Shown: positions 1 to 42,655 of the stretch, piece after piece | How positions within the stretch are numbered: the first letter of the stretch is position 1 | Layout of the letters: every line of letters starts with the position of its first letter | Assembly (NCBI GenBank): GCA_016213405.1 | Contig: JACRAM010000095.1 | Coordinates: 1 to 42,655 of the forward strand | Length of the DNA: 42,655 bases | Source of the DNA: Bacteroidota bacterium | Lineage (GTDB): Bacteria; Bacteroidota; Bacteroidia; Palsa-948 | Reading direction: 5' to 3' | The notes under the pieces: generated by a model | Seen by the model: only the letters and a program-made list of their open reading frames with translations | What the model was told of the DNA's origin: nothing | Databases searched by the model: none | Position numbers and translations under genes: made by a program

Positions 1-110
1 CACGAGCTGGATCTTGTCCGCTCTGTTTGCTCTAAGGCAAGAAATTAAATTGGTCTTGCAAGGGCAAAAATAGAAAAGTTTTAAATAGTGAAATAGTATA
101 TAAAAATCTT

Positions 111-408
111 CAAAAAAAATTTGGAGATAACACAGAATCTCGTTGAAAAATTTCTACCGAAAGAAGAAGGCATGCAATACCCGCTTTGCATAGATGGAAA
201 ATTAAACTGTCCGCCTGAGGATTGTGGCGGAATCCCCGGCTTTTACCGGATGCTTGAAATCATAAAAAGCAAGAAACATCCGGAGAAAAAAGAAATGCTT
301 GAATGGCTCGGTGATAAGTATGACGCGCAGTATTTTGACATGGAATCGGTCAATGAAGCGTTGTCAAAACTTGATGAATACATCAAGGAATCTAACGGAC
401 TCGGTTAA
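111..408 (+). pseudogene. Remnant of a plasmid pRiA4b ORF-3-like protein (3' part)
   Basis: The reading frame 121-408 matches the C-terminal part of the pRiA4b ORF-3-like family (IS1096 passenger TnpR-like): LPKEEG, then YPLCIDGK, the CPPEDCGG signature, and an EMLEWLG...YDAQYFD tail. The N-terminal half is missing, and upstream in this frame there is only a short run ending in a stop at 46-48. The family's FGDN motif, which normally lies just before this region, appears one frame away at 120-131, so a single-base shift probably separates it from the rest. The only available start is a TTG inside the domain. I read this as a decayed, 5'-truncated gene. A second, divergent family member lies at 40675-41334. 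The function of the family is not established. Confidence 0.6.
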
Positions 409-477
409 AGGACATCTCAATTCCCTTCCCGAAAACATTAAACTGCTCTCGTTCACAGGACTTATTGCAGACACGTA

Positions 478-545
478 GCAAGATTGCGTTTGCCTTGTCC
501 AAATGTACAATGGCAAACGCAATCTTGCGGGGGAAGTTTCCCCCG
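478..545. repeat. Long perfect hairpin followed by a second GC-rich palindrome
   Basis: Bases 478-494 (GCAAGATTGCGTTTGCC) are the exact reverse complement of 512-528, a 17-bp stem. The 17-nt loop can pair further (TTGT with ACAA). It runs directly into CGGGGGAAGTTTCCCCCG (528-545), itself an 8-bp inverted repeat around GT. No T tract follows on the plus strand, so it is not a textbook terminator. It lies in the 194-bp gap between the remnant at 111-408 and the convergent lipoprotein gene. It could be a REP- or MITE-like element or a bidirectional transcript stop. Nothing else is seen in this gap. Confidence 0.7.
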
Positions 546-602
546 TGCCCCCTAATAAAATACAGAAGTTATAGTATTACTACTACTTTTTAGATGTAGA
601 TT

Positions 603-1013
603 TTATCTGGGAGCTAAGTGAAACTCTACTGAAAAACCTGGACTAACATCGTCTCTAAACCAAAATTCTTTTCCTTTTAACTTTCTGATATGATAAGCAT
701 CAGAAGTGCTTTTGCCATTTCTTGTAAGAACAATGTCTGCGTTATCAGAAGCAAAAACCCATGTGCCTACGTAGGATGATAAACCATAAGTCCAGATATA
801 AGTACCCTCTTTTTTAAATTCAATGTATTGATCGCTATAATAGGGTGTGTACTCTGCTCCTGATGCAACCTCAAATACTTTTTCGAACTTCCAAGTGTTC
901 GCCACTCTTCCTTTTTTGGAACTTAAACTCATCACGGGTCCGTCAGGATATTTTTTGCATCCGATAGTAGCAATTGTTGCAGCTGCCATCAGCATAAGAA
1001 AAACTTTTTTCAT
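603..1013 (-). CDS. Small secreted lipoprotein, lipocalin-like
   Basis: A 136-residue protein with a type II signal peptide and lipobox TIGC (lipidated Cys19), followed by KKYPDGP. The remaining ~115 residues are rich in short beta-strand-like segments: an early W in VANTWKFEKVF, a YIEFKKEGTY stretch and GTWVFASDN. This arrangement is typical of the lipocalin-like lipoproteins common in Bacteroidota. It would be anchored in the inner or outer membrane facing the periplasm. No catalytic motif is visible. It lies 38 bp downstream of, and in the same orientation as, the secreted propeller protein gene, so co-transcription is possible. The lipoprotein assignment is strong; the fold is inferred from pattern only. 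Confidence 0.75.
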   Translation of the reverse strand: MKKVFLMLMAAATIATIGCKKYPDGPVMSLSSKKGRVANTWKFEKVFEVASGAEYTPYYSDQYIEFKKEGTYIWTYGLSSYVGTWVFASDNADIVLTRNGKSTSDAYHIRKLKGKEFWFRDDVSPGFSVEFHLAPR

Positions 1014-1051
1014 TTTGATGACAAGTTATCTGCAGAAGACTTCCTGCTCAT

Positions 1052-2674
1052 TTATTTGATCAGTATGATTTTCTTCGCAATTATTCCATCTGCTGTTTTT
1101 ATTTTAACAAAATAAATTCCTTTGGGTTGGGAAGAAATATCTATTTTATAATTTGATTGATTACTGATAGATATTGAATAAATTTTTGCTCCTATTATAT
1201 TGTAAATTTCTAAATTATAATTTTCCACAAGCAATTCATCATTCTGAATTGTAAACTTTCCATTGGAAGGATTAGGATAAATAAAAATGCTGCCATTTTT
1301 ATTTGGTTTTGCAAAATCTTCTATTCCGGTTAAGGCATCAATTGTCGCAACAAAAATATCAAAGGAAGAAGTAGTATCATTTAAAAGAACAGACGAATCA
1401 AAAGTAATACTGTCGGAACTAAAATATCCCGCTACATAAGGATTTGCAAAAGCATCTACCGTAACAGCGGTTGCTCTACTTCCTCCTAAAGCGTCTCTCC
1501 CCCATTTGAAATTGCCGTTGGGATCATATTTTGCGAGAAACATTCCTTTATTTATCAATGAATCGGTTGCATCAAAAATTATAGAAGAAGAAGAGAAATA
1601 TCCTGCCACATAAGCATTGCCGGATTTATCTGCTTTTATAGAAGGCGCTCGTATTGTATTATTTCCATGAGCGCCTTTTGCCCAAAGCGTATTGCCTGCG
1701 CCATCGTTTTTTACAATAAAAATATTATTTCCTCCAGTCCACAAAGTAGTTGAACCAAATGCAATAAATGGGCTATCAAAGAATCCTGATATAGAAATAT
1801 TACCTAAGGTATCTGTTGCAATCGAAGTGCCTTCATCATCGCCAAAATTTCCATAGCTTTTTGCCCATAACACATTGCCTGCGGGATTAAATTTTGCAGC
1901 GAATATATCTTGATTGCCCTGATTGGTTAATGTATAAGTACCTATAGTGAGAGTTCCTGTTCCAAAGTCTCCGGCTATACAAACGTTTCCGAATTTATCT
2001 GCAGCCACAGATAAATCTGAATATCCGGATGTGTATATGCCTTTTGCCCAAATAGGATTACCTGCTGTATCATATTTGGCAATGAACTTAGAACTGGCAA
2101 GTGTATGTATTAATGTATCAGAAGCGATGACAAGAGTATCAATAAAATTTCCTGCTACAAAGAAATTTCCAAAATTGTCTGTTACAATAGCAGTTGCTGC
2201 AAGCCCACCTCCTCCCTTTGTGTCCTTTGCCCATAATATATTTCCTAAAGAATCATATTTTACTATAAAGATACCTGGCTGGGTTAATGTAATTGTACCA
2301 AATGTTATAGTATCATAAAATTGCCCAGCTACATAAATATTTCTCGAATTATCTAAGGCAACAGCATATCCACCACTTAAATAATTTTTATTTTTTTGCA
2401 CAGCATCTTTTGCCCAAATTACATTGCCCGAAGAATTATATTTAGTAAGAAACATTCCCCGATTAATCAATGTTGTCGTTCCAAATGAAATTGAAGAGCT
2501 ATAAAAATATCCGGTTACGTAAGTATTTCCTTGAGTATCGGCAGCAATTGATAAAGCTTTATCATTAGCATTACCGCCCGCGCTTTTTGCCCAAAGCCAG
2601 TTGGGCGATTGGGCAAAAGACAAAGAAGAAAAAAGTGAAATTGCAGTAAATGTAAAAAGTAATTTTATTTTCAT
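1052..2674 (-). CDS. SBBP beta-propeller repeat protein with T9SS sorting domain
   Basis: A 540-residue protein. A Sec signal peptide covers residues 1-21 (ending SLSFAQ). Residues ~28-430 contain seven or eight repeats of ~50 residues with the pattern [ADT-x-GN-x-YV(T/A)G-x-F-x-(S/D)...T(L/I)...(F/I)(L/V/A)(A/V)KY(D/N)-x-x-GN-x-(L/I)WAK], the SBBP (seven-bladed beta-propeller) repeat. The C-terminal ~75 residues start at IFIYPNPSNGKF and end KIILIK, a type A T9SS sorting domain. It is therefore expected to cross the outer membrane through the type IX system and stay cell-surface bound. Substrate or ligand is unknown. It is the middle member of a minus-strand run of secreted genes, 24 bp from the next. 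Confidence 0.9.
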   Translation of the reverse strand: MKIKLLFTFTAISLFSSLSFAQSPNWLWAKSAGGNANDKALSIAADTQGNTYVTGYFYSSSISFGTTTLINRGMFLTKYNSSGNVIWAKDAVQKNKNYLSGGYAVALDNSRNIYVAGQFYDTITFGTITLTQPGIFIVKYDSLGNILWAKDTKGGGGLAATAIVTDNFGNFFVAGNFIDTLVIASDTLIHTLASSKFIAKYDTAGNPIWAKGIYTSGYSDLSVAADKFGNVCIAGDFGTGTLTIGTYTLTNQGNQDIFAAKFNPAGNVLWAKSYGNFGDDEGTSIATDTLGNISISGFFDSPFIAFGSTTLWTGGNNIFIVKNDGAGNTLWAKGAHGNNTIRAPSIKADKSGNAYVAGYFSSSSIIFDATDSLINKGMFLAKYDPNGNFKWGRDALGGSRATAVTVDAFANPYVAGYFSSDSITFDSSVLLNDTTSSFDIFVATIDALTGIEDFAKPNKNGSIFIYPNPSNGKFTIQNDELLVENYNLEIYNIIGAKIYSISISNQSNYKIDISSQPKGIYFVKIKTADGIIAKKIILIK

Positions 2675-2698
2675 TTTTATATATGCAAATATACAAAA

Positions 2699-5600
2699 TT
2701 ACCTCTTAATAATTTTAGTAGTATAGGTATTATCCGCAGATAATACTTTTATAAAGTAAATTCCTTCCGGTTGATGCGTAAAATCTATTTCCTTTTGTTC
2801 AGATTCAATTAATTGATTCAATATAATCTGTCCAAAACTATTATAGATGAGAACTTGATTTGGCTCATCTCCTAAAATTCTAAATGAAAATTTGGCAGCA
2901 GTCGGATTTGGATAAACAATTAATTTTTTATCCTGAATATTTATGTCTGTATTTTTAATGGCACTTGTTTGAGAAGAATCGGAATTTGTTCTGAAGTAAT
3001 TATAGGAACTTGTTGAGCCGCCTGAACAACCATGAATGAATGCAGTGAAATAATTTGTACCTGTTGTCGCATCTGCCGTGAAACCCGGTTCAAGCGTAAC
3101 TGAATTTGTTCCTCTGAATACTGTCGAGCCTGTGGACGCTGTGGGTGTTGTATTGACATTTCCATTTGTTGTACTAATATCATCTGCTTCTTTATAGCCG
3201 CTTACAGTGCCTGAAGGAATTACAAGATTGGAAGTGGAAGGGCAAACAAGGTCTGACTTCCAAATGCCTCTGCCATACGTTCCGGCACGAACTGTATTTT
3301 CCCTGTAATTTATTTCCATTTGAGTGCTTCTGATAAAAGGTAAAACTTTATTGGGTACACCCATATTATAGGAAACCCAGTCACTCATGCCCGGTTCGCG
3401 GTAATACACTCCTTTTTCGGTTGATATATATATGCCATCATTGCTTGCGTGATCCATAATCATTGCCGTAACATTTTCATCGGAAGGTATGTTAGTGCCG
3501 CTATAATCGCTCCATGAAGTTCCGTCATACTTTATCACTTTATTGTAAACAGGCGTTATCATAGATGAATTGGGAATATCGAGAGCGCATGAAACATAAA
3601 TTTTATTTTTATCCCAATTGCTTGTTTCAACATTTGTCAATCCAATATGATAAATATCTGCGGGTTGTATTCCGGGTACTAAATTGCTCCATGCAGGAGT
3701 AATGAGTTGCCATTGTGGATTACCAGTGCTCAAATCCGTATTATTACTCAGATAATAACCATTGCCATAGCCATCGCCCCAACAACCTTCATCCAAATTA
3801 CTTCCAATATATTTTATTACCTGAGATGCGAATTTTGGGGCATCACCGGAATTATTTGAACTTACTATGTACATAATATTTTTATCAATCTGAGAGAACG
3901 ACATTCCAAGCGGTTGGGCTTGCCATCCGATAAAATGGATATCGTTTGTATTAACTGTACCGAAGTTACTGGAAGTATAGTTTGGAGCTGAATTGGTAAA
4001 AAACGAAACATATTCTGATAAATTTACTTTAAGTACGAAACTCTTTGAAATAGGATCGTACTGAGAAATGCCATTGCCTTTTAGGGTATTGTAAATACGC
4101 CCTGGCCTGAATGGATCCTGAAAAAATGGATGCCGTCCAAAACCTTGCAAATTTTTATCTTGAAGCATAGGAGTTCCGGGTTGTAAATAACGGTTTGGGG
4201 TTGAAGCCGGGTTATACATATATTTATAAGACGAAGAAGTAAAACCTGCAGACCCGCCAGTTGTCAGGTAATATCCTGCGTTAAAGCCGGAAGCATCAGT
4301 AATAATTAAATTGTTGTTAAACTTGTCTATTAAAGCTCCATCATTCTCCCCTGCGCCATGCTGAATAACTTTTCCGGTATAATCATCATAAAGGTCAGAA
4401 ATTGGTTCATCCTGCTGACCATATACATAAATATTACCATGTGTAATGGGATGAAGTTCACTTGCACCTGAAAAACCATTTAGCAGGGAAATATCTAATC
4501 CATTATTTAATCTCTTAACACTGTATAAAGGGGATAGAAAAGAAAGTGAAGCAAACCCTCCATCGCAAGCAAAAAATATTTGATTCGGACTAATAGATGT
4601 ATTAATATATATGCCATGATAATCATCATGTATGCTTCCTATAAAAATTGGGTTGTTTGTTGTTAAATTGAAATCATGCAGATCTACTCCACCTGTCAAA
4701 ACATGCTTCGTTGTTGCGTCATAACCAATAACAAGCCGAGCCGGACTGTTATAGTAGTAATCATTATCTGTATTAGGTATAATTGTTTGGTAAGGATTGG
4801 TTATTAAACCACTGGTAATATTTTTTGTAAGTTTATGAAATTGGCGCTGAGCATATTCCCATGGATCAGCTGGAGGGCAATTGGGGTAACACGGCCATGA
4901 AGAATTTTGAGCAGGATCAGGAACAGAAGGATCACTTAAATTTACAGCAGTAGAGATATAAATATCTCTGTCCCCTCCGGAAAGAGTTTGATCTCCTAAA
5001 CAAATACCTGCATAAGAATTGAATTGACTGCTCATTTGATTCATATATGGTAGGGATACATTATAAAAATTAGCCCCATCGTCTGTAGATTCCATCAGAA
5101 GAGCATTGCCCATTGAACCGCCTATAAGATCTTTAGTGGCAACAGTGCAGCCCGCAACGTACCAGAAATAATCTGTCCCGTTAGATTTTTGAATAAATAG
5201 TATATCATGTATATTGCCTGTAATAGGAGAAGATGCCGGAGCCTGAAACCATGACACGCCTGCATTGGTGCTTTCAACGAGACCTGAACTTGTACAGAGA
5301 AAAATGGTATTCAGGTTGTTTGGGAAAAAAACAATTTTATTTATAACAACATCTTTAGAATTATAAAAAGGAAGAATTCCGGTGGTAAACCATTGTGTTG
5401 TATTAAAATCATATTTTAAAACGGCATTAGAGTAAAAATTATTTCCACCTGCTTCAAAAAAATTAGCAGCATATAATTCGTTGGTGTTTCTGAATGCCAC
5501 TGCACTGACACCATTTGCGCCCATACCATCCGGAAGATAATTATCAAAGCCCGGTAAAATATGCCAATCGGCACTTGGTATATTGGGATTATAATTATTG

Positions 5601-5824
5601 GTTTCCCAAATACCTGCGAAAAAACTGCTTGCAATAATATGATTGGGATTTCCCGGCTCAACTGTAATATCATCTATTTGTCCTGACCTGAACCGATTGC
5701 TCGGTATTTCATTTTCTGCTTTCGGACCAACAAATTTCCAGATAGGATTAATATTTTGAGCATAGAAGATATTTAAAACAAACAAGAACAACAGTAGAAG
5801 ATAATATTGCTTTTTCATGTACAC
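2699..5824 (-). CDS. Large secreted BNR/propeller-type protein with coathanger and T9SS domains
   Basis: A 1041-residue protein starting MYMKKQYYLLLLFLF, with a cleavable signal peptide ending FYAQ. The body has sialidase/BNR-type propeller features: NPNHIIASSFFAGIWETNN, repeated Asp-rich loops and 'GIYISTEKGVYYR', resembling the VPS10/exo-alpha-sialidase-like proteins of Bacteroidota. Around residues 865-945, a segment with SVTLEPGF and a terminal FIHGCSGG resembles the 3-coathanger stack domain often found before sorting signals. The last ~75 residues (KLIVYPNPTAAKF to TKIIKR) are a T9SS type A sorting domain. No sialidase active-site assignment can be made, so it may be structural or adhesive. 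Two starts, M1 and M3, are possible; they differ by only two codons. Confidence 0.85.
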   Translation of the reverse strand: MYMKKQYYLLLLFLFVLNIFYAQNINPIWKFVGPKAENEIPSNRFRSGQIDDITVEPGNPNHIIASSFFAGIWETNNYNPNIPSADWHILPGFDNYLPDGMGANGVSAVAFRNTNELYAANFFEAGGNNFYSNAVLKYDFNTTQWFTTGILPFYNSKDVVINKIVFFPNNLNTIFLCTSSGLVESTNAGVSWFQAPASSPITGNIHDILFIQKSNGTDYFWYVAGCTVATKDLIGGSMGNALLMESTDDGANFYNVSLPYMNQMSSQFNSYAGICLGDQTLSGGDRDIYISTAVNLSDPSVPDPAQNSSWPCYPNCPPADPWEYAQRQFHKLTKNITSGLITNPYQTIIPNTDNDYYYNSPARLVIGYDATTKHVLTGGVDLHDFNLTTNNPIFIGSIHDDYHGIYINTSISPNQIFFACDGGFASLSFLSPLYSVKRLNNGLDISLLNGFSGASELHPITHGNIYVYGQQDEPISDLYDDYTGKVIQHGAGENDGALIDKFNNNLIITDASGFNAGYYLTTGGSAGFTSSSYKYMYNPASTPNRYLQPGTPMLQDKNLQGFGRHPFFQDPFRPGRIYNTLKGNGISQYDPISKSFVLKVNLSEYVSFFTNSAPNYTSSNFGTVNTNDIHFIGWQAQPLGMSFSQIDKNIMYIVSSNNSGDAPKFASQVIKYIGSNLDEGCWGDGYGNGYYLSNNTDLSTGNPQWQLITPAWSNLVPGIQPADIYHIGLTNVETSNWDKNKIYVSCALDIPNSSMITPVYNKVIKYDGTSWSDYSGTNIPSDENVTAMIMDHASNDGIYISTEKGVYYREPGMSDWVSYNMGVPNKVLPFIRSTQMEINYRENTVRAGTYGRGIWKSDLVCPSTSNLVIPSGTVSGYKEADDISTTNGNVNTTPTASTGSTVFRGTNSVTLEPGFTADATTGTNYFTAFIHGCSGGSTSSYNYFRTNSDSSQTSAIKNTDINIQDKKLIVYPNPTAAKFSFRILGDEPNQVLIYNSFGQIILNQLIESEQKEIDFTHQPEGIYFIKVLSADNTYTTKIIKR

Positions 5825-5848
5825 TTTTTTATTTTACTATTTCTCGAA

Positions 5849-8056
5849 TTATTTTTTTTCAATTTCAAGTTTCAGTTGCTCAATCGTTTTCTGTTGTTGC
5901 TGAATGATATTGTACATCTGGTTCATGTAGAGATAAATTTCTTCAGTGTTTCTTTGCAGCCCGCTTAGGTTTTTTCCTAAATCAGCGCCATTTGCAACTA
6001 CTTCTTGTTCGCTCTGCATATCGGGCATGCGTTGGTTTGTAAAAATATCATTCATCCTTTCGGTGAATGGCTGGAGTTTATGGTTACTATTAAAAACCCA
6101 GTCATTCCATCCGATTTCAACTACTACTTTCGTTGTCCTTATGGCGCCATTTACTGAAAGTTTATATTGAGGGTCAATTTTTGAGGGATCTACTCCCATA
6201 CCTATGTTTCCGTCATCTCCAAGAAATAAAAAAGCATTTACAGAACCTCCTACATGATTACCATATCCTGCATCACTGCCAGATGGTTTCCAAAAATTAA
6301 GCCCTCCCAAACTACTTCCATTGGAACTCGCTGACCAATATTGAATTCCCCATTCACCATAGTCAGCGGCTATTTGGTTCTGCAGGGAAGTTTGTTCGCG
6401 TCCAAAAAATAAAGAAGTATTTCCATTTCCATCATAAATTGAAACACTTCCCTGAACTTCAAGGCTCATATTTATTCCTGGAGTAGTTGTGCCAATGCCT
6501 ACATTTCCTGCTGCTGTTATTGTCATTCTCGGAAGATTTGCTGTGCGAAAATTAAGCGCGAAATTATTGGTTGTTCCGATAAACGGATTGCAATTCGCAG
6601 GAACAATATTTCCATCTGTTTTCCAAAACGCATTTAAACCGAAACATGAATTTGGGAAATCTTTCAACACGCCATTTGAATCCACTGCAAGAACTCTGTC
6701 CCCGTTGCCTGCTAAATTTGTCAAGCGCAACTTCCCGCTAACTCCTACATTTCCTAAAACCGAAAGACGTTCACCTGCGGAAGGGGTGATTCCGATGCCC
6801 ACCCCTTTGCCCGCACTGTCTTTTTGCAACACAAGCGCAACGGCAGTATCGGTGGTGGAAACTTCGGCATAACTTTTTGCAGTTTGTTTTTCAATCATGA
6901 GGGAATGATTTACGGCTACACGGCTGATGGCGTGAAGGGTGTCAATGATTAACTGGGAGGTTACGATGCTGCCTGTGGTTAGGGTGTTGGAAGAAATATC
7001 TCCGCTGGCGGTGATGTTGCCCGCAACGCTTAACTGTCCGTTGCCCACCCTCGCGGTGTTTCCCATCATCACACTGTCGGCATCGAACATGATTTTTTCC
7101 GCTCCTGATGCCAGCACCAGTTGATTGGGTGTGCGGATGGAATCTCTTATGATGGGCTGAGGGATTGCTCCTCCATTGCTGAACCGGAAATTCGCGATTG
7201 AGATGCTATTTTCCGCGTTGAGATTTTTTACAAATACAGTTCCCGGAAAGGAGATACTTGAATCTTGATTGGTAATCCATTGCGAAGCATTTATTGAATC
7301 AACACGGGAACTGAGGTTTGAAATCTGAGTTTGCTGATTGCCTACCGATGTTTGCAAAGAAGAAATATTGCTGCTGTTGACAGTGCCTGTGGTATTGAGG
7401 TCGTTGCCGTCAAAGTCAATTTTACCCGATGAAGAAACAATGCTGCCAGCGCCACTGTTGCCGGTTTGAATTGTAATATTCCCTGCTGACAGTTGTTTAT
7501 TGATGGTTGCAAAATCGCTGATGGTTCTCCCGGTTGTTTTTAGCTCGTTGGCATCAAAATCAATTTTGCCTGATGAAGAAATAATGCTTCCTTTTATTCC
7601 GTCAATAACAATGGTGCCGCTGCCACCGCTGCCGGGTCCGCATTTGGGGCAGGGAACCACATTACTTCCTACTGTCAGCACACCGACTATGTGCGCATCT
7701 TTATTAATGTGCGCACTACCTTTTATTACCGCATCGTTTTGTACATACAGGGCATCGCATTGAACGGTGAAGGCGGTGAGTAAGCTGTCAAAATAAGCGT
7801 TGCCTCTTGAATGCATTTTTCCTGCAATGTCTAATTTATAAACCGGACTGCTTGTGCCGATTCCCACATTGCCCGCAGGCGTTACCCTCATCCATTCCGT
7901 GCCGTTGGTCTTTATAATGACCGGAAAGAGGTTGCTTGTGCCGAAAGCAGCAGTTCCGCTGGGTGAATTCAAGCCAAACGACCATTTCTCACCGCTCTGA
8001 GAGTGGGAGATGATGGAAACAAAAATGGCAGCTAGCGGGAGTAAAACTTTTTTCAT
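5849..8056 (-). CDS. Tail-fibre-like secreted repeat protein with C-terminal coiled coil
   Basis: A 735-residue protein with signal peptide MKKVLLPLAAIFVSIISHSQ. It carries three copies of the GN(V/I)G(I/M)G...P...L.V.G motif typical of phage-tail-fibre-like or hemagglutinin-like proteins of Bacteroidota (near residues 64, 525 and 630). An internal duplication of the pattern SSSGKIDFD.N.L.TTG lies near residues 160-235. A CPKCGPGSGGSG linker lies near residue 138. The C-terminus (~670-735) resembles the usual 'HKLQPFTERMNDIF...MPD...EV...G.DLG' module and ends in a Gln/Glu/Lys-rich coiled coil. No T9SS sorting domain and no intramolecular chaperone (S74) catalytic pair is obvious. It probably trimerises at the cell surface. 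It is 24 bp upstream of the BNR-type gene, so the two are likely co-transcribed. Confidence 0.8.
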   Translation of the reverse strand: MKKVLLPLAAIFVSIISHSQSGEKWSFGLNSPSGTAAFGTSNLFPVIIKTNGTEWMRVTPAGNVGIGTSSPVYKLDIAGKMHSRGNAYFDSLLTAFTVQCDALYVQNDAVIKGSAHINKDAHIVGVLTVGSNVVPCPKCGPGSGGSGTIVIDGIKGSIISSSGKIDFDANELKTTGRTISDFATINKQLSAGNITIQTGNSGAGSIVSSSGKIDFDGNDLNTTGTVNSSNISSLQTSVGNQQTQISNLSSRVDSINASQWITNQDSSISFPGTVFVKNLNAENSISIANFRFSNGGAIPQPIIRDSIRTPNQLVLASGAEKIMFDADSVMMGNTARVGNGQLSVAGNITASGDISSNTLTTGSIVTSQLIIDTLHAISRVAVNHSLMIEKQTAKSYAEVSTTDTAVALVLQKDSAGKGVGIGITPSAGERLSVLGNVGVSGKLRLTNLAGNGDRVLAVDSNGVLKDFPNSCFGLNAFWKTDGNIVPANCNPFIGTTNNFALNFRTANLPRMTITAAGNVGIGTTTPGINMSLEVQGSVSIYDGNGNTSLFFGREQTSLQNQIAADYGEWGIQYWSASSNGSSLGGLNFWKPSGSDAGYGNHVGGSVNAFLFLGDDGNIGMGVDPSKIDPQYKLSVNGAIRTTKVVVEIGWNDWVFNSNHKLQPFTERMNDIFTNQRMPDMQSEQEVVANGADLGKNLSGLQRNTEEIYLYMNQMYNIIQQQQKTIEQLKLEIEKK

Positions 8057-8248
8057 GTAAAATGGAATTAGAGTTCAAAGAAAAAGATTTGGGATGAATT
8101 CTCCAAATGTTTTATGGAAATATTTTTCCAACATTCAGAACTTTGGGAGTTATTAAAATGTTGAAACCTTATCAGAGTTTCTGCGTATCAGCCTTCGCTC
8201 ATGTAGTGATTTGTACTACAAAAACCTTTCTCTCCTATCTGAATTATA

Positions 8249-8256
8249 TATCTTTG
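8249..8256 (+). promoter_or_regulatory. Bacteroidota -7 element (TATCTTTG)
   Basis: TATCTTTG fits the Bacteroidota primary sigma -7 consensus TAnnTTTG exactly and ends only 4 bp before the ATG at 8261, so the transcript would be leaderless or nearly so. No TTG at the usual ~19-bp spacing is present; the nearest is at 8211-8213, which is too far away. The 204-bp gap holds this and presumably the divergent promoter for the minus-strand gene ending at 8056. Confidence 0.5.
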
Positions 8257-8260
8257 TTTT

Positions 8261-8800
8261 ATGAAGCGTATTTTATTTTTTGTTCTTTTTATTTCCGTAT
8301 CACTTCTTTCATTCTCTCAGAGAAACAAGACGGATACATTTAACCTCTTCCAAAAAACCAAAAAAACGCCCCCAAAAGACATAACCAAAGAAATTCAATC
8401 TTCTCCCCAAAGTAATCAGGGTTCGGTTTATTATGCAAAACACGGCACAAGTGAGGGAAAGTGCGCTGGCTATTGTTTTCATGAATCCAGCATTGATTCA
8501 ATCAATACGGTTACTGTAAGTAAATCTTTGCGGGCAGAAAAAAATTATCCGATAAAAACTGACACCGCGCGAACAATACAAACTCAGTGGGATATGTTAA
8601 TAAGCTCAATTGATATAAGTTCTTTTTTTGCTATGCCAGAAAAAATTGGAAATCCGGGAGGCGATGACGGAACCTCTGAATGGATTGAGATTAATTATGC
8701 AGGTAAAATTCATAAGGTTACTTTTGATAGTTCGGGTCCTGATGAATATGAAGGAATAAAGAACTTGTTGAAACTTTTTAAAAAAATAACTGAGAATTAA
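8261..8800 (+). CDS. Secreted protein of unknown function
   Basis: A 179-residue protein with signal peptide MKRILFFVLFISVSLLSFSQ. The mature part has a charged, Lys/Thr/Gln-rich linker, then a conserved-looking core: GKCAGYCFHESSIDSI, a 'TQWDMLISSIDISSFFAMPEKIG' helix-like stretch, and 'GGDDGTSEWIEI..AGKIHKVTFD'. The two Cys of CAGYC could form a disulfide. Similar short secreted proteins with a GYC...W..L...I..F..LP..IG...DGG.EWIEI layout are common in Bacteroidota but unassigned. It is transcribed divergently from the tail-fibre-like gene and convergently with the kelch gene, so it stands alone. The export prediction is firm; no function can be given. Confidence 0.7.
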   Translation: MKRILFFVLFISVSLLSFSQRNKTDTFNLFQKTKKTPPKDITKEIQSSPQSNQGSVYYAKHGTSEGKCAGYCFHESSIDSINTVTVSKSLRAEKNYPIKTDTARTIQTQWDMLISSIDISSFFAMPEKIGNPGGDDGTSEWIEINYAGKIHKVTFDSSGPDEYEGIKNLLKLFKKITEN

Positions 8801-8821
8801 TACACGCTTTGTGTTTGGATT

Positions 8822-10000
8822 TTATTTATCAATAACAATTTTCTCCACCGCACTCCCCTGTTCAGTTTTGAGTTGCAAGAAATAAATCCCGTCCGGCTGT
8901 GCGCTTAAATCAATTTCGGATTTTCCGTTCTGCGTTTTTTGAGAGAGGATTTTTTCTCCTGTAATGTGATAAATAGAAATATCTCCTTTAGTAATTTCAG
9001 AATCAAGGATGAATTTTCCAGTTGAAGGATTGGGACGAACAGAAATATTGATTTGATTATTTAATTCGTTAATGCCAATACCGGCAGGGTCGTATTCCCA
9101 AAAATCTTTTTTGAAGTTGCCGGTGCTGTCATAGCCCGTTCCTGCAAATCCTTTGTTACCGATAGAGAAACTTACGGCTCCGCTTCTTGCCGTTCCGACA
9201 AAGTTTGTTTTTTGAGTCCACGCATTGCCTGCCTGATTCCATTCCCAAAAATCCTTGTAACTCGCATTGTTCCCATCGCTTCCCAACCCAATATATCCCT
9301 TCGCGCCAATGGAAAAACCCATCGCGCGAAATCTTGCCGTTCCGCCCAAACTGGCTTTCTGAGTCCATGTGTTGTTTGACTGATCCCATTCCCAAAAATC
9401 ATTTGTCGGTGCCGCTCCGCCTCCTGTTCCCACATATCCTTTCGTGCCGATGGAAAAACCGACTGCCGCATGTCTGGCTGTGCCGGTGAAGCCGGCTTTT
9501 GGAGTCCAAGCGTCAGAAACAGGGTCATACTCCCAAAAGTCCAGAAGATACGCTCCGTCATAACCTGCCCCTATATATCCCTTTGTGCCGATGGAGAAAC
9601 CGACAGCATCTCTTCTTGCGCCTCCGGGAAAGCTGTTTTTCTGCGTCCATAAATTGGTCGCGGGGTCATACTCCCAAAAATCCTGTTTCAATATTCCGTC
9701 ATTGCCTGTGCCGATATATCCCTTTGTTCCTATGGAAAAACCTGTCGCCTGCGTTCTTGCTGTGCCGCTGAAATTTGCCTGTTGCGTCCAGACGTTTGTT
9801 ATCTGATCCCATTCCCAGAAATCGCCTGTGTATCCGCCATCGTATCCTGTTCCGATATATCCTTTGTTGCCGATGGAGAAGGCAATGGCGCTTTGCCTTG
9901 TTCCGCCAAAGTCAGATTTTTGCGTCCATGTGCCTTGGGTAAAAGAGGGGTAAGGAAAAAGAAATGATGAAATGAGAAGAAATTTGTAAAATGTTTTCAT
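8822..10000 (-). CDS. Kelch-repeat secreted protein with T9SS sorting domain
   Basis: A 392-residue protein with signal peptide MKTFYKFLLISSFLFPYPSFTQ. Residues ~22-305 are six near-identical ~47-residue repeats: G(T/N)W TQK..F.GTAR..A.GFSIG.KGYIGTG.DG....DFWE(Y/W)D. This is the kelch/galactose-oxidase-type propeller pattern, so a six-bladed propeller is predicted. Residues ~318-392 (SVRPNPSTGKF to IVIDK) are a T9SS type A sorting domain. It should be displayed on or released from the cell surface; the ligand is unknown. The repeats are so alike in DNA that open frames also appear on the opposite strand (9187-9967); those are artefacts. A truncated gene with a very similar tail lies 6 bp upstream. 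Confidence 0.9.
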   Translation of the reverse strand: MKTFYKFLLISSFLFPYPSFTQGTWTQKSDFGGTRQSAIAFSIGNKGYIGTGYDGGYTGDFWEWDQITNVWTQQANFSGTARTQATGFSIGTKGYIGTGNDGILKQDFWEYDPATNLWTQKNSFPGGARRDAVGFSIGTKGYIGAGYDGAYLLDFWEYDPVSDAWTPKAGFTGTARHAAVGFSIGTKGYVGTGGGAAPTNDFWEWDQSNNTWTQKASLGGTARFRAMGFSIGAKGYIGLGSDGNNASYKDFWEWNQAGNAWTQKTNFVGTARSGAVSFSIGNKGFAGTGYDSTGNFKKDFWEYDPAGIGINELNNQINISVRPNPSTGKFILDSEITKGDISIYHITGEKILSQKTQNGKSEIDLSAQPDGIYFLQLKTEQGSAVEKIVIDK

Positions 10001-10006
10001 CGTGTA

Positions 10007-10600
10007 TTATTTTTGAATACTAAGTTTTTTTGTTGTCGTTCCATTTTCGGATGTTAGATGGAGGAAATAAATTCCGTTAGGTTGATTGCTTAAATCAATT
10101 TCAGTTTTTCCATTCTGAATTTTTTGAGAGAGAATTATTTCTCCGAGCGTATTGAGAATAATAAGTTCAGATTCCTGCTCTGTGGTTTCAATGGTGAATG
10201 TTCCCGAAGATGGATTGGGATAAATATTAATATTATTTGTATTTGTAGATTCAACAATACCAACTAGTGGGTCGACTACACAAATTGTAAAATTTCCTTC
10301 GTTTGTAACGGATGTACCATAACTAAATACTCTAATCAAATATGGAGTTAAGGCAACTGGTGTAAATGTTATTTGGTCATCTATCCAGCCTATATTACAA
10401 CCACAATATTGTTGCGTAAATGTTGGTGTTGCTGGAACGCAATCATAAGTGTAAATAAAAACATCAGGATCAAAGCCTGAAGAATTTGATGTCGGATGAA
10501 CCGTAATTGTAAGAGGATTGCTATTGCTCGGAGTTATTGAAAACCAAACATCATCTTGCCAGCGTGTGGACGCATATTGCGCAGTGCAGTTTCTCGGCTG
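10007..10600 (-). pseudogene. 5'-truncated T9SS-sorted secreted protein
   Basis: In the frame ending at 10007, about 190 residues are recognisable. First comes a DDVWFSITPS...LTITVHP segment resembling pre-peptidase/PPC-like jelly-roll domains of secreted Bacteroidota proteins, including Cys pairs (DCVPATP, YCGCNIGW). Then comes a T9SS type A sorting domain (IYPNPSSGTF to LSIQK), closely similar to that of the neighbouring kelch protein. There is no signal peptide. Upstream of about 10590 the same frame only reads through the thioredoxin gene out of register (KKKKQRRQ). The export signal and N-terminus are therefore lost, apparently by a deletion that fused this gene to the 3' end of the thioredoxin gene. 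Without a signal peptide it cannot reach the type IX system, so I call it a pseudogene. Confidence 0.6.
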
Positions 10601-11705
10601 CCGCCTTTGCTTCTTCTTTTTTGCCGAGCTTGTAAAGCACAGCAGCATAGGTGTCATAGTTGAAATACTCGGGATGCAGTTCCACCGAATGTTTTATCCA
10701 CTCCTCCGCTTTAGCAAGCAGAATTTTGTCGCTCACATGCTCACTGAAATTCCACGCTACGTTATTCAGCAGTCCGTAATCTTCTTTCGCGTATTTATCA
10801 ATGTAAACGACTGCCCTTTTCGCATAGCTCGTCCAGTCTTTTGTTGCCGCATAAAATCCCATGTCCGCCCTTGAAACAATTTTCTCCGATGACGGAAGGT
10901 TCATTTTCACTATCTGCTCTTTCATTTTTTTGTATCCTTCAATATCTGGCTCTTTCTTGTAGAGGAAGCTGAACAAGGAGTAAATACATACCTGCTCTAT
11001 CTTCATGTTTACAGAATCCGCGGTGTATAGTTTTTCAAAGTCGGTTTGATGGGCAATGAGATATTGAAATTCTTTAGAATCCGTTTCGCTTGTAAAACAC
11101 ATGAGCATAGTCCAGTTCTGCCTGTTGGTGAGTTCTTCTTCCTTCTGTGTGCTGAAATATTTTGCCAGTTCCTCTTTAACGGGCATACAGGCCATGGAAA
11201 GCATGGTTATGTATTGAATCATATCCGCAGAAGAAGTATTGCCCGAATCATATTTTTTCTTGCAAGACGTGAATTGCTTTTCGGGATTCATGGCATCAGC
11301 GCCAAGTTGCACAAAGCCCTTTGCAGACATGGAACTGCTCACTCTGTGAACCAGTTCTCCATTTCCGTCAATGAAAAGAAAAGTGGGGTAACAGCCGACT
11401 TCGTATTTTTTCGCCAGCTCGATTCCCTCTCCTTTCTCCATGTCAAATTCCGCATTGATGAAATTTTTATTATAAAACTCGGCAACGGTATCATTCGGAA
11501 AAACATTCTTTACCATCTGCTTGCATGGACCGCACCAGCTGGTGAATGCGTCCACCATGACGAGCTTATTTTCTTTTTTTGCTTTGGCAAGGATTTCCGC
11601 GAAAGTTCCTGTTTCAAAACGTATGCCCTTGGGTTCTTCTTTTGCTTGGGCGCTGACAGAAAAAGAAATGAATGTGAAGAATATGAGAAGCAGATATATC
11701 TTCAT
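10551..11705 (-). CDS. Periplasmic thioredoxin-fold protein with altered C-terminus
   Basis: A 384-residue protein with signal peptide MKIYLLLIFFTFISFSVSAQ and an N-terminal thioredoxin-like domain with active site W57-C-G-P-C61 (SWCGPCKQM), a cis-Pro motif YEVGCYPTFLF, and a long helical, TPR-like C-terminal region. This matches periplasmic DUF255/thioredoxin-family reductases of Bacteroidota, expected to reduce disulfides outside the cytoplasm. The last ~14 residues (after EAKAAAEK) do not look like the family, which usually continues as a charged helix. Instead the frame enters the remnant of a T9SS gene in another register and stops at 10551. So the last few residues are probably lost through the same deletion, but the catalytic domain is intact and the protein may still work. 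Confidence 0.8.
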   Translation of the reverse strand: MKIYLLLIFFTFISFSVSAQAKEEPKGIRFETGTFAEILAKAKKENKLVMVDAFTSWCGPCKQMVKNVFPNDTVAEFYNKNFINAEFDMEKGEGIELAKKYEVGCYPTFLFIDGNGELVHRVSSSMSAKGFVQLGADAMNPEKQFTSCKKKYDSGNTSSADMIQYITMLSMACMPVKEELAKYFSTQKEEELTNRQNWTMLMCFTSETDSKEFQYLIAHQTDFEKLYTADSVNMKIEQVCIYSLFSFLYKKEPDIEGYKKMKEQIVKMNLPSSEKIVSRADMGFYAATKDWTSYAKRAVVYIDKYAKEDYGLLNNVAWNFSEHVSDKILLAKAEEWIKHSVELHPEYFNYDTYAAVLYKLGKKEEAKAAAEKLHCAICVHTLAR

Positions 11706-11736
11706 TGTTTAGTTGATTAATTATTGGTTTGCCTTT

Positions 11737-12780
11737 TCATTTTTCATCCTGAATTACACCATCAATATAATAGATTGTTTTATATAACTTGCCGTTTTCA
11801 TAATAAGTTTTGGCAACTCCATTTCTTTTATCATTATTAAAAGCACCTTCCCATTTTAATTTTCCATTTTCGTAATATTCTTTTGCGTCTCCATTTTTTT
11901 GATCATAAATATAAGTAGTCTCCCAATTTAATTTTCCGTTTTCATAATATTCTTCTACAGTTCCATTTTTCTTGTTGTCAGAATAAGGAGTTGTATTCTT
12001 TAAGTTCCCATTTTCGTAATATATTTTAATAATACCGCTTCGCTTACCATCACTCCAAGGATATTCGCCTTTTAACTTTCCGCTTTCATAATACTCTTTT
12101 ACAATTCCATTCAATTTACCATTACTATATGGGCTTTCAAACTTTAAACTCCCGTTTTTATAATATGATTTAAGAGTATCTTCTCTTTTACCCATACTCC
12201 ACATCTGTTCTCCTTTTAAACTTCCACTTTCATAATATTCTTTTGCAATCCCATTCGGTATGCCATTTACATAAGGAGTTTCGACCATTAATTTCCCATT
12301 TTCATAATAGTTTTTTGCAGAGCCGTTTGCTTTATTACTAACACATGGTGCTAATTCGAATTTTAATTGTCCACTTTTATAATAACCCTTCCCTCCACAG
12401 GGTAAACTATCAATATATGTTCCTTCTTGCTTTAAACCACCATCTTCATAATACCATTTGCATTTTCCATCCAAAACATCTTTACCGTTTTCTCGAAGAT
12501 TAATTATTTTTCCTTCAAATTGCAATCGCCCACTCTTAAAATAATCTCTTACAATTCCGAACGGTTGCCCTTTTTTATAAATAACTAAACGATAATATAC
12601 TGCTATATTTTCATTAGCAACAGCATTCCAACTTGAGTCCTCGTATTCCATCCATTTGCCTTCTTTTAAATCATTTTCAAATTTATTTTCTGCCTCATTC
12701 TTATTTAAAAATCCATCTTGCGCCAATACATAAATACTGGAAATGGTAAGAATAATTATTATGACTAATTTTGTTTTAAT
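11737..12780 (-). CDS. Secreted MORN-like (YwqK-type) repeat protein, unusual start
   Basis: At least nine repeats of ~23 residues of the form (K/N)G.(A/V)K.YYE(N/S)GKL(K/M).E..Y..GK(R/K) run from about residue 75 to the end. This is the MORN-like repeat of the so-called YwqK 'antitoxin' family; in Bacteroidota most such proteins are exported and of unknown role. The first ATG/GTG/TTG in frame is a TTG at 12726, but the 18 codons before it encode a clean signal peptide (IKTKLVIIIILTISSIYVLA then QDG). That points to initiation at the ATT at 12778-12780, or to an ATG start lost by a single substitution. I give the longer form. The next upstream stop in this frame lies beyond it. The gene follows the zinc-finger gene in the same direction. 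Confidence 0.75.
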   Translation of the reverse strand: MKTKLVIIIILTISSIYVLAQDGFLNKNEAENKFENDLKEGKWMEYEDSSWNAVANENIAVYYRLVIYKKGQPFGIVRDYFKSGRLQFEGKIINLRENGKDVLDGKCKWYYEDGGLKQEGTYIDSLPCGGKGYYKSGQLKFELAPCVSNKANGSAKNYYENGKLMVETPYVNGIPNGIAKEYYESGSLKGEQMWSMGKREDTLKSYYKNGSLKFESPYSNGKLNGIVKEYYESGKLKGEYPWSDGKRSGIIKIYYENGNLKNTTPYSDNKKNGTVEEYYENGKLNWETTYIYDQKNGDAKEYYENGKLKWEGAFNNDKRNGVAKTYYENGKLYKTIYYIDGVIQDEK

Positions 12781-12828
12781 GATTTTTACTTTTAAATTTA
12801 TCTGATTGATTAATTCTTTTATTGTTCA

Positions 12829-14098
12829 TTAATTTATAAACTTTCCTCCTTTTACTGTTGGACTTCCTGCGCTCAAAAAATTTACCTTTATTAAAGAAGA
12901 AGGGTTCCCTTTAGTGTCATAAGGTAAAACCTTATACTTTTTCCCTTGATATTCCAATATAATGGGGAAAGATTCTGAACTGGATGTGTTTGATGAATAC
13001 CAGTTTATTGATTTATTACTTATACCGGCATAAATATATTGACCCGATTTTGGAGAAACTGAATTTATGGTTGCTCCTGCCGGTTTTGTTTGAATTTCCA
13101 CTACCCACCCCGACCAATCAACTCTATTTGTTACACGAGGCAGTTGAGATTTAGGATATGGAATGTTGCCTCGCCCTTCGCAGTTAGAGCATTTTTCCTT
13201 ATAGGTTACTGTGCCGCTGCCGTGACATTGATCGCAGTTGTCTATATATTTAGATATCACCTGCCCCGTTTGCATTGTAATTTCTATATTCCAATTTCCC
13301 GTTGCCAGAACATTTATAGCATTGCATTTGTTTTGTTACTTGTCCACTGCTTCCGCATTGAGTGCATGTTTCTTTATAAACAGGAGATTCGGTATAAGAA
13401 TATTCAATTTGCTCCTGCTTGGTAATGGTTTCCTTTTTTATTTCAAACAACCATTTAAAAGTTTCAAAATTCTTTAGCTTTCCATTTTCCTTATCATATG
13501 TTGTTGGAATATTCTGAATCTGAAGAATAACGGTTTTTGCGTTTTCTATTTCCCCTTTTGTTGGTCCGGGAATTGTGAATATCGTTGTTTCTCCTCCGGC
13601 AGCGATTGATGATTTCCATTTAGTATTAAATTCAGGTGAAAGTGAAATACCTATTCCATCCATTTTAAAAATAACTGGCACATTGTTGAACTCTATAGGA
13701 AAATCCATATTATTTACAACCTTGATAGTGAATACAACCTGTTCGGGTGATATATCATAATATGGTGTAGTTGTAATTTTATAAATATCATATCCCGGCT
13801 TATTGGGGTCAGCGGTAGTTATTTCTTTTTCTTCAGTTGTTTTGCGTACTGCTTGAAATGAATTTACCTCGCATAAAATCGTTACGCCTCCAATGGTTTG
13901 GTTTTGTGTTGTATTTCCGATTAATTTAAATACAGGCAAAGCATAACTTGCTTCATAAGGCGTTGGAGGGGTGTTTTTATCAACCTTTTCATAAGTAACC
14001 TGTGAGGATGAGATTCTTGAAATAGATTGCGGTCCAGCCGAAGCGAAAAATAATATTACAAATATAATAAATGTAAATGCTGAATAAATGTGTTTCAT
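12829..14098 (-). pseudogene. Exported DnaJ-type zinc-finger protein, split by a frameshift
   Basis: Two overlapping frames encode one protein. The first (14098-13250, 282 residues) has a signal peptide, a ~200-residue beta-rich domain, then CTQCGSSG and CYKCSGNG. The second (13275-12829) has CDQCHGSG and CSNCEGRG, then an 80-residue domain containing a possible PEGA-like strand pattern (KPAGATINS). Together these are the four CxxCxGxG-type motifs of a DnaJ zinc-finger region, which binds two zinc ions, split after the second motif. Removing one of the two bases at 13291-13292 joins them smoothly (GKLNIEITMQTGQVISKYIDNC). There is no J domain, so this is not a DnaJ co-chaperone. It may be a natural mutation or a read error; I favour one original gene. 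Confidence 0.65.
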
Positions 14099-14502
14099 TG
14101 TTTTGGTGTTTTAGGATTAAACAAAAGAGATTTGTAAAAATGTGGCAAATGAAAAACACAAATTGCTGTAGCAATAAAATAGGTAAGCAAATCTTTCCAA
14201 TCAAAAGTTCCGCGAATAATATTTTGTGCTTGTAAAATTTCTGATAAAAAACCTAAGGCAATTGTTGAAAGAAACCATAACCCGAAATAAAATGACAATT
14301 TTTTATTCCAAATAAAAATTAAACTTGAAAGAAGGGCATAAAACCAAAGTCCGTCCGGCAAATTATATTTTATCCAATTCGGGACTGATGTAATGTTGGT
14401 TCTTTCCGTTATAAAAGTATTTCTGTAAAAAAAATAAATAATGCATCCTATAAGAACTGGCAATAAAACATGCAGCAAATAATTGTACTGTTTATCTTTC
14501 AT
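14095..14502 (-). CDS. VanZ-like membrane protein
   Basis: A 135-residue protein with about four hydrophobic segments: VLLPVLIGCIIYFFY, LWFYALLSSLIFIW, FYFGLWFLSTIALGFL and LLTYFIATAICVF. Between the last two lies SEILQAQNIIRGTFDWKDLLTYF, which matches the E-x-x-Q...G..D..D pattern of VanZ-like proteins. VanZ confers low-level teicoplanin resistance in enterococci; most homologues elsewhere have no known role, so resistance should not be inferred. Its stop overlaps the start of the zinc-finger gene by 4 bp (14095-14098), indicating translational coupling. Confidence 0.7.
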   Translation of the reverse strand: MKDKQYNYLLHVLLPVLIGCIIYFFYRNTFITERTNITSVPNWIKYNLPDGLWFYALLSSLIFIWNKKLSFYFGLWFLSTIALGFLSEILQAQNIIRGTFDWKDLLTYFIATAICVFHLPHFYKSLLFNPKTPKQ

Positions 14503-14539
14503 GGTTGCATTATTGCTTGAGTTCAGATATTTCCTTATC

Positions 14540-14683
14540 CTATTCCTGGCGAAGTCCTTCCTTCCCTTTTCTGTTCGTAGCTTCCGTCTTCGCTTTCTTA
14601 TATTCCATCCGTTTCTCTGAATAGCAAGAGGTAATCAGAAGAGAAGTGACAAGCAGTGGTATCAATATCTTCTTGGCTAGCAT
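14540..14683 (-). CDS. 47-residue lipoprotein (small ORF)
   Basis: A small open frame not reached by a 60-residue cutoff. It begins ATG at 14683 and encodes MLAKKILIPLLVTSLLITSC, then YSEKRMEYKKAKTEATNR and a short charged tail, ending at TAG 14540. The first 20 residues form a classic type II signal peptide with lipobox ITSC (Cys20), so the mature product would be a ~28-residue Lys/Glu-rich lipopeptide. It lies 37 bp upstream of the VanZ-like gene on the same strand and may head that operon. A truncated larger lipoprotein is the main alternative. The lipobox makes chance occurrence unlikely; function is unknown. Confidence 0.5.
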   Translation of the reverse strand: MLAKKILIPLLVTSLLITSCYSEKRMEYKKAKTEATNRKGKEGLRQE

Positions 14684-14709
14684 AAGGCAAATGTAGGAAG
14701 AATTTAAAT

Positions 14710-14991
14710 ATGAGCAATATAATGCTCTTTTATTTTTTTAGTATATGGACTTTTGTTTCTGTGAAAAAATCAAAAACAAAACCAGCTTGGAGGAAACTTG
14801 GCAAGAAAATCCGGCAAACCAGAAAGGAACAGAATATTTCTCAAGCCCAGCTTGCCTACGAAAGTGGTTTGAGCAGAGAAGAAATTTACAGATTAGAACT
14901 TGGTTATATCAATCCAACCTATGATACTCTTGCAGCAATTGCTGAAGCACTGGGCATTCAGGTGAAGGAGTTGGTGGATTTTGAGTGTTGA
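14710..14991 (+). CDS. XRE-family HTH transcriptional regulator
   Basis: The region encodes a Cro/C1-type helix-turn-helix: LGKKIRQTRKEQNISQAQLAYESGLSREEIYRLE, then LGYINPTYDTLAAIAEALGI, filling nearly the whole protein. The annotated ATG at 14710 adds a hydrophobic stretch (MLFYFFSIWTF) atypical for this family. Initiation at the GTG at 14761 (then KKSKTKPAWRKLGKKI) gives a normal 76-residue regulator and is my preferred start. It lies ~120 bp upstream of the peptidase gene on the same strand, so it may repress that gene or, as a mobile-element regulator, the mobilization genes. Similar single-domain XRE proteins are common controllers on integrative elements. Confidence 0.85.
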   Translation: MSNIMLFYFFSIWTFVSVKKSKTKPAWRKLGKKIRQTRKEQNISQAQLAYESGLSREEIYRLELGYINPTYDTLAAIAEALGIQVKELVDFEC

Positions 14992-15109
14992 TATATTTCA
15001 CTTTAATATTTGTATTTTATTATACATTTGACCAATTTTTAAACATTGAAATGTTAAAAATATTATTCTCTCCATATTTGTTCTTCAATTAATCCCGCAA
15101 ATTTGTATA

Positions 15110-16705
15110 ATGAACATTTCAATCAAAACTGTTCCGGTTACAGAAATGGATAATGCTATACGGGATTTAATGGGTGAAACAACGTTTCCAATAAAACAAA
15201 CACTTACAGCGTTAAAAAGGTATACAACATCATATCTTAACCCTAATATACATGCATACGTTGAATTTCCATATGTAGATAAGGTATATAGAGATTCATA
15301 TTACACATATTTTTCTACAAAAAGAAGAAATTATCAAAGAGAATGTATAAGAATAGCACTGTTTAGAAAACCAATTACTGAAGACCATTTTTTTGATAAG
15401 AAATATCATAAAGAACATCAAGAAGAAGGGAATTTTTTGGGATTCATTATCGTTCGACCATCCAAACCAAAAGTTATAGGAAGAACTGTTCTTTCGCCAT
15501 CTGCTTTAAAACAAAATCATTTTTCTACTTGTCTTGTAAACTATAAAGCCATGATTAATGGGGTTGATTTAAAAACATGGGGGTTCCCACACCAATCTCA
15601 AGATGGAGAAACTATGACATGTGCCGAAACAAGTATATGGTGTACTTTGGAATATTTTGGAAATAAATATCCTGAATATAAACCGATTTTGCCATCAGAT
15701 ATTATCAACATTTTAAGAAGAGTTTCTTATGAAAGACAAATCCCCTCAAAAGGATTAGAAATTAACCAAATCTCATATACGTTAAAAAAACTTGGTTTGG
15801 GAACAAAGATTTATGCTGAACCACAATATAAAAAGGATTTTAATTTAATAATAAATACTTATGTTGAATCGGGTATCCCCATCCTTGCGCGACTAAAATT
15901 CCAGTCAGGTCCAGGTCATGCCTATTTAATTATAGGTCACGAGAAAATTTCTGATAAAGAAATTGATAATGCTATCTCACTGGAATTACCAATCATAACT
16001 CCTGCTGGAGAAATTAGTATTATAGATAGTTCATGTATCAATAAGAAATATGTAACTATTGATGATAATTTTCCCCCATATCAATTAATATATTTGAATG
16101 ATCCTTGTTACTATTATTATAAAGATAAACACGGTAATTCAAAATATAATATCAACATCGAGGAAGAAAAAAAATTAAATGAAAAATTTTCAACTGCACA
16201 AATAAGTAGCATCGTAGTACCATTACATAAAAAAATATATCTTGACGCTTTTGTAGCAAAAGAGTTAATTCTTACTATCCTATCTTCAAATATCAAAAGT
16301 GTAAATGATGATGAGAGTATCGGATATAATCATTCCGAAAAAGAAATTATTTTACGTTTCTTTCTCACTTCAAGTCATTCATTCAAAAGAAAGATAGCTG
16401 CTGAAGAAACATTAGACACTTTGAATAAGGATGTCAGAAAGAAAATCATATTAACTACAATGTCACGATTCGTCTGGGTCGCAGAACTTTCGTCAAAGAA
16501 AAATCTTAAGGGCAAAAACAAGAAAGCATTTGGTATGATTGTTTTAGATGCGACTGAGGCAAGTAAAAGCCACCTTGATGCATTGATGTTCATCATATAT
16601 CCTGACAGATGGCATTTTAAATCAAATGATGGTAAAATTACCGTAGGAAAGGATATTAGAATCTCTCCCTTTAATATCTATAATAGCAACTTAAAAACCA
16701 CATAA
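15110..16705 (+). CDS. Papain/C39-like cysteine peptidase, unknown role
   Basis: A 531-residue protein without signal peptide, so cytoplasmic. A central domain has the layout of a C39/papain-like peptidase. Q162/Q164 in HQSQDGE could form the oxyanion hole. Cys171 in TCAETSIW starts a helix and is the likely nucleophile. His270 in GPGHAYLIIGH is the likely base, followed by Asn330-Asp331 in IYLNDP. The ~150 residues before it contain GFIIVRPSKPKVIGRTVLSP, and ~180 residues follow. The combination resembles a widespread but uncharacterised bacterial family that I know only as 'hypothetical' or 'peptidase C39-like'. A 68-residue gene follows 3 bp downstream. The location beside mobilization genes suggests cargo, perhaps defence. 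The peptidase fold is inferred from motif order; activity is unproven. Confidence 0.65.
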   Translation: MNISIKTVPVTEMDNAIRDLMGETTFPIKQTLTALKRYTTSYLNPNIHAYVEFPYVDKVYRDSYYTYFSTKRRNYQRECIRIALFRKPITEDHFFDKKYHKEHQEEGNFLGFIIVRPSKPKVIGRTVLSPSALKQNHFSTCLVNYKAMINGVDLKTWGFPHQSQDGETMTCAETSIWCTLEYFGNKYPEYKPILPSDIINILRRVSYERQIPSKGLEINQISYTLKKLGLGTKIYAEPQYKKDFNLIINTYVESGIPILARLKFQSGPGHAYLIIGHEKISDKEIDNAISLELPIITPAGEISIIDSSCINKKYVTIDDNFPPYQLIYLNDPCYYYYKDKHGNSKYNINIEEEKKLNEKFSTAQISSIVVPLHKKIYLDAFVAKELILTILSSNIKSVNDDESIGYNHSEKEIILRFFLTSSHSFKRKIAAEETLDTLNKDVRKKIILTTMSRFVWVAELSSKKNLKGKNKKAFGMIVLDATEASKSHLDALMFIIYPDRWHFKSNDGKITVGKDIRISPFNIYNSNLKTT

Positions 16706-16708
16706 ACA

Positions 16709-16915
16709 ATGAAAAAAAATAAAAAAACTTCTCTTAAGGAAGTAAAAAAATTCGATGACAATTTTTCTAAAAGCACAACTAAAATTTTTACTGATGAACA
16801 AATGAATGACTTAGAAGAGTCTATCAATAAAAGAATGGAAAAAGTTGAAATTGAAGCAGCAGAGAAAGAACAGAACTCTTGGACAGAAGCAGGAAAAGAA
16901 ATAGTCGGATTCTAA
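16709..16915 (+). CDS. Small charged partner protein of the cysteine peptidase
   Basis: A 68-residue, highly charged protein (Lys/Glu-rich, no Cys, no membrane segment). It starts MKKNKKTSLKEVKKFDDNF, has a helical stretch DEQMNDLEESINKRMEKVEIEAAEKEQ, and ends KEIVGF. Its ATG is 3 bp after the peptidase stop codon and both genes share the terminator at 16920-16951, so they form a two-gene operon. It could be the substrate, inhibitor or regulator of the peptidase. No known family is recognised. The tight spacing is the main support that it is a real gene. Confidence 0.65.
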   Translation: MKKNKKTSLKEVKKFDDNFSKSTTKIFTDEQMNDLEESINKRMEKVEIEAAEKEQNSWTEAGKEIVGF

Positions 16916-16919
16916 ATTT

Positions 16920-16951
16920 AAAACCCCATGTATTTTCATTATGGGGTTTTT
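16920..16951. terminator. Bidirectional intrinsic terminator
   Basis: Bases 16920-16929 (AAAACCCCAT) pair exactly with 16941-16950 (ATGGGGTTTT), an 11-nt loop between. The stem is flanked by T-rich runs on the plus side and A-rich on the other, so it can stop the peptidase operon and the convergent relaxase gene. It lies between their stop codons. Confidence 0.8.
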
Positions 16952-16965
16952 AATTTCGTAATAAA

Positions 16966-17814
16966 TCATTTTGAAATCCCTCTTGATTTATTTTTTCTTC
17001 CGCTTCTCATAATCTGAATCTGCCTCTCCCTCTCCACTGTTTTATTTAACTCCACAACCTTAGCCATATCTATTTGCAATCGGCTGAATCTATACTTGGC
17101 ATTTTCATACCAAACTCCGGTAAATCTTCCGCCCCGTTCATACGGTCTGATATTTTCTGTTTTCAGAATTCGAATAAACCCATCCATTGATTTCGCTTTG
17201 GCAAGGCATTCATTTATTTTCTCCGCCAGTTCTTCTTTCATGCTTGCTCTGCCGGTACGTTGTTTGATTTGATACTCCGCATCGGAAATATTTTTTGATT
17301 TCCCCTTTTGTTTTTCGTGATTTACAATGGATTTTGAGAGTTCGGGGTATTTATCTTTTTGATACTGCTGAATATTTTTCTTCAGCGTTTGAAATTGCTC
17401 CTTGCTCATCCGCATCGCCTTCCCTGTTTTGTATTCCACACCGGAAACGCAGATATGGATGTGGTAATGTTCCTTGTCCGTATGCGGCACAGCAAGATAA
17501 ATGCCGTTGGGGTTTCTCTGCCGGATGTATTCCCTCGCCATATCTTCCATTTTTGCAAGGGAAATATTCTCTTCGTCCCTATGAAAAGAAATAATTTCAT
17601 GCGTGAGCATAACGCTGTCTTTTCTTTTTCTTGTTCTGTATTCTTCGTTCTTTTGAAATTGCTTTACCCATTCGTCAATGCTGTTCCCTCGCAGATTGTG
17701 AGCAATGACAAAACTCTGCTCGTCCTTGTCAAACAGTCTCGCCTTATCCTTCATCATATATTCAATCAATTGCCGGAAGGAAGGGCGTTTACGTGTTTTG
17801 ATTTTAACTATCAT
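16966..17814 (-). CDS. Relaxase / mobilization nuclease
   Basis: A 282-residue protein of the relaxase/mobilization nuclease family (PF03432-like). It starts MIVKIKTRKRPSFRQLIEYM. The three-histidine metal site is clear in H116-Y-H118-I-H120 (KEHYHIHICVSG), preceded by the FHRDEENIS region and by LTHEIISF. These proteins nick DNA at an origin of transfer through a tyrosine and pilot the strand into a recipient; candidate tyrosines are in the first 25 residues (Y19). The C-terminal ~100 residues are basic and may bind DNA. It overlaps the MobC-like gene by 11 bp, typical of mob operons. The origin of transfer is probably near this operon but I could not identify it. The element carries no recognisable full T4SS, so it would use a helper. 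Confidence 0.88.
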   Translation of the reverse strand: MIVKIKTRKRPSFRQLIEYMMKDKARLFDKDEQSFVIAHNLRGNSIDEWVKQFQKNEEYRTRKRKDSVMLTHEIISFHRDEENISLAKMEDMAREYIRQRNPNGIYLAVPHTDKEHYHIHICVSGVEYKTGKAMRMSKEQFQTLKKNIQQYQKDKYPELSKSIVNHEKQKGKSKNISDAEYQIKQRTGRASMKEELAEKINECLAKAKSMDGFIRILKTENIRPYERGGRFTGVWYENAKYRFSRLQIDMAKVVELNKTVERERQIQIMRSGRKNKSRGISK

Positions 17815-18292
17815 GGTTTATGGTGGCTGTTATCTCCTGCGGATGACGCAGCAGTTTATCCACTTTCATTTCTATGGCTTCTATCCTCTTTTCAATTTCT
17901 ATATAAGGAAGATTTTTTCTTTGATGCACTTCGTTCAGAATTTGCGAGAGCGTCTGCTCAATGTTTGATACTTGTTCCCTGTTAGGCACGAGAAATCTTT
18001 TTCCGATGTACGCCAGCGCGGATTGTTTCAGAAAAGAAGTCATGGTCAGTTTATGCCGTTTGGCTTCGTTCTTTACTCTTGCATACTCTCCGTTCTTTTT
18101 TGAAAGCCCTATGGGATATTCCGGTCTGTCTTTTCTCCTGTTCTGCTTGTATTCAAGAAAATACTTTTTCCAATATTGTTTCTTGGCTTGCTTGATTTCC
18201 GTGTTAGTTCCCTTTTCCAATATCCCCACAGAGTCAAGATACGCCCAAAGGCTGGTGTTTGTCCGTATTCTCCTATGGGATTCAGTTGTCAT
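17804..18292 (-). CDS. MobC-like relaxosome accessory protein
   Basis: A 162-residue basic protein directly upstream of the relaxase, overlapping it by 11 bp. The centre (KKNGEYARVKNEAKRHKLTMTSFLKQSALAYIGKR) has the strand-helix-helix look of ribbon-helix-helix MobC/MbpC proteins, and the C-terminal third is a helical region (IEIEKRIEAIEMKVDKLL). Such proteins bind the origin of transfer and help the relaxase open DNA. The N-terminus overlaps the end of the TraG-like gene by 11 bp, so all three are translationally coupled. Assignment rests on position and general pattern rather than a strong motif. Confidence 0.7.
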   Translation of the reverse strand: MTTESHRRIRTNTSLWAYLDSVGILEKGTNTEIKQAKKQYWKKYFLEYKQNRRKDRPEYPIGLSKKNGEYARVKNEAKRHKLTMTSFLKQSALAYIGKRFLVPNREQVSNIEQTLSQILNEVHQRKNLPYIEIEKRIEAIEMKVDKLLRHPQEITATINHDS

Positions 18293-19721
18293 TAAGCGTT
18301 AAGGCGGGTAAAGCGTCAGAGAGGCAGGATGGTAGCACCGGGGGTGGCAATTCGCTGTATAGGCGAAACAGGCGCGATTGGTAGTAGGGTTTCAGGCGGG
18401 CGAGTATAGGCGAATGATGCCCGCAAACCAATAAAGCGCGGTTTATCTTCATAGTGCGTATTTCATCCCTGGTCATCAGTTCGCGGATAATTTTCTTTCC
18501 TTCTTTGTTTTCGTATTCAAAACGACCAAGTGTTTGCTCCAGTTCGCGCGAAGTTTCCAAAGATTGTCCCGTGAAGAACATTTTGGCAAAACAGTTTGAT
18601 TTAATCGCCTCGGCTTCATGCCGTCCGTAATTATGAATTATCTGGGCGAAGTCCTGCACGATGAGCATGATGCCCGAACGGTGTTTTCTGACATTCGCCA
18701 CAGCGAGAGGAAGCGTGGGTAAAATAAGAGAGGAACATTCGTCTATCAGAAACCAGACATCATTTTCCGATTCATTCGGGAACCTTGAAAGAATATGGGA
18801 GAAAAATTGTTCTGTGAAAATACTGGTGAGGGTGGAATAATATTTCTGGTCAGCAACGGAGTTTTGAATATATAATGCCGTTAACTTATTCCTGAACTCC
18901 TGCATATCAATGCTGTCGGTGCTTGTCACTCTGGCAATGGCTTCATCGGAGAATGTTTGCAAAGCAGCTTTGCAACTGGCGATGGTTCCAGACATCACTT
19001 TTTCATCGTAAGCCAGAAAAGATTTGTATTCGGTAAATAGATTTTCATCCGCGTGTTTGGAAAATAGTTTGTCTATCTGTTTGGGATTGCCGCCCATCGC
19101 GTTTAACAGCAGGCGCAGGTTGTACAAGTTCTGATATTGTTTATCCTGCTTTTTCAAAAGCGTAATCAGCATGGCGATTAAGGAGATTGCCTGATTGTGC
19201 CAGAACGGGTCTTTGCTATTGCCATTTCCCCCCAGCGCATTCTGCACAAGCATGCTTGATACTTTATTTATCTCGCTCGAGGTATTGGCTCTCTGCAAAG
19301 GATTGAATCCGGAAGAAGCAATCGGATTGGAAAAATTCAGTTGCTTGATTAAATATCCTTTTTCTTTCAGGTATCCTGCGGATTTATTATATAGCTCGCC
19401 CGAAGGGTCATGGATTACAAAACTGCCCTTCATGGTGAATAAACTTGGGATGAGAACTATGGAACTTTTACCAACGCCTGTGCCGCCCACAATCAATGCA
19501 TTCTGATATGAGTTTTTTACTGAAAGATTTTTATCTCCTGTCAAACAAAAACCATATTGCCTAGATGAAAGCAGCGAACCCTGTGAAGCAAACTCTGCTT
19601 TGTATCCTTCTTTCTTTTTCGGAATGCCTGAAAATACCATCTCAGCCATTTCAAAACCAAGTTTCAGCGCGCCTTCCATTATTGAAATAGTCGTATCAAA
19701 TATTTTTTCGATTAGATTCAT
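18282..19721 (-). CDS. TraG/VirD4-family coupling ATPase without an obvious membrane anchor
   Basis: A 479-residue protein. The Walker A motif GGTGVGKSS lies near residues 78-86, Walker B WFLIDECSS near 324-332, and the family motif SFVIHDPSGELY near 100. It matches VirD4/TraG coupling proteins that hand a relaxase-DNA complex to a type IV secretion channel. Full-length VirD4 proteins normally start with two transmembrane helices. Here the N-terminus is only mildly amphipathic (MNLIEKIFDTTISIMEGALK), so the protein may be soluble or depend on a separate anchor. A 45-residue hydrophobic peptide is encoded just upstream. Its 3' end overlaps the MobC-like gene, placing it in the mobilization operon. 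Type confidence is high, subclass moderate. Confidence 0.85.
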   Translation of the reverse strand: MNLIEKIFDTTISIMEGALKLGFEMAEMVFSGIPKKKEGYKAEFASQGSLLSSRQYGFCLTGDKNLSVKNSYQNALIVGGTGVGKSSIVLIPSLFTMKGSFVIHDPSGELYNKSAGYLKEKGYLIKQLNFSNPIASSGFNPLQRANTSSEINKVSSMLVQNALGGNGNSKDPFWHNQAISLIAMLITLLKKQDKQYQNLYNLRLLLNAMGGNPKQIDKLFSKHADENLFTEYKSFLAYDEKVMSGTIASCKAALQTFSDEAIARVTSTDSIDMQEFRNKLTALYIQNSVADQKYYSTLTSIFTEQFFSHILSRFPNESENDVWFLIDECSSLILPTLPLAVANVRKHRSGIMLIVQDFAQIIHNYGRHEAEAIKSNCFAKMFFTGQSLETSRELEQTLGRFEYENKEGKKIIRELMTRDEIRTMKINRALLVCGHHSPILARLKPYYQSRLFRLYSELPPPVLPSCLSDALPALTLNDN

Positions 19722-19733
19722 TTTTGTCTACAG

Positions 19734-19871
19734 TTAGCTGATAATGCTCTTTATCAATTCTGAAAAATGCTGAAGCGCTATTCCGGCAAGACGCATGACC
19801 CCATATAATGCCCATAGGAAAATCTTTACTATAAATTTTAGTATTCCCCAGAAAATATCCTTTCCTTCCAT
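19734..19871 (-). CDS. 45-residue membrane peptide (small ORF)
   Basis: A small frame filling the gap between the lipoprotein and the TraG-like genes: ATG at 19871, stop TAA at 19734, 45 residues. It begins MEGKDIFWGILKFIVKIFLW, followed by ALYGVMRLAGIALQHFSELI, a strongly hydrophobic or amphipathic sequence with one probable membrane helix. The 12-bp spacing on both sides (stop to the next gene start; start to the previous stop) is what a real operon member shows. It could supply the membrane anchor missing from the coupling ATPase. No family is known to me. Confidence 0.5.
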   Translation of the reverse strand: MEGKDIFWGILKFIVKIFLWALYGVMRLAGIALQHFSELIKSIIS

Positions 19872-19883
19872 CGATATTTGGTT

Positions 19884-20624
19884 TTAGTTGGTGTTGTTTA
19901 AAATTAAGTTCGCTTCAATGGTCACTCTCGCTCCTTTGTTTTCCAGCCACTTTTTATAAAATCCCGACACTTCCCTGAAAAGTTCATTCTCCTTATTGTC
20001 TTTGGGCTGATAAATGAAATGCACTTCTATGTTTTTTATATCAGGCAGAGGGATTTCGCTTTCAAGAATCTTTTTAACAGAATCTTGGTTAGTTTCCAGC
20101 AGTTGAAGATTATCCGCTTTGTAAAATGAAATGGCAGAAGTGTTTTCCATTAAATCAGAATACACGATGAGTATTCTGCGCCTGGCGGCACTTTCTGAAA
20201 GGCGCTTGAGTTCCTTTGCCATCGGGAGGTAGAGCGATGAATAATTTCTGCCTGACGGGATTGATTTCACTTTTGCAAACGCGCTCTCTATTTTGGAGAG
20301 GAAAGCGGTTGACTCGTCTTCTCTGGCATAAACATTAGACAGGTATTCGCAGGCGGGACTGAGACTGGCTTCGTAAACAGAATTGTAATCCACATCGCTT
20401 AACGTAAGCAGGCGGAATCTATATCCCTGCCATAATGCGCTGCTGGCATCAAATAAATTTTTGATGACGGTTGAATCGGGGCTGGCAAGAAAACTGTCTG
20501 TCTTGTCTATCAGCACACTTTCATCTATGGCGTAATAATTACTGCTGCAACTCTGGAACATAAATAAAGCAGCAGAAGCGAGGAGAAGAGTAATTAAAAT
20601 TGATGCAAGTGTTTTCGTGGTCAT
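19884..20624 (-). CDS. Lipoprotein of the mobilization element
   Basis: A 246-residue protein with a type II signal peptide; the lipobox FQSC places the lipidated Cys at 26, followed by SSNYY. The mature part is mixed alpha/beta. It contains RRRILIVYSDLMENTS, which resembles the first strand and loop of a von Willebrand A (VWA)-like fold with a degenerate metal site, and ends in a DIKNIEVHFIYQP...FYKKWLENKGA stretch typical of the last part of such a fold. A role in surface or envelope assembly on mobile elements is plausible but unproven. It is 12 bp from the 45-residue gene and 5 bp from the next, so part of the same operon. Confidence 0.65.
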   Translation of the reverse strand: MTTKTLASILITLLLASAALFMFQSCSSNYYAIDESVLIDKTDSFLASPDSTVIKNLFDASSALWQGYRFRLLTLSDVDYNSVYEASLSPACEYLSNVYAREDESTAFLSKIESAFAKVKSIPSGRNYSSLYLPMAKELKRLSESAARRRILIVYSDLMENTSAISFYKADNLQLLETNQDSVKKILESEIPLPDIKNIEVHFIYQPKDNKENELFREVSGFYKKWLENKGARVTIEANLILNNTN

Positions 20625-20629
20625 GTGTT

Positions 20630-21778
20630 TTAAAAATTAATGGTGTGTATATTATCGAATGGTCGTGCCTTGTTAGAAAGAAAACAATCGGGAGTCTTGC
20701 GGTCATGCCGATGCGTAAGATTGCTCGACTTGAACGCTTCCACCGCTTCTGCCGACCAGCGCCTGATGCGTTCTGTCAGATGCTTTGCGTATTCCGGTTT
20801 ATACAAAAGCATATTTAACTTTTGGTTCAGTTCGTCTTTGATGGCTTTGATTTCCGCTTCCAGTTCCCTATCCTGTTGTTTCAGGTTTTCATAATGTTCT
20901 TTCTCCCGCAGATTTTTTTCATGTTCCTCCTTCTCCGAAGCAGGGACGGTATTTTTGTAGATGTACCACACGGTAACGATATAGAAAACGAGATTGAGAA
21001 ACACCAGCCAAATCGGATGAATGTTGTAGTGCGCCACATCTTTCAGGCGTTCTGCCCGAAGCGTGGCGAGCATATAAAACACTCCGAGGGCAAGCAGAGT
21101 AGCCCCGATGCTTACCAATTTCTTTTTCATACCATCGTGGCTGCTTTCCTTCAGGTATTTGGCAAGTTGTTTGGCAAGAAGGAATAAAGCGCCTGTTATT
21201 CCAATGGACATAATCAGGGCAGTGAGCCAGTTTCCTCCCAAGAGTTGCAGTGCCCCCACATTAATGGCGATTTCCGTCAGTCCGATAAAAGCGATAATCA
21301 CATTGAAGTTTTTGCTTTTCTGAACGGATCTAATCTGATGCATGGATTCTCCGTTTTCGCTTTTTTCCAGTTCAAAGTTTTGTGTCTCGGCTTGTATGGT
21401 CTTTCTTTTCTCAGTCCGTTCTTTTGCCTTTTCATCTGCCAGCGCAATCAGCATCTGGGCTTCCGCCTTGCTTGATTCCGCCTGCAGCTTTTGATTGACA
21501 TGGGCGATAAGCCGATTATGTCCGGCAACACTGTCGCTGGTGTAGGACTCCAAAGAATCGCCCTTTAACTCAGGGCGATTCTGCCTGGCGAAATGTTTTC
21601 CTTTGATGCGGGCTTTCTCAAGTAACTTCTGATGTTCCGCTTCCAGATAATTTTCCAATATCGCATCGTAAATTCCGCCTGTGTAGCTCAGATGATTATT
21701 TTCCATGTTGTGTGGTTTTTGGTTGAACATATTTTGTTTAGCGGGATAGTTCTTGCCCTTTGCTTTTTGTTTTTCCAT
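20630..21778 (-). CDS. Coiled-coil polytopic membrane protein of the mobilization element
   Basis: A 382-residue protein. N-terminal ~155 residues are hydrophilic and helical (including ALADEKAKERTEKRKTIQ). Then come four membrane helices near residues 165-290 (VIIAFIGLTEIAINVGAL, WLTALIMSIGITGALFLLA, LVSIGATLLALGVFYML, PIWLVFLNLVFYIVTVWYI). Then a coiled coil (KEEHEKNLREKEHYENLKQQ) and a basic tail. The annotated ATG lies 41 bp inside the upstream gene; ATGs at 21730 or 21706 avoid the overlap and are more likely, giving MFNQKPHNMENN or MENNHLSYTG. No family recognised. The same operon position is common in Bacteroidota mobile elements, but the function is unknown. Confidence 0.65.
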   Translation of the reverse strand: MEKQKAKGKNYPAKQNMFNQKPHNMENNHLSYTGGIYDAILENYLEAEHQKLLEKARIKGKHFARQNRPELKGDSLESYTSDSVAGHNRLIAHVNQKLQAESSKAEAQMLIALADEKAKERTEKRKTIQAETQNFELEKSENGESMHQIRSVQKSKNFNVIIAFIGLTEIAINVGALQLLGGNWLTALIMSIGITGALFLLAKQLAKYLKESSHDGMKKKLVSIGATLLALGVFYMLATLRAERLKDVAHYNIHPIWLVFLNLVFYIVTVWYIYKNTVPASEKEEHEKNLREKEHYENLKQQDRELEAEIKAIKDELNQKLNMLLYKPEYAKHLTERIRRWSAEAVEAFKSSNLTHRHDRKTPDCFLSNKARPFDNIHTINF

Positions 21779-22172
21779 TGCGGATTTCTTGCACTTCGCT
21801 CTCTCGCTTCATTGTTTCAATCACTTTGTCCTTTTCAGGTTCTTCACCTCCGGTCATCGGTGTTTCAGACAGTGATTGGGTTATCATCCGCGCTTTCTCT
21901 TTCGCCTTGTCAATGAATTTTTTCTTCAGAGCGTAGAGGTTGAAGTCCGAGGGGAAGATTTCCTTGTCCTCACGGTCTTTGGCGGTGTACTTCATTTTCT
22001 TTTCCGCAGGATCGAACGCTCGGAAGATTCTGGCTTCAATTTTTCGTCTGCCGTTTTCCTTGCCCATGACGGTCATGAAGTGCTGCCCTTTTTCAGCAGA
22101 GGAGTATTCGATGAATACTACTTGCTCGGCAGGGCTTTTCCGATTCGGTTGTTTTTGATTTGATGTTTGCAT
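21738..22172 (-). CDS. Small basic protein, first gene of the mobilization operon
   Basis: A 144-residue lysine/glutamate-rich protein starting MQTSNQKQPNRKSPAEQVVF. It has a folded-looking middle (IEYSSAEKGQHFMTVMGKENGRRKIEARIFRAFD) and a long charged tail. No membrane segment, signal peptide or recognisable motif. It is the first gene of the leftward operon (22172 to 16966), starting 70 bp downstream of a pair of 11-bp direct repeats and ~160 bp from the tRNA fragment. A role in mobilization or in element maintenance is inferred from context only. Confidence 0.6.
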   Translation of the reverse strand: MQTSNQKQPNRKSPAEQVVFIEYSSAEKGQHFMTVMGKENGRRKIEARIFRAFDPAEKKMKYTAKDREDKEIFPSDFNLYALKKKFIDKAKEKARMITQSLSETPMTGGEEPEKDKVIETMKRESEVQEIRNGKTKSKGQELSR

Positions 22173-22241
22173 TGTGAATTGATTTAGGGTTGTTATTTAT
22201 GAATTGATTGTTGCAAAGAATAGTTGAGAGGCAAAAGCAAA

Positions 22242-22265
22242 CTGGGTGGGATTTCTGGGTGGGAT
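22242..22265. repeat. Tandem pair of 11-bp direct repeats near the attachment site
   Basis: CTGGGTGGGAT occurs at 22242-22252 and again at 22255-22265, two bases apart (13-bp period). It lies between the first gene of the mobilization operon and the tRNA fragment. Such repeats near an att site can be recombinase or excisionase arm-binding sites or operator sites for an element-encoded regulator. Only the repeat itself is certain. Confidence 0.5.
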
Positions 22266-22330
22266 ATTGTAGGGTTTTGCATACATTTGCACCCGAAAAA
22301 ACAATAAAAACAAATAAATTAAGGCAAATA

Positions 22331-22377
22331 CAGGATTCATAACCCTGAGGTCGAGGGTTCAACTCCCTCCCTCGCTA
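22331..22377 (+). pseudogene. 3' fragment of a CAT-anticodon tRNA, probable integration site
   Basis: The sequence holds the anticodon loop TTCATAA (CAT at 22338-22340), a 3' anticodon strand CCCTG, a variable AGGT, a perfect T arm (GAGGG TTCAACT CCCTC, 22353-22369), an acceptor strand CCTCGCT and discriminator A (22377). There is no 5' half: 22300-22330 has no AGCGAGG acceptor strand or D arm, and the base at 22335 mismatches the anticodon stem. A 3' half left alone is what remains at the far end of an element integrated into a tRNA gene, the crossover falling in the anticodon stem-loop. The chromosome would lie to the right and the element to the left. The intact tRNA copy is not in this window. 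Confidence 0.7.
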
Positions 22378-22391
22378 CTTCTTCCTTCCGA

Positions 22392-23045
22392 ATGAAAAAA
22401 ACCCTTCTGCAGAACCTTGCCTTTCTTCTTCCTTACCTGTTATTTCTCATTTCTGCAGGAATTTTTCTTTCCCTTCATTCAAAAGCCGAAGCACATATAC
22501 TGCTCAACCAGTACAGATCAGAATTCCTTGATTATTTTTTCAGATACATTACTTTTTTCGGAGATTTTGTAACAGTAATTGCAGTTACATTTCTGCTATG
22601 TCTTTATAAATATCGATTTGCAATTCTGGTGGGTGGGAGTAATATTTTGTCAGCGGGTATAACTCAATCGCTTAAGCATTCCATCTTTGATGATGTTGTG
22701 CGACCAAAAAAATTTTTTGAAGGAATGAATACTTTAAACCTTGTGCCCGGATTTGAAAATTATCTCTACAACAGCTTCCCGAGCGGACACAGCACGTCAG
22801 CTTTCACTACTTTTTTTTGTCTTGCATTGGTGGTGAAAAATAAAATGCTCAAGTTCCTGATGTTTGCGATTGCTCTCACTGTTGGATTTTCCCGCGTGTA
22901 CCTCTCTCAGCATTTTCTGAACGATGTTTATGCTGGCTCACTAATTGGCGTTATTACTTCTCTGGCAGTTTACAGATTTGTTTTTCTTTCTGAGAGACCA
23001 GCCAATGCAAAATGGATGGAAAACTCATTGATGAATCGTAAGTGA
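22392..23045 (+). CDS. PAP2-family membrane phosphatase
   Basis: A 217-residue membrane protein with about six hydrophobic segments. The three PAP2 active-site signatures are present in order: K-x8-RP (KHSIFDDVVRP, near residues 93-104), PSGH (near 130) and SR-x5-H-x3-D (SRVYLSQHFLND, near 170). The catalytic residues face the periplasm. Enzymes of this family dephosphorylate lipid phosphates, such as phosphatidic acid, undecaprenyl diphosphate or lipid A; substrate cannot be read from sequence. It begins 15 bp after the tRNA fragment, so it is the first chromosomal gene beyond the mobile element. Confidence 0.85.
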   Translation: MKKTLLQNLAFLLPYLLFLISAGIFLSLHSKAEAHILLNQYRSEFLDYFFRYITFFGDFVTVIAVTFLLCLYKYRFAILVGGSNILSAGITQSLKHSIFDDVVRPKKFFEGMNTLNLVPGFENYLYNSFPSGHSTSAFTTFFCLALVVKNKMLKFLMFAIALTVGFSRVYLSQHFLNDVYAGSLIGVITSLAVYRFVFLSERPANAKWMENSLMNRK

Positions 23046-23080
23046 TTTTCGTTCCCTGCCACCACTACACATACTTTTCT

Positions 23081-23088
23081 TAAATTTG
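23081..23088 (+). promoter_or_regulatory. Candidate -7 element (TAAATTTG) for icmF
   Basis: TAAATTTG fits TAnnTTTG and lies 14 bp before the icmF ATG at 23103. No convincing TTG is placed ~19 bp upstream. The only other content of this gap is the end of the PAP2 gene. Confidence 0.35.
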
Positions 23089-23102
23089 CTCTTCTCATAT
23101 AT

Positions 23103-26100
23103 ATGAATACCGAAACTCCATACCACCCGAAAAATAAAATCCGCATTGTTACTGCCGCTTCGCTGTTTGACGGTCACGATGCCGCCATCAACATCATGCG
23201 AAGGATTATGCAGAGCACAGGAGCTGAAGTGATTCACCTTGGGCACGACCGCGCGGTGGAAGAAGTGGTGGATTGCGCCATTCAGGAAGATGCGCACGCC
23301 ATTGCAATGACTTCGTATCAGGGCGGACATATTGAATATTTTAAATACATGTATGACTTGCTGAAGAAAAAGGGAGCGGAGCACATAAAAATTTTCGGAG
23401 GCGGAGGCGGAACAATTCTTCCAAGCGAAATTGAAGAATTGCAGAAGTACGGCATCACGCGCATTTATCATCCTGATGACGGACGCCATATGGGTTTGCA
23501 GGGAATGATTAACGATGTTTTGAAATCCTGCGACTATCCATTCGGAAATAATTTGAATGGAGAATTCACACCTATTTCGGTGAAGGATAAAAAAAACATT
23601 GCGCGATTAATTTCTGCTGCTGAAAATTTTCCTCATGAAAGCAAACCGATTCTTGCAAAAATAAAAAAGAAAAGCGCTGCCATCAATACTCCAGTTCTTG
23701 GAATCACCGGAACAGGTGGCGCTGGAAAATCCTCTCTCATAGATGAATTGGTGAGAAGATTTATTCTTGACTTTCCGGGCAAACATATCGGAATTGTTTC
23801 TATTGACCCATCGAAGAAAAAAACCGGTGGGGCATTATTGGGAGACAGAATCCGTATGAATGCCATCCTCAACGAACATGTTTACATGCGTTCGCTTGCC
23901 ACACGCCAAAGCAACATTGCCATCAGCAAGCACGCGGATGATGCTGTGAATATTCTCAAGGCAGCAGGATTCGATCTGATAATTGTAGAAACATCCGGCA
24001 TCGGGCAGAGCGATACGGAAATTACCGACCATGCGGATGTTTCGCTCTATGTTATGACTCCTGAATTTGGCGCTGCATCGCAGCTTGAAAAAATTGATAT
24101 GCTTGATTTTGCTGATGTGATTGCGATAAATAAATTTGATAAGCGCGGTGCAATGGATGCGCTTCGTGATGTGCGCAAGCAATACAAACGCAACAGAAAT
24201 ATTTTCAAGGTTGCTGACGAAAAACTTCCTGTGTTCGGAACCATCGCATCACAGTTCAACGACCCGGGAACAAATTCACTCTACAAATCTGTTATTGACA
24301 AGATTAATGAAAGGAAGGGTACAAAGTTTATATCAAAATTTGCTATCACAAAAGAAATGAGCGAGAAGATTTACATCATTCCTCCTTCACGCACACGCTA
24401 TCTCTCCGATATAACAGATAACAACCGCAAATACGATGAATGGGTAAGAACTCAGAGCGAGATTGCAGAAAAACTTTATGTGTTGCATCAGACAATTTTA
24501 TTGTTTGGCGGTCCGGATTTATTACATGGCTCTCCCCCTTTGAAAGGGGGAGGAGATTTTACAGGAAAATACTCGAAAGGATTAATGAATCATCCCGTTT
24601 TAAAAACTTTTCGCAAAGAAAAAAGAAATGCATTGACTCCAGCCGAAGCAAAACTCTGGACAATATTACAAGGCAGAAAGCTTAAAGGAAGAAAATTCAG
24701 AAGGCAGCATTCCATTGGACCATACATAGTTGATTTTTTCTGTCCGGAAGAACAATTAGCAATAGAGGTTGATGGAAACCATCATTATAATGCAGTTGGA
24801 GCGGATTACGATTATGAGCGAACAATATTTATTAATACTTATGGAATAAAAGTATTAAGATTTGAAAACAAAATGATTTTTGAGCAGACAAATTTTGTTA
24901 TTGAAGGAATTATACAAGCGTATGGATGGGAAAATACAACCACCCCTGCCCATCCTTTACAAGGAGGGGAGTTATTAAAAACTCTAACAAAAAAATTTAT
25001 TGTAACACTCGAAACTCTTGATCCTCATAACTGGAAACTTATTGAGGATTGGCAGAAGAAAATTAAAAAATATAAAGACGAAAACTACATTTTCAAAGTC
25101 CGCGACAAGGAAATTAAAATCAAAACTCATTCTGAAAGTTTATCACATACTCAGGTTCCGAAAGTTTCTCTTCCAAGATTCAAATCGTGGGGAGAAATTC
25201 TCAGATGGTCGCTTGCAGAAAATGTGCCCGGAGAATTTCCTTATGCAGCAGGAATTTACCCTTTCAAGCGCGAAGGCGAAGACCCTGCAAGAATGTTCGC
25301 TGGTGAAGGATGCCCTGAAAGAACCAATAAGCGCTTCCATTATGTTTCAAAAGGATTGCCAGCGAAAAGATTATCCACCGCGTTTGACAGCGTAACGCTC
25401 TATGGAAATGACCCTGATTATCGTCCGGACATCTATGGAAAAATCGGCAACAGCGGAGTTTCCATTTGCTGTCTGGATGATGCAAAAAAATTGTACAGCG
25501 GTTTCAATCTTGCCAACCCTAAAACTTCTGTGAGCATGACCATCAATGGTCCAGCTCCCATGATGCTCGGATTCTTCATGAATGCAGCTATTGACCAGCA
25601 ATGTGAAATATATATTAAACAAAATGGACTGGAAAAAGAAGTAAAAAAGAAGATTGAAAAATTCTACAAAGAAAAAAAATGCATTCGCCCGAAATACAAT
25701 GCACCCATGCCAGAAGGTAATGACGGGCTTGGTTTGATGCTGCTTGGAATTACCGGAGACAATATTCTTGAGAAAAATGTTTATGAAAAAATCAAAACCG
25801 AAACACTGAAGCAAGTTCGCGGAACGGTGCAGGCAGATATTTTAAAAGAAGATCAGGCGCAGAACACCTGTATTTTCTCTACGGAGTTCGCGCTGCGAAT
25901 GATGGGAGATGTGCAGGAATATTTTATCAATAACAAAGTAAGAAATTTTTATTCCGTTTCCATCAGCGGCTATCACATAGCAGAAGCAGGAGCGAATCCG
26001 ATTTCACAACTTGCCTTCACGCTGGCAAATGGTTTCACATTTGTGGAATATTATCTGAATCGCGGAATGAACATCAATGACTTCGGTCCGAATCTTTCTT

Positions 26101-26918
26101 TCTTTTTCTCGAACGGAATTGATCCAGAATATGCAGTAATAGGAAGGGTTGCGCGAAGAATCTGGGCAAAGGCGATGAAATATAAATACGGTGCGGATGA
26201 ACGTTCGCAGATGCTGAAATATCACATACAAACATCGGGCAGAAGTTTGCACGCGCAGGAAATTGATTTCAACGATATACGCACTACGCTGCAGGCGCTT
26301 TATGCAATTTACGACAACTGCAATTCACTTCACACGAATGCGTATGATGAAGCTATCACTACTCCGACAGAAGAAAGTGTGCGCAGGGCAATGGCGATTC
26401 AACTCATCATCAATAAAGAATTAGGACTGGCAAAGAATGAAAATCCACTGCAAGGTTCATTCATTATAGAAGAGATGACTGATCTGGTGGAAGATGCTGT
26501 GTGTGCAGAATTTGACAGAATCACCGAGCGCGGAGGAGTTTTGGGAGCAATGGAAACCATGTATCAGCGAAGTAAAATTCAAGAGGAGAGTTTGTATTAT
26601 GAAACATTGAAACACACAGGAGAATTTCCGATCATTGGAGTAAATACTTTTCTTTCGTCAAAAGGTTCACCCACCATTCTTCCAAAAGAAGTGATACGAG
26701 CAACAGAAGAAGAAAAGCAAGAGCAGATAAAAACGATTGAGAATCTTCATAGGAAATTTTCAAAAGAATCTGATGATGCGCTGAAGAAACTTCAACTGGC
26801 AGCTGTGCAGAACAAAAATATTTTTGCCGAACTGATGGTTGCTGCAAAATATTGTTCGCTCGGACAAATTACTAATTCATTATTTGAGGTTGGCGGGCAA
26901 TACAGAAGAAATATGTGA
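23103..26918 (+). CDS. icmF: Fused isobutyryl-CoA mutase (IcmF) with a DUF559 domain inserted in frame
   Basis: A 1271-residue coenzyme B12-dependent mutase. Residues ~14-140 form the cobalamin-binding domain ([12 protein letters not shown] with the base-off His; GGGGGTI). Residues ~150-450 are the MeaB/MeaI-like G-protein chaperone (Walker [11 protein letters not shown] near 200; NKFDKRG). The mutase barrel starts near 690 ([35 protein letters not shown]). IcmF interconverts isobutyryl- and n-butyryl-CoA, and the chaperone uses GTP to exchange damaged cofactor. Normal IcmF is ~1090-1140 residues. Here ~150 extra residues (about 465-625) separate chaperone and mutase and contain a DUF559 endonuclease domain flanked by palindromes, without loss of frame. 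Whether the enzyme still folds is unknown. A TGATG overlap couples it to the downstream cyclase gene. Confidence 0.92.
24532..24552. repeat. Palindrome at the left edge of the DUF559 insertion
   Basis: CTCCCCCTTT (24532-24541) and AAAGGGGGAG (24543-24552) are exact reverse complements around a single G. It lies ~30 bp before the DUF559 ATG and is translated as SPPLKGGG in icmF. Confidence 0.85.
24949..24968. repeat. Palindrome at the right edge of the DUF559 insertion
   Basis: TCCTT (24953-24957) pairs with AAGGA (24961-24965) around TAC. The stem is extended by CCC (24949-24951) with GGG (24966-24968) across one bulged A. It is preceded by CACCCCTG, a motif also seen as CCCCTG at the start of the tsaC insertion. 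Confidence 0.7.
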
Positions 26919-28783
26919 TGCCTAACGTATTATTTAAGATGTGCAATTTAAAATCTGAATTCCTGAAAAAAATAATTCTTGTTTTATTTTACTTTCTGAC
27001 AACTGCACTCTTGTTACCATTTTACGCACAAAAAAACCCAATTGATTCTTTAAAGAATTTACTAAAAACCCTAAGAGAGAATACAGACAAGGTGAATATT
27101 CTTTATCAGTTAAGCGAAGAATCTAATGATGACCGAGATGTTCTCAACTACGCTTCGCAGTCTATGCAACTTGCCGAAAAATTAAATTATAAAAAAGGAA
27201 TCGCTGATGCCTCTAACAATGTTGGTTATGCCTACATGAACCTTGGCGATATTCCAAAGGCACTTGAATATTACCACAGAAGTTTAAAAATTCAGGAAGA
27301 ACTTTCTGTACAAGAAACCGATTCAACTGCAGTTCGTGAAAGCAAAATCGGAATTGCCAATTCATTAAATAATATTGCCTATGTGTACGATAACCAGGGC
27401 GACATTACAATGGCGCTTGAATATTTTCATAAAAGCTTAACAATACGTGAAGAAATAAAAGACAAAGCAGGAACCGCCCAATCACTAAATAATATCGGAG
27501 TTGTCTATAATAAAAAGGGGGATGTTCCAAATTCACTTGAATGTTTCCAAAAAAGTTTATCCTTACACGAAGAACTAAAAGATAAAAACGGCATAGGGGG
27601 AGCATTAAGTAACATCGGTACAATTTATCATAAGGCGGGCGACATTAGTAAAGCGCTTGAATATTATCAAAAAAGTTTAGCGATACGGGAAACAATAAAT
27701 GATAAAGCAGGAATTGCAAACACACTCATTAACATTGGTGGTATTTTTTTTATACAAAAAAATTACAGCAAAGCAGAAAAATATTTTATCCGCTCTCTGC
27801 AATTAGCAAAAGAAATTGGTTTCCCCGCGAGCATTCGCAATGCAAGCAATCAGCTGAGCAATATTTATTCAGTGCAGAGCAAATTCAAACAGGCGTTTGA
27901 AATGCAAGTGCTGTTTAAGAAAATGGCAGATAGTATTAGTAATGAAGAAACACGCAAGTCATCGGTAAAGAAACAAATGCAATATGATTTTGAAAAAAAA
28001 GAACAGTCCATAAAGTCCGTTCAGGATAAAAAAGACGCAGTAGCAAATGCAGAAAGTCGGAAACAGAAATTAATTACAGGGTTTACAGTTTTCGGACTGC
28101 TATTTACAGCAGTGTTTGCTTTCTTCATATTCCGTGAGAGAAAAAAGAGCGAAAAACTACTGCTGAATATTTTGCCCATTGAAACAGCACGTGAACTCAA
28201 AACTTCGGGAAAGGCAAAAGCAAAACATTATGAGCAGGTTACCGTGATGTTCACCGATTTTAAAGGATTTACAAACATTGCAGAAAAACTTTCTGCTGAA
28301 GAATTAGTAAGCGAGCTGGATTTTTTGTTCAAAAAGTTTGATGAAATCATTTCTAACTATCAAATAGAAAAGATAAAAACAATCGGAGATGCTTATATGT
28401 GTGCAAGCGGACTTCCTACTCCGAATAATAATCATGCTGAGAATATCGTTAACGCAAGTTTAGAAATGCAAAACTGGATGACCAGTCAAAACGGAAAGTG
28501 GCAATTGAGAATCGGCATTCATACTGGACCTGTCACTGCAGGAGTGGTGGGTAATAAAAAATTCGCTTATGATATATGGGGAGATACCGTGAATATAGCT
28601 GCAAGAATGGAGCAATCAGGTGAATCCGGGAAAATAAATATATCGGGAAACACATACCAGTTTATCTCCCCAGTGCTTGTGGAAAAGGGATGGGAAGTGA
28701 AGCACAGAGGAAAAATTCCAGCAAAAAACATTGGAGAAGTGGATATGTATTTTATAGAAATGAAATCTGCTGCAAACACATAA
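26918..28783 (+). CDS. TPR sensor with class III adenylate cyclase domain
   Basis: About 620 residues. An N-terminal hydrophobic segment (LVLFYFLTTALLLPFYA) serves as signal peptide or anchor. Residues ~45-330 hold five or six TPR repeats (G.A.SLNNIG.VY...GD...LE.YQKSL.I.E). One membrane helix follows near 385-405. A cytoplasmic class III cyclase domain spans ~438-600. Metal-binding Asp residues are in MFTDFKGFT and TIGDAYM; the Lys in EKIKTIG and Asp in YDIWGDT indicate ATP as substrate; the transition-state Asn and Arg are in VNIAARM. So it should make cAMP in response to a periplasmic signal sensed by the TPRs. Start at 26918 or 26939 (MCNLKSEF). It overlaps icmF by 1 bp and lies 16 bp before the SpoIIE gene. 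Confidence 0.88.
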   Translation: MPNVLFKMCNLKSEFLKKIILVLFYFLTTALLLPFYAQKNPIDSLKNLLKTLRENTDKVNILYQLSEESNDDRDVLNYASQSMQLAEKLNYKKGIADASNNVGYAYMNLGDIPKALEYYHRSLKIQEELSVQETDSTAVRESKIGIANSLNNIAYVYDNQGDITMALEYFHKSLTIREEIKDKAGTAQSLNNIGVVYNKKGDVPNSLECFQKSLSLHEELKDKNGIGGALSNIGTIYHKAGDISKALEYYQKSLAIRETINDKAGIANTLINIGGIFFIQKNYSKAEKYFIRSLQLAKEIGFPASIRNASNQLSNIYSVQSKFKQAFEMQVLFKKMADSISNEETRKSSVKKQMQYDFEKKEQSIKSVQDKKDAVANAESRKQKLITGFTVFGLLFTAVFAFFIFRERKKSEKLLLNILPIETARELKTSGKAKAKHYEQVTVMFTDFKGFTNIAEKLSAEELVSELDFLFKKFDEIISNYQIEKIKTIGDAYMCASGLPTPNNNHAENIVNASLEMQNWMTSQNGKWQLRIGIHTGPVTAGVVGNKKFAYDIWGDTVNIAARMEQSGESGKINISGNTYQFISPVLVEKGWEVKHRGKIPAKNIGEVDMYFIEMKSAANT

Positions 28784-28799
28784 TATTTTAAGTAAGAAT

Positions 28800-30071
28800 A
28801 TGTTTAAACGGATTATCAATACAGGCATTTATCCTGAACTAAATTTCAAGGAACAAAGCAAAATCAGGATTTTCAACATTTCCTGTCTTGTTGTTTCATC
28901 CATTCTCATTTTTTATTCTGTATTAGGAATCATACAGGAACTTTATCTTATTTCATTTCTTTCTTTGCTGGAAGTATTATTTTTTGCTTTTAACTTATGG
29001 ATAACTCATCTTCGCAAATACATTTTTTCTTATCACTTCGGTATCATCAACGGAATGATGTTCATATTTAGTTTCGCAATCGTCCTTGGTGAAACAAATC
29101 AGGCGCATCTCTATTTTTTATTCATGCCTATGGCGGCAATGATAGTGTTTGACAGCAAAAAAACAGCATTGTTTTATTTTATTCTATCTATGATTCTGCT
29201 GACAGCATCCACATTTATTTACAAGTACTTCACGCCATTCTATGATGTTTCTGCTACAGGAGGGGTTTTCGGATTGACCAATCTTTTATTTGCCGGACTG
29301 TTGATTTTTCTGGGAATAAAACTTTTTAAAGTAGAAAACCTCGAGTTTAATGAAAAAATAAACCTGCAGAAAAAATTACTGGAAGAAAAAAATAAAGACA
29401 TAACCGATTCAATTACTTACGCAAAGAGAATACAAAAAGCGCTGATGGCATCCGATTCTCTTCTCAATAAAAATCTTCCTGAACATTTTATTTTGTACAA
29501 GCCAAAAGATATTGTGAGCGGAGATTTTTACTGGGCTCAGAAATGCGGTGATAAATTTTTAATTGCTACCTGCGATTGCACAGGGCATGGTGTGCCGGGC
29601 GCTTTCATGAGTCTGCTCGGAATTTCTTTTCTCAATGAAATCACGAAAGAAAAAAAATATTGCTCAGCCCGATTTGATTTTTAATTCCCTGCGGGAACAA
29701 ATCATCAAAGCGTTAAACCCTGAAGGCAACGAAGAAGGAAAAGATGGAATGGATGCGGTGCTTTGCAGTTTTGATCCATCACCAGACGGAGGGAAACTTG
29801 AATTTGCCTGCGCCAACAATCCTTTGTGGATTTTACGCAACAATCAATGGCTTGAATTCAAACCCGATAAATTTCCAATTGGGATGCAGGGAGAAAACAA
29901 ACCGTTTACGTTGCAGAAAGTTCAACTGCAAAAAGGCGACTTGGTTTATTCCTTCACGGATGGCTATGCCGACCAGTTTGGAGGAGAAAAAGGGAAAAAA
30001 TTAAAATACAAGAACTTTCAGCAATTACTTTTGAATACTTCTGAAAAAAGAATGGATGAACAAAAAATAAT
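28800..30071 (+). pseudogene. SpoIIE-type PP2C phosphatase, 5' part (frameshift and IS-interrupted)
   Basis: Residues 1-180 hold six hydrophobic segments, then a coiled coil (EKINLQKKLLEEKNKDI) and a SpoIIE/PP2C-type serine phosphatase domain (DIVSGDFYW, TCDCTGHGVPGAFMS, and in the second frame EGKDGMDAVLCSFD, ANNPLWILRN, YSFTDGYADQFGG). Reading jumps one frame at the A tract 29650-29657: with seven instead of eight A residues it continues as ITKEKNIAQPDLIFN. At 30071 the coding sequence is broken by an IS1595-like insertion. The last 29 codons continue after it (31861-31949). Intact, it would dephosphorylate a protein substrate in a membrane signalling pathway, perhaps with the adjacent cyclase. 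As present it is probably inactive. Confidence 0.8.
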
Positions 30072-30125
30072 GCACATATCCCTAAGATTATTTTTTTATT
30101 ATCTTTATTCTCCAAAAAATACAGT

Positions 30126-30536
30126 ATGGATATAATTTATTTGGAATGGGAGAAAACTAATATTAAAGAACTTTCTGAATTTAAAGACACCTTTTTCTAT
30201 GCTTTTACAAAAAGTAATACGTTGCTTTATATTGGTATTGCTTGGTATCAACCAGTGGATAAGGAAGTAAAAAACACTATTCGCAAATTGGATTATCCTG
30301 CTGATAAACTTGTTATTTGGCTTGGATACATTAAAGATTGCTCTCTCGGAAGAATTACTGAAAACATTATTAGAGATACAGAATCTTTGATGGTATGTAT
30401 CAATAATCCCAGAGACAATACTCACTATAAAAAGAATTATATCGGGCGAGATTATTTGAAGGTAGTTAGTTATGATTGTTCTTTTTTGCATGATGTTATA
30501 TATTATGACCATCCTGAATTTTTCCCTGTTTCATAG
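30126..30536 (+). CDS. IS passenger, possible GIY-YIG-like protein
   Basis: A 136-residue protein inside the insertion sequence. FFYAFTKSNTLLYIGIA resembles the start of a GIY-YIG nuclease (a 'Y...YIG' pair), and later TESLMVCINNPRDN with GRDYLKVV resembles the E...NP..N end of such domains. A catalytic Arg could be R in the LGRITENII segment. The match is partial, so I call it only GIY-YIG-like. The last 41 bp overlap the end of the oppositely directed passenger gene. It could act with the transposase or be a cargo or defence gene. Start at 30126 is the first ATG of the frame. Confidence 0.5.
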   Translation: MDIIYLEWEKTNIKELSEFKDTFFYAFTKSNTLLYIGIAWYQPVDKEVKNTIRKLDYPADKLVIWLGYIKDCSLGRITENIIRDTESLMVCINNPRDNTHYKKNYIGRDYLKVVSYDCSFLHDVIYYDHPEFFPVS

Positions 30537-30843
30537 TCCTTCTTTTAAATATTCCATTCAATAGTTTATTAATTTTCCCTTTCTTTATTATTTCAATTCC
30601 CATGATTAAAAATTCCCTTTCCGTAGTATTTAAAAATGAACGCAAATTTCCTTTCTTGTCAAGGTAGGATTGTATATAATACTCCAAGCCCATTCTCATT
30701 AAATACCCTACATTCCAATAGTAAGAAATCAATAATTCCTCATTGTCAAAATCCATATTAACTCTGTAATCAATGTCCTTTTTCCATTTTGTTAAAATGT
30801 CCCGACTTGGGCGTAAAATTTTTATCTTTTTTTTATTTTCCAT
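30496..30843 (-). CDS. IS passenger protein of unknown function
   Basis: A 115-residue, Lys-rich, mostly helical protein (MENKKKIKILRPSRDILTK, then YYWNVGYLMRMGLEYYIQ and a basic tail). No motif recognised. It starts 11 bp inside the 3' end of the transposase gene on the same strand, so translation may be coupled, and converges with the GIY-YIG-like passenger (41-bp overlap). Confidence 0.5.
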   Translation of the reverse strand: MENKKKIKILRPSRDILTKWKKDIDYRVNMDFDNEELLISYYWNVGYLMRMGLEYYIQSYLDKKGNLRSFLNTTEREFLIMGIEIIKKGKINKLLNGIFKRRTMKQGKIQDGHNI

Positions 30844-31802
30844 ACGCTACTTGTTTTACTTGTTCCGTTGATGTTGCTTTCCAATGATATAATTCTTTCG
30901 GGTGATGGAGCGCATTTTTTAGGAACGATTCAAACTCATTTCCCCGAAAAGTTTTGTGATTGTATTTCCATTCATACTCTACCAGATAAAACGGCAGATA
31001 TTTTTTGCTGATGGCTTTGTAACTTCCCTTGATGCCATTCTTTACATAACTCCAAAATCCCTCTATGGTATTGATGTGAACTATTCCTTTGCTGAATTGT
31101 TTTTTGTGAATTATTACCAATCTTTCAATGTAGTCCTCCAACGCCTTGTATGACTTAAAGCCATCGGTTACGAGTATTGAATTTTCATTGCTCGCATAAT
31201 GTTTCAGCATGGCTAAAAGATTTCTTTTGGTAAGTTTTTCAATCACCTTGCTTTTCACATTTCCTTTCCTTTGTACCATTGCAGCCACCGAAACGCGATT
31301 TGTTCCTCGTCCGCGCTTTAATTTTATTCCCTTGTCCGATATGCTGGGCTGGCTGTCGGCAATGTTTTTTCTTTTTCGTGCCTTTCCTCCGAAATATGCT
31401 TCATCCATTTCAATTATTCCGTGTAGTTTGGTCGCGGGCATCAGCATACCCACGCGCACGCGCATACAGGTATAGAAAGCGGTCTTATAGGTCATTCCGA
31501 TATTGCGCTGAACTTCTTTGGCTGCCATTCCACTTTTGGCATTTAAAACCAACGCAATGGTGGCGAACCATTCAGGCAATGGCATGAGCGTTCCTTCAAA
31601 AATAGTGTCTGTGAAAACAGAAAACTGCTCTTTACAGGTTTTACAAAAGTATCGCCCCCCGTTCTGAATCTACGACTCTTACCTTTTTACTTTCGCAAAA
31701 AGGACACTTTACAGTTTTTCCCCATCGTATTTTTCGCAGGTAAGACACACATTTCCTCTGTGTGTTAAACTGTTTGGTGATTTGAAGTATATTTGTTGCC
31801 AT
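30833..31802 (-). pseudogene. IS1595-family (ISXO2-like) transposase, frameshifted
   Basis: Translation from ATG at 31802 begins MATNILQITKQFNTQRKCVS, with a zinc-ribbon start (CPFCESKKVR). It hits a stop after a run of six C (31655-31660; G on the coding strand). With one fewer base the frame continues GRYFCKTCKEQFSVFTDTIFEG into MPLPEWFATIALVLN and the rest of the transposase. Catalytic acidic residues are in EMDEAYFGG and LVTDGFKSY, with NTIEGFWSYVK as the third site. The second half (30833-31585) is a long open frame, so the first-half break is recent, a slippage-prone site, or a read error. Length (970 bp, one more than a multiple of three) fits a single extra base. Confidence 0.85.
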
Positions 31803-31860
31803 CTTTATAGAGAAATATTTTGTTTTTCTAATTTATTAAAATAATCTTAGGGATATGTGC

Positions 31861-31949
31861 AAAAAATAATTCTTGATAAAACTATTGAAACATGGAGAGG
31901 AAATCTTGAGCAGGTGGATGATATATTAATAATAGGAATCAGAGTATGA
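31861..31949 (+). pseudogene. SpoIIE-type phosphatase, 3' part after the insertion sequence
   Basis: This continues the phosphatase gene begun at 28800. The frame reads KIILDKTIETW, RGNLEQVDDILIIGIRV and stop TGA at 31947-31949, exactly the family's C-terminal helix and strand. It starts with the second copy of the 10-bp target duplication. The stop overlaps the ATG of the next gene (ATGA at 31946), showing that the two genes were originally translationally coupled. Confidence 0.85.
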
Positions 31950-32713
31950 AAAGAATTTCTTTCGTCAGTTGCCCGTTGACCGCTGTCCGTTGCATTTTCT
32001 TTCTGGCTTTTATTCCCTACTTGCTGCTTGCTACTTGCTACTCTCAAACAAACATTTTTACGGCAGGATTTCAATACAAACCAATTTTCTCCAGTGCATT
32101 TTTCAGCACCGGAATAAAAACTGTTTCGCAGAACGGAATTGATTTTTCCATTTCTCAGAAGTTCGGCTATTGTGCAGGAATGGTTTTGAGAAGAGGATTT
32201 ACGAAAAGATTATCAATGGAAACAGGAATAAATTATGTGAAACGGAATTTCGGTCTCAGCATTACCGATACATCTTTCACCGGCAAATCCGATTTCACCA
32301 TCATAGGCTACGAAATCCCTGTTCAGCTTTTGATATTTTTACAGGCATCAAAAAAAGGATTCATCAATACATCTATGGGATTGTCGTGGGATATGTATCC
32401 TTCAAATATTACTACTAAAGACACCTACTTTAAACATAACGCCAAACGACACTCTCTTTTTCAAGGCTCCGCTCTCGCAAATCTTGGCTATGAATACCGC
32501 ACGGAGAAAAGCGGATACTTTTATATTGGAGCTTCGTATCATTTGCCTCTCTCCTACTTTTACGTTTCTTCCATCAACTATACTCCTAATCAGGAAATAG
32601 CAAGAATGAAACTGGGAGGAAATTATCTCACGTTTGATTTTCGTTATTACTTTCATGAAGAGCCCCTGAAACCTAAAAAAGAGAAGAAGAAAAAAAAGAA
32701 AGAGAAGCAATAG
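31946..32713 (+). CDS. Outer-membrane beta-barrel protein (PorT-like)
   Basis: A 255-residue protein. After a signal-peptide region ending TCYSQ it has alternating hydrophobic/polar strands (TAGFQYKPIF, GFTKRLSMETGINYV, YFYIGASYHLPLSYF, LTFDFRYYF), typical of a small outer-membrane barrel of the OMP_b-brl type. It ends in a very Lys-rich tail (KKEKKKKKKEKQ). Start ATG at 31946 overlaps the phosphatase stop. The signal-peptide DNA (31964-32045) is made of repeated words (TTGCCCGTTGACCGCTGTCC; TACTTGCTGCTTGCTACTTG), so a repeat may have contributed the leader. Role unknown; an association with the upstream signalling genes is inferred from coupling. Confidence 0.75.
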   Translation: MKRISFVSCPLTAVRCIFFLAFIPYLLLATCYSQTNIFTAGFQYKPIFSSAFFSTGIKTVSQNGIDFSISQKFGYCAGMVLRRGFTKRLSMETGINYVKRNFGLSITDTSFTGKSDFTIIGYEIPVQLLIFLQASKKGFINTSMGLSWDMYPSNITTKDTYFKHNAKRHSLFQGSALANLGYEYRTEKSGYFYIGASYHLPLSYFYVSSINYTPNQEIARMKLGGNYLTFDFRYYFHEEPLKPKKEKKKKKKEKQ

Positions 32714-32768
32714 GTTTCAGAAGGAGGCAAATGAATTTCTTATATCTTCGCAAATAAATTTTCAAACT

Positions 32769-33623
32769 ATGAAAAAATTATTTCTCCTGCTGATTGTTGC
32801 TGCTCCTTTTTTCTTTTCCTGCGGAAATGGAAAAGAAGACGCTGAAAAAGCACGCGAAGACAGTCTGAAAAACGTGAATCAAAATCTGAGCGGGCAAGTG
32901 GTGGCAAAAGATTCTGCCATCTTCGGGTTCATCCGCGCTTTCAACGAAATTCAGGATAATCTGGATGTGATTAAGGACAAGGAGAAACTCCTCACTACTT
33001 CCAGCCAGTCAGGCGAACTTGACCAGAATCAGAAAGACAAAATCATTGGCGACATACAATCTATTTATGATCTGATGGTGAAGAACAAGCAGAAGCTTGG
33101 CTCTATGAATAAGAAATTAAAAAAGGCGAATCTGAAAATTGCCGAGTTCGAGCAGATGATTGAGCGATTAAATAACCAGATTGCAGAAAAAGATGTGGAG
33201 ATTTCAGAACTGAAAAGCCAGCTGGAAAAGCTGAACATTGAGCTTTCGGAAGTTGCGATGAACTATGAAGCGGCACAGCAAATGCTGGAAGAGAAAACAG
33301 ATAAGCTCAACAAAGCGTTTTATGCTTTCGGAACTTCAAAAGAATTAATCAAGCAAGGTGTGCTCACGAAAGAAGGCGGTTTCATCGGCATAGGTAAAGC
33401 AGAAAAACTTAAAGACGATTTCAATAAAAGTTATTTCACTCAAATTGATGCTACTGAAACAACCTCTATTCCACTTGCCTGCAAAAAAGCAAAACTTATC
33501 ACCAACCATCCAAGCGGGTCATATAAATTTGACGGGCAAGACGGAAAAGTGGAAAAATTAATTATCACCAGTTCAGAAGAATTCTGGAGCGCTTCAAAAT
33601 ACCTTGTTATTGTGGTGGAATAA
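32769..33623 (+). CDS. Coiled-coil lipoprotein
   Basis: A 284-residue protein with a lipoprotein signal peptide, lipobox FFSC (Cys18), then GNGKEDAEKAREDS. Residues ~85-190 are a long coiled coil (MNKKLKKANLKIAEFEQMIERLNNQIAEKDVEISELK). The C-terminal ~90 residues form a beta-rich domain (GGFIGIGKAEKLK, TSIPLACKKAKLITNHPSGSYKF, EFWSASKYLVIVV) that occurs in related Bacteroidota lipoproteins. Probably an envelope scaffold. A TATCTTCG sequence ~15 bp upstream approximates the -7 element, so it likely has its own promoter. Confidence 0.75.
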   Translation: MKKLFLLLIVAAPFFFSCGNGKEDAEKAREDSLKNVNQNLSGQVVAKDSAIFGFIRAFNEIQDNLDVIKDKEKLLTTSSQSGELDQNQKDKIIGDIQSIYDLMVKNKQKLGSMNKKLKKANLKIAEFEQMIERLNNQIAEKDVEISELKSQLEKLNIELSEVAMNYEAAQQMLEEKTDKLNKAFYAFGTSKELIKQGVLTKEGGFIGIGKAEKLKDDFNKSYFTQIDATETTSIPLACKKAKLITNHPSGSYKFDGQDGKVEKLIITSSEEFWSASKYLVIVVE

Positions 33624-33627
33624 AAAA

Positions 33628-33658
33628 TTTGTCTGTTAATTCATATTATATATCTTTG
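33628..33658 (+). promoter_or_regulatory. Bacteroidota promoter for the T9SS protein gene at 33700
   Basis: TTTG at 33628-33631 (TTG -33 element) and TATCTTTG at 33651-33658 (-7 element, TAnnTTTG) are 19 bp apart, matching the Bacteroidota consensus spacing. The start of transcription should fall near 33665, leaving a ~35-nt AT-rich leader before the ATG at 33700. Confidence 0.75.
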
Positions 33659-33699
33659 CGCCTCAAATTTTTAAACCACTTAAACCAAAATCAACTTTC

Positions 33700-35568
33700 A
33701 TGAAAACAAAAGTACTTTCAGCAATTTCATTTGCTCTCTTTTTCGGCAGCACACTATTTGCTCAGACTTCTGGTGGCCCCGATGCGTATGGCTACGTTTG
33801 GAAAAACAGCGCTGATGTTGCCGGTCCAGCTTATTTGTGGAACGACATCAAAGCAACCGGAACCCAAATCACAGGTCTTGGCGATGATAACGTAGTTGCC
33901 AACATTCAACTTAACTGGCCCTTTCACTTTTACTGGACAGATTACAACAAAATAACAGTGGGTTCAAACGGATGGATTGGTTTTCCCGGTGCACCTGCAA
34001 ACATTGCGGCTCCGTTTCCTACGCTACCTAACTCCGGAGCGGCAAAAAATACCATTTGCCCCCTGCTGGCTGACTTAACTTTTACTAAAACAAATTCTCA
34101 GCCGGTTCCCGGCACCAGCGCATGGTATTGGTCAAATAACGTTGACACCATGATTGTTCAATACGATTCAGTTCCTTACTGGGTGAACACTGCCAACGGT
34201 TTTGCCGGAAGGTATACCTTTCAGGTTATCTTAAGCGGTGCTGACAGTTCAATCACGTTTCAATACAAAGTGGCAACTGCAGGAACTCCTGCTTATACAG
34301 CTTCTGAAGGCAGCGCAACAGGCATCAGCAATTCAACAGGCACTATTGGGCTTCAGGTATTGCCAAGTTTAACATTTCCTACAGCGCTCACAGCAGTTAA
34401 GTTTTACTATCCTAACCCTGTTACTTACCAGGTGTATGATGCAACTCCTAACTGGAATCAAAATACTGCCAATGGAGGATTTTTTGTATCGGGTCCCTAT
34501 GCGGCACCACTCAATATGACTACTGATATTGGAAATGCCGGCAATAGTACTATAGGCGGCATAGGCGTTATGGGGCAGTTGTTTGATATCAGCTTATCTC
34601 AGGTTTGGACCAGCAGTGCATCTGTTTCTTCTCTTCTGGCAGGAGCTGATACAGTGATTACTTACGGAACACCCTACACTTCAAACACTTTTGGAACCTA
34701 CATTTACCGCACAACAACATCTAACGCTACGCCTGCCGATATGAATCCGGGTAATGACATTACAGATGTTGAAATGGTAGTAGTTGATACTACATTGGCA
34801 ACTGTAGGGTTATCATATGTTACTGCCACTACAGCCACTACCGGAAACGGATGGGGCGGCAATGGCGGACAGGGCATTTATGTTGAGCCGCCTTTCTATC
34901 CTGCAACAGTTGTTTCAGTAGAATACTTTCCTGTTAATACCGGAACTAACGCAGCAGATTACCACCTTACTCAAATCAATGATGATGATGGAGTAAACAA
35001 CTCAGCCGGAACACTCCTTTTTAATGATTCGATTTCAGCAACAGCAACCATCATCAATCAGTGGAATGTAAAAACGCTCGTTGCACCTCTTACTGTCACT
35101 TCAGGTGGAATATATGTAAGCTGGCTGGAGAACGGAGACTCTCTCAGCAACATTGGCACTGACCCATCATTACCGCTTTCAAACCGCAACTATGAAATCA
35201 TTGGCGGAAACTGGGCTGCTTTCAGAAACAACTCGGCTGAAGATTTGATGATCAAAGTGAACATTCAGGGTTCTAATACAGTTGGAACAAGCAACCTGAA
35301 TGAAAATGTTTTCTCTGTTTCTCAGAATTATCCTAATCCTTCTGCTACTTACACAAACATCAACTTTACTCTGTCTTCTGGCAGCGATGTTGCATTTACT
35401 GTAAGAAACATCATGGGACAAGAAGTTGATGGGATTAACTTCGGAAGCCAGTCAGCAGGTATGCACACTATTAAGTTGAACACGGCTAAACTTTCTTCTG
35501 GAATCTACTTCTACACAGTAAAAGCCGGTGACAACCAAATCACAAGAAAAATGATTGTTAGCAAATAA
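33700..35568 (+). CDS. T9SS-sorted secreted protein (putative surface protein)
   Basis: A 622-residue protein with signal peptide MKTKVLSAISFALFFGSTLFAQ. The first domain (~25-230) has PFHFYWTDYNKITVGSNGWIGF and FQVILSGADSSITFQYK, a beta-sandwich of the type found in many secreted proteins of Bacteroidota. A central Gly/Asn-rich region contains a V..VEYFPVNTG...Y.L.. segment, then a FlgD-like T9SS sorting domain (SVSQNYPNPSATYTNINF, ending KMIVSK). The strong promoter directly upstream and the terminator downstream indicate a single-gene transcript, likely well expressed. Ligand or enzymatic function unknown. Confidence 0.88.
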   Translation: MKTKVLSAISFALFFGSTLFAQTSGGPDAYGYVWKNSADVAGPAYLWNDIKATGTQITGLGDDNVVANIQLNWPFHFYWTDYNKITVGSNGWIGFPGAPANIAAPFPTLPNSGAAKNTICPLLADLTFTKTNSQPVPGTSAWYWSNNVDTMIVQYDSVPYWVNTANGFAGRYTFQVILSGADSSITFQYKVATAGTPAYTASEGSATGISNSTGTIGLQVLPSLTFPTALTAVKFYYPNPVTYQVYDATPNWNQNTANGGFFVSGPYAAPLNMTTDIGNAGNSTIGGIGVMGQLFDISLSQVWTSSASVSSLLAGADTVITYGTPYTSNTFGTYIYRTTTSNATPADMNPGNDITDVEMVVVDTTLATVGLSYVTATTATTGNGWGGNGGQGIYVEPPFYPATVVSVEYFPVNTGTNAADYHLTQINDDDGVNNSAGTLLFNDSISATATIINQWNVKTLVAPLTVTSGGIYVSWLENGDSLSNIGTDPSLPLSNRNYEIIGGNWAAFRNNSAEDLMIKVNIQGSNTVGTSNLNENVFSVSQNYPNPSATYTNINFTLSSGSDVAFTVRNIMGQEVDGINFGSQSAGMHTIKLNTAKLSSGIYFYTVKAGDNQITRKMIVSK

Positions 35569-35598
35569 TTCTCCTTTCTGACGCATTATTTTTCACAT

Positions 35599-35636
35599 AA
35601 AGCCGTTCTTAATAATAGTAAGAACGGCTTTTTTAT
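35599..35636 (+). terminator. Intrinsic terminator
   Basis: AAAGCCGTTCTTA (35599-35611) pairs exactly with TAAGAACGGCTTT (35619-35631), a 13-bp stem with a 7-nt loop, running into TTTTTATTT. It lies 31 bp after the stop of the T9SS protein gene. Confidence 0.92.
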
Positions 35637-35673
35637 TTGATTTATTTTTAGTTCATTCGCACATTCATTTGTT

Positions 35674-36813
35674 ATGAAATTATTTTTGTCAATAGCATTT
35701 GTATTTAGTTGCGTGATGCCTCATGCAGGTTATTGTTTTTCTCCTAAAGGGAAAAAGACCTCAGGAGACAGTTTGTCCGCCACTTCTCGAAAACCCTTGT
35801 TCAGGCACAAACATGAAGAATCCACTTCTCCTTTGATTGAAAAAATGAGCGATGAACAGTTGATGCTTCTCATCGACCACATGTTTGAGGCAACTTATAT
35901 GCCGTCTGACCTATGGAGCGAAGTGATGATGGAAACAGCAAAAAGAAACCTGAGCAAGATAAACAGATTTGAATCAGACGTGGATGAAACCTGCTCTCAG
36001 CCATCAGGACTGCACATTGAAAAACTTCTTCCTGATTCTGTTGCCCCCTTTTCTGATCCTGACATGATGTTCCTTCACCCCGCTTCAAATTATTACAATG
36101 AATGGGATGAAGACCTTTCCACACTTTTTAAAGATGAATTTACTTTAGATGCTACTTATACACTTGAACTTGAAAACACAGAGTTCGGGTGCTTCAACAT
36201 GCCTTCATGGGGACCTGTGTCTTCAACTTTCGGATGGAGACACAACCGCTACCACAAAGGAATAGATATCCAGATGAGAAAAGGAGACACTATTACTTCT
36301 GCTTTTGACGGAATGGTGCGCTTCGCTAAAAAGCAGGGTGGCTACGGAAACGTAGTGATTGTTCGTCACTACAACGGACTCGAAACTGTTTACGCGCATC
36401 TATGGAAAATAAAAGTGAAAGATGGCGATGTAGTTTCGGCAGGAGATTTAATCGGGCTTGCCGGAAGCACCGGTCATTCTACAGGACCACACCTTCACTT
36501 TGAAGTCCGCTTCATGGGTGCGCCTGTTGACCCGCAGTATTTTATTTCCTTCGACTACGGGAACTTACTTTTCAATACAGTTATTCTGAAAAAGAATAAG
36601 AGCGGATTGCTTGCCGCTTTTCATCCCGATACAGAATTTCATACTGTGGAAAAAGGAGAAACCTTCGCTGAGATTGCAACACATTACGCTACCACTACAA
36701 AAAAACTACGCGAGCTGAATGCCATAGCACCCAAGCAATATGTAAGATTGAAGCAGGGACAGGTTCTTCATGTAAGGGAAATTGAATGCGCTGAATCAGC
36801 TTCTTCCAAATAG
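35674..36813 (+). CDS. M23 metallopeptidase with LysM domain
   Basis: A 379-residue exported protein with signal peptide MKLFLSIAFVFSCVMPHAG. The LytM/M23 zinc site is complete: H-x3-D in YHKGIDIQM (near 193) and HLHFEV (near 272), with the surrounding GWRHNRYHKG and GSTGHSTGPHLHF. A C-terminal LysM-like domain (TVEKGETFAEIATHYATTTKKLRELN...LKQGQVLHV, ~325-370) binds peptidoglycan. It therefore cleaves peptide cross-bridges in the cell wall or regulates such cleavage. The middle part (~45-165) is unusual, with an acidic, helical region of unknown role. Expression from its own promoter is likely. Confidence 0.9.
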   Translation: MKLFLSIAFVFSCVMPHAGYCFSPKGKKTSGDSLSATSRKPLFRHKHEESTSPLIEKMSDEQLMLLIDHMFEATYMPSDLWSEVMMETAKRNLSKINRFESDVDETCSQPSGLHIEKLLPDSVAPFSDPDMMFLHPASNYYNEWDEDLSTLFKDEFTLDATYTLELENTEFGCFNMPSWGPVSSTFGWRHNRYHKGIDIQMRKGDTITSAFDGMVRFAKKQGGYGNVVIVRHYNGLETVYAHLWKIKVKDGDVVSAGDLIGLAGSTGHSTGPHLHFEVRFMGAPVDPQYFISFDYGNLLFNTVILKKNKSGLLAAFHPDTEFHTVEKGETFAEIATHYATTTKKLRELNAIAPKQYVRLKQGQVLHVREIECAESASSK

Positions 36814-36858
36814 CAGATTCTACTTATCTTCACGTTTTATTTTTGAACCCTTTCAACA

Positions 36859-37971
36859 ATGAATATTGGATTTGATGCCAAGCGCGCTTTTCTGAATTCC
36901 AGCGGGCTGGGAAACTATTCGCGAACAGTGATTACATCGCTTGTGCAGAATTTTTCTGCGAACCATTACACCCTCTTCACAACAAAGAAAAACAAATCAA
37001 CATTCAGTGAATTTATTTCCGGAAAGAAGAATGTATCTATCATCCAGCCAAAAGGAATTGTTGATACAAAGCTGAATTCAAGATGGCGTTCTTATGGAAT
37101 TACAAAGCTGCTGGGCAATATTGATGTCTATCACGGATTAAGCAATGAGCTTCCGTTCAACATTCAGAAGTTCAAAGGAAAGAAGATTGTCACTATTCAT
37201 GATTTGATTTTCCTGCGTCATCCTAAACTTTATCCGTTCATTGACAGAAAGATGTACAACAAGAAGTGTATGTCTGCTTGCAAATTAGCCGATGTGATAG
37301 TTGCGATAAGCGAACAGACAAAGAATGACATACAGGAATTTTACTCGGTTGATTCCAAAAAGATAAAAGTAGTTTACCAGAGCTGCGATGATCTATTTCA
37401 CACAGAATACAGAACAGAAGAAATCAATAAAGTAAAAACCAAATACGGTCTCCCTGCAAAGTATCTCCTGAATGTAGGAACCATTGAAGAAAGAAAAAAT
37501 CTTCTGACAATTGTTAAAGCGATAAAAAATATAAAAGACATTCCGCTGGTGGTGGTTGGAAAAAAGAAAACGTATTTCAAAAAGGTGCAGGAGTTTATAG
37601 CAAAAGAAAAAATAGAAAAAAGAATTTTATTCCTTGCGAATGTTCCAACCGAAGATTTGCCTGCCATTTACAGTGGAGCAGAAATTTTTATTTATCCATC
37701 GCTCTTTGAAGGATTCGGAATACCGGTTATTGAAGCGCTCACCCGCAAAACTCCGGTCATCACGACAAAAGGCGGTTGCTTTACAGAAACAGGAGGAAGT
37801 GATTCGGTTTATATTGACCCTATGAACACAGAGCAGCTCGCACATGAAATCACCCATCTTTTATCCTCTCCAGGTAAAAGAAAAGAAATGAGTGAAAAAG
37901 GATTTGAACATGCAAAGAACTTTCTTCCGGAAACTATTGCATCGCAAATGATGAAGCTATATTCTGAATAG
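36859..37971 (+). CDS. Glycosyltransferase family 4 (GT-B)
   Basis: A 370-residue cytoplasmic protein with a GT-B fold pattern: N-terminal MNIGFDAKRAFLNSSGLGNYSRT, VYHGLSNELPF, TIHDLIFLRHP; C-terminal YLLNVGTIEERKNLLTIVKA, IFIYPSLFEGFGIPVIEA (the E-x7-E nucleotide-sugar motif) and TKGGCFTETGG. It transfers a sugar from a nucleotide donor, probably to a lipid-linked or surface polysaccharide; substrate unknown. The stop codon directly abuts the ATG of the tsaC-like gene, so the two are probably co-transcribed. Functional link between them is not evident. Confidence 0.88.
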   Translation: MNIGFDAKRAFLNSSGLGNYSRTVITSLVQNFSANHYTLFTTKKNKSTFSEFISGKKNVSIIQPKGIVDTKLNSRWRSYGITKLLGNIDVYHGLSNELPFNIQKFKGKKIVTIHDLIFLRHPKLYPFIDRKMYNKKCMSACKLADVIVAISEQTKNDIQEFYSVDSKKIKVVYQSCDDLFHTEYRTEEINKVKTKYGLPAKYLLNVGTIEERKNLLTIVKAIKNIKDIPLVVVGKKKTYFKKVQEFIAKEKIEKRILFLANVPTEDLPAIYSGAEIFIYPSLFEGFGIPVIEALTRKTPVITTKGGCFTETGGSDSVYIDPMNTEQLAHEITHLLSSPGKRKEMSEKGFEHAKNFLPETIASQMMKLYSE

Positions 37972-38619
37972 ATGGACGAAGAAATAAAAAAGGCAATTGA
38001 CGTTCTCCGGACAGGCGGAACCATCCTCTACCCTACCGATACCATCTGGGGAATCGGCTGCGATGCCACGAATGAAAAAGCAGTGGAAAAAGTTATAGCA
38101 ATAAAGGAAAGGAAAGAAGAAGCCCCTGCCCTGAAAGGAGAAATACAGATGAATGAAAACAATTTGTCCGGGCTCCCTTTAGAGCGGGGGGCAAGAACGG
38201 GGGGCAAATCATTTGTTGTTTTAGTAAGCGATGAAGGAATGCTGAACCGATTTGTAAAAGATGTTCCCGCACAGGCATGGGATTTAATTGAAGTAAGCGA
38301 CACTCCGCTCACAATCATTTATGATTCAGGAAGAGGATTTGCAAAAAATATTCTGGCGGAAGACGGAAGCATTGGTGTAAGAATTGTGAAAGATGATTTC
38401 TGCCAGCGATTAATACATAAGTTTGGAAAGCCGCTTGTATCAACTTCAGCAAACATAAGCGGCACCGAAGCTCCGCAGAACTATGATGAGATTTCAGAAG
38501 GGATAAAAAGCAAAATAGATTATATTGCAAACTGGAGACAAGATGATTTTTCAAAATCAAAACCTTCTTCCATTATTAAGTTAAAGATGAACGGAGAATT
38601 CTTGATAGTGAGAAAGTAA
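37972..38619 (+). CDS. tsaC: TsaC/Sua5-type threonylcarbamoyl-AMP synthase with in-frame repeat insertion
   Basis: A 215-residue YrdC-domain protein. YPTDTIWGIGCDA, AIKERK, the SFVVLVSDEGML strand and STSANISGTEAP are the usual nucleotide-, threonine- and bicarbonate-binding segments. It makes threonylcarbamoyl-AMP for the t6A modification at A37 of ANN-decoding tRNAs. Between AIKERK and GKSFVVLVSD, normally a short loop, there are ~27 additional residues (EEAPALKGEIQ...GARTG) derived from GC-rich palindromic DNA. The loop is at the surface in known structures, so activity may persist. The stop lies inside a GA-rich inverted repeat that precedes the four-helix-bundle gene. Neighbours cca and miaA also act on tRNA. 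Confidence 0.85.
   Translation: MDEEIKKAIDVLRTGGTILYPTDTIWGIGCDATNEKAVEKVIAIKERKEEAPALKGEIQMNENNLSGLPLERGARTGGKSFVVLVSDEGMLNRFVKDVPAQAWDLIEVSDTPLTIIYDSGRGFAKNILAEDGSIGVRIVKDDFCQRLIHKFGKPLVSTSANISGTEAPQNYDEISEGIKSKIDYIANWRQDDFSKSKPSSIIKLKMNGEFLIVRK
38118..38203 (+). repeat. In-frame palindromic insertion in the tsaC-like gene
   Basis: A GC-rich segment reads in frame but is foreign to the family. It starts with CCCCTGCCC...AAAGGAG. It continues with a 48-bp unit whose ends are inverted (ATTTGTCC at 38162-38169; GGGCAAAT at 38202-38209) and which contains CTCCCTTT and runs of G. It resembles the palindromes in icmF and miaA. Exact edges are inferred from where YrdC-family homology stops and resumes. 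Confidence 0.6.
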
Positions 38620-39091
38620 GAAGGTTAGAAAGCAGGAAAGACAAATACATAAATAAGAAAACAATTCAATGTACATGTCATGACTACATCACAAAAACCA
38701 CATAGGAGATTAATTTTATGGCAGAAAAGTATCGCCTTTTGTGTTTACGTTTATAAACTTTCAGAAAAATTCCCATCAACTGAAAAATACGGAATCACCT
38801 CTCAACTCAGGAGATGCGCAGTTTCAATTTCTCTTAATATTGCCGAAGGAGCAGGAAGAAATCACCAGAAAGAATTCATGCAATTTCTTGGAATTACCAA
38901 CGGCTCGATTGCAGAAGCAGACACCATCTGCGAACTGTTGTTACAACTTGAGTTCATCACGCAAAAAGAAAATGATACAATCATGGAAAAGATAAACGAA
39001 CTCTCAGCACTCAATAACGGGCTTCTTAAAAAGCTAAAATGTTTATGTACGTACTGAACTTTCTCACACTCTAACTCTCTCACCTTCTTAC
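38616..39091 (+). mobile_element. Candidate cassette: four-helix-bundle gene between GA-rich inverted repeats
   Basis: GTAAGAAGGT (38616-38625) and its exact complement ACCTTCTTAC (39082-39091) bracket the gene at 38680-39057, within longer GA/CT-rich tracts. The left copy overlaps the tsaC stop codon. The right tract (TCTCACCTTCTTAC) is 13/14 identical to the terminal repeat of the MITE-like hairpin at 40508-40605, suggesting a shared family. No transposase or target duplication is seen. Confidence 0.5.
38680..39057 (+). CDS. Four-helix-bundle protein (S23/IVS type, PF05635)
   Basis: A 125-residue all-helical protein matching the four-helix-bundle family first named from S23, encoded in intervening sequences of 23S rRNA genes: LILWQKSIAFCVYVYKLSEKFP, Y-GITSQLRRCAVSISLNIAEGAGR, FLGITNGSIAEADTICELL. 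Homologues form pentamers that bind nucleic acid; a relative (Avd) helps diversity-generating retroelements. Here it stands alone between tsaC and cca, bracketed by inverted repeats, as cargo of a small repeat cassette. Start is the ATG at 38680. Its role in this genome is unknown. Confidence 0.9.
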   Translation: MTTSQKPHRRLILWQKSIAFCVYVYKLSEKFPSTEKYGITSQLRRCAVSISLNIAEGAGRNHQKEFMQFLGITNGSIAEADTICELLLQLEFITQKENDTIMEKINELSALNNGLLKKLKCLCTY

Positions 39092-39096
39092 TACCT

Positions 39097-40503
39097 GTGA
39101 AAGATAAATTATCCCATCCCATCTTCAAAATTGTTTCCGACTGCGCATCGGAGATGAATGCGGATGCATATGTCTTTGGCGGCTGGGTGCGCGATTTATT
39201 ATTGAAGCGAGACTGCAAGGACATTGATTTTGTCTGCATCGGCAGCGGAATTGATCTGGCAGAGCGAGTGGCAAAAAAGCTGGGAGATAATTATCACGTA
39301 ACTATTTACAAGAACTTCGGCACAGCGCAGATTACTTATGAGGATTATGTAATAGAATTTGTAGGAGCAAGAAAAGAATCGTATGACAGAAACTCCCGTA
39401 AGCCCGTGGTGGAAGACGGCACTTTGGCAGATGACCAGAACAGGCGCGACTTCACCATCAATGCGCTGGCAATTTCTCTCGGCAAAAAAAATTACGGAGA
39501 ACTGCTGGACCCATTCGGGGGAATAAAAGACCTGAACTCGGGAATCATACGCACGCCATTGAATCCTGACATCACTTACTCCGATGACCCTTTGAGAATG
39601 ATGCGCGCCATCCGGTTTGCTTCACAGTTAGGATTCACCATTGAAAAAAAATCTTTCGAATCCATATCAAAGAACAAAGAGCGGATAAAAATAATTTCCA
39701 AAGAAAGAATTGCCGATGAGCTGAACAAAATAATTCTTTCGCCAAAACCATCAGTCGGATTCAAACTTCTGTTCGACACCGGATTGCTCAATCTGATATT
39801 TCCGCAGTTGGTTCTCCTGCAAGGCGTGGAATATGCCGATGGCAAAGGGCACAAGGATAATTTCTACCACACGCTGGAAGTGCTCGACAATATTTCAAAA
39901 AACACAAATGATCTATGGCTGAGATGGGCTGCCGTGCTGCACGACATTGCCAAGCCGCAGACAAAACGATTTGAAGAAGGGCACGGATGGACCTTTCACG
40001 GGCACGAAGACAGGGGCTCGCGCATGGTTCCTAAAATATTTGCCGAGTTAAAACTTCCGCTCAATGAAAAAATGAAGTACGTGCAGAAACTTGTTCTGCT
40101 TCACCTCCGCCCTATCGTACTCGCCAAGAATGAAGTCAGCGATTCAGCCGTGCGAAGATTATTGTTTGAAGCGGGCGATGACATTGACGACCTGATGATG
40201 CTTTGTGATGCCGACATCACTTCCAAAAATCCGGAGAAGGTGAAAAAGTATATGCGCAACTTTGAAATTGTGCGCGTGAAATTAAAAGAAGTGGAAGAAA
40301 AAGACAAGATGCGCAACTGGCAGCCACCCATCACAGGAGAAATTGTGATGAAAACTTTTAATCTACCTCCCTCAAAGACCATCGGCATCATCAAAGACGC
40401 GGTGCGCGAAGCCATTCTTGACGGAGTCATTCCCAACGAATATGAAAAAGCATTTGAATACATGATTCAGAAAGGCAAGGAACTGGGATTAGGGAGAAAG
40501 TGA
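39097..40503 (+). CDS. cca: CCA tRNA nucleotidyltransferase with HD domain
   Basis: A 468-residue class II CCA-adding enzyme (or poly(A)-polymerase-type relative). The nucleotidyltransferase core has GGWVRDLLL and DIDFV (the metal-binding D-x-D), then [13 protein letters not shown] and DPFGGIKDL. The neck follows ([25 protein letters not shown]), then a C-terminal HD domain ([23 protein letters not shown]). It repairs or completes the 3' CCA of tRNAs. Start is a GTG at 39097; no ATG fits better. It is followed immediately by a MITE-like hairpin and preceded by the GA-rich repeat, so it is bracketed by repeats on both sides. Length is normal for the family. Confidence 0.9.
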
Positions 40504-40507
40504 GGGA

Positions 40508-40605
40508 GTGAGAAGGTGAGAGTGTGAGAGCGTATTAACTTTTCCCGAAGGGACTCTCCGAAGGAGTCCTTCGGACCTTCGGAGCTAACTTTCTCACCTT
40601 CTCAC
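40508..40605. repeat. MITE-like 98-bp hairpin with 14-bp terminal inverted repeats
   Basis: GTGAGAAGGTGAGA (40508-40521) is the exact reverse complement of 40592-40605. Inside are nested palindromes: CCGAAGGAGTCCTTCGG (17 bp, odd centre) and GGACTC/GAGTCC. The sequence starts just after the cca stop (40501-40503). It shares its terminal repeat with the right side of the four-helix-bundle cassette. No coding capacity. Could also act as a transcript-end structure. Confidence 0.75.
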
Positions 40606-40674
40606 TATGAATAGTATTTATATTTTTGTATTGATGAAGCAATTCAGTAATCCTCTCATTCACTCTTTGCAGAT

Positions 40675-41334
40675 ATGATATACCGCTTCCGAATAACTTA
40701 CGAAGACCACGAAGATGTGTTCCGCGACATTGAGATAAAATCTTCTCAGTCGTTCATGGAATTGCACACCGCCATTCAGCAGGCAATAGCGTTTGATAAT
40801 TCAAAGCAGGCAACCTTTCATATGAGCGATGATTACTGGAGAAGAGAAGAAGAAATCATTTCCATAAACACAAGCGGGGAAGAAAAAAAAAGAAGAGATA
40901 AAAAAGAAGAGCCGCCCTCCAAAAAAATAATTTCCGATCACGTAAACCACCCGCATCAAAAGTTTATTTATGTTTTCGATCCTGAAAAAGAATGGACGTT
41001 CACCGTTGAACTCTTGAAAATAATTCCTGACGAAAAGAAAGAGTATCCTCTCTGCGTGAAAAGCGCTGGCACTTCGCCAAAGCAATACAAAGCAACCAAC
41101 CTGCCTCCGCCCCCGGTAGAAGATGACGATGATGCTATACTAAACCTGAAAGATGAAAAAGAAATAATTGTGGAACCGGGAGAAGAAAAAATTTCGGATG
41201 ATGACGAAGTGGAAGGATTGCTTCCGCTGGATGACAAAGAGGTGGATACAGGCGAAGAAAAAGAAGAAGGCGCTGAAGAAGAAGAGGAAGAAGGAGAAAG
41301 TTCGGAAGGATTTGAGGAGGAGGATGTTGAATAA
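40675..41334 (+). CDS. pRiA4b ORF-3-like (IS1096 TnpR-like) protein with acidic tail
   Basis: A 219-residue protein. The N-terminal ~130 residues match the pRiA4b ORF-3-like fold: MIYRFRITYEDHEDVFRDIEI, SQSFMELHTAIQQAIAFDNS, ATFHMSDDYW, and then FIYVFDPEKEWTFTVELLKII. The C-terminal ~80 residues are extremely acidic (runs of Glu/Asp such as EEEEEEGE), unlike the typical family tail with CPPEDCGG. It sits 70 bp after the MITE-like hairpin and before an AT-rich word repeat. The family's function is unknown; the name derives from plasmid and IS neighbours and does not imply recombinase activity. A decayed relative lies at the other end of the window. Confidence 0.8.
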   Translation: MIYRFRITYEDHEDVFRDIEIKSSQSFMELHTAIQQAIAFDNSKQATFHMSDDYWRREEEIISINTSGEEKKRRDKKEEPPSKKIISDHVNHPHQKFIYVFDPEKEWTFTVELLKIIPDEKKEYPLCVKSAGTSPKQYKATNLPPPPVEDDDDAILNLKDEKEIIVEPGEEKISDDDEVEGLLPLDDKEVDTGEEKEEGAEEEEEEGESSEGFEEEDVE

Positions 41335-41335
41335 G

Positions 41336-41500
41336 TTAATTGAGTTGACTTAGTTAATTGAGTTAATTAGGTTGATTGGGTTGATTGGGTTGATTAGGTT
41401 AATTAAGTTGATTGAGTAACAGCTATAATTAACCATTTAACTTAATCAACTAGTTAACCATTTAACCTAATCAACCCTTTAACTTATTTAACTTTTCCCG
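41336..41500. repeat. AT-rich word repeat forming a long imperfect hairpin
   Basis: The entire gap between the acidic-tail gene and miaA consists of variations of GTTGATT, GTTAATT and their complements. The best inverted pair is GGGTTGATTAGGTTAA (41387-41402) with its exact complement at 41462-41477. The left arm starts at the stop codon of the upstream gene. No gene or promoter consensus was found within it, though the miaA promoter must be here or further upstream. Confidence 0.7.
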
Positions 41501-41503
41501 CTA

Positions 41504-42604
41504 ATGCAATCCGAAAAAAAATTAATCGTTATCCTCGGACCCACCGCAGTTGGAAAAACCGCTCTTGCCATTGAAGTTGCCAAAGCGCTTGGCACAGAAA
41601 TTATTTCTGCCGACTCCCGCCAGTTCTTCCGCGAGATGAACATAGGCACCGCAAAACCTTCTGCCGAAGAACTCAAACAGGTAAAGCATCATTTCATAAA
41701 CTCCCTTTCCGTAACAGATGATTATAATGTGGGAATGTTTGAGCGCGATGCACTGCAGGTGCTTGAAAAAATATTAGCCCCACCCCATCCCTCCCCATTA
41801 GGGAGGGAGAAAGTAATACAAGTCCTCCCCCAATGGGGGAGGTCAGCTTGCCCCAATCGGAGCATCGGGGGAGGGGGCAAAGGATTCAGGAGGGGGCAGA
41901 GGATTCAGGAGGGGGTGGCTGTGATGGTTGGCGGTTCCGGCTTATACATTAATGCGGTGCTCAATGGTTTTGACCCGGTGCCGCAAGCCGACAAAGAACT
42001 GAGAGCAAACCTTACCGCATTATATAAAGAATACGGAATTGAAGAACTGCAGCAACAATTAAAAAGATTAGACCCCGAGCATTATCGTAAAGTGGATATT
42101 AAAAACCCCCACCGCCTCATTCGGGCGATAGAAGTTTGCCTGATAACAGGAAAACCGTATTCCGAATTCAGAAAGAAGGATTCCTCCCCTAATGGGGGAG
42201 GTCGGGCTGACGATTCTATCAGCCCTGACCGAAGCGTCAGGGAGGGGGCTTTGTTTACCCCAATAAAAATCGGACTTGAACTCGGGCGCGAAGAACTTTA
42301 TGCACGCATAAACGCGCGCGTTGATAAAATGATGAGCGATGGATTGGTTGAAGAAGTAAAAAAACTTAAAGCGCACCGCCACCGCAACTCGCTGCACACG
42401 GTGGGATACAAAGAAGTGTTTGATTTTTTTGAAGGCAAGCAAGACCTCTCCCGAACGGTAGAACTCATCAAGCAAAACACGCGCAACTATGCCAAACGGC
42501 AAATGACCTGGTTCAGAAAAGACAAAGAGATAAAATGGTTCTCTCCTCACGACAGCAAAGCGGTGATTGAGTTTGTGAAAAAGGAGTTAGAAAGCAAGAA
42601 GTAA
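41504..42604 (+). CDS. miaA: tRNA dimethylallyltransferase with two in-frame repeat insertions
   Basis: A 366-residue MiaA (usually ~300-315). Walker A GPTAVGKT (residues 10-17), DSRQFFREMNIGTAKP, HHFINSL, VMVGGSGLYI, NPHRLIRAIEV and the C-terminal QMTWFRKDKEIKWF are all intact. MiaA adds the isopentenyl group to A37 of tRNAs that read UNN codons. Two extra segments, ~46 residues between DALQVLEKIL and VAVMVGGSG, and ~25 residues between YSEFRKK and FTPIKIGLEL, are translations of GC-rich palindromes. Both fall in loops of the family and preserve the frame, so the enzyme may tolerate them. The stop lies within GA-rich repeat words like those after tsaC and cca. Confidence 0.9.
   Translation: MQSEKKLIVILGPTAVGKTALAIEVAKALGTEIISADSRQFFREMNIGTAKPSAEELKQVKHHFINSLSVTDDYNVGMFERDALQVLEKILAPPHPSPLGREKVIQVLPQWGRSACPNRSIGGGGKGFRRGQRIQEGVAVMVGGSGLYINAVLNGFDPVPQADKELRANLTALYKEYGIEELQQQLKRLDPEHYRKVDIKNPHRLIRAIEVCLITGKPYSEFRKKDSSPNGGGRADDSISPDRSVREGALFTPIKIGLELGREELYARINARVDKMMSDGLVEEVKKLKAHRHRNSLHTVGYKEVFDFFEGKQDLSRTVELIKQNTRNYAKRQMTWFRKDKEIKWFSPHDSKAVIEFVKKELESKK
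41777..41914 (+). repeat. In-frame palindromic insertion 1 in miaA
   Basis: 138 bp (46 codons). It contains CCCTCCC/GGGAGGG (41789-41795, 41801-41807), CCTCCCCC/GGGGGAGG (41824-41831, 41835-41842) and a 19-bp near-tandem unit (GAGGGGGCAAAGGATTCAG then GAGGGGGCAGAGGATTCAG). Translated as PHPSPLGREK...GGGGKGF. Length is a multiple of three and free of stops in frame. Confidence 0.8.
42178..42252 (+). repeat. In-frame palindromic insertion 2 in miaA
   Basis: About 75 bp. CTCCCC (42184-42189) pairs with GGGGAG; GGGCTGA (42204-42210) with TCAGCCC (42219-42225); CTGAC (42225-42229) with GTCAG (42236-42240). Its first 19 bases, CCTCCCCTAATGGGGGAGG, match insertion 1 (41824-41842) at all but one position, and both end in GGAGGGGGC. 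So the two are copies of one element with different inner hairpins. Confidence 0.8.
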
Positions 42605-42635
42605 GAAGGAGAGAAAGTCCATTCACAAGATGTTG

Positions 42636-42655
42636 TTTGTCCCCCTCATGGAGGG
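42636..42655. repeat. Partial palindrome at the window end
   Basis: TTTGTCCCCCTCATGGAGGG runs off the window. The first eight bases match the start of the tsaC unit (ATTTGTCC) and the core resembles the other palindromes (CCCTC/GAGGG around AT). Likely another copy, in intergenic DNA. Confidence 0.5.

Follow-up and report, generated by a model that had tools for sequence, protein, structure and literature searches.

The tRNA dimethylallyltransferase gene (miaA) in the stretch of Bacteroidota DNA analysed here (42,655 nucleotides, hereafter the window) carries two in-frame palindromic inserts that belong to a family dispersed through the genome, and the ends of this family are shared with larger elements encoding a DUF559 nuclease. 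The reading we favor, with a probability of about 0.68, is that the family consists of non-autonomous palindromes resembling the Rickettsia palindromic elements (RPEs), that their autonomous partner encodes the DUF559 nuclease, and that this nuclease drives their spread.

Two in-frame palindromic inserts in miaA

The product of miaA scores 254.7 bits against the NCBIfam model TIGR00174 (miaA; cut-off 148.65) and matches the Pfam IPPT profile (5.4e-76). A sequence-only reading of the window had proposed that the gene contains two extra in-frame segments of 138 and about 75 bp, each bounded by the same 19-mer, amid intact MiaA motifs. The segments proved real: neither is present in any of the 29 MiaA homologues aligned, a set that includes six from the same genus, and the alignment confirmed that the motifs on either side of both are undisturbed. 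Their borders had to be redrawn, to 41776-41916 (141 bp) and 42182-42250 (69 bp). The 19-mer is indeed present in both inserts (41824-41842 and 42183-42201; 0.01 matches expected by chance in the window at up to three mismatches); it does not bound the first, which starts at 41776 with the hairpin module AGCCCCACCCCATCCCTCCCCATTAGGGAGGGAG. The features are as follows.

41504..42604, + strand: miaA, tRNA dimethylallyltransferase (366 aa, a single ORF with both inserts inside)
41776..41916, + strand: insert 1, in-frame palindromic element AGCCCC...GGAGGGGGT (141 bp, missing in 29 homologues)
41776..41808, + strand: insert 1, left module, terminal repeat AGCCCCACCCCA and hairpin TCCCTCCCCATTAGGGAGGGA (recurs elsewhere)
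41809..41822, + strand: insert 1, linker GAAAGTAATACAAG (kept in dispersed miniature copies)
41823..41842, + strand: insert 1, right hairpin TCCTCCCCCAATGGGGGAGG
41843..41878, + strand: insert 1, right tail, nested-hairpin variant ...CTTGCCCCAATCGGAGCATCGGGGGAGGGGGC (variant also in L012)
41879..41916, + strand: insert 1, right tail repeated twice more as 19-bp units, GGATTCAGGAGGGGG (L064 and L121 have a duplicated tail too)
42182..42250, + strand: insert 2, in-frame half-element made of a hairpin, a nested hairpin and a GGGAGGGGGCT tail (69 bp, variant also in L065)

Insert 1 has the architecture of a two-module unit followed by a tandemly repeated tail. Its left module recurs at many other loci and also terminates DUF559 elements, while the linker that separates it from the right hairpin is identical in L063 and L064 and altered in L066, L261 and L265. 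Insert 2 corresponds to one hairpin module, with a nested hairpin unlike that of insert 1; both nested-hairpin variants were found again elsewhere in the same genome. Compared with the relatives, the net gain is 42 codons at insert 1 and about 19 at insert 2, and neither insertion is clean, some 4-5 target codons being replaced at each (about 5 at insert 1). Both lie in variable, loop-type stretches of the homologue alignment; against MiaA proteins of known structure, two matching segments enclose insert 1, and insert 2 coincides with a loop that is gapped or variable. As judged from DNA folding against shuffled sequences, insert 2 is unusually stable (z = -3.07); insert 1 is not unusual (z = -1.21). 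An Rfam search of the window gave no match.

The right tail is tandemly repeated two to three times at several loci (41879-41916 in the window, L064 and L121), which may bear on the copying mechanism. Other repeats lie nearby: AT-rich tandem, partly inverted repeats just upstream of miaA (41340-41492; TTAATTGAGTTGATT / TAATTAACCATTTAACTTAATCAAC), and two 31-nt inverted repeats of the CTCTCACCTTCTTACT type (39066-39096 and 40503-40533, 84% complementary) that bracket a gene resembling poly(A) polymerase/tRNA nucleotidyltransferase.

Copies, hosts and empty sites

When the 3.65-Mb genome was searched with the 19-base core, as the sequence-only reading had advised, 51 places were found at up to three mismatches, and none with the reversed control. 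Right modules were present in seven same-genus genomes, one per species, in numbers ranging from 3 to 39 (39, 35, 20, 15, 5, 3 and 3; control 0). The earlier idea of an RPE-like repeat invading genes in Bacteroidota is borne out by these genome-wide copies, by their in-frame presence in unrelated genes and by empty sites; what it had overlooked is that hairpin modules form inverted pairs with terminal repeats of their own, and that the ends are common to DUF559 elements. Indeed, the full unit comprises two inverted hairpin modules with terminal inverted repeats AAGCCC...GGGCTT (for instance AAGCCCCACCCCAACCCTCCCCGTTAGGGAGGGAGAAAGTAATACAAGTCCTCCCCAATGGGGAGGATTTAGGAGGGGCTT, at L064), and single modules (half-units) are common. 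The family has the hallmarks of a MITE in that it combines terminal inverted repeats and multiple copies with the lack of any coding capacity of its own. Since copies in unrelated genes have the linker in common, the miniatures appear to spread as miniatures. Among 61 distinct right-module sequences, themselves selected by pattern, 14 broken changes were counted vs 6 double-sided ones (covariation), too mixed a result to argue for selection on the structure.

In a 438-kb sample made up of three large contigs and the window, 47 elements were called (a few of these calls being weak or from related palindrome families), 31 of them inside called gene ORFs, in frame and stop-free. About 90% of the sample is called coding, so genes contain fewer copies than random placement would give, which is what the loss of out-of-frame insertions would produce. 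The hosts recognizable by sequence include ThiL, pyruvate/biotin carboxylase, RecG, MeaB, a SerA-like dehydrogenase, MurI, MurD, MurE, Maf and UbiD.

Comparison of orthologues, also advised by the earlier reading, revealed empty sites in same-genus genomes of other species. The MeaB gene differs from that of G006 (96% identity over the protein segment) by exactly 78 bp, a clean insertion that reads GGT[AGCCCATCC...AGAGGGGGCA]TTT; at this site, the sole clean one examined, the borders show no target-site duplication (at most 1 bp shared). The MurE and UbiD sites are occupied only in the genome that holds the window among those compared, the UbiD half-element not being clean, as 21 nt are replaced. 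The RecG inserts are present in G000 and G005, and absent from G001 and G003.

Other palindromes came to light as well. Elsewhere in the same genome (C88:70577, 117389 and 15783; C125:107554), there are other palindrome families, with terminal repeats GACCTCACCCC/GGGGTGAGGTC or of the GTCCCCC type, and the Y1_Tnp (RAYT-like) genes at L025 (C57) and L027 (C29) have hairpins of their own, CCCCATGCTTCAGCATGGGG and CCACGACCTTTAGGTCGTGG, which make up a separate REP-like system. A pattern scan of genome contigs also gave matches in Sphingomonas and other Alphaproteobacteria. The exact left module AGCCCCACCCCAACCCTCCCC...GGGGAGGG was found in Sphingomonas and Sphingobium (L098, L099, L102, L106, L108, L109, L113, L116-L118 and L120), often beside a second palindrome (ACCCCGGCGAAGGCCGGGGC), with no DUF559 near these left modules; these repeats may be unrelated to the family.

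DUF559 nucleases and shared ends

The window itself holds a nuclease-bearing element, located in frame within icmF (24504-24980):

23103..26918, + strand: icmF, fused isobutyryl-CoA mutase/GTPase (1271 aa; NF045497 at 1752.9 bits, cut-off 1500)
24532..24552, + strand: left flanking hairpin of the element, CTCCCCCTTTGAAAGGGGGAG
24606..24917, + strand: DUF559 (PF04480) nuclease domain (E 4.5e-29; aa 503-605; catalytic-type residues intact)
24949..24969, + strand: right flanking hairpin of the element, CCCATCCTTTACAAGGAGGGG

Among the seven same-genus genomes, only G002 likewise has an in-frame DUF559 domain in icmF; the domain is missing in G001, G003, G004, G005 and G006. Its homologue in the PDB is 3hrl, an endonuclease-like protein (E 1.6e-23). 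Each of the seven DUF559 copies in the genome is flanked by palindromic modules, and three, those of recG, icmF and rluA, are in frame with the host gene; in RecG, the DUF559 domain lies between two element ends. DUF559 is present in 28/40 relatives, often in very long ORFs, and in 170/296 Bacteroidota genomes, many of the copies listed lying in ORFs of more than 300 aa. As identified by profile, the in-frame hosts include the housekeeping proteins LeuS, RecG, RecJ, MutS, AcsA, TsaD, TsaB and IcmF, and the insertion can interrupt a single Pfam domain, such as DHH or AMP-binding. A Pfam scan of ten host proteins detected no Hint splicing domain, DUF559 standing alone between the host domains.

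The association with hairpins was compared with controls: with a stem of at least 7 bp required within 160 nt on each side, 38 of the 60 DUF559 copies with full flanks had hairpins on both sides, vs 1/1051 and 4/2000 control pairs, while 22/60 lacked one on at least one side under this strict test. The residues E, Q, D, E, D, H and D are invariant in all 60 copies, including 29/29 in-frame ones, and the predicted nuclease fold, together with these catalytic-type residues, is that of a putative homing endonuclease (PD-(D/E)XK / EDxHD). In a DUF559 tree built on few columns, and hence uncertain in its inner forks, a well-supported clade groups 22 members, all in frame (in LeuS, RecG, RecJ, MutS, TsaB, TsaD, AcsA, RluA and SpoIIE-type proteins), with no free-standing member.

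Nuclease elements and miniatures have their ends in common. G004 has a DUF559 element within the gene of a SpoIIE-type phosphatase (L171) and a miniature in another ORF (L261); their right ends, GTCCTCCCCATTGGGGAGGATTTAGGAGGGGCTT, are identical and their left ends nearly so, both junctions reading ...VLPIGEDLGGAS. At the MutS site, a DUF559 element is found in G003 and G005, the genome that holds the window has a 132-bp stretch that shares these ends (AGCCCATCC...GAAGGATTTAGGATGGGCTG) but is devoid of nuclease, and the other species have no insert. This site and the L171/L261 pair thus provide the larger relative with the same ends that is typical of a MITE. A blind search pointed in the same direction: the right-end motif GRAGGATTTAGGWKGGGC, derived from miniatures, was found across 296 genomes in six Bacteroidota genomes besides the one it came from, at 11-12 places, three of which lie 36, 36 and 69 nt behind DUF559 in ORFs of 1100-1402 aa. 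In the pattern scan mentioned above, DUF559 was near the module at one of 33 loci, in Prevotellaceae (L100), where the exact left module lies 98 nt upstream of the domain. Most miniatures fall into stem subfamilies that lack an observed nuclease copy in the genome that holds the window.

Same-site states were also informative. Within one genus, AcsA is found with a DUF559 element, with short scars or with the site empty. In SpoIIE-type hosts, nuclease identity is 80% between G004 and G029 vs 51-62% for the host flanks, and 75.5% between G013 and G006 vs 35-44%; because the nucleases are more alike than the host flanks, the element has passed from one lineage to another at this position. From sequence comparison, the RecJ copies look vertically inherited and the LeuS copies look like separate arrivals; at the LeuS site, the nucleases resemble one another less than the hosts do, so homing is not reflected by every shared site. 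The tsaB gene contains a DUF559 element in G002 and G003, and short in-frame tandem repeats in the other four same-genus genomes, G001, G005, G006 and G004 (L235, L236, L241 and L248), the repeats differing in sequence (GTCAAAA units, for example).

Candidate drivers and relation to known systems

The proposal that the nuclease drives the spread has to be weighed against one in which RPE-like palindromes are moved by some other mobilizer and the DUF559 genes are passengers that landed in palindromes. The numbers lend it some weight, as miniatures are far commoner than nucleases in the genome that holds the window (39 right modules at up to three mismatches vs 7 DUF559 copies) and the flanks of DUF559 elements comprise several unrelated palindrome families. 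We nevertheless regard it as improbable, because the nuclease sits between the two halves in a conserved frame with its catalytic-type residues kept in every in-frame copy, because the clade of 22 contains in-frame copies only, and because nuclease-bearing and nuclease-less copies have the same ends at one MutS site.

A somewhat less plausible alternative is that a Y1 (HUH) RAYT transposase mobilizes the family as REP/REPIN-type elements, DUF559 being incidental. Inverted pairs of hairpin modules do resemble REPINs, the genome has eight Y1_Tnp matches, several of them flanked by hairpins (on both sides for three of the seven tested), and the MeaB insertion, devoid of target duplication, fits a RAYT-type process. 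However, the hairpins at the Y1_Tnp genes (CCCCATGCTTCAGCATGGGG and CCACGACCTTTAGGTCGTGG) are unrelated in sequence to the family, and AAGCCC/GGGCTT ends, which DUF559 copies do carry, were not seen immediately beside any Y1_Tnp gene. A REP/REPIN system would be expected to include a RAYT gene bordered by its own palindrome; none was found, the Y1_Tnp loci of this genome having other hairpins or none, and a RAYT driver is disfavored for that reason. As for immobile lineage-specific loops or intrinsic terminators that are palindromic by chance, the variable stretches in which the miaA inserts lie and the ease with which GC-rich hairpins arise in low-complexity DNA would suit them, but this reading is refuted by the nearly identical units that recur within dozens of unrelated genes and between genes (none with reversed-pattern controls), and empty sites in same-genus genomes speak against it.

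If the DUF559 nuclease is the driver, the miaA inserts would be non-autonomous copies of short palindromic mobile elements, whose DNA, being open in more than one frame, would allow insertions in loops to be retained as extra peptides rich in Pro and Gly. The autonomous form would have the same ends with DUF559, a Vsr-like domain of the PD-(D/E)XK fold, between them in one reading frame; as this form has no splicing domain, the nuclease would be produced as part of the host protein. We infer that the nuclease cuts a target gene, either at its own empty site or at a new one, and that repair copies in the element or, in trans, a miniature with matching ends, the hairpin ends possibly acting as recognition or annealing features. 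Selection would retain only in-frame, tolerated insertions, and loss of the nuclease part would yield miniatures and then scars.

The Rickettsia RPEs are short (about 150 bp), palindromic and multi-copy, and occur as translated, in-frame insertions in unrelated genes; in 2024, a review deemed their frequent in-frame insertion unusual and only conceivable elsewhere (PMC10969869). The present family is likewise found in frame in protein-coding genes and absent from orthologues, a likeness of behavior for which we claim no membership by sequence. It differs from RPEs by its phylum, its inverted hairpin pairs, its AAGCCC/GGGCTT ends and its nuclease-bearing partner. To our knowledge, no RPE has such a partner, and we know of no driver for the Rickettsia RPEs. 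The family resembles MITEs by its terminal inverted repeats, its lack of a gene and its larger relative with the same ends, but the partner encodes a PD-(D/E)XK nuclease instead of a transposase and itself sits in frame, and no target-site duplication was seen at MeaB, the one clean site. Like REPs and REPINs, its hairpin modules occur alone or in inverted pairs; by contrast, RAYT-like genes here are accompanied by other hairpins, and in-frame sites within genes are common, whereas REPs are largely extragenic.

A genome paper (PMC9403480) places DUF559 in the EDxHD family, and another article (PMC12907096) terms it Vsr-like. Same-site occupancy and horizontal spread are reminiscent of Vsr-like EDxHD homing endonucleases and of nucleases encoded in inteins, from which the elements differ by the lack of an intein and by their additional palindromic ends and miniatures. 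The few open-access papers naming DUF559 deal, in the passages concerned, neither with palindromes nor with in-frame gene invasion, and the parts of the open-access literature covered provided no description of a DUF559-partnered palindromic system. We therefore put forward, tentatively and with slightly less than even confidence, that these elements form a novel class: an open-ended coding cassette with palindromic ends and DUF559 but no splicing domain, which is read within the host protein and spreads through Bacteroidota by in-frame insertion at loops of essential proteins, along with many non-autonomous miniatures that become protein segments.

The family constitutes a system comparable to RPEs in a second phylum, with a nuclease partner that has the same ends and reaches the essential proteins LeuS, MutS and RecG, and this shared-end partner makes the question of the driver directly testable. 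It also offers a natural set of domain-insertion sites that essential proteins tolerate, and accounts for the unusual insertions rich in Pro and Gly, and for the DUF559 fusions, met with in annotated Bacteroidota proteins.
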